Shown here: positions 1 to 64,000 of the stretch, piece by piece | Numbering within the stretch: the stretch's first letter is position 1 | Layout of the letters: every line of letters starts with the position of its first letter | From: Rhodopirellula europaea 6C | GTDB lineage: Bacteria; Planctomycetota; Planctomycetia; Pirellulales; Pirellulaceae | NCBI RefSeq assembly: GCF_000338295.1 | Contig: NZ_ANMO01000067.1 | Span: 1 to 64,000, forward strand | Reading direction: 5' to 3' | DNA: 64,000 nt | Position numbers and translations under genes: made by a program | Notes under the pieces: model-generated | Databases searched by the model: none | What the model was told of the DNA's origin: nothing | What the model saw: only the letters and a program-made list of their open reading frames with translations

Positions 1-334
1 CCATCACATTGCGTTCGGGAGCAACTTAAAAACACTTTAGATGACTCTAGCTACCTCTAACACTCATTCGTCGTTAGAGATTGTTAGATGGTTTTGATGC
101 GGAAAACATTGGCTTTCCTGCAGGACCTTGAATTCAATCGTCTCGCAAATAAATTTTTCCGCAGAAGATTGGCCGATAGTTTCGAGCGAGTGCCAAGCCT
201 CAGAAACGAGATCATCGCGACCTGAAAAGGAAATCAGTCGACCTGGCTGGTTAAGAAGCTCGGCTTGGCGGAATTCGACTGGTACATCCTGGGTGTAGAA
301 ATGGCAGTGTGTCCGGCCAATAAGAACGCCTACG
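1..334 (+). other. Element DNA upstream of the Toprim gene, possibly a decayed reading frame
   Basis: No confident gene lies here. One plus frame is open from an ATG at 88 to a TGA at 223-225 (45 residues, starting MVLMRKTLAF). The same frame continues open after that stop to about 402 with protein-like composition (for example WLVKKLGLAEFDWYILGV). The following Toprim gene uses a different frame. This may be an older, longer primase-like gene broken by a stop and a frame change, or simply chance open frames. Confidence 0.25.
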
Positions 335-988
335 GTGGCAAGGTGGCGGAGCCAACCATCCCGCGAAAAACCACAGGAAGAGGCAGCTGCGGCTATCGCT
401 GAATACCTGGGTCTGCCCTGTCGTAACGTGCCAAGCGTTCCAATTGCATCAGGTGACCTGACCAAGCGAATCTGCAGGGCGAAGAAGATTCCTCGTGAGG
501 CTCTTCGTAAGTTTGGCATGAGGGAGGAAACCCGCAACGGAAAACCTGTTATTCGCGTTGATGCTTATAACTGCTACGGGGACGTTCACTCGTACTTTGA
601 CATGACCGACTACGGAAAGGGGCTGAACGCTCCAGGTGAGGGTTCGTCCGGGATGTTTTTCCCGGGTCGACTTCCTCAGCCGGGTGAAACTTGGTACATC
701 GTTGAGGGCTTGAAGGACGCTGCCGCCCTCACAGAACTGGGATATCTGGCCTGTGGCACTCCCGGAAACCACGTGCCTGCGAAACATGCTCGGCTCTTCA
801 AGGATGTGAATGTCGTTCTTGTGCCGGACTTGGATAAGGCAGGCTTCTTCGATGGAAAAGACAAATCGGGAAGCAACCTTTTCGGGACTGCTAACTCGAT
901 CAAAGTTGCCCGACTGCCCGGTCCTCGCCCAGAAATTCCGCTCTCTTCGTTTGCATATGCAAAGCGGGAAGAGGTGCTGATCGAATGA
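335..988 (+). CDS. Toprim-domain protein of the integrative element
   Basis: 217 residues from a GTG start; no good ribosome binding site is visible and a stop lies upstream in frame at 296-298. The C-terminal half carries the two Toprim signatures: a Glu-Gly motif in WYIVEGLKDAAAL (about residues 127-140) and an acidic DLD motif in VVLVPDLDKAG (about 165-176). Toprim folds bind Mg2+ and occur in primases, topoisomerases and the replication proteins of mobile elements. No zinc-binding CHC2 domain and no helicase domain are present, so this is either a small stand-alone Toprim protein or the remnant of a larger primase. Its stop overlaps the next ORF (ATGA), which puts it in one transcript with the integrase. 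A role in element replication is inferred. Confidence 0.65.
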   Translation: MARWRSQPSREKPQEEAAAAIAEYLGLPCRNVPSVPIASGDLTKRICRAKKIPREALRKFGMREETRNGKPVIRVDAYNCYGDVHSYFDMTDYGKGLNAPGEGSSGMFFPGRLPQPGETWYIVEGLKDAAALTELGYLACGTPGNHVPAKHARLFKDVNVVLVPDLDKAGFFDGKDKSGSNLFGTANSIKVARLPGPRPEIPLSSFAYAKREEVLIE

Positions 989-1137
989 GCAAACGGCTTG
1001 TTGTCGACCGGACAAACGCCGGTGCAAACCTTTCCTTTGAACCGGTGAGCATCTATGTTTCAACTGCAGCGGCTAGGACCGTACATCCGAAAACCGGGCT
1101 TCACCACCCGGCCGCCGCTGCTCTCTTTCTTTGGTGA
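985..1137 (+). CDS. Small 50-aa ORF between Toprim gene and integrase
   Basis: A 50-residue ORF begins at the ATGA overlap with the Toprim gene and ends with TGA immediately before an ATG in the integrase frame. It starts MSKRLVVDRTNAG and ends in LFLW. The tail is alanine-rich with no recognisable domain, and there is no clear helix-turn-helix of the excisionase type. The tight spacing on both sides argues for translation, but its function is unknown. It might only serve translational coupling to the integrase. Confidence 0.35.
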   Translation: MSKRLVVDRTNAGANLSFEPVSIYVSTAAARTVHPKTGLHHPAAAALFLW

Positions 1138-1158
1138 ATGCGAGTAGGTGACGCAACA

Positions 1159-2505
1159 ATGGCAAGTTTGACGAAAGAATCCGACCGCGGTCGGCAGGGG
1201 CTGCGACTTCGCTTCTACCTGAACCGAAAACGCAAATCGCTTTATCTTGGCAAGATCAGCAAACGGAACGCTGAGACGGTCAAGCGACACATCGAAGAGC
1301 TGGTTCATGCGATCGAGTCCAACACCAAACCCGATGCAGAAACGGTTCGGTGGGCTAATGGACTCGAGGGCCGGATGCGTGAGACCTTGGAAAATTGGAA
1401 GCTGATTCAACCGCTGACCAAGTCAGCCACGAGCGTTGAAAAGACATTGGGGCCTTTCCTGGATCAATACATCGCAGGAAGGACTGATGTGTCCGCAGCG
1501 ACCCGGGAAAAGTACGGGCATACCAAACGTTTTCTGGTTGGCAAGTTTGGAGCCGATCACCAGTTGGATACGATCACCAAAGCTGATGCGAAGGCTTGGC
1601 AGCGCTGGTTGATGGAACAACCGGCTCGTATCGACAAAGACGGAAAGGTCGTCCGAACGATGGCACCGTCCACCGCATCCAAGCACGTCAAACGCGCGAA
1701 GACGATGTTTGCAGAGGCTGTCGATGCCGAACTGATCCCTTCGAACCCCATGGACGCCATCAAAGGCGGTGAAGAGGTCAACCGCAGCCGCGATCACTTT
1801 GTCGACCGGCAATCCGCAAAGCAGGTTCTCGATGCCTGCCCTGGCATTCAGTGGCGTCTGATCTTCGCACTGGCTCGCTACGGTGGACTGCGACGTTGCG
1901 AGATCACGGCTTTGAAATGGTCCGACGTTCAGTGGGACCAAGCTAGGCTTCGCATCGATTCGCCCAAAACAGGACTTCGCTTCGCTCCGATCTTTCCTGA
2001 GCTCCGCCCAATCTTGGAAGAGGCGTTCTACTTGGCCGAAGACGGCGATCTCCGCTGCGTCACGCGGTACAGCCGTTCTTCCAATCTTGGCACCCAGATG
2101 AATCGCATTATCGAGCGAGCAGGTCTGGAGCCGTGGGAGAAGACCTTTCAAAACCTGCGAGCTTCCCGTCGGACGGAGTTGGAAGAACGCTTTGCCAACC
2201 ACGTCGTCAATTCGTGGATGGGACATTCGGCACGCGTGGCCGAGAAGAGCTATCTGCAAGTGACGCCTGCCCACTGGGAAGAAGGGGCGACAACTGAGAC
2301 TGGCCTCAGCTGCGAACGGGACCGCGGTCCCATTGGCGGTCCCATTCCTGCTCGTACTCAGCCATCTACAGCCAACGAGGCACAAAAAAACCTGGGATAT
2401 CTTGGTCAGTACGACGCAAAATGCCCAGGTAATGTTGCCTCAGCTCCCCCGACAGGACTCGAACCTGTGACAAGGCGGTTAACAGCCGCCTGCTCTACCA
2501 ACTGA
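1159..2505 (+). CDS. Site-specific tyrosine recombinase (phage-type integrase)
   Basis: 448 residues. I chose the ATG at 1159 because AGGTGA lies seven bases upstream; an ATG at 1138 would add seven residues. The N-terminal part resembles a SAM-like core-binding domain (about residues 90-200). The C-terminal catalytic domain shows the box I Arg in YGGLRRCEI (about R245), the box II Arg in QNLRASRRTEL (about R334), the GHS histidine (about H356) and the nucleophile in EKSYLQV (about Y365). The usual box II histidine three residues before the Arg is Gln here. The enzyme should integrate and excise the element at tRNA-Asn. The last ~20 residues are encoded by tRNA DNA read antisense and may differ in the excised form. 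Confidence 0.9.
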   Translation: MASLTKESDRGRQGLRLRFYLNRKRKSLYLGKISKRNAETVKRHIEELVHAIESNTKPDAETVRWANGLEGRMRETLENWKLIQPLTKSATSVEKTLGPFLDQYIAGRTDVSAATREKYGHTKRFLVGKFGADHQLDTITKADAKAWQRWLMEQPARIDKDGKVVRTMAPSTASKHVKRAKTMFAEAVDAELIPSNPMDAIKGGEEVNRSRDHFVDRQSAKQVLDACPGIQWRLIFALARYGGLRRCEITALKWSDVQWDQARLRIDSPKTGLRFAPIFPELRPILEEAFYLAEDGDLRCVTRYSRSSNLGTQMNRIIERAGLEPWEKTFQNLRASRRTELEERFANHVVNSWMGHSARVAEKSYLQVTPAHWEEGATTETGLSCERDRGPIGGPIPARTQPSTANEAQKNLGYLGQYDAKCPGNVASAPPTGLEPVTRRLTAACSTN

Positions 2506-2516
2506 GCTACAGGGGA
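2444..2516 (-). tRNA. tRNA-Asn (anticodon GTT)
   Basis: Read on the minus strand, the sequence folds as a 73-nt cloverleaf. The 7-bp acceptor stem pairs TCCCCTG with CGGGGGA, with one G-T pair. The D-arm contains AGCTCAGTTGGTAGAGC, the anticodon loop is CTGTTAA with anticodon GTT, and the T-arm contains GGTTCGAGTCC. The discriminator base is G and the CCA end is not encoded. The 3' end is the likely attachment site of the integrative element to its left. Confidence 0.95.
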
Positions 2517-2657
2517 TCACGAGCCGGTTCCGACTCGTCGTGGGGCGAATGTTAGCTACTGATCGGTGGCGATTCAAGGCGGGTTTTCTCTGGATTTTCA
2601 TTCCGGAGGGATTCGTTTTGACGCCGCCTGCCTATCCGGACCCGCAAAACTGCTAAC

Positions 2658-4025
2658 GTGGACAAACGTTTGCTTCCGAACTTGCCCTCCCAACGGTTCG
2701 CTCCCGCTTCCCACGGCTCGGCCATGCGTCCTGACGCTCCATCCAACCCAGATCACTCACGTGGCTCCAGCACCTCCTCGGACGCTGAAAAACGGGCTGG
2801 CAGGCGGTGGCGGCGGCTTGAGCATCTGATGCCGGATCTGGCTCGGCAACTGACGCCGGCGTCATTCCACTCTCTCTGCCGCGATCTCGGTTTGCCCGCC
2901 CAACCAGCTCTGGCACCGGTCTCCAGTCGGCTGGGGCACAGCCCGGTCCGACATCGTGAAATGGCCCGGCAACTGGCCGCTTCGATGCTGGACGCTCGCG
3001 AGCGACATATGCACGTGATAACCGTAGAGAAGTCGGCGGCGGATCCCTGGGTCGCTCAAGCCGCCAAAACGTTCGACGTGCCGCTGGTTCGCTGGACCGC
3101 TCGCCAGTTGCCCTCTCCAGCAAAGTCCTCTTCTTGCAAACCGCGATTCACCATCGATCGAGATGAATGGGTCGTCGCGGTGGCCGACCGCATCGATGTG
3201 TTGCACTCTCGCCGTGGCGGAAAGATCGAACAAGCGGTTTTGCGACGCTTAGAAGTCGATCCGTTTGGAGTGCGGGTTGGCATGGATGATCCCAGGGCAG
3301 CCGAAAGGTTGTTGGAAGCCGGAGCGTTGGGAAGGTTCCTGCCACGGTCATGTCATGCGACCTTGGACCATCAGGCAGAACGAAGCCAACCCAGTGCCGC
3401 CGATAAGTCGCGTGAGTCAAACGTGCTGGAACAAGACGAATGGTTGGTTCACTGCACGCGTCGTTGCGATGGGCCTTGGCCAGGCCAGTCGTGGCCTCAG
3501 TACTACGACGAGATGCTGCTGGGGTCTGACGAAGCGGCCTCGCGAGAAACGCTGGACTCACTGCGACGCATCGTGCGGATGCGGCGTTTGATTGCGGGAG
3601 CGACCACATCCAAGAGTGAACACCGCGTGGTTTGTCTGTCCGCCGTGCCGCTGCCAGAATTGCTGCGCCGGCGAACGTTTCGGTCCCACATCTCGCGGTG
3701 GGACTACGAACCGTTTGGAATCGCGATTCGGCGATCGGCCGCGACAGCGATTGGAGTGCGACCGGTCGTCTACGGCCCAGCGTCGGTCCGAGATGACTTG
3801 CCCGCCGACGAACGCTATCTCTATCAAGCCGAAGGTCGCGACCAGGATTGGACCGCGGAAAAAGAATGGCGGGCACTCGGCGATGTTGACTTGGATTCCC
3901 TCGATGCCAACGACGTTTGTCTGTTCGTTCCCAACGAGGCGGACGCACAAGTCATTGCCGAAGTGAACCATCGAGGCTGGCCGGTTTGCCATACCGAGCC
4001 GTGGCTTCAACCTTCCGCTCAGTAG
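2658..4025 (+). CDS. Uncharacterised protein with Rossmann (SLOG-like) N-terminal part and AbiGi/DUF2971-like C-terminal part
   Basis: 455 residues from a GTG; an ATG at 2724 (MRPDAPSNPD) is an equally good start. I do not recognise a named family for the whole protein. Around residues 115-200 there is a Rossmann-like stretch (HMHVITVEKSAADPW, then VADRIDVLHSRRGGKIEQ) that resembles nucleotide-binding SLOG/DprA-type folds. From about residue 320 the pattern VCLSAVPLPELLRRR, then RWDYEPFGIAIRR, then GVRPVVYG and EKEWRALGD resembles the AbiGi/DUF2971 type seen in some abortive-infection and small-molecule systems. Both assignments are inference from pattern. Its 3' end overlaps the convergent lipoprotein gene by 7 nt. 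It lies on the chromosomal side of tRNA-Asn, so it is probably backbone rather than island cargo. Confidence 0.6.
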   Translation: MDKRLLPNLPSQRFAPASHGSAMRPDAPSNPDHSRGSSTSSDAEKRAGRRWRRLEHLMPDLARQLTPASFHSLCRDLGLPAQPALAPVSSRLGHSPVRHREMARQLAASMLDARERHMHVITVEKSAADPWVAQAAKTFDVPLVRWTARQLPSPAKSSSCKPRFTIDRDEWVVAVADRIDVLHSRRGGKIEQAVLRRLEVDPFGVRVGMDDPRAAERLLEAGALGRFLPRSCHATLDHQAERSQPSAADKSRESNVLEQDEWLVHCTRRCDGPWPGQSWPQYYDEMLLGSDEAASRETLDSLRRIVRMRRLIAGATTSKSEHRVVCLSAVPLPELLRRRTFRSHISRWDYEPFGIAIRRSAATAIGVRPVVYGPASVRDDLPADERYLYQAEGRDQDWTAEKEWRALGDVDLDSLDANDVCLFVPNEADAQVIAEVNHRGWPVCHTEPWLQPSAQ

Positions 4026-4684
4026 GCCAAGGTTGGCTGTTGCCCGTTGACGGTTCGCGTGCGGTAGATCTGGCGAGCCGGCGAGTTGCGACGGTTCTGG
4101 GCGGTGCGAGCCGCCACGGTCGAGGTTTGCCCGTGACCGCTGTCGCTGATGATCGTTTCGCCTTCGTGAAGGATCACACCCTCGGACGAATGACCATACG
4201 ATCCTCCGGAGCAAGAGTCACAGCCACCGGAGCACGAATCACAGCCACCGGAGCACGAATCACAACCGGTCGAGCACGAGTCGCATCCGCCACAGCCATC
4301 GCATCCGCCGAGGTCGGCAGGCGGGAACAGTGGCCGGCCTCCGGCACAGGTGTCACAGGCGGTTCCGCAGCCGTCGCGTTTGTATCCCCAGATGCTTTTG
4401 ATGCCGGTGAAGACGGCTCGGCACTTGCCGCAAGATTGGCCGTTGTAGTTCCCGCACGAGTCACACGGGTCGTAGCAATCGGCGGGTTCGTTGATCCACG
4501 GGTCGATGTACAGTTCGCCGCATCCGTCGCAGGAATCGCAACCGCCGCAGGAATCACCGCAGACGCCGCTGTCGCAACCGACTCCAGGACCACAGGGGCC
4601 GCAAGCGTTCCACATGGGACCGACACATCCGGTCGACATCAGCAAACAGACCAGCGTCAACACGACAGCACAGGAGGATTTCAT
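4019..4684 (-). CDS. Cysteine-rich lipoprotein with CDSCSGG repeats
   Basis: 221 residues. The start at 4684 is chosen because it gives a classic lipoprotein signal: MKSSCAVVLTLVCLLMSTGC, with lipobox STGC and Cys20. A start at 4720 would put 12 extra residues before it. The mature part is extremely rich in Cys and Gly. It contains repeated CDSC and CDGCG units and ends the Cys-rich region with tandem GGCDSCS units. A central conserved-looking block (AVFTGIKSIWGYKRDGCG) separates two Cys clusters. The C terminus is Cys-free and polar. Metal binding or disulfide cross-linking at the cell surface is possible but unproven. Cys-rich secreted proteins are characteristic of planctomycetes, whose cell surface is protein-rich. 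Confidence 0.75.
   Translation of the reverse strand: MKSSCAVVLTLVCLLMSTGCVGPMWNACGPCGPGVGCDSGVCGDSCGGCDSCDGCGELYIDPWINEPADCYDPCDSCGNYNGQSCGKCRAVFTGIKSIWGYKRDGCGTACDTCAGGRPLFPPADLGGCDGCGGCDSCSTGCDSCSGGCDSCSGGCDSCSGGSYGHSSEGVILHEGETIISDSGHGQTSTVAARTAQNRRNSPARQIYRTRTVNGQQPTLAY
4206..4289 (-). repeat. 21-nt tandem repeat encoding the CDSCSGG units (about 4 copies)
   Basis: Four 21-nt units, each close to CCGGAGCACGAATCACAGCC on the plus strand, follow one another. The second and third are near-identical; the fourth is diverged. They encode successive seven-residue Cys-Ser-Gly units of the lipoprotein, so copy number could vary by slippage without a frame change. Confidence 0.8.
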
Positions 4685-4893
4685 CGGGACGATCCGTGTC
4701 TCGAACAGGTGGAGGGACAAATGAACGACGCATTCGACTTGAATGAATCGCCTTGTTTCGTCATCGGCACCTCAGCCGGCAAACTCCACCCAAATTGAAT
4801 GTGAGCGAGGGAAGAATTGAGAAGTGGCTGGAAAAAGGGTCAAGTTGGCGGGAGTTGCCTTGCTGACGCGGCGGGTGGGGAAGCTTGTGCCGT

Positions 4894-4917
4894 CCGAATT
4901 CTGGCGAATTCGGCTAC
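4894..4917 (-). repeat. GTAG hairpin (REP-like), CCGAATTC stem
   Basis: On the minus strand GTAG is followed by CCGAATTC, loop GCCA, and GAATTCGG: a perfect 8-bp stem with a four-base loop. It has the same stem family as the copies near 5122, 29150, 49836 and 49961. Confidence 0.75.
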
Positions 4918-4988
4918 GATCTGTGGGCGTCGGGGATCGCGTGGTGAAGGGAGAACAACGGGGCATGGATGGAATCGGGGCTCGACGG

Positions 4989-5011
4989 AACATTTGAGAC
5001 AAATGTTCTAC
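4989..5011 (-). repeat. GTAG hairpin (REP-like), AACATTTG stem
   Basis: On the minus strand GTAG is followed by AACATTTG, loop TCT, and CAAATGTT: a perfect 8-bp stem with a pyrimidine triloop. The flank CTACTCTGA also follows the copy at 55654-55678. Confidence 0.75.
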
Positions 5012-5121
5012 TCTGATCGCGCGGTAAAGACGCCTTGCTAACGCGGCGGGTTATGACGAACGACGATAGCGGGTCATTGAATTGATTAGCCGATGGCCGT
5101 TAGGCCCGGTTCTTGTGCGGT

Positions 5122-5146
5122 CCGAATTCTTGGCGAATCCGGCTAC
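5122..5146 (-). repeat. GTAG hairpin (REP-like), CCGGATTC stem
   Basis: On the minus strand GTAG is followed by CCGGATTC, loop GCCAA, and GAATTCGG: an 8-bp stem with one G-T pair. It is near-identical to the copies at 29150 and 49836 in the opposite orientation. Confidence 0.75.
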
Positions 5147-5184
5147 GTTGGCGTGTGGTCGTGCGGCCTGCGGACGGGCGGGAC

Positions 5185-5523
5185 TCAGCCTGGTGGCCAG
5201 GTCATTTTGCGGCCGCCGAGCAGGTGAAAGTGGACGTGCGGGACTTCTTGGCCGCCGTCGGAGCCCGTGTTGACGACCAACCGATATCCGTCGCCCAAAC
5301 CTTCCTCGGCCGCGACTTTGGATGCGACGACGACGCAGCGGCCCATGGCCTCCTGGTCCTCGTCCGTCAAATCCGCGAGCGACACGATCTCGCGTTTGGG
5401 AATGACCAAGATGTGCGTGGGAGCTTTGGGGGCGATGTCACGAAACGCCAGACACAGGTCGTCTTCGTAGACGATGTCAGCCGGAATTTCTTTGGCGATG
5501 ATTTTCGAGAAGATGGATGTCAT
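5185..5523 (-). CDS. HIT family nucleotide-binding protein (HinT-like)
   Basis: 112 residues from the ATG at 5523 (MTSIFSKIIAKEIPADIVYE); an in-frame ATG four codons earlier is less typical. The histidine triad HVHFHLLGG lies near the C terminus and supplies the catalytic His of HIT hydrolases, which cleave nucleoside phosphoramidates or related adenylated substrates. The length and the opening FxKI..EIPA motif fit the HinT/PKCI branch. It is a soluble cytoplasmic enzyme. It diverges from the radC-like gene, whose coding region begins 123 nt away. Confidence 0.92.
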   Translation of the reverse strand: MTSIFSKIIAKEIPADIVYEDDLCLAFRDIAPKAPTHILVIPKREIVSLADLTDEDQEAMGRCVVVASKVAAEEGLGDGYRLVVNTGSDGGQEVPHVHFHLLGGRKMTWPPG

Positions 5524-5645
5524 ATTGCGATACAAACGGAGGTCGCGGGCGCGTCAAATTGATGCCCAACAAAAGGCGTGGAGTGAATTTAGGTTATCTT
5601 CGCTGTGTTCGAATTCCTAGATGTTCGAGGTCGAAGAGTTGCCCG

Positions 5646-6590
5646 ATGAGCGAAACCCGACGTCAACGTTTGCAAGCCATCCTTTACCCGTTGGCCTATC
5701 ACTCTCAGTTTCGCCAAAGCGAACTCACTGAATTGGTGGAGGAAACCCAAGCGGGCTTTGTCACACGAACCATCAACGCAGTGGTGCGAGCCGGTGTGCT
5801 CGAACGCGTTCATTCCGACGATGAACTTCACTACACATGGGCCTCCTCGGATCCAATCCAATTGATTGACCGATGGATCCAAGATCAGATCCATGGTGAT
5901 CAAGTCAAAGAGCGACCGGAAGAAGAACGACCGCGAGAACGTTTGTTGCGTGATGGTGCGGCGTCGCTGTCCAACGCGGACCTGCTGGCGATCCTGATTC
6001 GCGTCGGCGTGGTCGGTGAATCGGCCACGACGGGAGGCACAAAGCTGGCCAATCACTTCGATGAGGAACTGGATGCGATTCGCGAACAAAGCGTTTCGGA
6101 ATTGCGACACATCACCAAAGCGGTGACGAAAGCCAGTTACTGCCAAATCATGGCGGGGATCGAACTGGGCCGGCGAGCAACCGAAGCGGCTCGCGAACGT
6201 CCGGTGCAGATTGTCAAAATCACAAGCACCACGGAAGCGACCGAGTACTGCGCGCAGAAGTTCGCTTACTTGGCTGGCGATGCGGTGCAGGAAGAGTTCC
6301 ACATCGTGACGCTGGACACCAAGCACAAACCAATCCGAACGCATCGCATCACAGTGGGAACGCTGGACAGTTCGCTGGTGCATCCTCGCGAAGTGTTCCG
6401 GCCGGCGATCCGAGACGCGGCCGCCGCGGTGTTGTTGGTGCACAACCATCCGTCAGGCGACCCAACGCCCAGCCGCGAAGATCATGCGGTGACGGAGCGA
6501 TTGACGGAGGCCGGCAAGCTGATCGGCATCTCAGTGCTGGACCATATTGTTGTCGCGAAGGAGCGATGCCTGAGCTTGCGAGAATGCTGA
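5646..6590 (+). CDS. RadC/JAB-domain protein with an extra N-terminal domain
   Basis: 314 residues from the ATG at 5646, preceded by GAAGAG; the open frame begins at 5517 but that extension overlaps the HIT gene. Residues 1-90 (MSETRRQRLQAILYPLAYHS...) look like a compact winged-helix-type domain and are not part of ordinary RadC. From about residue 97 the RadC (UPF0758) pattern begins: RPRERLLRDGAASLSNADLL, a helix-hairpin-helix-like region. The JAMM metalloprotease-like motif HNHPSGDPTPSREDHAV lies near residues 265-281. RadC was once linked to DNA repair, but its role is now considered unclear. It is convergent with the PII gene. Confidence 0.88.
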   Translation: MSETRRQRLQAILYPLAYHSQFRQSELTELVEETQAGFVTRTINAVVRAGVLERVHSDDELHYTWASSDPIQLIDRWIQDQIHGDQVKERPEEERPRERLLRDGAASLSNADLLAILIRVGVVGESATTGGTKLANHFDEELDAIREQSVSELRHITKAVTKASYCQIMAGIELGRRATEAARERPVQIVKITSTTEATEYCAQKFAYLAGDAVQEEFHIVTLDTKHKPIRTHRITVGTLDSSLVHPREVFRPAIRDAAAAVLLVHNHPSGDPTPSREDHAVTERLTEAGKLIGISVLDHIVVAKERCLSLREC

Positions 6591-6809
6591 TAGTCGCGGG
6601 GCTCTGCGTGCGGCCTTGCTCACGCGGCGGGTTACGAAGGCATAGCGGGGATCTGAAATCTGGCGATTCCAGCTACGGGCGACGGAGGATCACGGCACCA
6701 ATCAGCCGGCGGCCGTTAGGCCCGGTTCTGTGATGGTGGAACCGAGGCGAACGCCTAAACGGCTTAATAGCGCGGCGGGTTGCGACGAGATGGCGAACGG
6801 CTGGCAGGT
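6591..6809. other. Repeat-filled convergent intergenic region (radC / PII)
   Basis: No gene. It contains a GTAG hairpin (6653-6676), the module AGCCGGCGGCCGTTAGGCCC at about 6702-6721, and the GCGGCGGGTT module twice (about 6624 and 6772). The same modules recur between other genes in this window. Confidence 0.6.
6653..6676 (-). repeat. GTAG hairpin (REP-like), CTGGAATC stem
   Basis: On the minus strand GTAG is followed by CTGGAATC, loop GCCA, and GATTTCAG: an 8-bp stem with one G-T pair. It keeps the GCCA loop of the CCGAATTC family with a different stem, suggesting compensatory divergence. Confidence 0.65.
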
Positions 6810-7112
6810 TCAAATGAACGACGCGACCGGCATGACCAGGATCTTGCCGTCGCCGATGCGGCCGGTGCGAGTGACTTCGACAATCTTGTCGAGGACCTCT
6901 TCGAGACGCAGGTCATCGACCCAGAGAGTGATCTCGACCTTGGGCACAAAGGCTTCCGAGTACTCGGTGTCTTGGTACTGATCGAGGTAGCTTTTTTGGC
7001 GGCCGTAGCCTTTGACCTCCATCACACTCAACCCTTCCAGCGGAGCCCGACGAAGGGCTGCGAGAACGTTCTCGGCCAGATGCGGTGAAACGACGGTGAC
7101 GACTTGTTTCAT
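6810..7112 (-). CDS. P-II family signal-transduction protein, short C terminus
   Basis: 100 residues from the ATG at 7112 (MKQVVTVVSPHLAENVLAAL). The T-loop region KGYGRQKSYLDQYQDTEY places a tyrosine at residue 51, the position uridylylated in GlnB. The B-loop-like TGRIGDGKILV follows. The protein ends about ten residues earlier than GlnB, so the usual C-loop (RTGE region) is missing. PII proteins sense ATP/ADP and 2-oxoglutarate and control nitrogen or carbon targets. It lies 46 nt downstream of asd on the same strand and may be cotranscribed with it. No amtB or glutamine synthetase gene is nearby, so the target is unknown. Confidence 0.85.
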   Translation of the reverse strand: MKQVVTVVSPHLAENVLAALRRAPLEGLSVMEVKGYGRQKSYLDQYQDTEYSEAFVPKVEITLWVDDLRLEEVLDKIVEVTRTGRIGDGKILVMPVASFI

Positions 7113-7158
7113 GATCGCATCCGGCATTCAGAAGGGTATGACACGATAGCTCAGCTCA

Positions 7159-8178
7159 TCATCCGGCGGCGGGTTGATGTTTGTTGGCCAACAACTCGGC
7201 AATTTGAACGGCGTTGGTCGCGGCACCTTTGCGAAGGTTGTCGCTGACGCACCAGAACGCGATTCCGTTTTCGGAGCTGATGTCTTGGCGGATTCGACCG
7301 ATGAAGACATCGTCCTTGCCGTCGCAATCACGCGGCATGGGATAGGACTTGGAATCCAAGTCATCCACCACGGTGATTCCATCAGCGGCTTCCCAAAGCT
7401 CGCGAGCTTTTGCGGCAGTGATCGGCTCACGGGTTTCGACCAAGATCGATTCGCTGTGTCCGATCGCGACAGGCACACGAACGGCGGTCGGGCAGACTTG
7501 GATGGAATCATCGCCGAGAATCTTTTGAGTCTCGTGCACCATCTTCATCTCTTCGCTGGTGTAGCCGAGATGCTTTTCCGATCCGATCTGCGGAATCAGG
7601 TTGAATCCGATTGGGTGTTGAAATGTTTCTGGCGAATGGGCTTGCCCGTCGAGGCTGGCTCGCGTGCTGGACTCGAGTTCGACGTTGCCGGCCAAGCCAG
7701 CTCCACTGGTCGCTTGGTAAGTGCTGACGATGACCCGGCGAATACCAACGGCTTTGTGCAGCGGAGCGAGTGCAACGACCATCTGAGTCGTGCTGCAGTT
7801 GGGGCTGGCGATGACACCTTGGTGGCCATCGACCGCTTCGGGGTTCACTTCGGGAACGATCAACGGGACGGTTGGGTCCATCCGCCAATACGCACTCTCG
7901 TCGACCACGATCGCGCCGGCTTTGACCGCCCAAGGCGTGAACTCAGCGGAGACCTCATCGGGTGTGCTGGCGATGACCAGATCGACGCCTTCAAAGGCCG
8001 ACGGTTCCATCAGCTCGACGGTCAGCATTTCGTCGCCGTAACGAACTTGGGTGCCGGCGCTGCGAGCCGAGGCGAGCAAACGCAGTTTCCGCATGGGGAA
8101 CTTGCGAGCGTGGAGCTGGTCCAGAACGATTCGGCCAACGGCACCGGTGGCACCGACGAGTGCAACGCAATCAAACAT
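7159..8178 (-). CDS. asd: Aspartate-semialdehyde dehydrogenase
   Basis: 339 residues from the ATG at 8178 (MFDCVALVGATGAVGRIVLD). The N-terminal dinucleotide-binding motif is GATGAVG and the catalytic Cys128 sits in SPNCSTTQM. The enzyme reduces aspartyl phosphate to aspartate semialdehyde with NADPH, the branch point to lysine/diaminopimelate, threonine and methionine. Length and motifs match the bacterial family. The frame is open 69 nt further upstream, but the glycine-rich loop so near this Met makes 8178 the natural start. The PII-like gene follows downstream. Confidence 0.95.
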   Translation of the reverse strand: MFDCVALVGATGAVGRIVLDQLHARKFPMRKLRLLASARSAGTQVRYGDEMLTVELMEPSAFEGVDLVIASTPDEVSAEFTPWAVKAGAIVVDESAYWRMDPTVPLIVPEVNPEAVDGHQGVIASPNCSTTQMVVALAPLHKAVGIRRVIVSTYQATSGAGLAGNVELESSTRASLDGQAHSPETFQHPIGFNLIPQIGSEKHLGYTSEEMKMVHETQKILGDDSIQVCPTAVRVPVAIGHSESILVETREPITAAKARELWEAADGITVVDDLDSKSYPMPRDCDGKDDVFIGRIRQDISSENGIAFWCVSDNLRKGAATNAVQIAELLANKHQPAAG

Positions 8179-8559
8179 GAGTGGATCAGGAGACGGAGAA
8201 ACAAAGTGGGGAGGGAAACGAGTCTTCAGCCGCCAGCGATTCATCACGTCCCGAAACGCGTTCGATTCGCGATCGGACGGAACGTGAGTTCCCGGCAGCG
8301 GTTTTCATGCCACCAGTTTGGTCTTTCCAGACGCAAACGCAACGGGAAACAGCACCCGGCAAGTTGAAAAAGCTGGTGAGCTAAAAAAGCCCGAGTCGCC
8401 CCGGAGACACCCGCACCCGCTTTCAGGTTCGCGGCCGATCGTTTCCTTGGACGAAGCACACCCCTCGACGGGCGTCAAAATCCGTACGACGGGCTTCCTA
8501 GCCCGTCGAAGACGCCAGCACGACGGACTTGGAAGTCCATCGTACGGGTTCGGTTCATC
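8179..8559. other. 380-bp intergenic region with an inverted-repeat block
   Basis: No gene is supported. The part near 8179-8470 should hold the asd promoter, but no clear box can be assigned. A palindromic block occupies 8482-8547. Confidence 0.5.
8482..8547. repeat. Two hairpins bounded by an inverted CCGTACG repeat
   Basis: Stem 1 is CGACGGGC-TTCCTA-GCCCGTCG (8487-8508). Stem 2 is ACGACGGACTT-GG-AAGTCCATCGT (8520-8543, one mismatch). The whole block starts with CCGTACG and ends with CGTACGG. It sits 12 nt past the stop of the HTH gene and could act as its terminator, although no T-run follows. It looks like another class of dispersed palindrome. Confidence 0.65.
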
Positions 8560-9702
8560 CTAGCGGCGAGCCATTCGGCGTGCGATCGCTTCGCGGGACA
8601 GAGGCATGATCTTGGCGGCTCCGCCAGTGTTGTAGAGCAAATCGTCGCGGCTGGGTTTGGATTCCGCGTCGTCGTACTGAACCAAGAACGCACCGACTTG
8701 GACGCCCGCTTCGTGATAGACAGGTGGCCAAAATTCTTCGCCGCGGATTGCCAGCGTCTTGGCCAGCAAGCGAGTGGCTCGGCCGGAGAATCCGCTGAGC
8801 ACCATGTCCAGGCGACCGAGGGCTTCGTGGAACAGGTAGAACACCAACGCGGTGTCTTTGCCTTGTCCGCCAGCGTACTCCCAAGTGCCGTCGTCTTTTT
8901 CGTAGTAGAAGCCGGGTTCCGGTGCGTCCATGTTCTTGCTCAGACGCATGCCAGCCGAAGCGGCACCCGGTTTTGGGTCGCTGTCACGATACCGAAGGAA
9001 GAACGGGCAACTGCGAGCTGATACGTCGTCAACGTCGTCTTCGGTCACAAACGGAGTGCATCCGAACGCATCGGAGAACAACAGCTCGACGGCCGGGTTG
9101 CTCTTCACGCTGCCGATGCAAACCATTCCGCGGTCGCCTTGGGCTTCGGTGAATCCTTCGAAGACTTCCGTCGCACGAGCTCGAGCGTCTTCCAACGTGA
9201 CTTGGCCGGGACTCCACACCAACGATTGCTGAATGCGATCGGGCATGGGCACCGAAGTCGTCGCGTTTGACTCGGGGCCTTCGCCGATGTGTTTGGCCAC
9301 ACCGCCCAAGGTCGAGATGCCGTTGAGCAATTCGCCAACCAACACCGAGTCGCTGGCAACGACCATGGCGTTTTCGGGTGAGTTGTTGCCTTCGCCTTGT
9401 CGAACACCGACAACGATTTCGATGTCGCTTCGGCGAGCCAACTGCTCCCAGAAGTTTTCTGCGTTGACAGCAAACAAGGCACCGGGCAATTGATCCGCCG
9501 TCGCGTGCCCTTGATCGATCAGGTAATCGCACAAACGCGACAGGGCATCCAACGGGATGTACTTGGCTTCGTTTTTGAGCAGCGAAGCAACCTGGTGTCG
9601 ATCCAATCCGGTGTGTTCGACGATCGCTTTGATCGTACCGGGGCGTTTGCGCCGATCAGGGGTGTGCCCAAGCAGTTCTGCGAGCCGAAAAGCGTATCTC
9701 AT
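8560..9702 (-). CDS. Helix-turn-helix protein with a large unknown C-terminal domain
   Basis: 380 residues starting MRYAFRLAELLGHTPDRRKR. Residues 20-50 (GTIKAIVEHTGLDRHQVASL) form a Cro/XRE-type helix-turn-helix. After a linker with LPGALF, residues 85-380 form a domain I do not recognise. Its Asp/Glu-rich segments include VVASDSVLVGELLNGI, which reads like a surface-binding or sensor fold. It is cytoplasmic, with no membrane segment. A DNA-binding regulator is the natural reading, but target and signal are unknown. Downstream lies the palindrome block at 8482-8547; upstream is a 530-bp non-coding region. Confidence 0.7.
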   Translation of the reverse strand: MRYAFRLAELLGHTPDRRKRPGTIKAIVEHTGLDRHQVASLLKNEAKYIPLDALSRLCDYLIDQGHATADQLPGALFAVNAENFWEQLARRSDIEIVVGVRQGEGNNSPENAMVVASDSVLVGELLNGISTLGGVAKHIGEGPESNATTSVPMPDRIQQSLVWSPGQVTLEDARARATEVFEGFTEAQGDRGMVCIGSVKSNPAVELLFSDAFGCTPFVTEDDVDDVSARSCPFFLRYRDSDPKPGAASAGMRLSKNMDAPEPGFYYEKDDGTWEYAGGQGKDTALVFYLFHEALGRLDMVLSGFSGRATRLLAKTLAIRGEEFWPPVYHEAGVQVGAFLVQYDDAESKPSRDDLLYNTGGAAKIMPLSREAIARRMARR

Positions 9703-10233
9703 GGCCGATTTGGAATAGGTGGAAAAGGTTGAGGTTGAAATCCGTGCCGCGTCAGACTGAAAACGGTGTCAATCTCACGAATCGCCGTCTGTATCTTGCC
9801 CCAACGCGGCAGAATCGGAAAGTCGACTAAAAGCAGCCGGTAGCAAATCTAAAGATCTTCGGCCGGAAAACCGCCCGTCGATCCGCGTCTCTGATAAGTC
9901 CCCCAATATGTTCACAGCGAGGATTCACCGGTAACAACTCTTTAGCGAATCGGTCGTTTGTATCCACACTGATGCCCGCGAAATCGTTGTAAACGAACGA
10001 AGCCACCCCGTTTGGAGCGATTCAAGTCACCCAACCAAGGCTGGTGACCTGAACTTTCTTCGTGCGAATAACATACAGCACCCGACAGAACAAATGTTTT
10101 GATTGATACAGAAGATGCTTCCAAGGCGACGGGATCGCCGATCGAATAGAATTGCAACGTTGTCTCGCCAGGAATGTTGTGGTCGCCATCGGCAGGTTCT
10201 GGCGTTTGATCGATTCGTTTTTGGATAGACCGC
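9703..10233. other. 530-bp non-coding region between divergent genes
   Basis: It separates the HTH gene (minus) from the large membrane protein gene (plus) and must hold both promoters. I see no convincing gene, tRNA or dispersed repeat. It is less GC-rich than its surroundings in places. Confidence 0.5.
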
Positions 10234-13200
10234 TTGTCCGTCGCCTCGTCCCCCCGCAAGCCCGCTTCGCAAACATCGCCGACCGGCACCGAATCTCGGT
10301 CACCTTCGGGCGAAGCGAAACCGGCCTACGACACTTTGATCCAAACCCGGATCGATGCGGCTCGGTCCGCGCTGTGGCGAGCCGAACTGACACGTCAAAT
10401 GCTTCGCGGGGTTCTGGTGGCGATGGCCGCAATGCTGGCCTGGGTCGTGATGGACCAATGGATTTGGTCACCGGGAACCATCGGCCGGTTGGTCTTTGCA
10501 ACGATCGCGATCGTTGCAGCGACCGTTCACATCGTCCGTTCGGTTTGGCCGGTGATGCGTTCATCGGTTCGTGCCGACTACGCCGCGCGAGCCCTTGAGC
10601 GAGACCATCCGGAATTGGGACATGCCCTTTCCAGCTACATCACGTTGACCGCTCAGGACTCCGGCGACGCGACTTCCAAAGGTCACCTGTCCAAACGAGT
10701 CGTCCAGTCGATCGGTGCGACCACCGCTGCGAAGTTGCGATCGATTGATGCCTTGCCCGAAGAAGCCACCGGGTTGCTGCGATGGTGGATCGCGACGATC
10801 GCTTTGATGTCGGTTCTGATGATCTACGCGATCGCGTCTCCCAAGAACACATTGCAATCAGCCGCGCGGTTGATGGCTCCCGCGGCCGACATTCGACCTG
10901 CTAATCGAGTCCAGATCACTGACGTTCAACCGGGCGATGCGGAGATTTTGGCTGGGCGGACGGTGGTGGTTTCCGCAAACATCCGTGGCTTGCGAGAAGA
11001 AGAATCCGTCGAGTTCCGTTGGCTGAATTCGAACGCGAAAGAATCGTCCAGCTCTTCAAGCAACGAGACGTCCAACGGCCGATCCACTGAGATGCAAATG
11101 GACGAGTCGACCAGCACCACGTCGACCACCGCCTACGCCGCATCCATTGAAGTCTCCCATCAAGCCAGTGGAGTCCAACGTTACGAGATCGTGGCAGGCG
11201 ACGCGGTCGCGGGACCGTTTGAGTGGACAATCCGCGACACACCCGTCGTCAGTGTCACCGAAGTTCAATATCAACCACCAGCGTACACCGGAGAATCATC
11301 TCGCATTCGACGCAGCGGTTCGATTCGAGGCGTCGATGGAACACGAGTGATCTTGAGAGCCCGAGTCAATCGCCCGGTGGCTCGTGCGGTGGTCGAATTC
11401 AATCCTAAACCAATGGGCCAAGAAGTTCGCGCGACGGCGGGCGTCCGTGAGATGACGCTGAGCGACGATGGCAGGTCGCTGGAGTTGCCGTTTGATCTTC
11501 GCAGTGGAGAAGTCGCGACGCGTGCGGTTGAACTGGAAAGCTATCGCATTCGTGTTTGGGACCAAGCTGAACAAACCAATTCCGACCCGATCGTTTATCC
11601 GATCGAAGTGATTCGTGATCTACCGCCAGAGATCACCATCGTGGTCCCTCGACGATCTCCCAAACCCGTTCCACTGGACGCTCAACAACTGTTTGAGATT
11701 CACGCAGCGGATGTGGACTTTGGATTGTCCGAAATCGAAATCGAGATCCGTCGCGGGATCGACTTGATCGCTCGTGCGTCGTTGTGGAAGAGCGAGTCTG
11801 GTGAGAAGGGCAACCAGATCGCTGAGTATCGCTTCCGCCCATCACGCATGATTTTGTCCAATGCCGGTCGTCGTGGTTCGCGCGCATCACGATTGATGGT
11901 CGGTGATGAAGTTGAAGTGGTGGCAGTCGCGACGGACAATCGACGCGACGCCAACAATCCAAACATTCAACCTGGCATCACGCGAACAGAACCCGTTCGG
12001 TTGCAGATCGTTGCCGGCCGCGATCCAGAAGAACAAACCCCGGAAGACCAGGACGACAACGACGGCCAAACGCCCGACGATGGTGGCTCGCCCAATGGTT
12101 CTGGCGCTGGCGAAGACGGTCAATCAGGAGGCGGCGGTGGCAGCGGCGAGAGCGGACAATCCGAGCAAGGTGGCCAGGGGGGTGAAGGCCAAAGTGGCTC
12201 CGGCGAATCCAATTCCGAGCAAACCGGGAAAAACGAAAACGGCAGCGGCGGCGATTCCGATGGCAATTCATCGGGCGGCGAATCATCGGAAAGTGACTCC
12301 GATCCAAACGATCCATCTGAATCAAACGGCGGTGACGGTGCCTCTGGTTCAAACAACAACGATGGGTCCGAACCAGGTGAATCTTCTGCGGGAAATCCCG
12401 GTGAAGGTTCGAGCGACCCGAACGCCATGTCAGAAGGCCAAGACAACTCAACCGGTGGTGAAGCCGGAGAGAACGAAGCGGGCCAACCCAACAATGCACA
12501 ACAGTCGGCCGATGGTGCACCCGAAGGCGGCCAAAGAAACACCAACCAGCAAAGCGGTGAAGCGGGTGAACAAGGCTCGTCGGAAACGTCTGAGTCGGGA
12601 AGCAATCAAGACGGATCGAACGGCACTTCAGGAAAGTCGGAAGGCTCTCAAGAATCCGGCGGTTCACGCCAACCACAATCCGCACCGCAGGATGACGCGG
12701 AAGCGTTCGAACGCATCAATGACTACTTGAAAGAACAGCAAGAACGCGAGGGCGGCCAACAACCATCCGGCGAGAATCAGTCCGGTGACAATCCGGCTGG
12801 AAACGACTCGAACAGCCCGAACCCTCAAAAAGGCACTTCGCAAGACGGGAATTCGCAAGAAGGCCACAAACGAGGAGCCGGCTCAGAGTCACAATCCAGT
12901 GACGCAAACAACCCAGGTGCCGAACAGAACGGTTCGGAACAGTCCAGCGGCAACTCATCCAACGACAACGGCATGGACGAAGGCTCGACCGGCGAAGAGG
13001 CATCGGAAAACGGGTCGGGCGAATCCGGCTCAGAATCCGCTGACGCTCAAACAGGAGACCCGGGACAAACCCCGGGAGACTCAGAACGACAATCGGGCGA
13101 ACCTGGGCAAACGCAGGATGGATCGTCCTCATCGGAAAATGGTGATGGTTCGCAAGACGGCTCGTCCGAAGCCGGCACGCAGAACTCTGACCAGCAAGAC

Positions 13201-13890
13201 AACCCGGGCAATCAAGACGCCTCCGATCGCAATGCCTCCGAACAGGGAACCTCCAGCGATCAAGCTGGTGATCAAAGCTCATCGAATCAAGATGCTTCGT
13301 CGGACGCTTCCCCGAGAGATTCAGACCAGGGCAATTCAGACCCAGGCAATCCAGAACAGGGCGGCTCAGAAAAAGCGGGCACCAACAAGGATGGAACTCC
13401 GTCGCAATCCAATTCCAACGGGAGTGAATCATCCAACTTCACCGGTGACTCAACGGCCAGCGGAAACTTGAATGGTTCAGGCGAAGGCGAAGCCGAACTG
13501 CCCAAGGCCGATCCAGCTGACTTGGAATACACCAAACGAGCCACCGACATGGTGCTCGACTACCTCGATGAAACTCGTCAGGACCCTGATCAAAATTTGC
13601 TTGATCGACTGAAGTGGACGCCGGAAGACTTGCAACGATTCCGAGAGCGTTGGCAAAACGTCAAACCGATCGACCAACCGGATGCGGATCCCAACTTGGA
13701 CCGATCCGACGTCGAAGAGGCGCTGCGTAGTTTGGGGATGCGAGCTCCCAAGGGCATGCGTTCTGAATCCAAACCAGGTGAACAAGATGGGCAGAGAGGA
13801 TTGCAAGACAGCGGCAACCGCCGCCAAGCTCCCGCCGCTGTCCGCGATGCCTTCGAAGCATTCCGCCGTGGTTGGAGATCCTCTGGCTGA
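10234..13890 (+). CDS. Large membrane protein with a ~480-residue Ser/Gly/Asn/Gln-rich acidic region
   Basis: 1218 residues from a GTG. Three hydrophobic segments lie near the N terminus: LVAMAAMLAWVVMDQWIW at about 69, LVFATIAIVAATVHIV at about 90, and IATIALMSVLMIYAIA at about 190. They are followed by beta-rich extracytoplasmic-looking domains to about residue 600. The layout resembles the DUF4175-type proteins that accompany MoxR/DUF58 genes in planctomycetes, although no such genes are adjacent. Residues about 605-1085 are low-complexity Gly, Ser, Asn, Gln, Glu and Asp and should be disordered. The final ~130 residues are again ordinary (LEYTKRATDMVLDYLDETRQ) and probably helical. Function is unknown; a cell-surface or assembly role is inference. 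Confidence 0.75.
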   Translation: MSVASSPRKPASQTSPTGTESRSPSGEAKPAYDTLIQTRIDAARSALWRAELTRQMLRGVLVAMAAMLAWVVMDQWIWSPGTIGRLVFATIAIVAATVHIVRSVWPVMRSSVRADYAARALERDHPELGHALSSYITLTAQDSGDATSKGHLSKRVVQSIGATTAAKLRSIDALPEEATGLLRWWIATIALMSVLMIYAIASPKNTLQSAARLMAPAADIRPANRVQITDVQPGDAEILAGRTVVVSANIRGLREEESVEFRWLNSNAKESSSSSSNETSNGRSTEMQMDESTSTTSTTAYAASIEVSHQASGVQRYEIVAGDAVAGPFEWTIRDTPVVSVTEVQYQPPAYTGESSRIRRSGSIRGVDGTRVILRARVNRPVARAVVEFNPKPMGQEVRATAGVREMTLSDDGRSLELPFDLRSGEVATRAVELESYRIRVWDQAEQTNSDPIVYPIEVIRDLPPEITIVVPRRSPKPVPLDAQQLFEIHAADVDFGLSEIEIEIRRGIDLIARASLWKSESGEKGNQIAEYRFRPSRMILSNAGRRGSRASRLMVGDEVEVVAVATDNRRDANNPNIQPGITRTEPVRLQIVAGRDPEEQTPEDQDDNDGQTPDDGGSPNGSGAGEDGQSGGGGGSGESGQSEQGGQGGEGQSGSGESNSEQTGKNENGSGGDSDGNSSGGESSESDSDPNDPSESNGGDGASGSNNNDGSEPGESSAGNPGEGSSDPNAMSEGQDNSTGGEAGENEAGQPNNAQQSADGAPEGGQRNTNQQSGEAGEQGSSETSESGSNQDGSNGTSGKSEGSQESGGSRQPQSAPQDDAEAFERINDYLKEQQEREGGQQPSGENQSGDNPAGNDSNSPNPQKGTSQDGNSQEGHKRGAGSESQSSDANNPGAEQNGSEQSSGNSSNDNGMDEGSTGEEASENGSGESGSESADAQTGDPGQTPGDSERQSGEPGQTQDGSSSSENGDGSQDGSSEAGTQNSDQQDNPGNQDASDRNASEQGTSSDQAGDQSSSNQDASSDASPRDSDQGNSDPGNPEQGGSEKAGTNKDGTPSQSNSNGSESSNFTGDSTASGNLNGSGEGEAELPKADPADLEYTKRATDMVLDYLDETRQDPDQNLLDRLKWTPEDLQRFRERWQNVKPIDQPDADPNLDRSDVEEALRSLGMRAPKGMRSESKPGEQDGQRGLQDSGNRRQAPAAVRDAFEAFRRGWRSSG
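12040..13490 (+). repeat. Low-complexity coding segment (Ser/Gly/Asn/Gln/Glu)
   Basis: This part of the large protein is built from degenerate short motifs such as GGxGESGQSEQGG, SESGSNQDGSNG and DQGNSDPGNPEQGGS. There is no exact long tandem repeat, so it is compositional rather than a simple satellite. Confidence 0.8.
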
Positions 13891-14069
13891 AGCCCGTTCC
13901 CCAACATTCGCAGACGATTTCGCGATGCGGGCCTCCCAAGCGAATGTCGCATACCTAGTTGCGGCGACATCGGTGCACCGTCACGATTGGTGGGTTGCCA
14001 CACGCCCGCTACCTTGACCTTGGATGGAACTTTTCGGCCAAGGCCCGCGATTCGAATGAGATAGTCTGC

Positions 14070-15611
14070 ATGCTCGCACGTCTTAAAACATTCACGTTGC
14101 TCGGTATCGAAGCGATGCCGGTCGATGTCGAAGTCGATATTTCTCCAGCCGCGATGCCCAAGACGATCTTGGTCGGTTTGCCAGAAGCGGCGGTCAAAGA
14201 ATCCACCCACCGCGTCGAACGAGCGATCGTCAACAGCGGCTTCATCCGCCCGCAAGATCGCGTGGTCATCAACCTGGCTCCCGGTGACCTGCCCAAACAA
14301 GCGCCCTCGTTCGATTTGCCGGTTGCCTTGGGAGTGTTGGCGGGCAGCGGTCAATTGGTGCTCGATCGCCTGGAAGACTACGCCGTTGTCGGTGAACTGG
14401 CACTCGAAGGCATTACCCGACCGGTCAAAGGTGCACTGTCCATCGCAATCGAAGCAGCCAAAGACAAATCGCTGAAGGGATTGGTCGTGCCATCCGAATC
14501 GGCTGCCGAAGCCGCCGTGGTCGAAGACCTCGAAGTGATCGCGGTCGACAGTCTGTCTCAGTGCGTCGCATTCTTCGCCGGTGAAATTGATGTCCCGCCG
14601 GTCCCCAGCGGTGTCGAAGAAATCTTTGAAGCCTTCAGCGAATACGAAGTCGACTTCGCTGATGTGCGCGGCCAAGAATCCGCCAAACGAGCGATGACCA
14701 TCGCGGCGGCGGGACGCCACAATTTGCTGATGATTGGTCCACCGGGCAGCGGGAAAACCATGTTGGCCAAACGCATGCCGACGATCCTGCCTCCGCTTGT
14801 CCCCGCGGAATCGATCGAGACCACTCGTATTTACAGCGCCGTGGGGCAGCTTCCAGCCAAACAACCGTTACTGGCACGCCGGCCGTTCCGCAGCCCTCAC
14901 CACACGATCAGTGATGCGGGCTTGGTTGGCGGAGGCAGTCCGCCGGCACCGGGTGAAATCAGCAAGGCTCACAACGGCATCTTGTTCTTGGATGAGCTCC
15001 CGGAGTTCAATCGCAAGACTCTCGAAGTCATGCGACAACCGCTCGAAGACGGCGTCGTCACCATCTCAAGAGCCCTTCGAAGCACAACCTTCCCCGCAGA
15101 CTTCATGCTCATAGCTGCAGCCAACCCGTGCCCTTGTGGGTACAGGTCAGATCCTCGAAGAAGCTGTAACTGCACGCCGCCCCAAATTGAACGGTACATG
15201 GGAAAGATTTCCGGGCCACTACTCGATCGCGTCGACATTCACATCGAGGTTCCCGCGGTACCGTTTGAAGAGTTGTCGTCGCGCGATGCGTCGAGCGAGA
15301 CCAGTGCGATGATGCGTGAATCCGTCATGCGTGCTCGCGACGTGCAAGCCGAACGATTCGATGGCAGTCCGATTCGCTACAACGCTCAAATGAGCAGCCG
15401 ACAAACACGGCAGCACTGTGAACTGAGCGCGGCCAGCAAGACGTTGCTCAAAGCCGGGGTGGAATCGCTGGGCCTATCCGCTCGGGCCCACGACAAAATC
15501 TTACGTGTGGCAAGAACGATCGCTGATCTCGCCGGAGATCCTGACATCAGCGAAGAGCACCTCGCCGAAGCCATCGGCTACCGAAACCTCGACGCTGATC
15601 TTTGGGTGTAG
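14070..15611 (+). CDS. comM: ComM-like Mg-chelatase-family AAA+ ATPase (YifB)
   Basis: 513 residues from the ATG at 14070 (MLARLKTFTLLGIEAMPVDV), the conserved opening of this family; the open frame begins upstream at 13959. The order is an N-terminal Lon-S5-like domain (about 1-190), Walker A GPPGSGKTML (about 225), Walker B NGILFLDELPEF, a zinc-type Cys cluster in NPCPCGYRSDPRRSCNC, and a C-terminal Mg-chelatase domain. ComM is a hexameric helicase that promotes branch migration during natural transformation. A comEC gene lies about 20 kb away. The stop codon TAG is part of the GTAG that opens the hairpin at 15608. Confidence 0.92.
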   Translation: MLARLKTFTLLGIEAMPVDVEVDISPAAMPKTILVGLPEAAVKESTHRVERAIVNSGFIRPQDRVVINLAPGDLPKQAPSFDLPVALGVLAGSGQLVLDRLEDYAVVGELALEGITRPVKGALSIAIEAAKDKSLKGLVVPSESAAEAAVVEDLEVIAVDSLSQCVAFFAGEIDVPPVPSGVEEIFEAFSEYEVDFADVRGQESAKRAMTIAAAGRHNLLMIGPPGSGKTMLAKRMPTILPPLVPAESIETTRIYSAVGQLPAKQPLLARRPFRSPHHTISDAGLVGGGSPPAPGEISKAHNGILFLDELPEFNRKTLEVMRQPLEDGVVTISRALRSTTFPADFMLIAAANPCPCGYRSDPRRSCNCTPPQIERYMGKISGPLLDRVDIHIEVPAVPFEELSSRDASSETSAMMRESVMRARDVQAERFDGSPIRYNAQMSSRQTRQHCELSAASKTLLKAGVESLGLSARAHDKILRVARTIADLAGDPDISEEHLAEAIGYRNLDADLWV

Positions 15612-15672
15612 CGACGGAAAACGTCGCTACCATCCGGTAAGACGGAGTGCCGCTTCGTCGGAAAACGAAGCG
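15608..15672 (+). repeat. GTAG hairpin overlapping the comM stop codon, plus a second hairpin
   Basis: GTAGCGACG-GAAAA-CGTCGCTAC (15608-15630) is a perfect 9-bp stem with GTAG/CTAC at both feet. Its TAG is the comM stop. A second stem CGCTTCGT-CGGAAA-ACGAAGCG lies at 15651-15672. Both could stop transcription or protect the 3' end, but no T-run follows. Confidence 0.7.
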
Positions 15673-15761
15673 TTCCGGAACGGCTGACAGTCACTTCCTT
15701 GTTGACTAAGCTAAGTTTGCCAGTTGCGATCCGCCGAAGGTGTTGTTGAGGAACTCCAGTC

Positions 15762-15842
15762 ATTGACCTTTTCTTAAACCCAAAACGCCGACGCCGTCGG
15801 AAACGATCTCGCAAACCGCGATTTGAATGGCTTGGGGCTCGA
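15762..15842 (+). other. In-frame N-terminal extension of the dockerin gene with probable ATT start
   Basis: The frame of the dockerin gene is open back to a TGA at 15747. It encodes a basic stretch (KRRRRRKRSRKPR), then FEWLGARVLMAGD, which matches the LEPR-XLL-type N-terminal motif of planctomycete surface proteins. The stretch has no ATG, GTG or TTG before 15843. An ATT at 15762 follows GAGGAA with eight bases between, an ideal Shine-Dalgarno spacing. Initiation at ATT is therefore inferred. Confidence 0.55.
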
Positions 15843-18800
15843 GTGCTCATGGCGGGCGATTTGCAGAATGCCTACCTGCCCGCGGATGTCAACGGCGATC
15901 TGCGCGTCTCAGCTCTCGACGCATTGCTCGTCATCAATCAACTGCAGCAGGACGCGGCGAATCCCGTGAGTGAAAGTGACTCTGGGTCGCTCATTTTCCC
16001 CGATGTCAGTGGCGACGGTCGTGTGTCGGCGCTGGATGCACTTAAAGTTGTCAATGTACTGAATCGACAGCCTGATCTCTACTCGATGCGTCTTGCGAAT
16101 GACACGGCCCCCGGGGGAACCACGAACGACGATCAAATCACCTCTGACTTCACGATCGAAGGACATTTGAATTGGCCCGAAATCTCTTCTTCTGAAAGCC
16201 GCCGAGCGTTTTTAAGCGGCAAAGACAATTTCGGGCACTATGAAGAGATCGAGTTGAGCAGGTACACAACCGGAGATTTCTTTCGGGTTCCTGACCATGC
16301 AATGAGCGTCTTTGCAAGCTACGGACCTTCGGTGGGAGACACCTTCGTTATCCATTTGAACATTGAAGTGGATGACATACCTCTGTCGTCGCCGCGTCCG
16401 AGCTTGGAGGTGTTCTATGACCAACGTTCCCCCAGTCTCTCGCTGCCAAGCTATGTAGGGCGTGAGGCCGATTCGTTGTCCTTGGTCGTGAATGACGCAT
16501 CAGGTGTCACAGCGGGCAGTTTGACGACCCTGACCTTCGCCGCGATGGGCGACGATCCTTCGCACACGAGTTCCTTGGATTTCGAGATCGAACGACAAGC
16601 TGATCGGAACCGAGATCTGATTGATATCTCGCTCGAAAGCTTAAGCTTAGGCCCAAACGAAATTCTTTCTTTGCGGCTCGATGGTTACTTGGACGATCTG
16701 GCGGGCAATCGCTTGGAATATTCTGGTGACCTTTTGCTTCGACAAGGGCAGACGCAATCGCCTGGCGGATCAGACGCGTTTGATCCCACCAGTGTGGTCG
16801 CAGCGCGGGGGCAAGCGTTTCGCGATGATGTGGCGACGGCCAATCCAGGACAAGTCATCACAGTACCGTTGCCAATTGGCGGCGGAAGTCGGATTACATT
16901 TCCCGTCCTTGAACCGAATGACAAGACTGACGATCCGCCGGAATTGAAACGCCAACAAGCTTACTTGCACGACATCGATCGTCTTGCGGGAACCGCGACG
17001 GTACAAGTTCCGTGGAATGCAATTTCAGGTCCATTGCTGGGGTCGGACGGGGACCATCTGTTGGATCTGCATCTCGTTCCCGATCCGAATGGCAGCGTGC
17101 AAATTGGTCGCGGATTCATTTCAACGGATCCCGTGAGACTCAATCAAAGCTGGGTGCTCCGTTCATTGGGTGGTGCCTACTCCGACTCGAGCCATCACTA
17201 CTTTTACCGCTTGCTCACCGAAGACGAGGTTGTGCAGTGGGAACAACGCGACCTGAGTGATTCGATCACGCCATCTGACGTTTCGCAGTGGTCGCCACTC
17301 GTCCATTTGGCCCCTGCTCCTCGCCTTGGATTTCAGTTCATCCAAGTCGCTGGCCCAGACGGCGTTTCCGACCCTCAACCTTTGCAATCTTCGCTGCCTC
17401 AATTGGGCAAGATCAATGCATTGACTTACACCGACGATTTTCAATCGTTCTGGCTCGCGAGTCCGGGACAAATCATCCGATCCGACGTCCAGACATCCGA
17501 AGTACAGGGCGGCGTTCTGCGAAGCAATTTGCTGGCGGACCTTTCATCAGCACAGCCGGTGCTCAATAAGGCGTTTGTAGTTGAGTCACTACAAGAGGTG
17601 CCAGGCAGCGATTTGACCGCCGTAATGGAACGAACGTCAGAATCATCGCTGAATCCTGACGGGATCTACCTCATTGCCTGGATGTCAAACGAATCAAGTC
17701 CCACTCCGGGTTGGGTCATCGATCCAGAAACAGGCAAGACGATCGGCATCATCAATGAAGCTCTCTTCGATGCGATCGATCGTGAGTTGTACTTTGCTCC
17801 GGTCTTCGAAACGACGCGGCAAGTTTGGTTTCGATTGAAACGTGACCTGAGCCAGTGGGAACAAATTTCAGCCGTCGATGCTACCGTGACGGACAGTGGA
17901 GGTGACGCAGGGATCCCGGTACTCCACACACTGCCGGGAGATTGGCAAAACGAACAGCAAAGATTGGACTGGGACCCGGTCAACCAACAAGTTTTGTTGA
18001 CCTCGATTGGGGTTCCATTCGGAGAGTCGTTTTCAACGGTGGTCACCTCCGCGTTCGACTTCGACGCGAGAGTCTTTCGAGAAAGCGAAGGTCCCGACGA
18101 GTTTGCACCCTTCGTCAGATCACTGACCCCGGATGTGCGGGGTGACGTTCGTCACATCATGGCGTTGAGCGAGCGGTTGTTCGCGAACACTCCCCCCACT
18201 CCGATTCGGCCGAGCGACGTGCCACAGCCAGTCGAAAGCACTTTGACTGCAATCCTTTCCCAAGCGACGTTTGGCGAACCTGCCCAGCCAACAATCTCTT
18301 CCGCGAATCCAGGCCAGACCATTGAGGTGATGGGGACAGGGTTCAGTGAATTCACGGAATTAGAATTCACAACAGACGGATCCACCATTTATAAGCAAAC
18401 TCTCCGAGAGTCACCCTTCACGCAAAGAGTGACGCCAATTTGGGTGAGCGAAGATCGAACCAAGGCTCGCTTTCAAGTTCCCGAATATGCCGTGACGGCG
18501 CCGGTTCGGTTGACTGATTCCGAACAAACGTTGCCGCTGCAAATTGTTCCCCAAATCGCGTTGCCGGATGAAATCACCTCCGGATCACGTGATCGATCGT
18601 CTGTTCGCCATTACGGCTTCTCGAATGTTGCTTCGCGTGCTTTTCAAGTCTGGGTTGATGAGAAGTTCGCCTGGGGATGCCGAGACGTTTTGCTGAGTGA
18701 GACGTGCAACGACTTCGTTCATGCCAATACCGCGGTAGAGATCTCGCGGTCATTGGAACTGGTCACTTTGGGCGGTCGAGACCGGATCGAGTACAAGCCA

Positions 18801-20663
18801 ACGCAAGGATCGGCTGACCTGCAGATGGACCAAGTGATCAACGTGACGCCAGTACTAGGACATGCCTTTTCGTATGAAGGAATGAAGTCCGATCAATACC
18901 TGGCCGGCAGCGAGGTCATCTTTACCGTCGCCCATGACGACTCGCCATCAACAGGCGATAACCCTTGGCCTCCCTCGGTGTGGGTGGATCTGTTGCTGCC
19001 TTTTCATGACACGCAGTTGCAACACTTTCGCACGATACGTGCAGATCATGTCAACGACGGGGAATATCGCCTGTGCTTGCCCTTTGATTACGCAGGCGGA
19101 TGGATCGTCCCCAGGGGAACTCTTCCTGTCTCTCAAGAAGCCGCCGACGATTTGGGATTGCGAATCGAAATCGTCCCCACAGTGATTGCTGCCACAGGCG
19201 ACTCGGATCTCCCAGGATCAAATTTGCTTTTTCATGGTGCAAATCTCTCAGAGGTTGAGTTTTCGATCGATGGTGTTCCCGTTGAGAAAAATCAGCTGAC
19301 CTCCGCGACATCCATGAGCACTTATCAAATCGAAGTTCCCGCCGGAGTTGATCATGGTCGAATCACGTTTCGTGCCGCAACACTGGCTGCATCTTTGGAA
19401 CGCCTGGATCCATGGTGGATCGATGACGCGATGCCAGTCGCGAACCAAGGCAACCCAAATTTCAGTGACCTTCCCTCGATCAACGATGATCAGGCCTTTG
19501 ATTTCGCGTTTCAATCGAATGGATCAACGAGCGAACATCCGTTTCGATTCATACGCGATTCCGAAGTTTGGCGAGCCGATTTCTTTGAAGCCGCTGGAGA
19601 CCAAACGGATGATGGACGAACAATCGCGTCATACGAACCACACGTGTTCAACCTTTTCGAGGGTATCTTCGGTAGCTCGTCGGATGCCATTCTTCATTTG
19701 ATCCCGATATTGCCGCGAGTGAGTCAGTCCTTTGCTGGGGGCGTCAAGGTTCAGGAACAATCGTCCGGCCTTGTGATCCCTCAAATCAGTTTTCTGACGT
19801 CTGAATTTTCTGATCTCTCGATTCGCTGGGGCGGTCAATCCTGGACACTTGATCGGGACAATCTCGTTTGGAAGAAAGTGACGCTCCCGTCCGGCGTCAC
19901 GCAGCACGTTCGGACACTGAGCCCGACCAACGACGCAGAGTCCGTCACATTCATCGCGAGCTCGACGAGTTCAAACTCGAACCGACTGCCGGGAAACTGG
20001 AAGACGATGTTATCGTTCATTCCAGAAGAGCGTCCCTGGGACATCGAGGCGCCCATCTTGGTTGGGAATCATTGGGGAAATTCGGAAGTTCCGGCTCCCG
20101 ATCCCCAGGAGCTGGCTGCGGTAATTGCTGCAATCAATACCGGGGCAGGTACCCCAAGAGACCCAAACCTGCCAAGCATTCATTTTGGGCCTGGCGATCG
20201 CATTCTTGACGAGAACACCATTTTCGCAGGTCTCTTCTACCAGGATCCCAATTCGCCAACAGAGGAAAGCCAGCCAGCTCAGCAAACCCGGTGGCTTGCG
20301 TTTCCGATGGAGTATCGTTTGCTGGAAATGCCTGACCAACTTCAGAGCGGATGGGTTCGCTACGGGCTGGGCGGCGATCCTTTTTATCTTCAGGTGGTTC
20401 CCTTTCTGTCGGCGCGACCCATCAACCGCTCGCAGTCAATTCGAATCGACTTGCGTGGTGTCGACGACAGTTCCCGATTGATTATTGAAGACAAAATCTT
20501 TCCTCTGACGGAAGATGAAGTGCGACAGGGTGCCTTGATACTTTCGATTTCCGACCCGCGGTTTGCTTCTTTGCGCAACTTCGACCAACCACTATCCGCT
20601 TTCGTTGACAGCCGAGGTGGAACGAGTGCTGCCATCATGATTTCAACCACCGATTTATCATGA
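15843..20663 (+). CDS. Large dockerin type I protein with TIG/IPT-like domains
   Basis: 1606 residues from the GTG at 15843; probably 27 more from an ATT at 15762 (see the extension entry). Two dockerin-type calcium loops open the protein: DVNGDLRVSALDALLVINQL and DVSGDGRVSALDALKVVNVL. In each, the D-x-N/S-G-D pattern supplies Ca2+ ligands. The rest is beta-rich and extracellular-looking. Around residues 820-900 and again at 1120-1180 there are TIG/IPT-like segments (NPGQTIEVMGTGFSEFTELE; GSNLLFHGANLSEVEFSIDG). No catalytic motif is recognised. Planctomycetes carry many such giant exported proteins and no cellulosome, so the dockerins probably serve cell-surface assembly. The gene stands alone after comM. 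Confidence 0.85.
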   Translation: MLMAGDLQNAYLPADVNGDLRVSALDALLVINQLQQDAANPVSESDSGSLIFPDVSGDGRVSALDALKVVNVLNRQPDLYSMRLANDTAPGGTTNDDQITSDFTIEGHLNWPEISSSESRRAFLSGKDNFGHYEEIELSRYTTGDFFRVPDHAMSVFASYGPSVGDTFVIHLNIEVDDIPLSSPRPSLEVFYDQRSPSLSLPSYVGREADSLSLVVNDASGVTAGSLTTLTFAAMGDDPSHTSSLDFEIERQADRNRDLIDISLESLSLGPNEILSLRLDGYLDDLAGNRLEYSGDLLLRQGQTQSPGGSDAFDPTSVVAARGQAFRDDVATANPGQVITVPLPIGGGSRITFPVLEPNDKTDDPPELKRQQAYLHDIDRLAGTATVQVPWNAISGPLLGSDGDHLLDLHLVPDPNGSVQIGRGFISTDPVRLNQSWVLRSLGGAYSDSSHHYFYRLLTEDEVVQWEQRDLSDSITPSDVSQWSPLVHLAPAPRLGFQFIQVAGPDGVSDPQPLQSSLPQLGKINALTYTDDFQSFWLASPGQIIRSDVQTSEVQGGVLRSNLLADLSSAQPVLNKAFVVESLQEVPGSDLTAVMERTSESSLNPDGIYLIAWMSNESSPTPGWVIDPETGKTIGIINEALFDAIDRELYFAPVFETTRQVWFRLKRDLSQWEQISAVDATVTDSGGDAGIPVLHTLPGDWQNEQQRLDWDPVNQQVLLTSIGVPFGESFSTVVTSAFDFDARVFRESEGPDEFAPFVRSLTPDVRGDVRHIMALSERLFANTPPTPIRPSDVPQPVESTLTAILSQATFGEPAQPTISSANPGQTIEVMGTGFSEFTELEFTTDGSTIYKQTLRESPFTQRVTPIWVSEDRTKARFQVPEYAVTAPVRLTDSEQTLPLQIVPQIALPDEITSGSRDRSSVRHYGFSNVASRAFQVWVDEKFAWGCRDVLLSETCNDFVHANTAVEISRSLELVTLGGRDRIEYKPTQGSADLQMDQVINVTPVLGHAFSYEGMKSDQYLAGSEVIFTVAHDDSPSTGDNPWPPSVWVDLLLPFHDTQLQHFRTIRADHVNDGEYRLCLPFDYAGGWIVPRGTLPVSQEAADDLGLRIEIVPTVIAATGDSDLPGSNLLFHGANLSEVEFSIDGVPVEKNQLTSATSMSTYQIEVPAGVDHGRITFRAATLAASLERLDPWWIDDAMPVANQGNPNFSDLPSINDDQAFDFAFQSNGSTSEHPFRFIRDSEVWRADFFEAAGDQTDDGRTIASYEPHVFNLFEGIFGSSSDAILHLIPILPRVSQSFAGGVKVQEQSSGLVIPQISFLTSEFSDLSIRWGGQSWTLDRDNLVWKKVTLPSGVTQHVRTLSPTNDAESVTFIASSTSSNSNRLPGNWKTMLSFIPEERPWDIEAPILVGNHWGNSEVPAPDPQELAAVIAAINTGAGTPRDPNLPSIHFGPGDRILDENTIFAGLFYQDPNSPTEESQPAQQTRWLAFPMEYRLLEMPDQLQSGWVRYGLGGDPFYLQVVPFLSARPINRSQSIRIDLRGVDDSSRLIIEDKIFPLTEDEVRQGALILSISDPRFASLRNFDQPLSAFVDSRGGTSAAIMISTTDLS

Positions 20664-20863
20664 TCATCGGTTGCTTTGATGATGAACTTCCATGCTATTC
20701 CCGGTGGGAAGCTGTCGGCCGAAAGTCATTTCGAGCTGCGTCCTCAGCGAAGGAACAGCTTGCCAGTGGCCCAGCGATTACAGGCCCGGAGATTACAGTT
20801 CGCACGAGTCGGCGATTGACTTTTGGCCTGCTCACAACACAAATGTCCGGCAGAGTCAGCTGA

Positions 20864-21130
20864 CTAAACCTTGGTTGCGGTCGCTTCTACGGCGACATTG
20901 TTCTTGATCCTCCAGAGCACTCCGGCTTGGCGGATGGAGGGGATCAACTGTTTCTGCAACTCTGCCGTTGGCAAGGTGCCTTCCAGAACGATGGTCGACT
21001 CGTACACCGAGACATCGACGTCGCTTGCATAAGGGCTCAATGCCTCGTGTTCTACCAACACACTTTCGATGCGTTGCAACGTCCGACTGACCTGACACTC
21101 AGCTTGGGTTGCTTCCAACAATTGGCTCAT
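20864..21130 (-). CDS. BON-domain-like small protein
   Basis: 88 residues from the ATG at 21130, chosen because GAGGGA lies nine bases upstream; the open frame is longer by 49 codons. The C-terminal half (VDVSVYESTIVLEGTLPTAE, then QAGVLWRIKNNVAV) fits the beta-alpha-beta-beta pattern of a BON domain, which binds phospholipid or mediates contacts in periplasmic proteins. No signal peptide is visible with this start. It is convergent with the dockerin gene and lies about 180 nt left of the end of the OstA/LptC-like gene. Confidence 0.6.
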   Translation of the reverse strand: MSQLLEATQAECQVSRTLQRIESVLVEHEALSPYASDVDVSVYESTIVLEGTLPTAELQKQLIPSIRQAGVLWRIKNNVAVEATATKV

Positions 21131-21314
21131 GACTTCGTTTCCCTCGGATGGGATGGCTTGGAGAACGCGGTGAATCGACCCGTTCAAAATCGACTTTACA
21201 ACTCTGCGGTTCAATTCGCGTCCGCGACGGACAAGCGATCCTCGAATCGATTGATTGCGGCGAATGACAGTTAACAACGCAATCTTCGTGCCAGTTGTGT
21301 CGTTTATCCGGCGA

Positions 21315-24300
21315 CTATCGCTGCGTCGGTTGATTGTTGAGCGAAGAGATATCGCCCGGCAACACCTTGAAAGTCGGCATTGACAGGATCTCCATCGTCT
21401 TCAGTCGAATCGTCGCATGGCCGACTTCCAGATTCAGCCCCGGCTGGCCAAGTGCCGTTGTCTGCAGCAATCGAGCAGGACGCGTCGGAGCACCAAACAC
21501 AGTGAACAAGTCCTTTGCTGCGGCATACCCGCAACGGTCCGCCGTAACAGTGACGGCCGATTTGTCGGTGCGAGTCCGGAACAACACGCCACCAGAGGCT
21601 TCAATTTCCCAGGCTGTGGTGGTCACGCCCATGGTGCGTTGGCGGAAAGGCACACTGGGGTCGATCGCCATCCTCAGCATGTCACAATCGATGGTGGATT
21701 CGCCTTCCGACAACAAATCCATTCGGCTGGCGTCCATCTGAGTTTCGAAGTCGGGCAGGGTTTGCTGAGCAACACGAACGCCGCGCCGGAACGTCAGGGT
21801 CTTGGCCAGCAAATCACCCTGCATCGATTCCTGGAAGATCAGGTGAACTCCCATGATGGTCGGCTCCTGAGCATCGCCGGCGGCTCCAGATGTGTTCTGG
21901 TCCTCGATCATCTCTGGATTCCAAACGGAAGATCGCGAATCCGATGCGGCCGACCGCTGGTCACTTGGATTTGAACCAGCCGACAAGTTCGTGGTCAACA
22001 AATTGCCGCCTTTGGCGTTCCGCAACCAAGCTCGGTAAGAACCCGGCCCCGGTGCAATGATCATCCCCGACGCGCCGTTGCTGCTCGAAACAGGAGCCGC
22101 ACCAGCCACGTTTTGAACCGCTGGGTTTGGCTCGACGCCCGGCACCCACGCCAAACGAGACGTTTGCAAGTGGTGTCGAGATTCGTGGACTCCATCGCGA
22201 GCGAATTGGTCCACGGTCAATTCCACCGGTTGCGGTCCCGTTTGCACGAGTGCGATCTCGGCAATGCCGGTTTTCTTAAAGCTATCAGGTGTTCGCAAAT
22301 GGACTGCATCAGTCAGCGTCCACTTCAGTTGATCGCCTCGCATTTGAATCTCATTGGTCGATTCGTTTTGCGTGATGACCGTGTCCAATACAACTCCGCC
22401 CGCCAGCGTCGCGACTTTGCCATCGAAAGTCATTGAACCACCAAAGCGACAACGCGGCGGTCTGGACCAACGCGCGGTGGACTGCGATGGATTGCGTGAG
22501 GCGACCGAAAGCGACGGGAGCATATGCGACGGCAACACGAATTGTCCCGCATCATTGACCCAGACAAAGTTGTCTTCCGGACGAACTTGAATTTGAGGAC
22601 CGATGAAGTAGCCGTCGCCCATCTGAAGACGTGCGGGAACGCCGGCCGTACCGGTCACTTCCATCACGTCGCCCGCACCACCATCACGAAAACGCAGCTT
22701 CTCGCCGGTCAAAGTTGCCAACATGACCGCGGGCACTTGATTCGAGCGTCCCGACGCAGCGGCTTTCGCGACACGAGTTTTCATCGGATGTGTGACTTCC
22801 ACGCCACCGGTGACACTGAGGTCAGTCGCGGTCAATTCCCCGTCGCCCATCGTCAAAGTTGCAGCCACCATATCGCCACGAATCGTTGCGGGCTGCGATG
22901 CGATCGGGTTTGGATTGTCGCCGACCGCGGACTCACTCGCATTGGGTTGACGCACCCAGTTTCGGATCGGGTCATCACCGCCATCGCCCGCTTTCGTTGC
23001 AGCCGCTTCTTTCACGTGTTGAAAGAAAAGATGCATTCGGTTCGTGCGTGCTTGCAACGTCGACGAATTGATTTGAACGTTGCCAATCGCGGCCAGACTT
23101 TCGGGCAACCATTTCTGGTTCAACGAACCATCGGAATCGTTCGAACGGCCAATGCGTTTTGGTTTGTTGTTGGGCTCCGGTCGCAAAATGCCTTCGACTC
23201 GATCGGCCAAAAAGGAGCCGCCATCGGCCAGCATTGCGTGCAACTGCCCTTCGCACCAAACGGAAAAATCAACCTGCAATTGATCGGGCGTCGCGATGCC
23301 TTGTGGTTCGATCTGCAAACCGTTCTGCCAAGCGAATGACCGCATCGCGGAATCCGCAGCGTGGTGAAAGACACGCCCGCTACCTTCGACGGTGATCGTT
23401 CCCAATTGTTTCGGTTCGGCAGGATTGAACCGGTAGCGGATCTGCGACAGGAACGCCTCCAGATCACCACGTTGCAATCGCACATAGTCTCGGTTGGGAT
23501 CATTCGCCGACGCTTTGTTTGGCTGCATCGCTCCCGCGACGTCAGCGGCAGAGACCGGGTCCGCGATCAGCCAACCTTCGACCGGATCAAACAAGATTCG
23601 TCCGGCCGTCATTCCGAAGGCCTGAGACCGGATGTCCATTTGGACGGGCGATCCGGTTGCTTCGACGCGATCGATCCAGTCCATCGCGTCATCGCGACGC
23701 AGTTTGGAATTCAACGGATCGCGAAGGGTCATGACCAACGAATCACAACGAAAGCGATCGATCCAATCTTCCCGCGGCGGCGAGATTTGATTGGTGGTAG
23801 CGGCTGCAGAGGCTGGCAAACGCATCAGCTCCACGTCTTGATTCATACTCAACTGATCCAGCGCAAAATCGTACTGAATCATGTTGCCGCAGCGGACTTC
23901 GACGACGCCTTTGGGATCATCCTGCGATGGATCGTTCGGGTCGTCCAGCGGCAGCGATAGCTTTTGCAAATAGACCAATTCCATCCGGTCCAAGGTGTCG
24001 GTCACGTCGCTGGACTTTCCCGCGGAAGATGCCGAAGCGGCCAAGTGCAACGTCAGCACTCGCCCGATCATGGTGGCTCGTCCAACTTGCATGTGAATCG
24101 GATCATTCGTCCAAATCGTTCGACGATCGATGCCGACGTTGGATGTGCGTATGTGCAGAACAGAATCCGTCGTGTCCTTTGGATCAGGCGGCTCGGCGGA
24201 GATCCCACGCACTTGATAGGCCGATGCGTCGAGTCCGACCGCGTTGGAGGTGGGTTGGCTCGATCGCTGGATCACCACGTCGCCCCGCAGTTGACCACGT

Positions 24301-24713
24301 TCGATCGATGGAGCTTCACCACTCATCACATCCAACGGCGCATCGAACTTGATCGACGCGCCCTCTGATGCGGAGATCAAAATGGGTTCTTTGGAACCGT
24401 CTTCGTTCAAGCCACGCCCGATGACGATCGTGATCGGTTTCAATGTCCATGTTTGACCGTCGACCTGCGTGCATTCTTTGCACAACAGCATCCCGTCGTC
24501 GGTCTTCAAACGAATCGTTGGTCCGCGTTGCCAATCCGTGTCCGCGAACAAGTCGTCCAGATTGGCATCGCCGGTACTGACCTTTGGTGGAGCAACGGGC
24601 GCAGCGACAATGTCGGGCGGCGTCAACCACTTTGCCACGGTGACTTGGTAGAGACCGGCCGAGGCAACCAACACACACAGGCCGACCAAGTAGTCGCGCA
24701 GCTGCGTCAGCAT
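21315..24713 (-). CDS. Large LptC/OstA-like periplasmic protein in the kds operon
   Basis: 1132 residues from the ATG at 24713, which overlaps the kdsC stop as ATGCTGA, so the two genes are translationally coupled. One N-terminal transmembrane helix (YLVGLCVLVASAGLYQVTVA) is followed by a long region rich in beta structure. Repeated stretches such as LTMGDGELTATDLSVTGGVE and LRGDVVIQRS are reminiscent of LptA/LptC/OstA jelly-roll repeats. Together with the two Kdo genes directly upstream, this suggests a role in moving LPS to the outer membrane. It is far larger than E. coli LptC (191 aa). Function is inferred from context and pattern. Confidence 0.7.
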   Translation of the reverse strand: MLTQLRDYLVGLCVLVASAGLYQVTVAKWLTPPDIVAAPVAPPKVSTGDANLDDLFADTDWQRGPTIRLKTDDGMLLCKECTQVDGQTWTLKPITIVIGRGLNEDGSKEPILISASEGASIKFDAPLDVMSGEAPSIERGQLRGDVVIQRSSQPTSNAVGLDASAYQVRGISAEPPDPKDTTDSVLHIRTSNVGIDRRTIWTNDPIHMQVGRATMIGRVLTLHLAASASSAGKSSDVTDTLDRMELVYLQKLSLPLDDPNDPSQDDPKGVVEVRCGNMIQYDFALDQLSMNQDVELMRLPASAAATTNQISPPREDWIDRFRCDSLVMTLRDPLNSKLRRDDAMDWIDRVEATGSPVQMDIRSQAFGMTAGRILFDPVEGWLIADPVSAADVAGAMQPNKASANDPNRDYVRLQRGDLEAFLSQIRYRFNPAEPKQLGTITVEGSGRVFHHAADSAMRSFAWQNGLQIEPQGIATPDQLQVDFSVWCEGQLHAMLADGGSFLADRVEGILRPEPNNKPKRIGRSNDSDGSLNQKWLPESLAAIGNVQINSSTLQARTNRMHLFFQHVKEAAATKAGDGGDDPIRNWVRQPNASESAVGDNPNPIASQPATIRGDMVAATLTMGDGELTATDLSVTGGVEVTHPMKTRVAKAAASGRSNQVPAVMLATLTGEKLRFRDGGAGDVMEVTGTAGVPARLQMGDGYFIGPQIQVRPEDNFVWVNDAGQFVLPSHMLPSLSVASRNPSQSTARWSRPPRCRFGGSMTFDGKVATLAGGVVLDTVITQNESTNEIQMRGDQLKWTLTDAVHLRTPDSFKKTGIAEIALVQTGPQPVELTVDQFARDGVHESRHHLQTSRLAWVPGVEPNPAVQNVAGAAPVSSSNGASGMIIAPGPGSYRAWLRNAKGGNLLTTNLSAGSNPSDQRSAASDSRSSVWNPEMIEDQNTSGAAGDAQEPTIMGVHLIFQESMQGDLLAKTLTFRRGVRVAQQTLPDFETQMDASRMDLLSEGESTIDCDMLRMAIDPSVPFRQRTMGVTTTAWEIEASGGVLFRTRTDKSAVTVTADRCGYAAAKDLFTVFGAPTRPARLLQTTALGQPGLNLEVGHATIRLKTMEILSMPTFKVLPGDISSLNNQPTQR

Positions 24714-25231
24714 GGAGCGTCTTTCGAAACGGGCGGCCACGTGTTTCCGGCACGCATCAGACGCTCGATCAATTCACGCACCGCACCCGTTCCACCTGGC
24801 AAACGTGTGATCCAGTGCGCGGCTTCGCGTGCATCAATCGACGCGTCATCCGGGGCCGCAGCCAATCCAACTCGGCACATCACCGTGATATCCGGCACGT
24901 CATCGCCGATGTAGCAAACCTCGTCTGGGGTGACCTTCATTGCCGACATCATCTCGGTCGCTGATTGCCACTTGTCGGCGGAGTTCTGCACAACGTGCTC
25001 GATGCCCAATTCCTTGGCTCGACGAGTCAACGCATCGCTGTGCCGGGCCGTGATGATCCCAAAGTGCATTCCCGCGTTCATCCATGCTTTGATGCCATAC
25101 CCGTCGCGAACATGAAACGTCTTCGTCTCGGCGCCGGTGGAATCGTAGTACAGTTTCCCGTCACTCAAGACGCCATCGACGTCCGTCAAAATGCATTTGA
25201 TTTTGCCGGCGATGTCACGATCCGAAATCAT
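24707..25231 (-). CDS. kdsC: 3-deoxy-D-manno-octulosonate 8-phosphate phosphatase (KdsC)
   Basis: 174 residues from the ATG at 25231 (MISDRDIAGKIKCILTDVDG). The HAD phosphatase motif I is LTDVDGVLSDG with the nucleophile Asp. Motif II lies in IITARHSD and motif IV in GDDVPD. No large cap domain is present, which is typical of the tetrameric YrbI/KdsC branch. The enzyme dephosphorylates Kdo-8-phosphate in lipopolysaccharide synthesis. It sits 19 nt after kdsD and overlaps the LptC/OstA-like gene. Confidence 0.92.
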   Translation of the reverse strand: MISDRDIAGKIKCILTDVDGVLSDGKLYYDSTGAETKTFHVRDGYGIKAWMNAGMHFGIITARHSDALTRRAKELGIEHVVQNSADKWQSATEMMSAMKVTPDEVCYIGDDVPDITVMCRVGLAAAPDDASIDAREAAHWITRLPGGTGAVRELIERLMRAGNTWPPVSKDAPC

Positions 25232-25250
25232 GGGATGGCGAGAGGACAAA

Positions 25251-26474
25251 TCAGTCTCCAGAGGTGATGGGTATGCAACGAGGCCCATCTTCACCGGATG
25301 AGTCGTCTGGGTTGGATTGAATGGAACCGTGGTTGGATGACACTGTCTGGCGAACGTCGCCGGTTGCCACCAAGTCCGTGATGTCGATCATTCCGACGGG
25401 ACGATGATCGGAATCGACGACGGGCAGTTCGCTGATCTTTCGTTGCGATAAAATGTCGACCGCTCGCGGCAAACGCTCGTCGTCGGCAATGCAAATCGGT
25501 TGCTTGGTCATGAACAATTCGATCGGTTCATCCAAGCTGGTTTCTTGACGGTGTTGCAGCAACCGAGCGAGATCACTGTCGGTGAAAATGCCGGCCAGTC
25601 GTTCGTTTTCATCGAGCAACAAGATCGCACCGCTTCGACGACCCGCGCCGCCGATCATCATCGCTTCGCGAATCGAAATCGTTTGGGGTGCGACGCGGCA
25701 TTCTGCCAGCGGACGCATCGTTTGCCGCACGTCGGTCAGCTTTCTTCCGAGTGCTCCACCGGGATGGAATCGAGCGAAGTCATTCGGCGTGAACCCGCAC
25801 AAACGCGATGCCAGAACGGCAATGGCATCTCCAACAGCCAACATCACCGACGTGGAACTGGTCGGAGCCAAACCGTCGGGACAGGCTTCGCGATGACGGC
25901 CGATCGGCACGACATGATCCGCCAAGTCGGCCAGCGGATTTTCTCGGTCGGCGGTCACGGCAATGATGCCGCACGCTTGGTGTTTCAAGTACTCGACCAC
26001 GCGAACGACTTCTTCGCTGCGGCCGGAATTGGAGAAAGCGATGACCAAATCTTTGGATTGAACACGTCCGAGATCGCCGTGAACGGCCTCGATCGGATGC
26101 AGAAAATGGGCCGGCGATCCGGTGCTGGCCAACGTCGCGACCAACTTTTGAGCGATCAAACCGGCTTTGCCGACCCCGGTCAAAACGATCGAACCTTCGC
26201 AGCGACTGATCCAGGCGGCGGCTTCCGCCGCATCGGAGGATGCGATCGCGGCTGCCTTTTGAATGGCTTCGGCTTCTCGCAGCATCGTTTCGCGGACCAG
26301 ACGGATTTGGTCCAGCGGCGATAGCGGGGTCAACGTCGGAACCGACGTGCCGTGATTCAGTTGAGGTTGTGGAGCCACAATCGCGTCCTTGCTCTTGTCG
26401 CGGGTCGTCGGTGCCACGAATGCGGTTTCGGTGGCATTATCAACGCGCGACGATACCGAAAATATCGCCGGCAT
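25251..26474 (-). CDS. kdsD: Arabinose-5-phosphate isomerase (KdsD) with SIS and two CBS domains
   Basis: 407 residues. A SIS sugar-isomerase domain spans about 60-230 (SIVLTGVGKAGLIAQKLVAT, then FSNSGRSEEV). Two CBS domains follow at about 250-375 (ILLLDENERLAGIFTDSDLA; SELPVVDSDHRPVGMIDITD). The enzyme converts ribulose-5-phosphate to arabinose-5-phosphate, the first Kdo step. The first ~50 residues are low in conserved features and the true start may be downstream, for example near the Met in VRETMLREAEAI. It is the first gene of the kdsD-kdsC-LptC/OstA-like operon. Confidence 0.92.
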   Translation of the reverse strand: MPAIFSVSSRVDNATETAFVAPTTRDKSKDAIVAPQPQLNHGTSVPTLTPLSPLDQIRLVRETMLREAEAIQKAAAIASSDAAEAAAWISRCEGSIVLTGVGKAGLIAQKLVATLASTGSPAHFLHPIEAVHGDLGRVQSKDLVIAFSNSGRSEEVVRVVEYLKHQACGIIAVTADRENPLADLADHVVPIGRHREACPDGLAPTSSTSVMLAVGDAIAVLASRLCGFTPNDFARFHPGGALGRKLTDVRQTMRPLAECRVAPQTISIREAMMIGGAGRRSGAILLLDENERLAGIFTDSDLARLLQHRQETSLDEPIELFMTKQPICIADDERLPRAVDILSQRKISELPVVDSDHRPVGMIDITDLVATGDVRQTVSSNHGSIQSNPDDSSGEDGPRCIPITSGD

Positions 26475-26563
26475 CGCAAGGTGAACCCTCCGCCGCGTGA
26501 AACTCGACGGTTATTCGCTTTTTCAGGTGTCCAACCTCAGACGCCCGACCTTAGCACCCGACC

Positions 26564-27487
26564 TCACGCACCAGCCGACTGAGCGGCCATGTCGCGAACC
26601 AACGGACTGTAACCGGCCAGCGGCCCTAAATCGGCGGGCTCCGCGTTTCGTTCGGCCAAGAACGTCTTGTAGTACAACGCGATCATCAGCAAGTCCGCGT
26701 CGATATCGGGCCGAAATTCGAACCGATCGATCAGCGGCAGCGTCAGGTGCCGAGCGATTTCTCGACGTCGGGCTGGCGTCAGGTAGTGCCGACGCTCGGC
26801 ATAAACGGCCAACGTTCTCGCCATGCTTCGCGAAATCGCGTAGTCGCCGGGGATGAACGTGGCCAGCGGAGCGACACGCGGGTCATCGATCTTGGCGACG
26901 GGCAACTGCCATGTCTTTTCATCGATGATGACCATCGTGCCACTGGCGATGTCGCCGAGTCGCTGCATTCGCCGCGTGCTGATCACGCAGATCAACCCCA
27001 CCATCCCGGTCGGAATCAAAAACATCGGAGGAATGTTCTCGTCGATACTGCTCAGTGCCGCGACGGGAGCCAGATCCGCGATCCGAAGCAAATTTCGCAG
27101 CACGGCACGTTTGCCATTGATCGGACACCCATCGACATCGATCACTCGAATGCCGCAGGCCCATTTCCCAACGGTCCGACCGTTGAACCAGGCTTCCAAG
27201 GCAGCCCCGTAGAACCAACTGATCAAAAAGTAACTGATGAATCCAGCTGCCACCGCGAATGCACCGAGTTCTTGCAAACCGGACAAACCGATGAACAACA
27301 GCAAGAACAAGATGATTGCGCCAATCACCGCGACTCGCACCAGCACATCGATGATGTAAGCCGGCAACCGCCGAAATGGCCCTGCCAACTGATACTCAAA
27401 CGCAATGTTCTCCGGCGTCACAACACCAATGGTGGTGTCGAGCGCTCGCTGGTTTTCAGCATCGAGTTGGTTTTCATCGCGTGGCAT
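26564..27487 (-). CDS. RDD family membrane protein
   Basis: 307 residues. The RDD domain begins at about residue 38 (GPFRRLPAYIIDVLVRVAVI). Hydrophobic segments at about 47-68 and 75-95 are followed by FNGRTVGKWACGIRVIDVDG, the usual GxTxGK signature. A third hydrophobic segment (PPMFLIPTGMVGLICVIS) leads to RMQRLGDIASGTMVI. The C-terminal ~110 residues are soluble and helical. RDD proteins are poorly defined; some are transporters. In planctomycetes they often neighbour spoIIM-like genes, not seen here. It is divergent from the Nramp-related gene. Confidence 0.85.
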   Translation of the reverse strand: MPRDENQLDAENQRALDTTIGVVTPENIAFEYQLAGPFRRLPAYIIDVLVRVAVIGAIILFLLLFIGLSGLQELGAFAVAAGFISYFLISWFYGAALEAWFNGRTVGKWACGIRVIDVDGCPINGKRAVLRNLLRIADLAPVAALSSIDENIPPMFLIPTGMVGLICVISTRRMQRLGDIASGTMVIIDEKTWQLPVAKIDDPRVAPLATFIPGDYAISRSMARTLAVYAERRHYLTPARRREIARHLTLPLIDRFEFRPDIDADLLMIALYYKTFLAERNAEPADLGPLAGYSPLVRDMAAQSAGA

Positions 27488-27552
27488 GGTGGTGCTACTA
27501 TATCAAGCTTTCGCCACTTCATCCCACCTCTGTTGTTGATCGCGAGCACGTT

Positions 27553-29130
27553 TTGAAATCATCCGAATCTGGACGCCGAGATCCGCCGACGCATTGGTGG
27601 CGAATCCTGACTAACATCGGGCCTGGACTGATCATCGCCGGATCAATCGTGGGCAGCGGCGAATTGATCGCAACGACCAAAACCGGTGCCGAAGCCGGAT
27701 TCACACTGCTTTGGCTGATCCTGCTGGGTTGCGTGGTCAAAGTGTTCACCCAAGTCGAAATGGGGCGTTACACACTGACCAGCGGCAAGACATCGCTGCA
27801 AGGTTTTAACGAACTGCCCGGCCCGAGACTCGGTCGCCACGGAAACTGGTTGGTCTGGGCTTGGGCGGTCATGTGGCTGGCCAGCATCGGACAACAAGGC
27901 GGGATTGTCGGCAGCGTCGGCCAAGCGGTGGCACTCACGATGCCAGCCACCGCACAAGGAGTCTCCGAGAATCGTGTCGCCGACGCGGAACAACTGCTGA
28001 CGTTTGAACGATACGCGGCCCGATCCGAATCCGTCTCTTCCGACGATGGCACCTCACCGGATGAACCCAACGTCCCAACTTCCGAGCGTCTCAAAGAACT
28101 CGATCAACGAGAAGCCGAGGTGGTCGCGTTGCGGATCGCTCACGAACTGGAACATGGCAAGAGCGAGCCACCGGACATCAAACTGTGGGCGACCATCATT
28201 ACCATTGCAACGAGCATCCTGTTGTTCGTCGGCCGGTATGGGTTGATCCAAACGTTCAGCACCGTGCTGGTCGGGTCGTTCACGTTGCTCACGCTGATCA
28301 ACTTGTTCTTGTTGCAGGGCGAGGTCGATTACCGAGTCACAACGGAAGAATTTTTCTCTGGATTGAAAGGTGCCCTGCCCTCCTCGGCCAACGGCAGCAC
28401 AGCGCTCGCGACCGCACTGGCAACGTTTGGCATCATCGGCGTGGGAGCCGGTGAGTTGGTGGCTTACCCGTATTGGTGCCTCGAAAAAGGCTATGCCAAG
28501 TTCACCGGCAAAGACGATGGCACGCCGCAGTGGCGTGAGCGGGCAGCCGGATGGATGCGGGTGATGCAGGTCGACGCCTGGGGATCGATGCTGGTCTACA
28601 CCTTTGCCACCGTCGCGTTCTACTTGCTCGGTGCCGCGGTGCTGCATCGTGTCGGACTGAACCCGGAGAAATCCGATTTGGTGCGGACGCTGGCCGTGAT
28701 GTATGTGCCGGTGTTTTCGAACTGGGCCGCGGGGCTGTTTCTGTTTGGCGCGATCGCGGTGTTGTACAGCACCTTCTTTGTTGCTTGTGCCGGGCATGCA
28801 CGCGTGTTCTCCGATGCGCTGCGGGTGATCGGATGGATCGATGACAGCCAAGCGACGCGAGACAAATGGGTGCGTGGTCTTGGTGCTTTTTTCCCGATCA
28901 TGAGCTTGTTCTTTTACCTTGCGTTTCCTTCGCCGGCGAAATTGGTTTTGATCAGCGGCGTTACACAAGGTGTCGTGTTGCCGATGATCGCCGGAGCCGC
29001 GATTTGGTTTCGCTACAAACGCTCCGTCGATGGACTGCGTCCCGGCAAGCTTTGGGACGCCATGCTGTGGTTATCCGGCATCGCGATGTTGATCACCGGT
29101 GTGTGGACCATCATCGCCACCGTGACATGA
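27553..29130 (+). CDS. Nramp-related membrane transporter lacking canonical metal-binding motifs
   Basis: 525 residues from the TTG at 27553. The open frame extends to 27376, but that part overlaps the divergent RDD gene, and no ATG is suitable. Eleven or more membrane segments are visible. TM1 reads GPGLIIAGSIVGSGELIATT, where true Nramp has DPGN. The TM6 equivalent reads GVGAGELVAYPYWCLEKG, where Nramp has MPH(N). Both metal-binding helices are thus altered, so Mn/Fe transport should not be assumed. A charged insertion of ~85 residues (about 115-200; ENRVADAEQLLTFERY...) separates two TMs and may be a soluble loop domain. Confidence 0.8.
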   Translation: MKSSESGRRDPPTHWWRILTNIGPGLIIAGSIVGSGELIATTKTGAEAGFTLLWLILLGCVVKVFTQVEMGRYTLTSGKTSLQGFNELPGPRLGRHGNWLVWAWAVMWLASIGQQGGIVGSVGQAVALTMPATAQGVSENRVADAEQLLTFERYAARSESVSSDDGTSPDEPNVPTSERLKELDQREAEVVALRIAHELEHGKSEPPDIKLWATIITIATSILLFVGRYGLIQTFSTVLVGSFTLLTLINLFLLQGEVDYRVTTEEFFSGLKGALPSSANGSTALATALATFGIIGVGAGELVAYPYWCLEKGYAKFTGKDDGTPQWRERAAGWMRVMQVDAWGSMLVYTFATVAFYLLGAAVLHRVGLNPEKSDLVRTLAVMYVPVFSNWAAGLFLFGAIAVLYSTFFVACAGHARVFSDALRVIGWIDDSQATRDKWVRGLGAFFPIMSLFFYLAFPSPAKLVLISGVTQGVVLPMIAGAAIWFRYKRSVDGLRPGKLWDAMLWLSGIAMLITGVWTIIATVT

Positions 29131-29149
29131 GTGCAACGTCAATCTGAAC

Positions 29150-29174
29150 GTAGCCGGATTCGCCAAGAATTCGG
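29150..29174 (+). repeat. GTAG hairpin (REP-like), CCGGATTC stem
   Basis: GTAG is followed by CCGGATTC, loop GCCAA, and GAATTCGG. It is identical to the copy at 49836-49860. Confidence 0.8.
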
Positions 29175-29206
29175 AGCGAGATGGATGCCATTGCCAAGTT
29201 TGAACT

Positions 29207-29229
29207 CACGGCGGAGACCGCCGTGCTAC
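29207..29229 (-). repeat. GTAG hairpin (REP-like), CACGGCGG stem
   Basis: On the minus strand GTAG is followed by CACGGCGG, loop TCT, and CCGCCGTG: a perfect 8-bp stem with a pyrimidine triloop. It is identical to the copy at 49904-49926. Confidence 0.8.
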
Positions 29230-29242
29230 AGGTTGCGAACCC

Positions 29243-29368
29243 GTAGGCCATGTCTCACATGGCATCCCAGCCGATGCTTTGGAACAAAGCGAGGCGTCAA
29301 TCAAACCAACCCTCGCGAGTTCGATCAGGTAACGGCCCGCCAGCATCGCCAGGTAGGACCTGGCCTAC
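29243..29368. repeat. Composite element bounded by opposed GTAG hairpins (126 bp)
   Basis: The left end is GTAG-GCCATGT-CTC-ACATGGC (29243-29263). It is followed by a conserved tail containing GCTTTGGAACAAAGC, itself a hairpin, and ending GAGGCG. A spacer follows, and the right end, read on the minus strand, is GTAG-GCCAGGT-CCT-ACCTGGC (29348-29368). The element at 43486-43610 has the same layout and nearly the same length, with an unrelated spacer. Confidence 0.75.
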
Positions 29369-29374
29369 GGTGAG

Positions 29375-30718
29375 TTAACCCAACAACTCGGCGGCTTGGT
29401 CGCACAAAGAAGCGGCCTCGTCGGCCGTGGGTGCTTCGGCGATCATCCGGACGATCGGTTCGGTGTTGCTGCCACGAACCAACAACCAACGATCCGACCA
29501 TTGCAACCGCATCCCGTCACCACGTGTCGCTTCCGCGTCGGTGAACTTGGCTTCCAATTTGTCAAAGACTTCCGGCAATCGTTCGGCTGAAACACCCGCT
29601 TTGCTTTTTTGGATGCTGAGCTGCGGCAATTCATCGGCCAACTCGCTAAGAGGTTTCCCGGTTCGTGCCAAGAGTGCCAACGTTTGGGCCATCCCAACAA
29701 AGCTGTCGCGAACATAGCCCACCGTCGGATCGATTGGTCCGCCGTTGCCTTCACCACCATAGGACGCCTTCTTGTCAATCATCAAATCGCACACGTTGGC
29801 TTCGCCCACCGCACTGCGAAATGTTTCAACGCCGTGCTGCTTCGCGATCAAAGTGCTCATCGAACTGGTCGCTCCGTTGATCACGATCGGGCCCGATGTT
29901 CGACCGGTTTCCATCGCCTGCCTGACGCACAAAGCCAACGTGCATTCTTCGCCAATGTAGCGTCCCGTTTCGTCGATTAACGCCAACCGATCGGCATCAG
30001 GGTCTTGGCAGAAACCAACGACGCACTCGCGACCGGTCACGTCCGCAGAAATGCCCTGCAGGTTCTCGGCAGTGGGCTCGGGCGTGTGAGCGAATTTCCC
30101 CGTCGGTTCGTGCCCCATCGCCTCGACGGTGCATCCCAACGCTTTCAGCAACCGCACGCCGAGCAATCCACCTGCGCCGTGGTTGCTGTCGATCAGCACT
30201 CGAAATTGTTTGGCTTTGATCGCATCGACGTCGACTGTTGCCAAGACTTTTTCGAGATGGGCCGCGTGAGGGTCGTCGACGGAGCTGACCTCACCAATTT
30301 TGTCGTACGTCGCCCATTGGTTCGTTCCGGCAAAGTATGCGTCGCGAATTTTGGCTCCCGATTCGGCGTCGAGGACGCGGCCATCGCCGCCGAACAATTT
30401 GATGCCGTTGTATTCCGGTGGATTGTGGCTGGCCGAGATCGCAATGGCACCGACGGCACCCAACTCGCGAACCAGCACACCAATGGTGGGAGTGGCGGCA
30501 ACGTCTGCGTCGATCACATCGCGTCCCGAAGCGGACAATGCAGAAACGATGGCACTGCGAAGCATCGGTCCCGTGGTGCGTCCGTCGCGTCCGATCACAA
30601 TTTTGCCTTCAGGCATTGCTGCTGAAAACGCGGCTGCGAAACGCACGGCGACTTCGGGTGTCAGGGTTTCACCCAAGATGCCGCGAAGACCGCTGACGCT
30701 GATAATCAATTCACTCAT
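29375..30718 (-). CDS. Phosphoglucomutase/phosphomannomutase (GlmM/ManB superfamily)
   Basis: 447 residues from the ATG at 30718 (MSELIISVSGLRGILGETLT). The open frame runs on another ~940 nt, but that part is antisense to fhcA. The phosphoserine loop is ISASHNPPEYNG (Ser97), the Mg2+ loop is DPDADRLALID, the sugar-binding loop is GGEGNGGPIDP, and the phosphate-binding RGSNTEPIVRM is near the C terminus. This is a complete alpha-D-phosphohexomutase, converting hexose-6- to hexose-1-phosphates. Which sugar it prefers (glucosamine, mannose or glucose) cannot be decided by reading. It diverges from the fhc operon. Confidence 0.9.
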   Translation of the reverse strand: MSELIISVSGLRGILGETLTPEVAVRFAAAFSAAMPEGKIVIGRDGRTTGPMLRSAIVSALSASGRDVIDADVAATPTIGVLVRELGAVGAIAISASHNPPEYNGIKLFGGDGRVLDAESGAKIRDAYFAGTNQWATYDKIGEVSSVDDPHAAHLEKVLATVDVDAIKAKQFRVLIDSNHGAGGLLGVRLLKALGCTVEAMGHEPTGKFAHTPEPTAENLQGISADVTGRECVVGFCQDPDADRLALIDETGRYIGEECTLALCVRQAMETGRTSGPIVINGATSSMSTLIAKQHGVETFRSAVGEANVCDLMIDKKASYGGEGNGGPIDPTVGYVRDSFVGMAQTLALLARTGKPLSELADELPQLSIQKSKAGVSAERLPEVFDKLEAKFTDAEATRGDGMRLQWSDRWLLVRGSNTEPIVRMIAEAPTADEAASLCDQAAELLG

Positions 30719-30940
30719 GGGACACGCAAGTAGACTGGATCGAGGAGGGAGAGGACGAGAATGAAAGTCGATGATGACCAATCGTGATCGCAATGGACCG
30801 CTGCGTGGCGAGACATGGTTCACGAGGCTCAGGGGCAGCATCGTACCAGGGACATCGGAATTCGCGTATATTCCCCGCCGAACATTCATTTCTGGCAGCC
30901 TTCGCCATTCGCTCGCCACTTCCCGCGTTTGTTTTTCACC

Positions 30941-32635
30941 ATGCTCACTGTTCTTCAAGGAAGCCGGCTGATCGATCCGTCGGCCCCTGGAGCCAAACCG
31001 GGCGGCGAGATCGCGGATCTTTGGTGGCGAGACGGTCATCTCATCGAGGCTCCTGAAAAAGGAACCCTCGCAGATCAAACCATCGATGGCAGTGGATGTG
31101 TCACGATGGCGGGTGGCATCGATTTGCACACGCACATCGGCGGAGGCAAAGTCACCTTGGCTCGCATGCTGCTGGGCGACCAAATGCCACCCTGGCGTGA
31201 AGCCACACGCATCAACGGCGAAGACGCGGCCTCGTGCGAGTTCCTTCCGGCGGCATCGGTGACTGCGTCGCGATACTTGGACATGGGTTACACAACGTGC
31301 TTTGAGCCTGCGGTGATTCCATGCAACGCACGATCTGCGCACGCGGAGATGGCCGACGTTCGCGGGCTCGACACCGGCGGGTACTGTTTGCTCGGCAACG
31401 ACGACGTGTTGCTTCGACTGATCGCGGACGATGAACCACAAGAAGTCATCAACGCTTATGTCGCTTGGATTGTTCAAGCGACTCGCTGCATCGCCGTAAA
31501 AGTCGTGAACCCAGGCGGCATCAACGCGTTCAAATTCAACGAACGCGAAATGGATGTCGACACCCAACATCCGAAATACGGAATCACTCCCGGTCAAATC
31601 ATTCGTGTGCTGTGCAGAGCGGTTTCGGAAATCGGTTTGGGACATCCGCTGCATGTTCATTGCAGCAACTTGGGTGTACCCGGCAACATCGATTCAACGC
31701 TGGCAACGATCCGAGCCGCCGATGGCTATCCCATTCATTTGACCCACGCTCAATTCCACAGCTATGGAACGGAAGGTCCCTACAAATTTTCATCGTCCGC
31801 GGCGAAGTTGGCGGACGCACTGAAAGCCAACCCCAATGTGACGCTGGACGTCGGACAAATTCAGTTTGGCCAAACAGTCACGATCAGTGCGGACGCGATG
31901 CATCAATACGACAATCGCAATCTGGCGAAACCACGCAAGTCAGTATTGCTGGACATCGAATGTGAAGCCGGCTGCGGAGTCGTTCCCTTCCGATACGCTC
32001 GCCGCGAATTTGTGCACAGTTTGCAATGGGCGATCGGATTGGAGTTGTTCTTGATGGTCGACGACCCCTCACGAGTTTTCCTGACGACCGACCATCCCAA
32101 CGGCGGACCGTTCACGGCGTATCCGCACCTGATCGCCTTGCTGACCAACAAATCGCTTCGCGAAACGGCACTTTCCGAAATTCATTCCGACGCCGCAGCG
32201 GCCAGCTCACTGGCTGGCATCGATCGCGAATATTCGCTTGACGATATCGCCGTGATGACTCGGTCCGCACCCGCATCGATTTTGGGTCTGTCTGATCGAG
32301 GCCGATTGCAACCGGGATGCGTGGCCGACGTGGTCGTGTACGAAGAAAGCACCGACGTCGAAACCATGTTCCGCACTCCGCGAGATGTATTCAAACAAGG
32401 CGTTCAAATTCGTTCGCGAGGTCAAAACGTAGAGACTGCAACGTCCGCGCGACGGGACAACACGTTGGCTGCTTCAGTTGAAGTCGACCCCGCATACATC
32501 CCCAAGTTCCGTGAGATGCATGCTCGCACAGGAACGTTCGCGATGGACCGATTGCAGATATCCAAAAGTGAGATGGACGATGTGATCGGCACGCGTTTGA
32601 TCGAAACACCGCGGTCGGAGAATCAAGGTGGCTGA
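30941..32635 (+). CDS. fhcA: Formyltransferase/hydrolase complex subunit A (FhcA, FmdA-like)
   Basis: 564 residues from the ATG at 30941 (MLTVLQGSRLIDPSAPGAKP). It is an amidohydrolase-fold protein: GGIDLHTHIGGGKVTLARML supplies the HxH metal ligands, and further conserved stretches are YTTCFEPAVIP and HVHCSNLGVPGN. FhcA is the hydrolytic subunit of the bacterial formyltransferase/hydrolase complex. That complex converts formyl-tetrahydromethanopterin to formate in C1 oxidation and formaldehyde detoxification. It heads an operon; its last eight bases overlap the GTG start of fhcD. The 222-bp gap to the divergent mutase gene holds both promoters. Confidence 0.93.
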   Translation: MLTVLQGSRLIDPSAPGAKPGGEIADLWWRDGHLIEAPEKGTLADQTIDGSGCVTMAGGIDLHTHIGGGKVTLARMLLGDQMPPWREATRINGEDAASCEFLPAASVTASRYLDMGYTTCFEPAVIPCNARSAHAEMADVRGLDTGGYCLLGNDDVLLRLIADDEPQEVINAYVAWIVQATRCIAVKVVNPGGINAFKFNEREMDVDTQHPKYGITPGQIIRVLCRAVSEIGLGHPLHVHCSNLGVPGNIDSTLATIRAADGYPIHLTHAQFHSYGTEGPYKFSSSAAKLADALKANPNVTLDVGQIQFGQTVTISADAMHQYDNRNLAKPRKSVLLDIECEAGCGVVPFRYARREFVHSLQWAIGLELFLMVDDPSRVFLTTDHPNGGPFTAYPHLIALLTNKSLRETALSEIHSDAAAASSLAGIDREYSLDDIAVMTRSAPASILGLSDRGRLQPGCVADVVVYEESTDVETMFRTPRDVFKQGVQIRSRGQNVETATSARRDNTLAASVEVDPAYIPKFREMHARTGTFAMDRLQISKSEMDDVIGTRLIETPRSENQGG

Positions 32636-33632
32636 TTTTACCGCGGCGTCCAAACCATTGTCGATTGCCGGTGTCTCGATCAAAGACACCTTTGCCGAAG
32701 CCTTTGACATGAAGGCCACACGATTAATCGTGACCGCGGATGATCGTCGTTGGTGCGAAGAATCCGCCAGAGCAATGTGCGGGTTCGGAACCAGCGTCAT
32801 TGCTTGCGGACTTGAGATCGCGGTCGAACAAACACTGTCACCCGAGCAGACACCCGATGGTCGCCCAGGCGTCGCGATATTGGCCTTTGGAATGTCGGGC
32901 AAAGACCTAGAAAAGCAAATTCCACGGCGAGCCGGCCAGTGCGTTTTGACTTGTCCCACAACCGCTTTGTACGGTGGCATCCCCGGCGGCCGCGAGGTGC
33001 ATCCCAAGCGAGTACCGATCGGAAAGTCACTGCGATACTTTGGTGACGGGAACCAAATCAGCAAGCAGATTCATCACTTGGACGCGGATGGAAGGTCCCG
33101 GCCTGTGCGTTACTGGCGAATTCCCGTGATGGACGGTGAATTCGTTTGTCAGCACGACGTCGGTCGAGTCGACGCAATCGGAGGCGGCAACTTTATCTTG
33201 GTCGGGCGAACGATGCAGTCCGTCACCATCGCCTGCCGCGCCGCGATTGATGCAATGCGAGAACTCCCTGGCATCATCACTCCGTTTCCCGGCGGAACGA
33301 CTCGCAGCGGATCCAAAGTCGGATCGAAATACGCCGCATTGTTTGCATCGACCAATGACGCGTTCTGCCCCACACTTCGAGAAGTCACGTCATCAGAATT
33401 GCCTTCCGACGCCAACGCGGCAATCGAAGTGGTGATCGATGGATTGTCGTTTGACGAGATCGCCGAATCGATGCGAGTCGGCATTACCGCCGCATGCGAA
33501 GCAGCTGCTTCCGAAGGGCTATTGAGCATCTCGGCGGGGAACTATGGCGGCAAACTTGGCCGGCATCATTTCAAGCTGCATGAATTGCTCCACGGCACAT
33601 CATCGCCCTCCGATTCAGGGGCCGAACGATGA
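32628..33632 (+). CDS. fhcD: Formylmethanofuran:tetrahydromethanopterin formyltransferase (FhcD, Ftr-like)
   Basis: 334 residues from a GTG start that overlaps fhcA (GTGGCTGA). It opens LSIAGVSIKDTFAEAFDMKA, a characteristic start of Ftr. Further family stretches are PRRAGQCVLTCPTTALYGGI and DGEFVCQHDVGRVDAIGGGN. The enzyme transfers the formyl group between tetrahydromethanopterin and the methanofuran-like cofactor in the Fhc complex. Its stop overlaps the ATG of fhcC (ATGA). It is slightly longer than archaeal Ftr (about 297 residues), mainly at the C terminus. Confidence 0.93.
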   Translation: MADFTAASKPLSIAGVSIKDTFAEAFDMKATRLIVTADDRRWCEESARAMCGFGTSVIACGLEIAVEQTLSPEQTPDGRPGVAILAFGMSGKDLEKQIPRRAGQCVLTCPTTALYGGIPGGREVHPKRVPIGKSLRYFGDGNQISKQIHHLDADGRSRPVRYWRIPVMDGEFVCQHDVGRVDAIGGGNFILVGRTMQSVTIACRAAIDAMRELPGIITPFPGGTTRSGSKVGSKYAALFASTNDAFCPTLREVTSSELPSDANAAIEVVIDGLSFDEIAESMRVGITAACEAAASEGLLSISAGNYGGKLGRHHFKLHELLHGTSSPSDSGAER

Positions 33633-34420
33633 GTCAAATCACGCTGCGTCTTCGATCCGAGCTCCCATCATCGCTGGATGCATCGCGAATCCGGCTGGAT
33701 GAATGGGTCCAACTTTCAACGCTCGAAATTGAACGATTCCAGTTGCAATCTCGATCTGGCCCGATTGCGATCGGCGATCTTTTTGAGGTCTCCGTGCGAT
33801 CCGATGTCTCGATGCCACGGCTGGTTTTCGATGGTTGCATGCAACCTGTTTCGGGAATCGGATTCCAGCACAAGCTGGGCGAGATCCTTTGCGAGTCCAA
33901 CGTTGGCGATCACGCGGGCAGTTGCATGTCTGGCGGACGCATCGTGGTGCGTGGCGACGCGGGCGATCACCTGGGTTCGCCAATCGGTTCCCGCACTGTT
34001 GGCATGAGTGGTGGCCAAATAATCGTCGAAGGATCCGCCGGTGATGACGCAGGTCATCGCATGCGTCGTGGAGAAATCTGGATTGGCAGCAACGTTGGAA
34101 AGCGTCTCGCGACTTGGATGGTCGCTGGTACGTTCGGCGTGGCCGGGAACTGCGGACCAACCATTGCCTACGGAATGCGGCGAGGAACGTTGATCTTTGG
34201 CCGGCCTCCGACACTCGACAAACGTCGGTTCTCAACGCCCATCCCTCTGCGTTCAGCCTTCTTGGGTCTGATGAGTCGGAACAGCGCCGCAAAATGGCTG
34301 ACGCCCGACTTCTTGCATTCGCTGAATGTGTGCCGTGGCGACCAACTGATTGATGGTCGCGGCGAAATCTGGATGCCAACATCCGGTACCGAGTCTACGA
34401 AAACAGGGGCGTCCAACTAA
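33629..34420 (+). CDS. fhcC: Formyltransferase/hydrolase complex subunit C (FhcC)
   Basis: 263 residues, ATGA-coupled to fhcD. It has the beta-helix pattern of FwdC/FmdC and of glutamate-synthase alpha-subunit C-terminal domains: repeated glycine-containing turns such as NVGDHAGSCMSGGRIVVRGD, SGGQIIVEGSAGDDAG and RRGEIWIGSNVGKR. It is a structural and cofactor-linking subunit of the Fhc complex. The last gene of the run is followed by only 44 nt before a convergent gene. No fhcB gene follows, unlike in methylotrophic proteobacteria. Confidence 0.92.
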   Translation: MSQITLRLRSELPSSLDASRIRLDEWVQLSTLEIERFQLQSRSGPIAIGDLFEVSVRSDVSMPRLVFDGCMQPVSGIGFQHKLGEILCESNVGDHAGSCMSGGRIVVRGDAGDHLGSPIGSRTVGMSGGQIIVEGSAGDDAGHRMRRGEIWIGSNVGKRLATWMVAGTFGVAGNCGPTIAYGMRRGTLIFGRPPTLDKRRFSTPIPLRSAFLGLMSRNSAAKWLTPDFLHSLNVCRGDQLIDGRGEIWMPTSGTESTKTGASN

Positions 34421-34464
34421 ATAAACACCCCCGCAATCGAACGATCGGTTTGAACCAGTTCGAA

Positions 34465-34893
34465 TCAGACTTCGGCTAGTTCGTCGGCTTCTTCATCGCT
34501 CCAGCTTTCTTCGCCTTCGGGAGCGTCGTTCAATCCCAACTCTTCAAATTGCTCGTCGGACAGCTTCACATAGTTGAGCGACCGCAAGACTTCCAAGACT
34601 TCGCTGCAGGTTGGGAACATTCGGCCGGAGTCACGTTTGTAATCGTCCATCGCTTTCATGAACTCGACTTCTTGATCGCTGTAGTCACGTTCGCACGTTG
34701 TTGGATCAATGTGGCGACGACGTTGTTTCTTTCGACGAGGCTGGTCCATCATGCCTGCATCGCTCGCATCGGCGTTGCCATCGCGACGTTCGCTACGACG
34801 GCGATCAATAGTCACCACTTCGTCACCAACGTTCTTGCTCTTGGAGCGGTTGGCGGCGGAAGTTTTTGGCGATGATTTGGCAGTCGTTGGCAT
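34465..34893 (-). CDS. Conserved-looking small charged protein of unknown function
   Basis: 142 residues. The N-terminal ~70 residues are very basic and polar ([20 protein letters not shown], then [14 protein letters not shown]), probably disordered and possibly nucleic-acid binding. A compact helical part follows at about 72-115 ([20 protein letters not shown], then [20 protein letters not shown]). This has the look of a small helical DNA- or protein-binding domain. The end is acidic ([20 protein letters not shown]). I do not recognise the family. It is convergent with fhcC. Confidence 0.7.
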
Positions 34894-35076
34894 GGGTTTC
34901 CTCGTGCATTAAGAAACAGTGCGAAGTCGGGAAGTGGACTTTCAGTCCGATCCCTCAAAGATCCAGAAGCGTGTGACCGAGAGTTCTTGGCCGTACAATG
35001 AGTAGCACGCGGGTTAGGTTCGGGCTGAGCATTCCGGCGAGTTTACCGACCAGGCAAACTGAAACGCCGCGAATGC

Positions 35077-37812
35077 GTGCCGGATATGCGGGTTATGCGG
35101 CCTACGATTCACCGCGGCATCTTTTCTTACGGATTTGACTTCAGAATGCGGCAAGGCAGTCTCTCGACTCGGCACCTGACGGAACTCCCCAGCCGACAGC
35201 CGTTGACCATGTTTGCCGCCACCGGGCTGGCCGGTCTGACTCTCAACCATGCTTGCCCTCAATCTCCGCGAGTCTGGTTCGGGGCGATGATCGCGATGGC
35301 GATTGCCTGGGCCTTAGCTTGGTTGGTTGTCACGCCAGGCCGTTCCGACACCGCCGGTAGCCGCACGCGATCCCAAATCAGATTGCAATCTCGATTCAGA
35401 ACAGTGTGCTGGTTCGGTTTTTTTCTGTTCGCTTTCGCGGGAAGACACGCGTTGGATGAATGGCAATACGCTTCGGCGACCATCCGCGAAATACTGACCT
35501 ACGAGGAAGAGCCGACGGTCATGGTCGCGGTGGTCGATGAGCCCGTTCGTTTGCAAAGAGATGCTCTGGAGAACACTGTCGCAAGGACGTCCGGGCTCGA
35601 TGGTGCTCGCGGAAACAAAACGGTTGCATCCGATGTGCAGTATCAAACTCGACTGATCGTTCGAGTACTGACGATGCGGCGTGGCACTCGGCAAGTTCCC
35701 TTCACCGGCCGAGTGATGGTGATGGTCGATGCGGAACGCGAGGACTTACGACCGGGTGATCCAGTCGAACTGTATGGTCGCATCGCTGCGATTCCCCCAC
35801 CGAGCAACCCAGGTGAAACCGATCAGCATATCGCAGCACGTCGGCAAAACATTCACGCACGCATGCGGGTGGGTTCGGCCGATCAAGTTCAACTGCTGAG
35901 AGGCGACGAAGTCACCAAAGGTGCATTGCCGTGGGACAATGCTCTTCAGCGATGGTTGGCCGATCGCGCCGCTTCGGCTCGTGACACGATTTTGAACCAG
36001 ATCGAACCGTCGCAACGCGGACTCGCGCTGGCTTTGACGCTCGGCCAACGAGATTTCCTGGATCGTCCAACGAACGAACGGTTGCTGGTCACCGGCACCG
36101 CGCACCTGCTGTCGGTCAGCGGACTGCATTTGGGGATCATTGTTTTGTTGACTGGTGCGGTGGCTGGTTTGTTGCGTCTACCCATCGCCGGATCAGTGAC
36201 ATTGATTGTGATCGTGATGCTGTTTTATGTCGCCATCACCGGTGCTCGACCGCCGGTCACACGAGCCGCGATCCTGATGTCGACGGTCATTCTCGCCCGC
36301 CTCCTGGCTCGTCCACATCACCCGCTCAACTCGTTGTCTTTAGCCGCCATCATCCTGATGGTTTGGATGCCGGCGGAGATCTTTGGCATCGGTGTGCAGT
36401 TGTCTTTCTTGGCCGTCGCCACCTTGTTGATGTGCGGACGTCCTTTCTCCGGTGCACTGACGCCCGCGGCGGAAACGATTCGTGTCGAAGAACGCTTTGA
36501 TGAGTTGGCCCAACAATCCCATGCTGCGTGGCGACGGTTGTTGTCGTTTTGCCTTTCATGGACCGGACGCGTGCTGTGGTACAGCGGCGCTGTCACCATC
36601 ATGGCTCTGCCTTTGGTTTGGTCGCAATTCCATGTAGTCTCACCGATAAGCGTCATCGTCAATGTCATGCTTTCACCATTGATGGCTCTCGCGTTGTCCG
36701 CCGGCGTGATGACGATCTTGCTCGGCTGGTGGTTGCCATCTCTGGCGTGGATTCCCGGCGGAGTCTGCGGCAGGTTGCTTTCGATCATGCAGTGGATGAT
36801 CGATTCAGCGGCGGGCTTGCCTGGAGGTCACTTTTGGTTGCCGTCGCCACCGACGTTTTGGATCGTGATCTTCTACCTCGGTTTAATTTCGTGGGCTGCG
36901 ATTCGGCCAATGGTGACCTCCCAGGGCATTCGTCGTCGTATGATCGAAGCCGGTTTGTTGGTCAGTTGGATCGGGATCGCCTACGGGTTGGCCACCAACT
37001 CAGCGGATCTTCCTGATCAAACGTTGGAAGCTACCTTCGTCGACGTGGGACACGGAACTGCGACAATCCTGCGTCCCAACGAGCGTGAAGTGTGGCTCTA
37101 TGATTGCGGCTGGATGGGCAACGCCAACGCAACCAGTCGGAATATCGAGGATGCGTTGTGGGCATTGGGAGCCACGCACATCGACGGGATTTTTCTTTCG
37201 CATGCCGACACCGATCACTTCAATGCGTTGCCGGGGTTGGCCAAACGATTTTCGATCGGAGTGATCGTTGTTCCGCCCGGTTTCTTTGATGGCGACGGTT
37301 TCGCGTTGGCTCAGGCTTCGGAAACGATCCGCCGACACCGGATTCCGGTTTTGGAAGTTCATCGAGGCGAGCGAGTTCGACACACCGGCCCCAGTTGGCT
37401 GGATCGGGTCACGGTGCTGCACCCGCCCAAAGAACGAATCGAAGCCAACGACAATGCGAATTCGCTGGTGCTAAGGATCGATTCGGGAAATCGCGTGCTC
37501 TTATTGCCGGGTGATCTGGAACCACCGGGAACCGCGGTGCTGACCAACACACCTCGGCCGCCACCCGGCGGGGTGATGATGGCACCGCATCACGGCAGTT
37601 TGCAAATGGACGCCGAGGCGGTTCTGCGTTGGGCACGACCATTGGAAACGATCGTCAGCGGTGGCCGGAGGGCTGCCAAACCCGAGGTCACCGAAATGCT
37701 GTCCGCGGCGGGAGGCGGCGTGCACGTGACATCGCGTGATGGAGCCATCCGAGTGCGAATGGATGCCGAAGGAACACTTCAAATCCACGCATTCTCCGAA
37801 CAACCGTGGTGA
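35077..37812 (+). CDS. comEC: ComEC/Rec2-family DNA-uptake channel protein
   Basis: 911 residues from a GTG at 35077; later in-frame ATGs (35086, 35146, 35209) are also possible. An N-terminal soluble/OB-like region is followed by the competence domain with about nine membrane segments (about 320-620, including GTAHLLSVSGLHLGIIVLLT, a family signature). The C-terminal metallo-beta-lactamase domain (about 650-890) has LSHADTDHFNALPGL and MMAPHHGS motifs. ComEC forms the inner-membrane channel for single-stranded DNA in natural transformation; the lactamase domain is a proposed nuclease. With comM in the same window, this hints at competence. Confidence 0.9.
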   Translation: MPDMRVMRPTIHRGIFSYGFDFRMRQGSLSTRHLTELPSRQPLTMFAATGLAGLTLNHACPQSPRVWFGAMIAMAIAWALAWLVVTPGRSDTAGSRTRSQIRLQSRFRTVCWFGFFLFAFAGRHALDEWQYASATIREILTYEEEPTVMVAVVDEPVRLQRDALENTVARTSGLDGARGNKTVASDVQYQTRLIVRVLTMRRGTRQVPFTGRVMVMVDAEREDLRPGDPVELYGRIAAIPPPSNPGETDQHIAARRQNIHARMRVGSADQVQLLRGDEVTKGALPWDNALQRWLADRAASARDTILNQIEPSQRGLALALTLGQRDFLDRPTNERLLVTGTAHLLSVSGLHLGIIVLLTGAVAGLLRLPIAGSVTLIVIVMLFYVAITGARPPVTRAAILMSTVILARLLARPHHPLNSLSLAAIILMVWMPAEIFGIGVQLSFLAVATLLMCGRPFSGALTPAAETIRVEERFDELAQQSHAAWRRLLSFCLSWTGRVLWYSGAVTIMALPLVWSQFHVVSPISVIVNVMLSPLMALALSAGVMTILLGWWLPSLAWIPGGVCGRLLSIMQWMIDSAAGLPGGHFWLPSPPTFWIVIFYLGLISWAAIRPMVTSQGIRRRMIEAGLLVSWIGIAYGLATNSADLPDQTLEATFVDVGHGTATILRPNEREVWLYDCGWMGNANATSRNIEDALWALGATHIDGIFLSHADTDHFNALPGLAKRFSIGVIVVPPGFFDGDGFALAQASETIRRHRIPVLEVHRGERVRHTGPSWLDRVTVLHPPKERIEANDNANSLVLRIDSGNRVLLLPGDLEPPGTAVLTNTPRPPPGGVMMAPHHGSLQMDAEAVLRWARPLETIVSGGRRAAKPEVTEMLSAAGGGVHVTSRDGAIRVRMDAEGTLQIHAFSEQPW

Positions 37813-37861
37813 GCGATCCCTTCCAGGCTGACAATTTTCCAGGTCGGTGTACGATAAAGCC

Positions 37862-38800
37862 ATGATGGAACTCTTGCGTCAAATTTCGGTCACCTGTTTC
37901 TCGGCCAGCTACCTCGTGGTACTGGTGTTAGAAGCGTTGCGTTTTCTCGGGCGCGTCCCCGGCCGCGGCCTGGCAGTGATCGTGATGATGGGTCTGGGTA
38001 TTTTCACCCACGTCACCTACCTGACGCTGCGAGCCGCGTCGATTGCTAACGAAGCCAACGTCGGGCGTCTGGCAACATGGACCGATTGGTCGCTGATGGT
38101 CGCATTGGGATTGGCAATCGCCTTTTTCGCGTTCTATCTGAGACGGCCGGACACGGTCATCGGCCTGTTCTTTCTGCCGGCAATCCTCGCGATGATCGCA
38201 CTTTCGCGAGCGGTTAGCCACATGCCCGCTTTTGAACGCAGCGAAGCCGTCGAGGTTTGGCGAGGCGTCCACGGTGCATCCATGATGCTGGGTTCGGCTG
38301 CCGTTCTGATCGGCTTTTTGGCCGGAGCGATGTATCTGGTCCAGTCGCGGCGTTTGAAACGCAAGCAAGCTGGTTCATCGCTCCGTTTGCCAACCCTGGA
38401 AACCCTTCAAAACCTTAACCGAAGTTGCTTGATCATCAGCACCGCGGCCGTCGGGGTGGGACTCGTCTCCGGTGTCGTCATGAACTGGAACCGTCTGGGC
38501 GTGATTCCGTGGACCGATGGTGGAATCGTCCTCTCCGGCGTTCTGTTCCTGTGGTTGGTGTCAGCCACATTGGTCGAGTACTTCTACGCTCCCGCCAGCC
38601 GCGGCCGCAAAGTCGCTTATTTGACTCTGGCCAGCTTTGGATTCTTGGCGCTCGCCATGACCGGTGTGCTGTCCAGTTCCCACGGTGCCGATCAATCCGA
38701 CGTCCCCGCGGAAACGCCAATCCAAAACATCGACTCAGAGATCGAGTTGCCCGAAAACAAAGTGGCACCGGAAATGACAACGCCACGAGGCCAGTCATGA
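37862..38800 (+). CDS. hemX: HemX/CcsA-like cytochrome c assembly family membrane protein
   Basis: 312 residues from the ATG at 37862 (MMELLRQISVTCFSASYLVV). Eight or so hydrophobic segments are visible. The central conserved stretch WRGVHGASMMLGSAAVLIGF resembles the Trp- and His-containing motif of CcsA/HemX proteins. In many bacteria such a gene precedes hemA and is called hemX; it may affect glutamyl-tRNA reductase level or haem handling. The stop overlaps the hemA ATG (ATGA), giving translational coupling. The C-terminal ~35 residues are polar. Confidence 0.82.
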   Translation: MMELLRQISVTCFSASYLVVLVLEALRFLGRVPGRGLAVIVMMGLGIFTHVTYLTLRAASIANEANVGRLATWTDWSLMVALGLAIAFFAFYLRRPDTVIGLFFLPAILAMIALSRAVSHMPAFERSEAVEVWRGVHGASMMLGSAAVLIGFLAGAMYLVQSRRLKRKQAGSSLRLPTLETLQNLNRSCLIISTAAVGVGLVSGVVMNWNRLGVIPWTDGGIVLSGVLFLWLVSATLVEYFYAPASRGRKVAYLTLASFGFLALAMTGVLSSSHGADQSDVPAETPIQNIDSEIELPENKVAPEMTTPRGQS

Positions 38801-40077
38801 CCCTGAAGATGATCGGGTGCAGCCATCACGATGCTGCCGTTGAAATACGCGAGCAGTTGTCGTTCACCGAGAACGAAATCAATCGCATCTTCGAACTATT
38901 TGGCCAACGCTTTGCCGATGCCGAACTGGTTCTCCTGAGCACCTGCAACCGGGTCGAGTTGTATGGAGCGGGCAACAATCCGGCTTCCCTGCAATCCGAC
39001 GACTTGATTGATTTGGTCGCCGATTGCCTGAACCAATCGCGTGACTTCGTCGCCAACCACATGATCATCCGGGAAGGCCGCGAAGCCGTCGAACACTTGT
39101 TCTTGGTCGCCGCCAGTTTGGACAGCATGGTCGTCGGCGAAGCCCAAATCCTGTCGCAGGTCAAACAGTCCTACGACTTGGCCAACGATGCCGATCGCAC
39201 CGGCCCAATCACGCACGGAGTGTTCCAAGCCGCCAACCGAACTGCCAAGCGAGTGCAAACGGAGACCAGCATTCACCGTCGCCGGTTGAGCGTTCCCAGT
39301 GTTGCGATCGGCGAAGTTGTTCCCGAAGTCTTCAATCGGCTGCAGGGCAAACGTGTGGTGCTGTGCGGTGCCGGCGAGATGGCCGAAGAAACGCTTCGAT
39401 ATCTAAAGAACGGCGGTGCGAACAATTTATGCGTCGTCAACCGAAGTCTCGATCGAGCACAGAAGCTGGCCGAAGAATTTGGCGCCGACGCTGAATCGAT
39501 GGACAGTCTGCACGACCAGATTGTGCAAGCGGATCTGCTGATCGGCACCACCTCAGCCGAAGAACCGATCGTCGACGCATCCACCTTTGCGGCTCTGAAT
39601 GCCAAACGAGGTGGCCGCATCATGTTGGTTCTCGACTTGGCCGTTCCGCGAGACTTCGATCCGATCATCGGCGACGAAGCCGGTGTGTACCTGTACCAGA
39701 TCGATGACCTGCAGGCTGCCTGCAATCGAAACCGCCGCGAACGCGAAAAGCAGTGGCCGAAAGCGAAGAAGATCATCGATGAGGAAGTCGATGGCTTCTT
39801 CCAATCACTGCAACAACGAGCGACCGGACCGGTCATTCGCCGGCTTCGTGAACGGGCTGACAAAGTCAAAGCGGAAGAACTGCAGCGTCTGTTTGGAAAG
39901 CTCAATGGTTCCACCGACACGGCCATGCAGAAGGAGATCGAAAAATCTTTCGATCGACTGACCAACAAACTGCTGCATCCGCCGATGGCCTCGCTGCGAG
40001 ATGACGCGGCGGACGGGCACTCGCGAGGACTGCTGGAGGCGTTGCGGCATCTGTTCAACCTGGGCGAAGACTCTTAG
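38797..40077 (+). CDS. hemA: Glutamyl-tRNA reductase
   Basis: 426 residues from the ATG at 38797 that overlaps hemX (MTLKMIGCSHHDAAVEIREQ). The catalytic Cys50 lies in LLSTCNRVELYG. The glutamyl-binding segment LDSMVVGEAQILSQVKQSY and the NADPH-binding GAGEMAEETLRYL follow. A C-terminal dimerisation helix region ends the protein. The enzyme reduces glutamyl-tRNA-Glu to glutamate-1-semialdehyde, the first step of C5 haem synthesis. Together with hemW at 54 kb, tetrapyrrole genes occur twice in the window but not in one operon. Confidence 0.95.
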   Translation: MTLKMIGCSHHDAAVEIREQLSFTENEINRIFELFGQRFADAELVLLSTCNRVELYGAGNNPASLQSDDLIDLVADCLNQSRDFVANHMIIREGREAVEHLFLVAASLDSMVVGEAQILSQVKQSYDLANDADRTGPITHGVFQAANRTAKRVQTETSIHRRRLSVPSVAIGEVVPEVFNRLQGKRVVLCGAGEMAEETLRYLKNGGANNLCVVNRSLDRAQKLAEEFGADAESMDSLHDQIVQADLLIGTTSAEEPIVDASTFAALNAKRGGRIMLVLDLAVPRDFDPIIGDEAGVYLYQIDDLQAACNRNRREREKQWPKAKKIIDEEVDGFFQSLQQRATGPVIRRLRERADKVKAEELQRLFGKLNGSTDTAMQKEIEKSFDRLTNKLLHPPMASLRDDAADGHSRGLLEALRHLFNLGEDS

Positions 40078-40285
40078 TCAAACGCCCCAGAAATCGCTCC
40101 GATCGACGGGCAACCGTAGGATTCCTTGGCCCCCGCAGTGGCGCAACGGGTGGCTTGTCCGTATCAGCGGTGGGACGTTTGTCACAACAGGATTTTGCCG
40201 TCCGAGCCCCATCCATAGATTCCTCCGGTTAAACTGCCCCTCCCGGCATTCTCTTGCCCGAAACACACCTTCCCGGCCCCACCTC

Positions 40286-41023
40286 ATGAGCTCAACCGTG
40301 AACCGCGTACTTTGCTTCCTGACTCTTGCCGCCACCTTCGCGGCTTCCCCCGCCAACGCCCAAGACAGCGACAAGGCTGTTCTGGCCAAAACAATGAAAG
40401 GTGCCAAAACCGTCACCTTGTTCGATGGCAAAACCCTCGACGGATGGCGTGGGCGTGAGGACCTTTGGTCGGTCGACGACGGTGCGATTCACGGTCAAAC
40501 GACCGATGAGGAACCGATCAAGCAAAACACGTTCTTGATCCTCGATCGCCCGGTCAAAGGCAGCTTCGAGCTGACTCTGCAGTTCAAGATGATTGGTGGC
40601 AACTCGGGCATCCAGTACCGCAGCAAAGTCCTCGACGAAGAGAAATTCATCGTCGGTGGCTACCAAGCCGACATCGATGCGACCAATCGTTTCGCAGGGA
40701 TCCTGTACGAAGAAAAAGGCCGCGGAATTTTGGCCACCCGCGGACAACAAACCACGATTTGGGCGACCGGCGAAAAGACGACCGAACAATTCGCGACCGC
40801 CGAAGAACTCGCCAACAGCATCCATCTGGGCGAATGGAACGACTACCGCATTTTGGTGCGTGATAACCACCTGGAACAATTCATCAACGAAACGCTGATG
40901 ATCCGTTTGGTCGACCAACAACCCGGCAAAAAAGCCGACTCGGGAGTCATCGCGTTGCAATTGCACCAAGGCCCAGCCATGAAAGTTTGGTTCAAGAACA
41001 TTCAAATTCGCGAATGGAAGTGA
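40286..41023 (+). CDS. Secreted DUF1080 (3-keto-disaccharide hydrolase-like) protein
   Basis: 245 residues from the ATG at 40286 (MSSTVNRVLCFLTLAATFAA), with a signal peptide cleaved after about ANA (residue 25). The mature part is a single concanavalin-like beta-sandwich: VTLFDGKTLDGWRGREDLW, then NSGIQYRSKVLDEEKFIVGG, YQADID and WNDYRILVRDNHLEQFIN, all typical of DUF1080. Members are abundant in planctomycetes and are linked to 3-keto-glycoside cleavage. It stands alone between hemA and the sigma-factor gene. Confidence 0.88.
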   Translation: MSSTVNRVLCFLTLAATFAASPANAQDSDKAVLAKTMKGAKTVTLFDGKTLDGWRGREDLWSVDDGAIHGQTTDEEPIKQNTFLILDRPVKGSFELTLQFKMIGGNSGIQYRSKVLDEEKFIVGGYQADIDATNRFAGILYEEKGRGILATRGQQTTIWATGEKTTEQFATAEELANSIHLGEWNDYRILVRDNHLEQFINETLMIRLVDQQPGKKADSGVIALQLHQGPAMKVWFKNIQIREWK

Positions 41024-41077
41024 GCCAGGGACGTTTGCCCTATTTCCAACACGCTACCATGTAACCGGAGCGTGAAT

Positions 41078-41743
41078 ATGACCAAATCCTTATGGCCATC
41101 GGGCGACAACACGGAAGTGCTGATTCAAGCAGCACGCCAGGGCGACCCCGAAGCCGTCAATCAACTGCTAGACCGACACCGCGGCCCGATCCGTCGATTG
41201 GTGGAGGTCCGTTTGGACCGAAAAGTCCAGCGACGCGTGGACGTCAGTGACGTCGTCCAAGAAGTTTTGGTCGAAGCCAGCGGACGTCTCCAAAAGTACC
41301 TCGACGACCCTGTGATGGCGTTCCATTTATGGCTCCGGCAAATCGCCTGGGACCACATCATTGACACCTACCGCCGCCACCGTGTCAGTGCCAAACGCAA
41401 CATGGACCGCGAACAACCGATCGCCGGCGGCGGCCGTGTGGATGAGTCATCCGTCGATCTCGCGATTCAATTGTGCGACCCCGCGATGACTCCTGCCGCG
41501 GTCGCGACCCAGCGTGAGATCGCGACGCAAGTCGAAGCGGCCATTCAGAAGCTAGACGAAGGCGACCGCGAAGTCATCCTGATGCGTCACTACGAGCACC
41601 TTTCGAACCTCGAAATCGCTGAAGTTCTCAACCTGAATCCACCCGCCGCCAGCATGCGCTACCTGCGTGCGGTTCGTCGGTTGAAAGCGGTGCTAGAAGA
41701 AGACAAGGAAAACTTCGGCGTCGACAACGACTCGCAGGGTTGA
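41078..41743 (+). CDS. Planctomycete ECF sigma factor next to a Ser/Thr kinase
   Basis: 221 residues from the ATG at 41078 (MTKSLWPSGDNTEVLIQAAR), preceded by GGAG. The region 2 helices are around VSDVVQEVLVEASGRLQKYL and WLRQIAWDHIIDTYRRHR. Region 4 is the helix-turn-helix around DREVILMRHYEHLSNLEIAE. It fits the ECF sigma group that in planctomycetes travels with Hanks-type kinases (ECF-STK type). The kinase gene starts 7 nt after the stop. No anti-sigma gene is present, so phosphorylation by the neighbour could be the switch; that is inference. Confidence 0.9.
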   Translation: MTKSLWPSGDNTEVLIQAARQGDPEAVNQLLDRHRGPIRRLVEVRLDRKVQRRVDVSDVVQEVLVEASGRLQKYLDDPVMAFHLWLRQIAWDHIIDTYRRHRVSAKRNMDREQPIAGGGRVDESSVDLAIQLCDPAMTPAAVATQREIATQVEAAIQKLDEGDREVILMRHYEHLSNLEIAEVLNLNPPAASMRYLRAVRRLKAVLEEDKENFGVDNDSQG

Positions 41744-41750
41744 GGCTTCG

Positions 41751-43445
41751 ATGGCCTCTTCGCCAGACCCGTTGCACACCGCCTCATCCGACGAAGCTCG
41801 GTCGCATGATCAGTACCTTGCCGATGTGCTAGCGGAGATCACAGACAAAGTCTGCCAGGGCGAAGCCGTCGACTTCCACGCTATTTGCGAACAACACCCA
41901 ACACTTGCAGATGATTTGCAGCAGTTGTGGGGCGCCGTATTGGTCACCGACACCGCTGGCACCGCCTACGATGAAGCCCCGATGGTTCCGGATGTCCCCG
42001 ACGTTTCAGAAGACTCGTCGGCTCGTTGGCGTAGCCTTCGATTGCCGACAACCATCGGCGACTTTGATTTGCTGGAAGAAGTTGGCCGAGGCGGCATGGG
42101 CGTGGTCTTTCGTGCCCGCCAACGATCGCTCGACCGAGAAGTCGCGATCAAGATGATCCTTCGGGGCCGTTTGGCCAGCGACGCGGATCTGCAACGCTTC
42201 ATGGCCGAAGCCGCGGCAACTGCATCTCTGGATCACCCCAGCATTGTGCCAGTGTACGAAGTCGGTGACATCGAAGGCCGGCCATTCTTCAGCATGCAAT
42301 TCATCGAAGGACAAACCCTGTCCCAAAGAGTTGCGTGCGGTCCCATGGCACCTCGCGAGGCGGCACGAATGGTCGCCCAAATCGCTCGCGCCGTGGCGGT
42401 GGCTCATCAAGCTGGCATCCTGCACCGCGACATCAAACCGGGCAACATCCTGATCGCCAAAGACGGGCGACCGATGATCACGGATTTTGGATTGGCCAAA
42501 CAGGTCGGTGCCAAGATGGACCTGACCCGAACCGGCATGTTGGTCGGCACCCCCGCGTACATGTCACCCGAACAAGCCGGCGGTCGTCGCGGCGACATCG
42601 GTCCCGCCAGCGATGTTTATTCGCTCGGCTGCGTTCTGTATTTCGCTTTGACCGGACGAGCCCCCTTCGTCGCCGAATCACCGATGGAACTGGTGATGTT
42701 GGTCACGGAACAAGATCCGACGCCGCCGCGAGCGCTACGTCCAAGTTTGGATCGTGATCTTGAGATGATCACGATTCGTTGTTTGCAAAAACCAGCCGAC
42801 CTGAGATACCCGACCGCGGAAGCACTCGCTAGCGACATCGAAGCCTACCTCGCCGATGAACGCGTCTCCGCTCGCAGCGGCCGTTTCAACCAAGTCCTTG
42901 CAAGAGTCTTTCGCGAAACGCATCATGCGGCCGTGCTTGAAAAGTGGGGGCTGCTTTGGATGTGGCATTCGTTGGTGCTGTTGGTGGCCAGTCTGATGAC
43001 TTGGCAAATGGCGCTCGCTGGGATCAATGAGCGTTGGATTTACGTCTTCGTGTGGGTGATCGGACTGAGTGCCTGGGCCGCCGTGTTTTGGAAACTGCGT
43101 CAACGCATGGGACCGGTCACGTTCATTGAACGACAAGTTGCTCATGTGTGGGGCGCTAGCCTGATTGCGACCGCTCTGCTGTTTCCGTTGGAATGGTGGA
43201 TCGGACTGGAACCATTGCGATTGGCACCGATGCTGGGCGTGATCACCGCCATGGTCTTCCTGATCAAAGCCGGGATGCTGAGCGGAGCGTTTTACATCCA
43301 AACAGTGCTCTTGCTCGCAACCTCGGTGGCGATGGCGGTGTTCCCATCCGCCGCTCACTTGATCTTTGGCATCGTCGCAGCGGGATGCTTCTTCATGCCC
43401 GGCTACAAGTACGAACGCCAACGAGCACTGCTCGAACAACGCTGA
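41751..43445 (+). CDS. Hanks-type Ser/Thr protein kinase with a polytopic C-terminal domain
   Basis: 564 residues. An N-terminal ~100-residue segment resembles a small helical leader (ITDKVCQGEAVDFHAICEQH). The kinase domain runs from about 105 to 375: glycine loop EEVGRGGMGVVF, AIKM lysine (about 133), HRDIKPGN (about 225), DFGLA (about 245) and TPAYMSPEQAGG. All catalytic residues are intact. The C-terminal 170 residues have six hydrophobic helices and no extracellular sensor domain, which is common in planctomycete kinases. It is in one transcription unit with the sigma gene and is convergent with the GT39-like gene. Confidence 0.92.
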   Translation: MASSPDPLHTASSDEARSHDQYLADVLAEITDKVCQGEAVDFHAICEQHPTLADDLQQLWGAVLVTDTAGTAYDEAPMVPDVPDVSEDSSARWRSLRLPTTIGDFDLLEEVGRGGMGVVFRARQRSLDREVAIKMILRGRLASDADLQRFMAEAAATASLDHPSIVPVYEVGDIEGRPFFSMQFIEGQTLSQRVACGPMAPREAARMVAQIARAVAVAHQAGILHRDIKPGNILIAKDGRPMITDFGLAKQVGAKMDLTRTGMLVGTPAYMSPEQAGGRRGDIGPASDVYSLGCVLYFALTGRAPFVAESPMELVMLVTEQDPTPPRALRPSLDRDLEMITIRCLQKPADLRYPTAEALASDIEAYLADERVSARSGRFNQVLARVFRETHHAAVLEKWGLLWMWHSLVLLVASLMTWQMALAGINERWIYVFVWVIGLSAWAAVFWKLRQRMGPVTFIERQVAHVWGASLIATALLFPLEWWIGLEPLRLAPMLGVITAMVFLIKAGMLSGAFYIQTVLLLATSVAMAVFPSAAHLIFGIVAAGCFFMPGYKYERQRALLEQR

Positions 43446-43619
43446 ACAAACAAACTACTTTGCAATTTCCCTTCGCATTTTATTCGTAGTCCAGGTTCCA
43501 CCTGGAATCCCAACCGATGCTTTGGAACAAAGCGAGGCGTCAACAGCACGATCCATCACAAGCTTCCGACGGACCAGCGAATCACGGTCGCTAGGTAGAA
43601 CCTAGCCTACGGTGTCCGG
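43446..43619. other. Convergent intergenic region holding a composite GTAG repeat
   Basis: The gap between the kinase and the GT39-like gene is almost filled by the composite element at 43486-43610. No other feature is seen. Confidence 0.65.
43486..43610. repeat. Composite element bounded by opposed GTAG hairpins (125 bp)
   Basis: The left end is GTAG-TCCAGGT-TCC-ACCTGGA (43486-43506). The conserved tail with GCTTTGGAACAAAGC is at 43519-43533, ending GAGGCG. The right end, read on the minus strand, is GTAG-GCTAGGT-TCT-ACCTAGC (43590-43610). The layout and length match the element at 29243-29368, while the spacer between GAGGCG and the right hairpin is unrelated. Confidence 0.75.
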
Positions 43620-44948
43620 CTACGTGGTTGTGGTTCGGTCCGCCTTCTTTGGAACCACCAAGCACGCCACCGCAACGGCCAACATCGGGATGACCGGAGA
43701 GCGCATTCGTGGGTTGCTCCAGTACACACTGTGCACCGCGGTCAGCGTGATCACCAACGCGAACACAGGCCAAGCGTTCGGGCGTCGCCACAGACGCCAG
43801 TGCCGACCAACTCCAAGCACAGCGAACAACAGCATTCCGCTTTGATAAATCCCGATCGAAAGGATCACCATCATCGATCGATCGGGCGTGCGAGCGGGAA
43901 ACGGATGCCAAAGACTCGTCGCCCGAACGACGCACGACCAAGCAAACATCGCCGGCCGATTCGAGATGGTGGACCTGGCCATTTCATAGGCAACCCGATC
44001 ATCCGACACCTCGTCGTCGCCTCTTTCTCGGGCCTCGTACTCAGCGAAGAACTCGGTCGGATCCCACGGCGTACGTTCCCATGGCAACCAACTGCCCGAG
44101 GGTTCATCGAGGGAGTCATAAAACGATTCATTGTTCGCCAGCAACAATGTGTAGCCACCATGCGTGGTTGCCCAAATCGGGTGACCAAGTTGCGTAACAT
44201 TCCGCAACGTCCAAAGACCAACAGTCGCAACGAGAATCAAACCCACGACGCCGACGCGAGCCACTCGCCGTATCCGACAACTTGGACCGACGAAGAACAA
44301 AGCCGGAATCAACATCGCCGCCCAAACCAAGAACGTCGGTCGGCACAAAACGGTGAGCGACAACAATCCGCCAAATACAACGGCATCGATGATCGGCCGC
44401 GAAGGTGACAGATCACACGAATTGATTCGTTCGTCGCCGTCCAATTTGACGGCTCCCGGATTGGGGTTCAGCCTCGCGACCCACCACCACCAAACCATCG
44501 CGGTCAATGCAGTGGCAATGGTTTCCGTCATCACCAGTGTGGATTGCCACAATAGCATCGGATCTATGGCCACCAGGCTCGCTGCGATCCAAGCAACTCG
44601 ATCGGACCACCAACGGCGAGCGATGTCCCACGTCAAACCAATCGTCAGAACACCCAAACACACATGCAACATGGCCACCCAACCGGATGCCAAATGGCCA
44701 TCGTTGTCAACAAAGAATGAAAGCAACCACGGATACAGCGGAGGACGAAACGCGGTCGGGTTCGCCACCTCACCTTCACCCATCAAACCGAAGGTACCGG
44801 TTTGGGCCAGCGTTTCGGCGATCACTCGATAGGCATCCGGATCCGCATCCAACGAATCCAGTTTGGCCAGCACGATCGAACCTCGCACTAAAAATGCGAG
44901 GGTGATCCCGCTGACCAACCACAGCCACCGACGATCAGGATGGGTCAT
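43620..44948 (-). CDS. GT39/ArnT-like integral membrane glycosyltransferase-type protein
   Basis: 442 residues from the ATG at 44948 ([20 protein letters not shown]), which overlaps the metH stop by 14 nt. About eleven hydrophobic segments are visible. The first periplasmic loop carries [16 protein letters not shown] (acidic DxD-type site) and [17 protein letters not shown], the pattern of GT39/ArnT/PMT-like enzymes that use polyprenyl-linked sugars. The acceptor is unknown. It lies downstream of metH, probably in the same transcript, with no evident metabolic link. Confidence 0.75.
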
Positions 44949-47900
44949 ACGCCAAGTTGGGTGACAACCAACGCTCAACTTCCGAAATCGGCCAGCCCTT
45001 GCGAGCCGCATACGATTCGATTTGGTCTTTCGTCATCCGATCGACCGTGAAGTACTTGGCATCAGGATGCGAGAAGTACAAACCACTGACGCTGGCTCCC
45101 GGCGACATCGCATAGCTCTCGGTCAGATTGATTCCGGTGTTCTTCTCGGCTTCCAACAAGTCAAACAGAGTTCGCTTTTCGGTGTGATCGGGACACGCAG
45201 GATAACCCGCCGCCGGCCGAATGCCGCGGTACTTCTCCGCGATCATGTCCTCGTTAGACAGGTTCTCTTCCTTGCCATACTGCCACTGCTCGCGAACTTG
45301 TTGGTGCAAGTATTCCGCAAAGGCTTCGGCACAACGATCCGCCACCGCAGAAGCGATGATCGAATTTTCGTCGTCGAGTTCTTTCTTGAATCGCATCGAC
45401 AATTCTTCCGCACCCAATCCAGCGGTCACGGCAAAGCCACCGAGATAGTCCTTGCGACCACTGTCGACAGGAGCGATGTAATCCGCCAGCGAGCGGAAAT
45501 CCTTCTGCCCGCGACGTTCCCATTGCTGACGCAAGCAATGGAATCGCGTGCGTTCTTCCGTTCGCGACTCATCGGTGTAAACGATAATGTCATCACCGTC
45601 CGATGCCGCTGGCCAGAAACCGTACACGCCTTTGGCTTGAATCAGTTTCTCATCGATAACTCGGTCGAGCATCTTGTTCGCTTTCTCGAACACCTCTTTG
45701 GCAATCGGTCCAACCGTTTCGTCTTGGAAGATCTTCGGGTACTTGCCCTTCAGCTCCCAAGTCATGAAGTACGGCGACCAATCGATGTAGTCACGAAGCG
45801 TTGCCAGCGGGAAGTCATCGAGCACCTTCGTCCCAATGAATTCAGGTTGGTCAATGCGAACCGTTTCCCAATCCGTTTTGAATCGCTTCTCGAGGGCTTG
45901 TTCATAAGGAACCAAGGTCTGCTTGCGTTCGCGGAAGCTGCTGACCAGCTTCTCTTGTTCGCTGACATTGGCTTCCAAAAATGCATCGCGAGAATCGTCA
46001 CTGAGCAACTTTTCCACGACGCCAACACTGCGACTGGCGTCCAAGACGTGCAACACCGGACCGTCGTATGCCGGTGCAATCCGAACCGCCGTGTGCTTGG
46101 CACTCGTCGTTGCACCGCCGACCAACAATGGCTTCTTCATCCCGATGCGTTTCATCTCGCGAGCGACATGAACCATCTCATCGAGGCTGGGTGTGATCAG
46201 CCCTGACAAACCAATCATGTCAGCGTCTTGCTTGACGGCTTCCTCCAAAATCTTTTCGCTGGAAACCATCACGCCCAGGTCGATCACTTCGTAGTTGTTG
46301 CACTGCAACACCACACCGACAATGTTCTTGCCGATGTCATGAACGTCGCCTTTGACCGTCGCGATCAAGAACTTGCCGCGAGCTTTGTGATCTTGAGTTC
46401 CAGCCTCGACCTTTTCCTGTTCCATGAACGGTTCGAGGTAGGCGACCGCCTTCTTCATCACGCGTGCGGACTTGACGACCTGAGGCAAAAACATCTTGCC
46501 TTGACCAAACAAATCACCCACCACACTCATGCCAGCCATCAACGGACCTTCGATGATGTGCAAGCATTTGTCGTAGTGCTGGCGAGCCTCTTCGGTGTCT
46601 TCAACAATGTATTTGTCGATGCCTTTGATCAGAGCATGCTTCATCCGCTCTTCGATCGAGTTCTCTCGCCATGCCAAGTCTTCGCCAGACTTTTTCTTGC
46701 CGCTGCCTTTGACCGTCTCAGCGAATTCCAACATTCGATCCGTCGCATCGTCACGGCGATTCCAAAGCACATCCTCGACATGCTCCAGCAAATCCTTCGG
46801 GATCTCTTCGTAGACTTCCAACTGCCCCGCGTTGACGATCCCCATGTCCAAACCGGCCTTCACGGCTCGGTACAGAAACGCGCTGTGGATGGCTTCGCGA
46901 ACCGGGTCGTTGCCACGGAAGCTGAAGCTGATGTTGCTGACACCGCCGCTGGTCTTTGCACCGGGACATTCTTTCTTGATCCGTTCGACCGCGTTGACGA
47001 AATCAACTGCGTAGTTGTTGTGCTCTTCCATCCCGGTCGCAACCGTCAGGATGTTGGGGTCAAAGATGATGTCTTCCGGTGGGAAGTCGACCTTGTTGAC
47101 CAACAAGTCATACGCTCGTTTGCAAATCCGAACCTTGTTGTCTTCGTCGGCGGCTTGACCTTCTTCGTCGAACGCCATCACGACCGTCGCCGCACCGTAT
47201 TGGCGCACCAACCTTGCCCGGCGGAGAAACTCTTCTTCGCCGTCTTTCAGAGAGATCGAGTTGACGATCGCTTTGCCCTGCACGTTTTGCAATCCAGCTT
47301 CGATGACTTCCCAGCGACTGCTGTCGATCATCACGGGTACCGCGGCCACGACGGAGTCACCTGCGATCAAACGCAAGAATCGCGTCATGGCTTCGACGCC
47401 ATCGAGCAAAGCGTCATCGAAGTTCACATCGATGATCGTTGCACCGTTCTCGACTTGTTCGCGCGCAACCTCGACCGCTTCGTCGTACTCTTCGTTGCGA
47501 ATCAAGCGAGCGAACTTGCGACTGCCCGTCACGTTGGTGCGTTCACCGACCATCGTGAATGGGATCTCGGGCCGCATCACCATTGGCAACTGACCCGACA
47601 ACCGAGTCCAAACCGGACCGCCCTTGTCTTCTTGTTTGGGTTTGCAATTCTTGACCCGTTCCGTCATCGCACGGATGTGATCAGGAGTCGTTCCGCAGCA
47701 ACCGCCAAGAATGTTGATCCAACCGTTGTCGGCGTACTCACCAACGATCTCTGCCATCGGCTTGGGGTCCAAGTCGAACGCGCCCATCTCATTGGGCAAC
47801 CCAGCGTTGGGGTGACAGCTGATTGGCAGCCCGGTCGCTTTGGACATTTCCTCCACGTGCGGACGCATGATGTCTGGCCCGAGGGCACAGTTCATCCCGA

Positions 47901-48639
47901 CCGACAACACGGGGAAGTGTGACAGTGCGGTGACGAAAGCTTCGACGCTTTGACCACTGACAAACGTTCGTCCACCTTTGTCGAACGTTCCGGAAACCAT
48001 CACAGGAACTCGCCGACCGCCTTCGTCAAAGTAACGCTGGATCGCGAACAAACACGACTTCAGGTTCAACGTGTCGATGGCCGTTTCAGGCAGCAGGATA
48101 TCCACGCCCGCTTCGCACAGCGATTTCACTTGGGCGTAGTAACTGTCGGCCAGCTTGTCGAACGTGGTCGCTCGAAAAGCAGCGTCCTCGACGTCGGTGC
48201 TGATGGCGAGCTGCATCGTTGTCGGCCCAATCGAACCAGCAACAAAGCGAGGTTTGTCGGGTGTCTTTTCGGTCCACTGATCCGCGGCTTTGCGAGCACA
48301 CGCGACCGCGGCCACGTTGATCTCGTCGACCAAATCCAACGGGAGATCAAACTCGACCATCCCGATCGGCGACGCACCAAACGAGTTCGTTTCGACGATG
48401 TCGCTGCCGGCTTCGTAGTACTTGGAGTGGATCTCGGTGATCTTCTCAGGATGAGTCAGGCACAAAATGTCTGAGAAGTTCTTCAGGTCTTTGTGGTGGT
48501 CAGCGAACCGGTCGCTACGCACCGCCGCTTCATCCAATTCCAACCGCTGGATCATCGTCCCCATCGCACCATCGAGCATCAAAATGCGTTCGCGGATGAG
48601 TTCGGCGAGAAGCTGATCAGTCGACGTGGCTTGCAACAT
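44935..48639 (-). CDS. metH: Cobalamin-dependent methionine synthase
   Basis: 1234 residues from the ATG at 48639 ([20 protein letters not shown]). The four expected modules follow in order. The homocysteine domain has the Zn ligands in [14 protein letters not shown]. The methyl-H4folate domain has [18 protein letters not shown]. The cobalamin domain has [17 protein letters not shown], whose His is the lower axial ligand. The activation domain ends in [15 protein letters not shown]. It methylates homocysteine to methionine and needs B12 and SAM. The long 5' region may be regulatory. Its 3' end overlaps the GT39-like gene. Confidence 0.96.
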
Positions 48640-48994
48640 GGATAACCCAAAAGCAGGCGAAGGGATGAAAATCAAAGAGGGTGAGAAAAGACGCCGTTTT
48701 CCCGCACGTTTGAACCGATATCTTCGTCGCCTACCAACAAACGAGCAACCCGAACGGCAGAGACGAACGCAATTTTCAAGTGGGTGACGAGTGCATCCGT
48801 CGCTCGGTGGTCCTCCACCGGGATGATCGCGGGATCGGCAGCGGCCCGTCAGGCACCATTTTGTTGCTCAAGCAGGACACACCGACCAGCCTTCAGGTTC
48901 CCTTGTTGGCATTGCAAGATAGGATGTGGCTCGCGCGTGGTTTGCCACGCCGAACACCTTCCCCAAACCACATTTCTCTATAGAGAAAACCATC
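48640..48994. other. 355-bp divergent region between metH and an amidohydrolase; candidate structured metH leader
   Basis: No gene is supported. Read on the minus strand (the metH direction) it contains a perfect hairpin CGGTGG-AGGA-CCACCG (about 48814-48829 on the plus strand) and other GC-rich helices. I compared it by eye with cobalamin, SAM-I and SAH riboswitch cores and found no convincing match. The 16-bp palindrome near 48973 belongs to the amidohydrolase side. Confidence 0.4.
48973..48988 (+). promoter_or_regulatory. Perfect 16-bp palindrome just upstream of the amidohydrolase start
   Basis: TTTCTCTATAGAGAAA lies six bases before the ATG at 48995. The GAGA in its right arm is the only Shine-Dalgarno-like sequence there. 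It could be an operator, or in RNA a small hairpin that hides the ribosome binding site. No second copy was noticed in the window. Confidence 0.45.
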
Positions 48995-49831
48995 ATGTTG
49001 ATCGATTCGCACCACCACCTTTGGGCCTACGATCCAGAAGAATACGGCTGGATCAGCGACGACATGAGCGTCCTTCGCCAGGACTTCCTCGCCGCACAAT
49101 TACGCGAGATCGCCGCTGAAAGCGGAGTCGATGGCTTCGTCAGCGTTCAGGCTCGTCAGTCGATGCGAGAAACCGAGGACCTGCTGAAAATCGCTTCCGA
49201 AGAACCCTTGATTCACGGCGTGGTCGGCTGGATCGGCTTGGCGGATTCCGACATCGAATCGCAGTTGGAATCCGTCTCCGGTACCGACAAGTTGGTCGGC
49301 ATGCGACATGTTGTCCAAGACGAACCGGACGATCGATTTCTCGATGGCCAAGCGTTCAACCACGGCGTCTCGCTGCTCGGCCAACACAACTTGGTCTATG
49401 ACATTCTGATCTTCGCCAAACAGCTTCCCGCCGCGATCGATTTCGCGGACCGCCACGCGAGTTTGCCGATGGTGGTCGACCACATTGCCAAGCCACCGAT
49501 CTCAGGCGGCAAGATGGATCCCCAGTGGGAACCTCACTTCAAAGAACTCGCCCGCCGCGAACATCTGACCTGCAAGTTCTCTGGCGTGGCCACCGAAGTT
49601 CGCGACGCCGAATGGAACATCGAAACCATTCGTCCGTACTGGGACGTTGCTTTGGAAGCCTTCGGGCCGCAGCGTCTGATGTTCGGCAGTGACTGGCCAG
49701 TGTGCTTGCTCAGAACCGGCCACAAACAATGGCTGGACACCGTTCGCGAATTGGCCTCGGAATTGAGCGACGACGAACAAGCCGCCTTCTTCGCCGGCAA
49801 CGCCATCAAGGCGTATGGGTTGGACGCCTAA
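48995..49831 (+). CDS. Amidohydrolase 2 family protein (COG3618 lactonase-like)
   Basis: 278 residues from the ATG at 48995 (MLIDSHHHLWAYDPEEYGWI). DSHHHLW supplies the HxH metal-type motif, and WPVCLLRTGHKQW with the preceding MFGSDWP is the C-terminal Asp motif of the PF04909 superfamily. MVVDHIAKPPISGG is typical of the L-fuconolactonase / L-rhamnono-lactonase-like branch. The substrate is probably a sugar lactone, by family resemblance only. It diverges from metH with 355 bp between. A REP-rich gap follows. Confidence 0.87.
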   Translation: MLIDSHHHLWAYDPEEYGWISDDMSVLRQDFLAAQLREIAAESGVDGFVSVQARQSMRETEDLLKIASEEPLIHGVVGWIGLADSDIESQLESVSGTDKLVGMRHVVQDEPDDRFLDGQAFNHGVSLLGQHNLVYDILIFAKQLPAAIDFADRHASLPMVVDHIAKPPISGGKMDPQWEPHFKELARREHLTCKFSGVATEVRDAEWNIETIRPYWDVALEAFGPQRLMFGSDWPVCLLRTGHKQWLDTVRELASELSDDEQAAFFAGNAIKAYGLDA

Positions 49832-49835
49832 CGAT

Positions 49836-49860
49836 GTAGCCGGATTCGCCAAGAATTCGG
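49836..49860 (+). repeat. GTAG hairpin (REP-like), CCGGATTC stem
   Basis: The sequence is identical to 29150-29174. Confidence 0.8.
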
Positions 49861-49903
49861 AGCACGATGGATGCAATGCCGGATGCCACCGCCGAGGGGA
49901 GCT

Positions 49904-49926
49904 CACGGCGGAGACCGCCGTGCTAC
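49904..49926 (-). repeat. GTAG hairpin (REP-like), CACGGCGG stem
   Basis: The stem, triloop and GTAG are identical to 29207-29229, although the sequence before it differs. Confidence 0.8.
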
Positions 49927-49960
49927 AGGTTGCCCGCCGACATGGCTCGCCCAAGCCCGT

Positions 49961-49985
49961 CCGAATTCTTGGCGAATTCGGCTAC
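49961..49985 (-). repeat. GTAG hairpin (REP-like), CCGAATTC stem
   Basis: On the minus strand GTAG is followed by CCGAATTC, loop GCCAA, and GAATTCGG: a perfect 8-bp stem. It is opposed to the copy at 49836. Confidence 0.8.
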
Positions 49986-49993
49986 GGAGACAT

Positions 49994-50057
49994 GTAGGCC
50001 ATGTCTCACATGGCATCCGAACCGATGCTTTGGAACAAAGCGAGGCGAGCAAGCAAC
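49994..50057 (+). repeat. Left half of the composite GTAG element (hairpin plus tail)
   Basis: GTAG-GCCATGT-CTC-ACATGGC (49994-50014) is followed by the tail with GCTTTGGAACAAAGC (50037-50051) ending GAGGCG. The opposed right-end hairpin present at 29348 and 43590 is absent here; other modules follow instead. Confidence 0.75.
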
Positions 50058-50121
50058 GCACGCCAATGCGTCGCTCATTTCATAACCCGCCGCGTTAGCA
50101 AGGCCACCAAAACCCGACCCC

Positions 50122-50748
50122 TCAACCTGACATCTCGGGGTTGAGGCTGGGGTCGTTGTACATCTTCATTTGGCGGTACGTCTTGTGACGTTTGCGGCCA
50201 GCGAAAATGTCATCGATCAACGTTTGCAACGACGCCGAAAGATCCGCGTGTTGGACTTGGCAAAGCAACCACCTCGCCTCCACCTTGGATCGGTGCCCGG
50301 CATCGACATCCTGCCGTTGCAACTGCTCGGCGTAATGAAACAAACGCAGCGACATGATCGACAACCGGTCAATCGCACTGCCGGGCGTCTCGGTGTTGAT
50401 CGGAGCGTCTTCAGCAACCACCACGCTCGATTGCTGGATGAATTCCGTGATCGCGTCGTCCAGCTTTTCGATCCAATCGTTTCGCTGTTGATTCAGCCGA
50501 TCGATGGAACGTTTGACTTCCGCGATGCGAGCATCGGTCACGTTTGGATTGCGTGCGACGTCTTCTTCGTGCCACAACTTGAAATTGAAAGCGTGTTGCT
50601 GGCACACCCAACCCAGCCAACCCGAGTACGGGTTGGCCATGGGTTCATCGTGCCACCGGCGGACGCAATCGATCTGCAATTGCGTCCAGTCTTGGACCGA
50701 ACCGGTGACCTTTGGAATGCGGCCTGAATCGTCAGCGGGGCCGCTCAC
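50122..50748 (-). CDS. DUF4254 domain protein
   Basis: 208 residues starting MSGPADDSGRIPKVTGSVQD. The family pattern is clear: NPYSGWLGWVCQQHAFNFKL, then WHEEDVARNPNVTD, SIDRLNQQRNDWIEKLD and IDRLSIMSLRLFHYAEQL. It is an all-helical cytoplasmic protein with no known enzymatic role. The start lies only 4 nt after the ilvC stop, so it is the last gene of an ilvN-ilvC-DUF4254 operon. DUF4254 genes elsewhere often sit beside glycosyltransferase or LPS genes, so linkage to branched-chain amino acid genes is notable. Confidence 0.85.
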   Translation of the reverse strand: MSGPADDSGRIPKVTGSVQDWTQLQIDCVRRWHDEPMANPYSGWLGWVCQQHAFNFKLWHEEDVARNPNVTDARIAEVKRSIDRLNQQRNDWIEKLDDAITEFIQQSSVVVAEDAPINTETPGSAIDRLSIMSLRLFHYAEQLQRQDVDAGHRSKVEARWLLCQVQHADLSASLQTLIDDIFAGRKRHKTYRQMKMYNDPSLNPEMSG

Positions 50749-50752
50749 CGGA

Positions 50753-51757
50753 TCAAACTTCTTTTTCGTCGATCCAGTTCATCATGCGGCGAAGGCCGAG
50801 ACCGATTTGCTCGACACCGTGCAAACGTTCGCGACGACGGGTCGCCTTGAAGAAAGGAGCACCCGCACGGTTTTCGCTGATCCACTTGCGAGCGAACTCG
50901 CCTTGTTGGATCTCTTCGAGAACCTTCTTCATTTCGGCTTTGGTTTCATCGGTGATGATGCGTGGGCCGGTGACGTAATCGCCGTACTCAGCGGTGTTGC
51001 TGATGCTGTATCGCATGTAGCTCAAGCCACCTTCGTACAACAAATCGACGATCAACTTCAGTTCGTGCATGCACTCGAAGTAAGCCATTTCAGGCTGGTA
51101 ACCAGCTTCGACCAACGTGTCGAAACCAGCTTTGACCAATTCGCTGACACCACCGCACAAGACAACTTGTTCGCCGAACAAGTCGGTTTCGGTTTCTTCC
51201 GCGAAAGTGGTTTCGATGACACCACCGCGAGTTCCGCCGATGCCCTTGGCGTATGCCAAACCGATTTGCTTGGTGGTTTCCGAAGCACCTTCGCCCAGTG
51301 CGATCAACGCAGGAACGCCGCCGCCCTTTTCGTACTCGCTGCGGACCAAGTGGCCGGGGCCCTTGGGAGCGACGAGCAGAGTGTCGATGCCCTTGGGAGG
51401 ATCGATTTGACCGAAGTGAATGTTGAAACCGTGCGAGCACATCAACACGTTGCCTTCGGACAAATTGTCACGAATCGAATCGCGATAGATGTCCGCTTGA
51501 ACTTCATCGGGAAGCAACACGTTGATGACGTCGGCTGCCTTGGTGGCCTCGGCGATCGACATGGGCTCGAACCCGTGCGAGACGGCCAAGTCGTAGTTTG
51601 CACTGCCGGGACGCTGGCCAATGATGACCTCGCAACCGCTGTCACGCAGGTTTTGAGCTTGGGCGTGTCCTTGCGAACCGTAACCCAAGATCGCGACCTT
51701 CTTGCCTTTCAAGTGGGACAGGTCGGCGTCGTTTTCGTAGTAAATGGTGGCTGCCAT
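50753..51757 (-). CDS. ilvC: Ketol-acid reductoisomerase
   Basis: 334 residues ([20 protein letters not shown]), the class I length. The NADPH loop is [20 protein letters not shown]. The Mg2+ and substrate residues lie in [20 protein letters not shown] and in the C-terminal knotted domain ([20 protein letters not shown]). The enzyme converts acetolactate or acetohydroxybutyrate to the dihydroxy acids of valine and isoleucine synthesis. It sits 61 nt downstream of ilvN. The large subunit ilvB is not in the window. Confidence 0.96.
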
Positions 51758-51818
51758 GAGAAGTCACTCAGGGTGTGTGGGGAAAGATGATTTGGAAGGG
51801 ATCGGTACAGAATCGGTG

Positions 51819-52358
51819 TTAGGCTTGGACGGTTTCGGCAGCGGGCTCACTCGAGGTGATTTGCGAACCACTGCGAACCATCGCGATCCGGCCCGTCCGG
51901 ACCAGTTCGACGATGCCATAGCGATCGATTCGTTCAATGAAAGCCTGGACCTTGTTGGCTCGGCCGCTGATTTCGATCATCACTTCCCCTTCGCCGACAT
52001 CGACGATTTGACCGCGGAAGATATCGACCAATTCGCGAATTTCGCTGCGGACGCCACCTGCGGGTGCGGTGACTTTGACCAGCAGGAGATCGCGTTCGAC
52101 GTAATCGTTGGAGCTGATATCCAGCACACGCACGACCGTGACGATTTTCTCGAGTTGTTTGCGGACTTGGTCGAGGACTTGGTCGTCGCCGACAACGACA
52201 AACGTCATTCGCGAAAGCGTTGGATCCTCGGTTTCACCGACAGCCAACGAATCAATGTTGTAACCGCGGGAAGCGAGCATTCCGGAAATGTGTGCAAGCA
52301 CTCCGGGCACGTTTTGAACGAGCGCCGAGAGCAAATGACGTTGGTTGGGACTGGCCAT
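51819..52358 (-). CDS. ilvN: Acetolactate synthase small (regulatory) subunit
   Basis: 179 residues from the ATG at 52358 (MASPNQRHLLSALVQNVPGV). The N-terminal ACT domain (residues 5-80) has the typical VQNVPGVLAHISGMLASRGY, where valine binds. The C-terminal ALS_ss domain follows (AGGVRSEIRELVDIFRGQIV). It activates the catalytic subunit and gives valine feedback. The open frame extends upstream but only this start fits the family. A possible attenuator-like structure precedes it (52389-52445). Confidence 0.94.
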   Translation of the reverse strand: MASPNQRHLLSALVQNVPGVLAHISGMLASRGYNIDSLAVGETEDPTLSRMTFVVVGDDQVLDQVRKQLEKIVTVVRVLDISSNDYVERDLLLVKVTAPAGGVRSEIRELVDIFRGQIVDVGEGEVMIEISGRANKVQAFIERIDRYGIVELVRTGRIAMVRSGSQITSSEPAAETVQA

Positions 52359-52388
52359 GAAAATGCCTGTGAGTCGCCATGTGAGAGC

Positions 52389-52445
52389 AAAAAAGATCGC
52401 CAATCGCGTCGAAGACGCGACAAATACAACGGAAGGGTCGCGATC
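52389..52445 (-). promoter_or_regulatory. Attenuator-like stem-loop and T-run in the ilvN leader
   Basis: In the ilvN direction, GATCGC (from 52445) can pair with GCGATC (to 52395), which is followed at once by six T. The loop contains a further perfect stem TCGCGTC-TTC-GACGCGA (52404-52420). A competing pairing CGCGAC with GTCGCG would use the left arms of both stems. Mutually exclusive stems, one ending in a T-run about 30 nt before the ilvN ATG, fit transcription attenuation. No leader peptide with its own stop was found. Confidence 0.4.
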
Positions 52446-52682
52446 AAGAGCGACGCATGATAATTTTGGAGGTTGACGCTGCCAAGGGCTTCGGACCAAT
52501 CGCTGCAAACTCGTTGCTCGATCTGCCGGGACAGAGCACTTCCAGACGCCGAATGTTCGCAAGCAGCCCCGCTTGGGAAGCCAATTCCTACGGAACCAGC
52601 TCGCCTCTCGAACCTGTTCCTGCCATTTTTTTCCCTCATTCACCTAACTTTCAGCCCTTTCTGTTCCTGAGCGACCCACTGC

Positions 52683-53486
52683 ATGAGCTTTCGCATCGAT
52701 TTGCCGGTCTATCGAGGGCCAATCGATCTGCTGCTGTACTTGGTCCGCCGCCAAGAATTGTCGCTGACGGAGATGTCGCTGGCCAAAGTGGTCGACCAAT
52801 ACGTCGCTCACTTGGACGTACTCCAGGAGCTTGATCTGGGCGAAGTTGGTGATTTCCTGGAACTGGCCGCCACCTTGGTGGAAATGAAAAGCCAGGCGGT
52901 TCTTCCCAAAATTGAAGACGAAACCGCAGAAGAAGCCGTCGAAGACACCCACGAAGCGTTGGTCGAACGCCTCCTGCAATACAAAGAAATTCGCGACGCG
53001 GCGGCTGTGCTGGACGAAATGTCCGCTCGTTGGCAAACCCGATTTGAACGCGTCGCCGACGACCTCCCGACCCGCCGCAACGATCCGGCCGATCAACCTA
53101 TCGTCGAGCTGGAGATCTGGGACTTGGTCAGTGCCTTTGGACGGATCATGCGTGAATCCGCCGGGCCACCGGCCACCGAGGTCATCTACGACGACACCCC
53201 CATTCACGTCTATATGCAAAAGATCCACAAAGAACTGGCGGTCCACCCCCGTGTTCCGCTGGTTGATTTGGTGTCCGCCGGGCAACACAAATCGGCCTAC
53301 ATCGGTTGGTTCCTGGCCATGTTGGAACTGACTCGGCACCACGGTGCTGCGGTCGACCAAAACGACGAAGGTGAAATCGAAGTCGTGCGGACCGAACGCT
53401 ATTCAGACAATTTGAACGTCAACGAAGTCGACAACTACGGCACCGACTCGATCGACAACAGCAACATGCCGATCCGGATGCGGTGA
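52683..53486 (+). CDS. scpA: Segregation and condensation protein A
   Basis: 267 residues (MSFRIDLPVYRGPIDLLLYL). The N-terminal helical domain binds the SMC neck; LLLYLVRRQELSLTEMSLAK and LELAATLVEMKSQAVLP are characteristic. The C-terminal winged helix is around PRVPLVDLVSAGQHKSAYIG. It is the kleisin subunit of the SMC-ScpAB complex that compacts and segregates the chromosome. scpB is not adjacent. Its TGA overlaps the next start (TGATG). The 324-bp gap to ilvN (divergent) holds both promoters. Confidence 0.93.
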   Translation: MSFRIDLPVYRGPIDLLLYLVRRQELSLTEMSLAKVVDQYVAHLDVLQELDLGEVGDFLELAATLVEMKSQAVLPKIEDETAEEAVEDTHEALVERLLQYKEIRDAAAVLDEMSARWQTRFERVADDLPTRRNDPADQPIVELEIWDLVSAFGRIMRESAGPPATEVIYDDTPIHVYMQKIHKELAVHPRVPLVDLVSAGQHKSAYIGWFLAMLELTRHHGAAVDQNDEGEIEVVRTERYSDNLNVNEVDNYGTDSIDNSNMPIRMR

Positions 53487-54325
53487 TGGTCGACAACATT
53501 CCAATTCTTTCGCATGTCCATGATGGACTGACGATCGAGGGCTATTCGCGTGCCGCCGTGCAAACCTGCTGGCGAGTCAACGAACTCAAGTTGCTCTTTG
53601 ATGTCGGAGTCCAACCCTGGGACTTCATGGGCACGCCGACCATGTTCATCTCGCACGCGCACCTGGATCACATCGCGGCTCTCCCCGCGTATGTGTCCCG
53701 CCGCCGAATGATGAAGATGGATCCGCCAATCATCTACCTGCCTGATTCAGCGGTCGACATGGCGTGGAAGGTGTTGCAAACCTTCCGCAGCCTCGATCGT
53801 GGCGCGATGCCGTGCGAGTTGATCGGATTGCTGGATGGCGACGAAACCAAAATTGGTCGTGAGTACGTTGTGAAATCCATGAACGTGCATCACACAATCG
53901 ATGCACTCGGGTTCATCGTCTATCAACGTCGACACAAACTCAAACCCGAGTACCTGGACCTGCCCGGCGAAAAAATTCGCGACCTGAAGATGGCCGGCAC
54001 CGAAATCACGACCGAGCAACGCGTGCCCGTGTTCGCTTACACCGGCGACACATCACCCAAGGGATTGGACAACAATCCCGAGTTCTATGAGTCCAAGATT
54101 CTGATCAGTGAACTCACGTTTGCTGCGCCCGAACATCGCCGATCGAAAATCCATAAACATGGTCACATGCACGTGGATGACTATCGCGAACGAGCGGACA
54201 ACTTCAAGAACGAACTGATCATCGGGTCTCACGCCAGCACGCGTTACACCGACGTCCAAATCCGACGCTTTGTCAAAAAAGCATTGCCCGGCATGCTGGA
54301 CGACCGGCTGAAACTTTGGATCTAA
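53486..54325 (+). CDS. MBL-fold metal-dependent hydrolase (RNase Z-like)
   Basis: 279 residues from the ATG at 53486 that shares its A with the scpA stop. The metal site SHAHLDHIAAL is the HxHxDH motif; FAYTGDTSPKG supplies the later Asp and GSHAST a later His. Length and the GDTS motif fit the RNase Z/ElaC-like or related phosphodiesterase branch. The long flexible arm of true RNase Z is not evident, so tRNA 3' processing is only one option. It lies between scpA and hemW, one nucleotide from the latter. Confidence 0.85.
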   Translation: MVDNIPILSHVHDGLTIEGYSRAAVQTCWRVNELKLLFDVGVQPWDFMGTPTMFISHAHLDHIAALPAYVSRRRMMKMDPPIIYLPDSAVDMAWKVLQTFRSLDRGAMPCELIGLLDGDETKIGREYVVKSMNVHHTIDALGFIVYQRRHKLKPEYLDLPGEKIRDLKMAGTEITTEQRVPVFAYTGDTSPKGLDNNPEFYESKILISELTFAAPEHRRSKIHKHGHMHVDDYRERADNFKNELIIGSHASTRYTDVQIRRFVKKALPGMLDDRLKLWI

Positions 54326-54326
54326 C

Positions 54327-55496
54327 ATGACGTGCATTCCTCCCGGCGGCTGGCCCCAACCACAGTCGCTGTATGTGCACGTTCCGTTCTGTCGTCATCG
54401 TTGCGGTTACTGCAACTTCAGCGTAATCGCTGGTCGCGACGAGCTACAAGATCAATACATTGATGCCGTCGAGCGAGAACTCAAAGGCATCGACAACTCG
54501 TCGCGAGATTTGCCGCTGCAAACAATCTTCTTGGGCGGTGGCACGCCAACGCGATTGTCAGCCGCACATCTGCAACGACTGCACCGAGCCATCGCGGAGG
54601 CGTTTCCAATCGCCGACGATGCTGAGATCACCGCGGAAGCCAACCCCGAAGACATCTCGCCCGAGTGCCTGGATGCTTTGCAAGCCATCGGCGTCAATCG
54701 GATCAGCCTCGGCGTTCAATCGTTCAACGCCGACAAATTGCGATGCCTCGAACGAGGCCATGACGAATCCATCGCACTCGATGCGATCGAAGCCGCTCAC
54801 CAACGAGTCGGCAATGTCTCGATCGATCTGATCTTTGGTGCCCCGAACGAAACTCTCGCGACTTGGCAAAATGATTTGTCGATCGCCGCAGCCTCCTCGA
54901 TCTCGCATGTCTCCACCTATGCCCTGACATTCGAAAAAGGCACCTCCTTCTGGTCACGGCGCTCTCGCGGTGATTTGGCACAAACCGATGAGACGCTCGA
55001 ACTGCAAATGTACGAAGCCGCTCAACAACAATTCTCAAGCGACGGTTGGCAGCAGTACGAGATCAGCAGCTTCGCCCGAGAGTCCTTCCGATGCCAACAC
55101 AACCTGGCCTACTGGGCAGGACGTGGCTGGCACGCCGTTGGTCCAGGAGCCGCACGCTTCGTTGACGGTCGACGTGAGGTCAATCATCGAAGCACGACGA
55201 CCTATCTGAAACGCATGCTAGCGGGCCGAAGTGCAACCGACGAAACCGAGACCATCACATTGGAACAGTACGCTCGTGAACTGGCCGCCTTCGGCATCCG
55301 TCAGCTCGACGGGATCGACCTTTCCACGGTTCATGACCGCACTTCAATCAACCTGGAAACCTTGCTTGCCCAAACGCTGACCAAACTTCAATCGATGGAA
55401 CTGGTCACGCACCAGAATCACCATTTGCAACTCACCCGTCGCGGCATCCTGTTCGCAGACACAGTCGCAACCGCTCTGCTGTCTGAGCCAAAGTAG
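54327..55496 (+). CDS. hemW: Radical SAM HemW-like (coproporphyrinogen III oxidase-like) protein
   Basis: 389 residues (MTCIPPGGWPQPQSLYVHVP). The radical SAM cluster motif is C22-x3-C26-x2-C29 in PFCRHRCGYCNF. A GGGTPTRLS segment and NPEDISPECLDAL follow, as in HemW/HemN. The HemN-type N-terminal extension is absent and HxxNxxYW-like QHNLAYWAGRGWHAVGPGAA is present. HemW is a haem chaperone rather than a proven oxidase. It is the last gene of the scpA-MBL-hemW run and is convergent with the AraC-type gene. Confidence 0.9.
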   Translation: MTCIPPGGWPQPQSLYVHVPFCRHRCGYCNFSVIAGRDELQDQYIDAVERELKGIDNSSRDLPLQTIFLGGGTPTRLSAAHLQRLHRAIAEAFPIADDAEITAEANPEDISPECLDALQAIGVNRISLGVQSFNADKLRCLERGHDESIALDAIEAAHQRVGNVSIDLIFGAPNETLATWQNDLSIAAASSISHVSTYALTFEKGTSFWSRRSRGDLAQTDETLELQMYEAAQQQFSSDGWQQYEISSFARESFRCQHNLAYWAGRGWHAVGPGAARFVDGRREVNHRSTTTYLKRMLAGRSATDETETITLEQYARELAAFGIRQLDGIDLSTVHDRTSINLETLLAQTLTKLQSMELVTHQNHHLQLTRRGILFADTVATALLSEPK

Positions 55497-55653
55497 ACCC
55501 GCTGCCCTCAACTGCTTGCGTCGCTGGGTTGCTTCGCGAAAAAGGTCGAAGTGAATGGGTGGAACTTCAGCGTCTTTGCTTCACGCGTTGGAAGTTCAGT
55601 GAGATCGTTTCTTTGAATATGGAAAATAGCTTGAAAGAGAACGCTGCCTGACC

Positions 55654-55678
55654 GAACAATGGGGGCCAATTGTTCTAC
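55654..55678 (-). repeat. GTAG hairpin (REP-like), GAACAAT stem
   Basis: On the minus strand GTAG is followed by AACAATTGGC...CCATTGTT with one internal mismatch. The flank CTACTCTGA matches the copy at 4989-5011. It lies between the convergent hemW and AraC-type genes. Confidence 0.65.
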
Positions 55679-55694
55679 TCTGAGGGAGCGGCAT

Positions 55695-56432
55695 TCAACT
55701 CTGTTTGCGTTTGCGATACTCCGTCGGCGACATCTTCATGATCCGCTGAAAACTGCGACTGAAGTGTGCGTGGTCATAGAAGCCGCAACTTTGCGCAATC
55801 GTGGTCACACGCTCGTCCGTTTCTCGCAACCATCGCGCCGCGTTCTCCACTCGAACGCGGATCAAATACTGTCGTGGTGAAGCACCAAACGCCAATCGGA
55901 ATCGCCGCTCAAAATGGCTCGCCGACAACCCCGCCATCTCAGCCAAGTGCCCCGTCGGAATGTCTTCTCGATAGTGAGCGTGGATGTACTGCATCACTTT
56001 TTCCAACGAGTCCGCGCTGCCCGATTGCATCCGCTCGACTTGACGTGAAAAACCCGCGACGCCGATCACACGTCCACGACGATCCTTCAGCGGAATCTTG
56101 CTGGTCGTAACCAATCGCGGCGACCCCGCTTCTTCAGGCGCACTTTCGATTCGGTTGATGATCGCTTCCTTCGATTCCATCACCTGCAAATCGTCTTCGC
56201 GGTATTCGTCCGCCCGTGTCTTTGGAAAGAAGTCGTGATCGGTCTTTCCGATTGCTTCCGACTCAGACAACACTCCGCAGTACTCACAGCCGCGGCGATT
56301 GAGCGCCATGAACCTACCCTCGCGATCTTTGACGAAAAACGACACATCGGGCATCCAATCGAACAGCTTCAATATCTCCTGTCCGGGAGCCAAACGAGCG
56401 AAAAACGCTTGTCTATTGAGTGTCTTTTTCAT
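55695..56432 (-). CDS. PAS-AraC type transcriptional regulator
   Basis: 245 residues. A PAS/PAC sensor spans about 20-130 (LKLFDWMPDVSFFVKDREGR, then GKTDHDFFPKTRADEY). A complete AraC pair of helix-turn-helices follows at about 140-243 (HLAEMAGLSASHFERRFRLA; TTIAQSCGFYDHAHFSRSFQ). The PAS domain lies before the DNA-binding domain, as in other planctomycete regulators of this type. The signal could be a small molecule, perhaps a sugar product. It diverges from the NHL/PSD1/DUF1501 genes, which are the likely targets. Confidence 0.9.
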   Translation of the reverse strand: MKKTLNRQAFFARLAPGQEILKLFDWMPDVSFFVKDREGRFMALNRRGCEYCGVLSESEAIGKTDHDFFPKTRADEYREDDLQVMESKEAIINRIESAPEEAGSPRLVTTSKIPLKDRRGRVIGVAGFSRQVERMQSGSADSLEKVMQYIHAHYREDIPTGHLAEMAGLSASHFERRFRLAFGASPRQYLIRVRVENAARWLRETDERVTTIAQSCGFYDHAHFSRSFQRIMKMSPTEYRKRKQS

Positions 56433-56569
56433 GCTGCTTTTTTACACAAGAATAATCGCTTCATGCAAGACAACCAGCGTTTTCCCAGCGAAACTGGTCT
56501 GCGAATCAGTCATTCCCGTGCGGGGCCACGCTTCGCTCGCATCCCATCGCTCCTGCTGGATCTTGAATC

Positions 56570-57676
56570 TTGACCCAGACACCCCGCCGCGACTTCTTGC
56601 AAAAATCAGCTGTCACCGCTCTCGCCGCGACCGCTGCCACTCACACGTTGACCGCAGCTCCGCCCAAGGATGAGCCCGAGATCATCGGGCACGGCGATTA
56701 TCGCTATCGCGTGATTCGCGATTGGGCCCAAATCAGCGTGCTCCGAACGCCGCTTCTCAATTGTCACGAAATGGTGCAAGACAAAAGCGGTCGGCTGTTC
56801 ATGATCGGCGACCACACCGACAACAACATCCTCGTCTTTGACAAATCCGGCAAACTGCTGGATGCCTGGGGAACCATCTTCCCCGGCGGTCATGGCCTCA
56901 GCTTGATGGACGAAGGTGACGAAGAATTCCTGCTGATCACCGATGGCGGATGGACGCTTGATCGCAACGGCAAATCGATCCGCAACAACGGCCGCGTGAC
57001 CAAGATGTCGCTGGACGGCCGCATCTTGTTTGACATCGGGCACCCACAAACCATTGGCATCTACAACGCCGGCGATCCGTTTTGCCCAACCGAAACCACG
57101 GTCGGTCCCAATGGCGACATCTATGTGGCCGATGGCTACGGCAAAGACTATGTGATCCAGTACAACAGCAACGGCGAATACATTCGCCACTGGGGTGGGC
57201 ACAACAACGAAGACCCCAACACGAATCTGAAGAACGCCCACGGAGTCGCACTCGACACCCGCGACCCGAATCAACCTTTAATCGTCTGCACCTCACGCAG
57301 TGAATGTTGCTTCAAGTACTTCACGCTGGACGGCCAATACGTGAAGACGGTTTCGCTGCCGAACATGCGAGTCTGTCGCCCGGTCATCGACGACCAAAAC
57401 TTGTACGCGGGAGTCTGCTGGTCTCAACCGCGTTCGGGAGGATCGCCTTGGGCGGGACACACGGGATTCATGACCATCTTGGAAGGCGACCAAGTCGTTT
57501 CCAACCCAGGTGGTTCCGAACCCGAGTATGTCGATGGGGTGCTTCAAAAGTCTTACCAACTCGAGAGCCAGCCGATCATGCACGGTCACGATGTTTGCGT
57601 CGACGAAGACAAGAACCTGTACGTGTGCCAGTGGAACGCCAACCACACGCCGCCGATCAAACTCGAACGCATTTAG
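56570..57676 (+). CDS. Tat-exported NHL-repeat beta-propeller protein
   Basis: 368 residues from a TTG at 56570. The Tat signal TPRRDFLQKSAVTALAATAA is followed by a propeller with repeated NHL-type strands: DKSGRLFMIGDHTDNNILVF, then LLITDGGWTLDRNG, NGDIYVADGYGKDYVIQY and KNLYVCQWNAN near the end. Such proteins may bind or open sugar lactones or serve as extracytoplasmic scaffolds. No active site is recognisable. It is 70 nt upstream of the PSD1 gene and probably cotranscribed. Confidence 0.85.
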   Translation: MTQTPRRDFLQKSAVTALAATAATHTLTAAPPKDEPEIIGHGDYRYRVIRDWAQISVLRTPLLNCHEMVQDKSGRLFMIGDHTDNNILVFDKSGKLLDAWGTIFPGGHGLSLMDEGDEEFLLITDGGWTLDRNGKSIRNNGRVTKMSLDGRILFDIGHPQTIGIYNAGDPFCPTETTVGPNGDIYVADGYGKDYVIQYNSNGEYIRHWGGHNNEDPNTNLKNAHGVALDTRDPNQPLIVCTSRSECCFKYFTLDGQYVKTVSLPNMRVCRPVIDDQNLYAGVCWSQPRSGGSPWAGHTGFMTILEGDQVVSNPGGSEPEYVDGVLQKSYQLESQPIMHGHDVCVDEDKNLYVCQWNANHTPPIKLERI

Positions 57677-57746
57677 TCCGCGCCGGAGTCTGCCCGCCCG
57701 GACCGTCCTGCACCCCAGCAACCTTCCCCACAGCTGCTAGTTCAAT

Positions 57747-60700
57747 ATGTTCGTTTCGATTCGTTCTTTCCTACCTCTGCTTCTCGTTTGGCCGACGGTG
57801 AGTTGCACCGTTGCCTTCGCGGCCGACGACATTGATTTCAACCGTGACATCCGCCCGATTCTTTCGGACCGTTGCTATTTCTGCCACGGTCCCGATGAAG
57901 CCACTCGGGAAGCGGACCTGCGTTTGGATATCCGAGAAGACGCGGCGTACGTTTTGGAATCGGACGAACTGCTGGATCGTGTTCAGAGCGATGATCCAGA
58001 CCTCGTGATGCCACCGCCGCACGCGAATTTGGAATTGACCGCAGAACAGAAGGATCTGCTGAAACGTTGGATCGAAGAGGGATCTCCTTATGCAGCCCAT
58101 TGGTCCTTCGAGAAACTACCGCGGACGGTGGAAGTACTGCAGGTCAAACAGACTGAATGGCCCAAGCAAACCATTGACCAATTTGTATTGGCGAAAATCG
58201 AAGCGGCCGGGCAACAACCCAACGTGGAAGCGGATCCATTGCGATGGTTGCGACGGGTCACCTTGGACCTGACCGGATTGCCACCATCGGCGGAAACGAT
58301 CCGAAACTTCGAGCAAGCCGTCCAAACCGATCGCGAAAAAGCGTACACCGATGCGGTCGATCAACTTCTGCAATCATCCGCGTTCGGCGAACACATGTCG
58401 ATCGCTTGGCTCGACGTCGCTCGCTACGCCGATTCCTATGGCTACCAAAGCGACAAACTCAACACGCAGTGGCCCTACCGTGACTGGGTCGTTCGTGCCC
58501 TGAATCAGAACCTTCCTTACGACGATTTCTTGACCTGGCAAATCGCCGGCGACTTATTGGAAGACCCCACGCGAGACCAGCGACTGGCGACCGCGTTCAA
58601 TCGCATCCATCGTCTCAACAACGAAGGCGGCGCGGTCTTTGAAGAGTGGCGAATCGAAAACGCGGCCGATCGCGTTCACACCTTCAGCACCGCGGTGATG
58701 GGACTGACGTTGGAATGTGCCCGCTGCCACGATCACAAGTACGACCCGATCACCGCTCGCGATTTCTATTCGCTGTCGGCGTTCTTCAATTCGATTGACG
58801 AAAGCGGCGTGTACGACCGCACCGAGAAAGTCCCGTGCCCGTCGATGCTGCTTCCCACCGAAGAAGAATCCGCTGCACTTGAGCTGGCTCGCACCAAATT
58901 GGCCATATCCGAACGCGAATACAAGTCCGTTTCCGCGGATGCCAAGAAGCGTTTTCATACCAGCGAAGCAACCTCCATCACCGCCGACGACATTCCCGAC
59001 CTGCGACTCGCGTTGACGTTTGATCAAGGTTTCGACAACGCCGTCAAACCGATTTATCACCCGTCCGAGTCCGATCGATCTTGGGCGAAGATGTGTGACT
59101 TGGTGCCCGTCGAAGACTGTGAGATCGCTCGTCTGAATCCCACGCTTGCCGATGACGAGAAAGCCCGCTCGGCTGCTAAAGACGATTCCAAAGAAGCGAC
59201 ATCAGATCAACCGGATACCCCGACCAAACGGATGGCATTGCATCTGGATGGCGAACGCGGTGTGACCACACATGACATCGAACCGCTCGATCGCTGGACG
59301 CCCTTCACCGTCGTTGTCACGCTCAACGATCCTGAACGATCGCCCGAACGCAGCCTGATCGTCCATCACACTCGCGGAACGGACTGCGGCTACAACGGAT
59401 ACGACCTGACGATCCAAGACGGCCACCTCGAATCACGCATGGCTCGGGTTTGGCCAGGAAATGCCATCAGCGTTCGCACGGTGGAACCAATCCCAGCCAA
59501 ACAGTGGCATCAAGTCGCGGCAACCTATGACGGATCGTCCCAGGCATCAGGGCTGAAGCTTTTCCTCGACGGTCGCGAACTGGAAACGGTGACACTTCGT
59601 GACGAGCTGAAAAAATCATGCAACGTCGTAGTGGATCACGGTGGTGAATTCGTGATCGGCCAACGCTTCCGAGCCCGCGGGTTCGCCGGCGGATTGATCG
59701 ACGACGTCCGACTTTACGAACGCAACCTGACTTCGCTTGAACTGCAAGTTTTGGCGACGGGTGAAGCTCGGCCCGCTGACGCAGCAACGTTCGCGTCCGC
59801 ATTGGATCAAGACGCTCGCGACGCGTTTGCTCAACTTCGCCAGGCTCGACATGAATTCGTGATGGCCGAAGAAGTCATCCAAGAGATCCCGATCATGCGT
59901 GAGATGGACGAACCTCGCGAAACGCACCTGTTGCTCCGCGGGGAATACGATGCCGAGACCGACGAAACCACACGGGTCGAACGAACGGTTTTAAAAGCCA
60001 TCCCGATTCCATTCCCTGAGGACGCTCCGAAGGATCGCTTGGGGTTGGCTCAATGGATCACGCATCCCGAGCACCCGCTGACTGCTCGCGTTGCCGTCAA
60101 CCGACTGTGGGGCAATTTCTTCGCCGATCCGTTGGTCCGCACGCCCGAGAACTTTGGTTTGCAAGGCGACCTGCCAACTCATCCCAAGCTTCTCGATTGG
60201 TTGGCTCGCGATTTTGTTGATCACGACTGGGACATCCAACGCCTGTGCCGCAACATCGTGCTCTCCGCGACCTATCGTCAAGATTCTCGCTGCACGCAGG
60301 AACAGTTCAACAGCGACCCGACCAATCGATTGCTTGCCCGCGGCCCGTCCTATCGACTCGCGGCCGAACAAATTCGCGACCTCGCCTTGGCCGCTTCCGG
60401 ATTGCTGAACCCAGAAATGGGCGGACCTCCTGTGTCGCCTTATCAACCGGGCCAAGACCTTTGGCGAGAATCCAACGGGATGTCGCCACCGTATCAACAA
60501 TCGGTTGGTAAATCGCTGTACCGCCGGTCGCTGTATTCCGTTTGGAAACGCACCGCTCCGCTTCCCAACATGATGGTCTTCGACGCATCGTCGCGTGAAG
60601 TCTGCACGGTCAAACGATCGCGAACCAACACGCCATTGCAAGCACTCGTGCTGCTCAACGATGAGCAATTCATCGAAGCCGCTCGGGTACTAGCGACCAC

Positions 60701-60971
60701 ATTGATGAGCAACGAAGCACCCGAACAACGAATCGAGAACGCTTTCTTGCAATTGTCAGGACGACGTCCCGATGCAACCGAACTGGAAGAGCTCGTCACG
60801 CTCTATCAACAAGAGCAAACGTTCTTCGAGAAAGACATCGAGGCAGCCAAAAGCTACCTGTCGATCGGTGAACGCGAATTACCCAGCGACGTTTCCCTCG
60901 CCGAACTCGCTGCCACGACTTCACTGTGCCAAGTCATCCTGAACTTGGACGCGACGATTTGGAAACGCTAG
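57747..60971 (+). CDS. PSD1 (cytochrome c-like, DUF1549, LamG, DUF1553) secreted protein
   Basis: 1074 residues with a signal peptide (MFVSIRSFLPLLLVWPTVSC). A planctomycete cytochrome c motif CYFCHGPDE at about residues 44-52 shows CxxCH. DUF1549 spans about 130-330 (AWLDVARYADSYGYQSDKLN, then CARCHDHKYDPI). A LamG/concanavalin-like domain of ~180 residues sits in the middle (about 490-670; PFTVVVTLNDPERSPERSLI). DUF1553 ends the protein (about 745-1060; FSVWKR-type SVWKRTAPLPNMMVFDA). PSD1 proteins are linked to extracellular polymer degradation in planctomycetes. The DUF1501 gene follows after ~200 nt with repeats. Confidence 0.92.
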   Translation: MFVSIRSFLPLLLVWPTVSCTVAFAADDIDFNRDIRPILSDRCYFCHGPDEATREADLRLDIREDAAYVLESDELLDRVQSDDPDLVMPPPHANLELTAEQKDLLKRWIEEGSPYAAHWSFEKLPRTVEVLQVKQTEWPKQTIDQFVLAKIEAAGQQPNVEADPLRWLRRVTLDLTGLPPSAETIRNFEQAVQTDREKAYTDAVDQLLQSSAFGEHMSIAWLDVARYADSYGYQSDKLNTQWPYRDWVVRALNQNLPYDDFLTWQIAGDLLEDPTRDQRLATAFNRIHRLNNEGGAVFEEWRIENAADRVHTFSTAVMGLTLECARCHDHKYDPITARDFYSLSAFFNSIDESGVYDRTEKVPCPSMLLPTEEESAALELARTKLAISEREYKSVSADAKKRFHTSEATSITADDIPDLRLALTFDQGFDNAVKPIYHPSESDRSWAKMCDLVPVEDCEIARLNPTLADDEKARSAAKDDSKEATSDQPDTPTKRMALHLDGERGVTTHDIEPLDRWTPFTVVVTLNDPERSPERSLIVHHTRGTDCGYNGYDLTIQDGHLESRMARVWPGNAISVRTVEPIPAKQWHQVAATYDGSSQASGLKLFLDGRELETVTLRDELKKSCNVVVDHGGEFVIGQRFRARGFAGGLIDDVRLYERNLTSLELQVLATGEARPADAATFASALDQDARDAFAQLRQARHEFVMAEEVIQEIPIMREMDEPRETHLLLRGEYDAETDETTRVERTVLKAIPIPFPEDAPKDRLGLAQWITHPEHPLTARVAVNRLWGNFFADPLVRTPENFGLQGDLPTHPKLLDWLARDFVDHDWDIQRLCRNIVLSATYRQDSRCTQEQFNSDPTNRLLARGPSYRLAAEQIRDLALAASGLLNPEMGGPPVSPYQPGQDLWRESNGMSPPYQQSVGKSLYRRSLYSVWKRTAPLPNMMVFDASSREVCTVKRSRTNTPLQALVLLNDEQFIEAARVLATTLMSNEAPEQRIENAFLQLSGRRPDATELEELVTLYQQEQTFFEKDIEAAKSYLSIGERELPSDVSLAELAATTSLCQVILNLDATIWKR

Positions 60972-61170
60972 CCGATTGTTGATTTAGTCGCATACCGAAT
61001 GGCAACAATTAGCCGATGGGCGTTAGCCCCGGTTGGCGTCTGACCAACCGCCGCTAACGCGGTGCGGCTCATTCAATCAACGGCCCGCTAGGGCCGCCCT
61101 TCCCCGAATCGTTTTATCGAACTTCCAAGCCACCACCTGTCTCGCCATCTTTCATGCGAGGGAACCCATC
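60972..61170. other. Intergenic repeats between PSD1 and DUF1501
   Basis: It contains the module TTAGCCGATGGGCGTTAGCC (61011-61030), a diverged GCTAACGCGG module (about 61052), and GGCCCGCTAGGGCC (about 61083-61096), a hairpin with GCTA loop. The gene pair is likely still cotranscribed. Confidence 0.6.
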
Positions 61171-62604
61171 ATGACTCCTGATTTCTCACTGCAATCCAAA
61201 CGCCGTGTCTTCCTCAAACAAGCCACCTCCACCGTCGGTGCCGCCGCACTCGCGCACTTGCTCGGACGAGACATGGCCTCGGCTGCGACACCCACTGCCG
61301 ATCTTGGCGGGATGCACTTTGCTCCCAAAGCAAAACGGATCATCTACTTGTTTCAATCCGGCGGTCCCGCCCAGCAAGACTTGTTCGATCACAAGCCGAT
61401 GCTCGAACAAATGCACGGACGCGAATTGCCTCCCCAGGTTCGTGGCGAGCAACGCTTGACCGGCATGTCGGTGAACCAAAGCTCGCTGCCGGTCGCGGCT
61501 TCCAAGTTCAAGTTTGCTCAACATGGTCAATCCGGTGCTTGGTTGAGCGAACTGCTGCCGTATCACCGCGACATCGTTGACGATGTGTGCTTCATCAAAT
61601 CGATGCACACCGAAGCGATCAACCATGACCCCGCGATCACGTTCTTTCAAACCGGGTCGCAGATCGCTGGCCGGCCATCGCTAGGTTCCTGGATCTCCTA
61701 CGGGCTGGGCAGCGAAAACGATGACCTTCCCGCCTTTGTGGTGCTGGTCACCAAAGGCCAAGGCGGCCAACCGCTCTACTCACGTTTGTGGGGCAACGGA
61801 TTTTTGGATTCCAAGTATCAAGGTGTCCAGTTCCGCGGTGGTGAAGATCCCGTGTTGTATTTGTCCAACCCAGACGGAATTTCTCGTGATCATCGCCGTC
61901 AACAGCTCGACTCGATCAACCGCTTGAATTCGCACCAGTATCAACGCGAATTTGATCCGGAGATCCAATCGCGGATCGCTCAGTACGAGATGGCGTTCAA
62001 GATGCAAACCAGCGTGCCTGACGCCACGGATTTCTCCGACGAACCGGAGTCCACATTCGAGTTGTACGGTGAAGACGCCAAGCAACCGGGAACCTTCGCC
62101 GCCAACTGCTTGCTGGCTCGTCGATTGGCTCAGCGCGACGTTCGCTTCATTCAGCTCTACCATCAAGGATGGGACCAGCACTCCAACCTGCCCAAGGGAA
62201 TCACTGGCCAAGCCAAGGAAACCGACCAAGCGTCCGCCGGACTGGTGAAGGATCTCAAGCGTCTGGGAATGTTGGATGACACCTTGGTCATCTGGGGCGG
62301 TGAATTTGGACGCACGTCGTACTCACAAGGCACGTTGACCCCAGGCAACTATGGCCGCGATCACCATCCGCGTTGCTTCACGACCTGGATGGCCGGCGGC
62401 GGAGCCCGTCCTGGAATGAGTTACGGAACGACGGACGAGTTCAGCTACAACGTGGCAGAAAATGGTGTCCACGTGCACGACTTCAACGCGACCATCTTGA
62501 ATTTAATGGGAATCGATCACGAGCGACTGACCTACAAGTACCAAGGCCGCCGGTTTCGATTGACCGATGTTCACGGTCGCGTCGTTCGCGACATTCTTGA
62601 TTGA
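61171..62604 (+). CDS. DUF1501 Tat-exported protein
   Basis: 477 residues from the ATG at 61171 ([20 protein letters not shown]), preceded by GAGGGA. A Tat signal with RRVFLK starts it. The DUF1501 domain has [20 protein letters not shown], then [20 protein letters not shown] and the late [15 protein letters not shown], which resembles the alkaline-phosphatase/sulfatase superfamily metal region. DUF1501 genes nearly always accompany PSD1 genes, as here, and the pair is proposed to work in extracellular polymer breakdown. It is the last gene of the NHL-PSD1-DUF1501 set. Confidence 0.92.
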
Positions 62605-63025
62605 TTTCCCCACAACCAATTTGCGTCCGGTACTTCAACGCACCAGGTTCGTTGGCAACGCATATGAATTTGCATCGTGAATCGAAGAACACAATAACGT
62701 CATCTATATGAAAGCGTTTACTCGAACGTGCCTTTGCTTGCACCGCACAAAATGGTCCGATTGCGTACTTCTTTAGAACGTTGTCATTGCTGCGTGGATC
62801 GATTTCCATTTCGATTTTGGGGCGTCCCCTTTCTCAACACGATGGCTGCGTTGAACATTTCATTTGCGATACAACTTGGCAAACCAGTCTAAAATTACTT
62901 TTCCACAGCCATAATAAGCCCGGCCCTAGACTCATCCTTTTAGCTCGCGATCTTTCTGGACTTCATGCAATCCGCGATTGCCCCGTCCTACCGCATCACA
63001 CACGAAAGCTGCATTGCGACAACAC
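62605..63025. other. 420-bp convergent gap with no recognised feature
   Basis: It lies between two convergent genes and is more AT-rich than its neighbours. I see no gene, no GTAG hairpin and no clear terminator. Confidence 0.5.
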
Positions 63026-64000
63026 TCACGCGCTTTGATCGAACAGCAATCCGTTGAGTGAACGACCTTGCCGGGAGGAAACACCAAACATCGATTGCAA
63101 ATTGGCCAAAGCGTCTTTCGTCACGTTGTAGGCATCCAGCGCGTCCACGTTTTCGCTGTCGTACTTTCCACCCGATGCCAGTTGAAACAGATCCGCCAGC
63201 GCGGTCTGGGTTGCTTCCAGCGTTGTACCAGTCAACGCCTCCATTTTAGAACTGCGATAGGACTCCGATGCGGACCCATTGGCGTTGATCGTGAAGTTGT
63301 CAAAACTGCCACGAAAACCTTCGGCGAGTTGGAAACCGATCCGCACGCCATCCTGCTCGAATTCGTATCGTCCGTCGACCTTGGTCACTTCTTGACCGTT
63401 CATTATGAACTGTTCGCGAGTCGCTGATGATCGGTAGGTACTGGGAGCACCAGTGCGACGTTGCACAGTGACCTCGGAATCGATTTCAAATGTGTCCAGG
63501 GCTCCTACAAACCCGTCAACAAACTCCAAGTCGATCGAACTCTCGCCGAGGGACACCTCGAACGTGTTGGTGGATGAAGTGTAGGTTTGGCCGTTGATGG
63601 TTGCTTGGCCGTCTTGCCCATAAGCGTTGCCGTTTCCATCTCCACCCGTGATAGAAAACTCATCTTCATCAGATCGCAAAGTGATGGGGTCAATCGCTCC
63701 CAGAAATCCAGTTTCGATATCAAATGTCATCACAGCGGAATCGATGGTGACACCAAATTCATCGCCATCCGCGACGAACGATTGACCATTGATAGTGGCC
63801 TCTGCATCGACTCCGTAAGCCGTACCGGTTTCATCACCTCCGGAAAGGTCAAAGGTACCGTCTGATGTGGTCACTTCAATCGAGTCGAACGTGCCTGTGA
63901 ACCCGGACTGCACGTCAAAAGAATACGATCCGAGTGAATCGGCATAGTCCACATGGTTCCCATCGGCCACGACGGATTCACCATTGATGGTCAATTGGGC
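63026..64000 (-). CDS. Partial protein with ~65-aa repeats, flagellar hook-associated/flagellin IN-motif-like
   Basis: The frame runs off the right edge; only the C-terminal ~324 residues are seen. Two similar ~65-residue units begin with TINGESVVADG and TINGQSFVADG, a third incomplete one with TINGQTYTSST, and each has FDVQSGF-, FDIETGF- or FVDGF-type cores. The units have a short AYGVDAEA- or AYGQDGQA-like end. TINGQ openings recall the flagellin IN motif of FliD and flagellins. The end (TQTALADLFQLASGGKYDSE, then VTKDALANLQSMFGVSSRQG) is helical. A flagellar filament or cap protein is possible, but the missing N terminus prevents certainty. Confidence 0.6.
   Translation of the reverse strand, partial: AQLTINGESVVADGNHVDYADSLGSYSFDVQSGFTGTFDSIEVTTSDGTFDLSGGDETGTAYGVDAEATINGQSFVADGDEFGVTIDSAVMTFDIETGFLGAIDPITLRSDEDEFSITGGDGNGNAYGQDGQATINGQTYTSSTNTFEVSLGESSIDLEFVDGFVGALDTFEIDSEVTVQRRTGAPSTYRSSATREQFIMNGQEVTKVDGRYEFEQDGVRIGFQLAEGFRGSFDNFTINANGSASESYRSSKMEALTGTTLEATQTALADLFQLASGGKYDSENVDALDAYNVTKDALANLQSMFGVSSRQGRSLNGLLFDQSA

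Follow-up and report, generated by a model that had tools for sequence, protein, structure and literature searches.

The stretch of 64,000 nucleotides analysed here (the window) lies on contig C67 of the draft genome of Rhodopirellula europaea 6C, which has 7,191,307 bases in 273 contigs. Four hairpins occupy positions 29150-29368, each with a GTAG foot directly abutting its stem and at most one G-T pair in the stem. Other hairpins of this build are found in the window. All are listed here, with the spacer of one pair, under the REP families to which we assign them.

4894..4917, minus strand: REP of family A, CCGAATTC-GCCA-GAATTCGG.
4989..5011, minus strand: REP with AACATTTG-TCT-CAAATGTT; the identical stem flanks a RAYT gene of the same genome, on contig C257.
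5122..5146, minus strand: REP of family A, CCGGATTC-GCCAA-GAATTCGG.
6653..6676, minus strand: A-like REP, CTGGAATC-GCCA-GATTTCAG; by eye its nearest stems are TGGAATTC and TGGACTTC, with GCCA, at a RAYT gene of congener G004.
29150..29174, plus strand: REP of family A, GTAG plus CCGGATTC-GCCAA-GAATTCGG, with one G-T pair.
29207..29229, minus strand: REP of family B, GTAG plus CACGGCGG-TCT-CCGCCGTG.
29243..29263, plus strand: REP of family C, GTAG plus GCCATGT-CTC-ACATGGC, left end of a REPIN-like inverted pair.
29264..29347, no strand: spacer of this family-C pair, with the shared core CCGATGCTTTGGAACAAAGCGAGGCG from 29271.
29348..29368, minus strand: REP of family C, GTAG plus GCCAGGT-CCT-ACCTGGC, right end of the pair begun at 29243.
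43486..43506, plus strand: REP of family C, TCCAGGT-TCC-ACCTGGA; the orthologous site in congeners G003 and G002 is without it.
43590..43610, minus strand: REP of family C, GCTAGGT-TCT-ACCTAGC.
49836..49860, plus strand: REP of family A, CCGGATTC-GCCAA.
49904..49926, minus strand: REP of family B.
49961..49985, minus strand: REP of family A, CCGAATTC-GCCAA.
49994..50014, plus strand: REP of family C, GCCATGT-CTC.

By a rule of GTAG, a stem of at least 7, a loop of 3-5 and at most one G-T pair, the window has 15 hairpins, while 200 dinucleotide shuffles averaged 0.185 and never exceeded 3. Fourteen of the 15 are extragenic with respect to ORFs of at least 250 aa. The hairpin at 63438 lies within an ORF and its loop falls in neither of the two loop classes, pyrimidine triloops and GCCA/GCCAA, so we count it as a chance occurrence. 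The initial annotation had named these two classes correctly, and its figure of at least fourteen hairpins agrees with 14 family members plus the chance one; the repeated GTAG hairpins of the window are thus confirmed.

In all 14 family hairpins, the GTAG is unpaired at one hairpin end. The window stems of 7-8 bp and loops of 3-5 fall within the REP definition of a 6-13 bp stem (PMC3733652) with a short loop. GTAG is the top 4-base foot in the window, with 20 rows against 8 for the next foot, some of the 20 being two readings of one hairpin. Elsewhere in the genome, 20 other stretches with contigs taken by number (233,476 bases) hold seven GTAG hairpins with loops of up to 7. In a fixed-stem count of these stretches, GTAG occurs 5 times against 0.86 expected from its own frequency; it is above expectation there and another foot is commoner. 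The window is a dense spot for GTAG hairpins relative to the genome.

A rival reading is that these are intergenic terminators or mRNA-stabilising stems whose repetition comes from a shared RNA function. The clusters at 29.1-29.4 and 43.5-43.6 kb do lie between convergent ORFs, and some stems hold one G-T pair. However, those at 4.9-5.1 and 49.8-50.0 kb are not so placed, the GTAG foot is on one side only, and identical hairpins stand to either side of RAYT genes. The predicted intrinsic terminators (stem plus T run) include none of the four at 29150-29368; the sole terminator-like site in 28900-29600, at 29413-29427, is inside the neighbouring ORF, and one such site against 0.8 expected is no more than chance. 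We regard this reading as very improbable, while a secondary RNA role of the hairpins may exist. A known RNA family was dropped, as Rfam at gathering thresholds found in the window only a tRNA and an int-alpA RNA, both away from the hairpins. These two RNAs (int-alpA at 1066-1136, plus strand, 47.8 bits; tRNA at 2444-2516, minus strand, 67.7 bits) perhaps mark the edge of an integrated element.

The hairpins fall into several families, which strict patterns count in the whole genome. Exact matches to GTAG-GCCANGT-NNN-ACNTGGC (family C) number 87, those to the GCCAA form of family A (the CCGGATTC family) 20, and those to the family-B pattern 7 (five CACGGCGG and two CTCGGCGG), and each reversed-pattern control gave 0. 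REP copies are usually over 100 per genome (PMC2817692), a level reached here only by summing the three strict patterns, 87 + 20 + 7. The copies are thus not the mere handful that the initial annotation had named as refuting its REP reading. The uniform family that it described is borne out in the shared GTAG build, but not as a single family, since there are several, each with its own RAYT clade.

Copies of family C lie less than 100 bases from the contig start in C42, C98, C110, C200, C235 and C262. REPs therefore seem to break the assembly, so that copies are undercounted and RAYT genes may be missed.

Neighbouring REPs are often paired. Among 47 pairs at most 250 bp apart, taken from the window and 40 stretches of the genome of which half were chosen for REPs or Y1 genes, 26 run plus then minus with the feet outside, 14 minus then plus, and 7 alike. 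The spacing is 112-120 bp for family C, 131 bp for AACATTTG, and for family A 59 bp in one pair and 61 at congener RAYTs. Two inverted REPs at a set distance, by which REPINs are recognised, are present with family-specific spacing. The family-C pair of 29243-29368 has a spacing of 117, compared with 120 at the RAYT gene on contig C11.

Family-C pairs also have their spacer core in common. With A or C allowed at one base, CCGATGCTTTGGAACAAAGCGAGGCG recurs at 43514 and 50022, and it is found at 9 places in 552,309 bases of the genome that were partly chosen for REPs. The pieces CCGCCGCGTTAGCAAGG and GGCCTAACGGCC are likewise dispersed in the window, at 50087, 5049 and 6630 and at 5106 and 6722, with 3-5 and 3 copies in the same 552,309 bases. 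Pieces like them occur at the 43.5-kb site in congeners, and an imperfect inverted repeat at 61007-61073 is similar to them by eye.

The initial annotation held that stems vary while the pairing is kept, and that absent covariation would speak against a REP family. We examined both on sites picked blind to pairing, by foot and loop only, from loci fetched partly for REPs or RAYTs, of which overlapping ones may repeat a site. Among 78 GTAG-N8-GYCAA-N8 sites, 58 pair at 8 of 8 positions and 9 more at 7 of 8, whereas the same loop behind four other feet gave full pairing in 0/40, 0/4, 0/28 and 0/39. For GTAG-N7-YNY-N7, 66 of 993 sites pair at 7 of 7, compared with 3/2610, 0/231, 5/2616 and 3/2273 for other feet.

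In 30 distinct GTAG-N8-GYCAA-N8 sites, chance sites included, 77.1% of the cells pair against 59.5% when shuffled. Their covariation score is 0.464, higher than the 0.203 of shuffled sites and the 0.158 that slid versions reach at best. A change on both sides is seen in all 8 stem pairs; for this one of five covariation measures, 19 of 500 shuffles do as well. Covariation is present, and varied stems with kept pairing hold on the blind sites.

The enzymes expected to handle REPs are RAYTs (HUH/Y1). The initial annotation saw no transposase in the window, and this is right for the Y1 and RAYT kinds, those searched, which have no match on contig C67. Nine Y1-like genes in the genome came from two family searches combined. 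The C11 RAYT (L022:5252-5806) is flanked on either side by family-C GCCATGT/GCCAGGT hairpins, paired at 120 bp, and REP copies adjoining it form regular 120/23-bp arrays. The C257 RAYT has AACATTTG/AACAGTTG pairs with a spacing of 131 bp. Other GTAG hairpins are near the IS200-like genes of C97, C181 and C192, and no GTAG hairpin of the strict kind is close to the Y1-like genes of C269, C266, C30 and C113.

The C11 RAYT matches the E. coli TnpA-REP of 4er8 at E 1.6e-40 over residues 1-159 of 165. It has the same residues at 4er8 W94, Q95, E100, H101 and R104, which are discussed as GTAG-contact positions (PMC6006769). Both the C11 and the C257 RAYTs have open frames, the HUH, the Tyr (Y-x3-NP) and the GTAG-contact residues. 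Against the curated NF047646 cut-off of 80 bits, C11 scores 172 and C257 63, and the further RAYTs tested, those of CCGGATTC and CACGGCGG among them, score 39.7-72.5. A PDB sequence search with a CCGGATTC-family RAYT had no match at 0.001.

No such partner of families A and B was found in this draft genome. The A-clade RAYT search gave 0 matches in it, and family-B stems are near none of its nine Y1-like genes. In congeners, CCGGATTC stems adjoin RAYTs of G003 and G012, and CACGGCGG stems those of G004 and G002. All four hairpins of 29150-29368 have a stem-matched RAYT, which for C is in the own genome and for A and B only in congeners.

Across the genus, a RAYT-like match at E of at most 0.001 is present in 13 of 13 genomes, the own one included. 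At this threshold the matches listed, weak ones included, number 5 to 24 per genome, and among the matches listed 8 of the 13 genomes have one above the family cut-off. Many of these genes are flanked by matching GTAG hairpins, so that RAYT-like genes are not absent, as the initial annotation had considered in its refutation. The check that it proposed, for HUH/RAYT genes between matching hairpins, came out positive at C11 and C257 and in congeners. Among the matches listed in G008, G005, G012 and others, many frames of about 365-400 aa, repeated within a genome, align weakly (about 26-31 bits) and with the RAYT model's last half only; they may represent a different Y1-like family or unrelated transposases.

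We collected the loci in a 90-row table minus L201 (two genes), L220 and L221 (duplicates of L211 and L209), and L185 and L186 (partial; third tandem copy). The first ORF rule failed on ten rows, of which nine were recovered by a relaxed rule and one, L154, was excluded for an internal stop. The final set has 61 class-2 and 28 subclass-1.2-like loci. A GTAG hairpin is within 700 bp in 30 of the 61 class-2 loci and on both sides in 25, twenty of the class-2 regions having been hand-picked, non-randomly, among RAYT matches. An identical GTAG stem is on both sides in 21 of the 61, while TAGC, a one-base shift of GTAG, is so placed in 12 and each other foot in at most 4.

The other 31 class-2 loci have no GTAG hairpin within 700 bp. 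In some, the flanks are cut by contig ends or the gene belongs to another Y1 group, and this explains a part only. A pattern of W94-Q95, E/D100-H101 and R104, written after several sequences were read, is present in 23 of the 30 loci with a GTAG hairpin and in 9 of the 31 without, related genes being counted repeatedly. Seven of the 30 hairpin-bearing loci lack the motif as written.

The stem follows the RAYT. We placed the 28 RAYTs that have an assigned stem on a tree. Their 11 stem labels can be explained by 10 changes, the fewest possible, compared with a mean of 21.1 for shuffled labels, none of 200 shuffles being as low as 10. Host genome labels need 23 changes on the same tree. Thus, the stem family tracks the RAYT clade and not the host. 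The labels group near-identical stems by judgement and orthologs are repeated, so what the shuffle shows is clustering, without giving coevolution a probability. It is a quick tree with a long-branch warning, built from the last 330 residues (175 for L211), and L198 and L200 with a single hairpin each were left unlabelled.

Thirteen A-clade genes are spread over 7 of the 13 genomes. The stems of this clade include CCGGATTC, TGGAATTC, CGGAAGTC, CGAAACTC and others, with loops of mostly GCCA(A) or GTCAA. Ten of the 13 genes of this GCCA-loop clade, of the Y-x3-NP kind, have a GTAG hairpin in the fetched locus, and L223, L224 and L227 have no strict hairpin in theirs.

Another rival gives the GCCA/GCCAA-loop class to IS200-like subclass-1.2 proteins instead of class-2 RAYTs. 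It draws on a CCGGATTC-ACCA hairpin that follows the own C97 subclass-1.2-like gene at about 0.5 kb downstream; a G002 gene of this kind has the like. However, CCGGATTC-GCCA(A) pairs adjoin the Y-x3-NP RAYTs of G003 and G012, for which we dropped the assignment, and A-clade genes carry GTAG hairpins as above. Besides, the subclass-1.2-like genes mostly have other stems, CTCGGGGY, CCATTGGC and CCCCACGC, and the GTAG-contact motif is in none of 28 (two without the Tyr motif in the frame used). The rival is hardly credible, and we keep the class-2 RAYTs as the partners of the GCCA/GCCAA-loop class.

The subclass-1.2-like genes have hairpins of their own. Subclass 1.2 in the classification of Quentin et al. 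(2018) is described as generally without terminal secondary structures (PMC6006769), and we assigned it by the Y-x3-Q-x2-HH motif alone. From the best 80 loci (L055-L134) of at least 419 confirmed relatives, 64 had long enough flanks. Matching hairpins are on both sides of 37 of these 64 loci, compared with 0 of 51 controls, flanks at a distance of about 2 kb. Genes so flanked occur in Planctomycetota, Verrucomicrobiota, Acidobacteriota and others, and the own C97, C181 and C192 genes belong with them. The hairpins are contrary to the printed description and possibly new, and we found no paper on them in one open-licence library.

Their feet vary, often as NNAG: 50 hairpins of one shape have CCAG 9, GTAG 7, ATAG 5, AAAG 5 and TTAG 5 times. 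In several phyla, GTAG is within 500 bp of the gene at 7 of 80 loci and TGAT at 14, so GTAG alone is unimpressive across phyla. With an identical stem on both sides, the 28 loci of the genus have TAGC 13, GTAG 6 and others at most 3 times. The varying feet and the missing GTAG-contact motif suggest that subclass-1.2 proteins may find their sites through guide pairing in the manner of IS608. Of the CTCGGGGY hairpin, the own genome has 5 exact copies, three of them at subclass-1.2-like genes; it is scarcely dispersed, which argues against REP-like spread of that stem.

We tentatively propose, at somewhat below even odds, a second REPtron-like kind in which hairpin-flanked subclass-1.2 proteins exist beside the classic one, some Rhodopirellula ones having settled on GTAG. 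If true, IS ends and REPs meet in one genome. At G012:C1:6437933-6440373, three tandem copies of a subclass-1.2-like gene with CCATTGGC hairpins lie about 1 kb apart with equal scores, perhaps by recent amplification.

The REPs turn over at orthologous sites. Five of seven matched relatives could be aligned at 29150-29368, L218 and L219 being too diverged. G003 and G002 have an A/A pair and then a C pair, and G006 has the same with the A feet decayed to GTCG. A hairpins stand in for the left C hairpin in G012, and the element in G004 is a different one, GTCAGGC. In the own genome, the hairpin at 29150..29174 is the left end of the A/A inverted pair still present in congeners, and the family-B hairpin at 29207..29229 has replaced the right-hand A hairpin in its place. 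This turnover explains the mixed stems noted in the initial annotation.

The 43.5-kb site, aligned in 4 of 9 genomes with a match, has its C pair in the own genome. In G006 and G012 the left foot is decayed, and G003 and G002 lack the pair and have other repeat material there. The two sites show REP turnover, not which event was an insertion, and the differences among congeners may be loss or recombination instead.

With a probability of roughly 0.9, the hairpins are REP elements, often in REPINs and multi-family mosaics, and each family serves as substrate to a RAYT (HUH/Y1) of its own. The matched RAYTs, the stem-by-RAYT tree, the pairing-blind covariation and the differing orthologous sites all support the REP/RAYT reading of the initial annotation. 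A model is that the RAYT would bind the folded single-stranded REP through its foot, loop and stem, cleave beside it and join it elsewhere, by which REPINs would move or be copied in trans. Single-strand binding, cleavage and strand transfer have been shown for the E. coli, Stenotrophomonas and Marinomonas TnpA-REP duos (PMC8266576), and we infer that the REPINs here are mobilised in trans.

Whether this still goes on is a separate matter. A rather unlikely view is that the REPs are fossils spread by ancestral RAYTs and that no window family is mobile now. The own genome, with no A-clade RAYT and no B stems at its Y1-like genes, fits it, as do the seven copies of family B and the mixed, partly replaced pairs at 29150-29368. 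However, the regular arrays next to the C11 RAYT argue against it, as do the open frames and the HUH, Tyr and GTAG-contact residues of the family-C and AACATTTG RAYTs. We favour REP families served by their own RAYTs, among which A and B are probably leftovers of RAYTs that the lineage has lost, or else have RAYTs that the assembly missed. They may show the fate of REPs after RAYT loss.

Eleven stem labels, with their RAYT relatives, are available in the genus; foot and loop are constant among them and the stem changes by compensating pairs. REP recognition has been dissected on three TnpA-REP/REP duos (PMC8266576). The genus is thus a natural data set for the RAYT residues that read the stem. 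The main text of RepRanger (2025) does not contain the term 'planctomycet'.

Among known systems, the ends of IS200/IS605 elements (IS608, ISDra2) share the Y1 enzyme and the tetranucleotide 5′ of the hairpin (PMC8266576). Unlike them, the REPs here are dispersed, non-coding, often in inverted pairs and fixed on GTAG; the subclass-1.2-like genes are nearer to that kind than the GTAG REPs are. The E. coli REP/BIME is similar in the GTAG foot, the mosaic clusters and the GTAG-contact residues kept in the C11 protein, and differs from the REPs here, which have no bulge, stems of 7-9 bp and several families side by side.

The E. coli TnpA-REP group has been described with long bulged REPs (PMC8266576), and the C11 RAYT is related to it, yet its REPs have 7-bp bulge-free stems. 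Among the matches listed, six are the closest relatives of the E. coli TnpA-REP (over 110 bits); five have hairpins with short bulge-free stems and one, L137 of G008, has no strict GTAG hairpin. Group 3 of Pseudomonas and Stenotrophomonas has short perfect palindromes behind GTAG and several RAYT-family duos per genome (PMC8266576), and by description only, the REPs here are like it in both.

A further likeness is within the genus. For R. baltica, Di Nocera et al. (2013, PMC3733652) described several GTAG REP families together with 'a plethora' of genes for tyrosine transposases that have repeats at their flanks. This species shares with our genome the GTAG foot, the stem-loop build, the several families and the many flanked transposases. 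The REP/RAYT kind is therefore known from the genus and has been in print since 2013, and the GTAG REPs themselves are unsurprising. The likeness to the R. baltica families is by description, and beyond that report are the stem-by-RAYT tree, the RAYT-less families and the comparison of orthologous sites.
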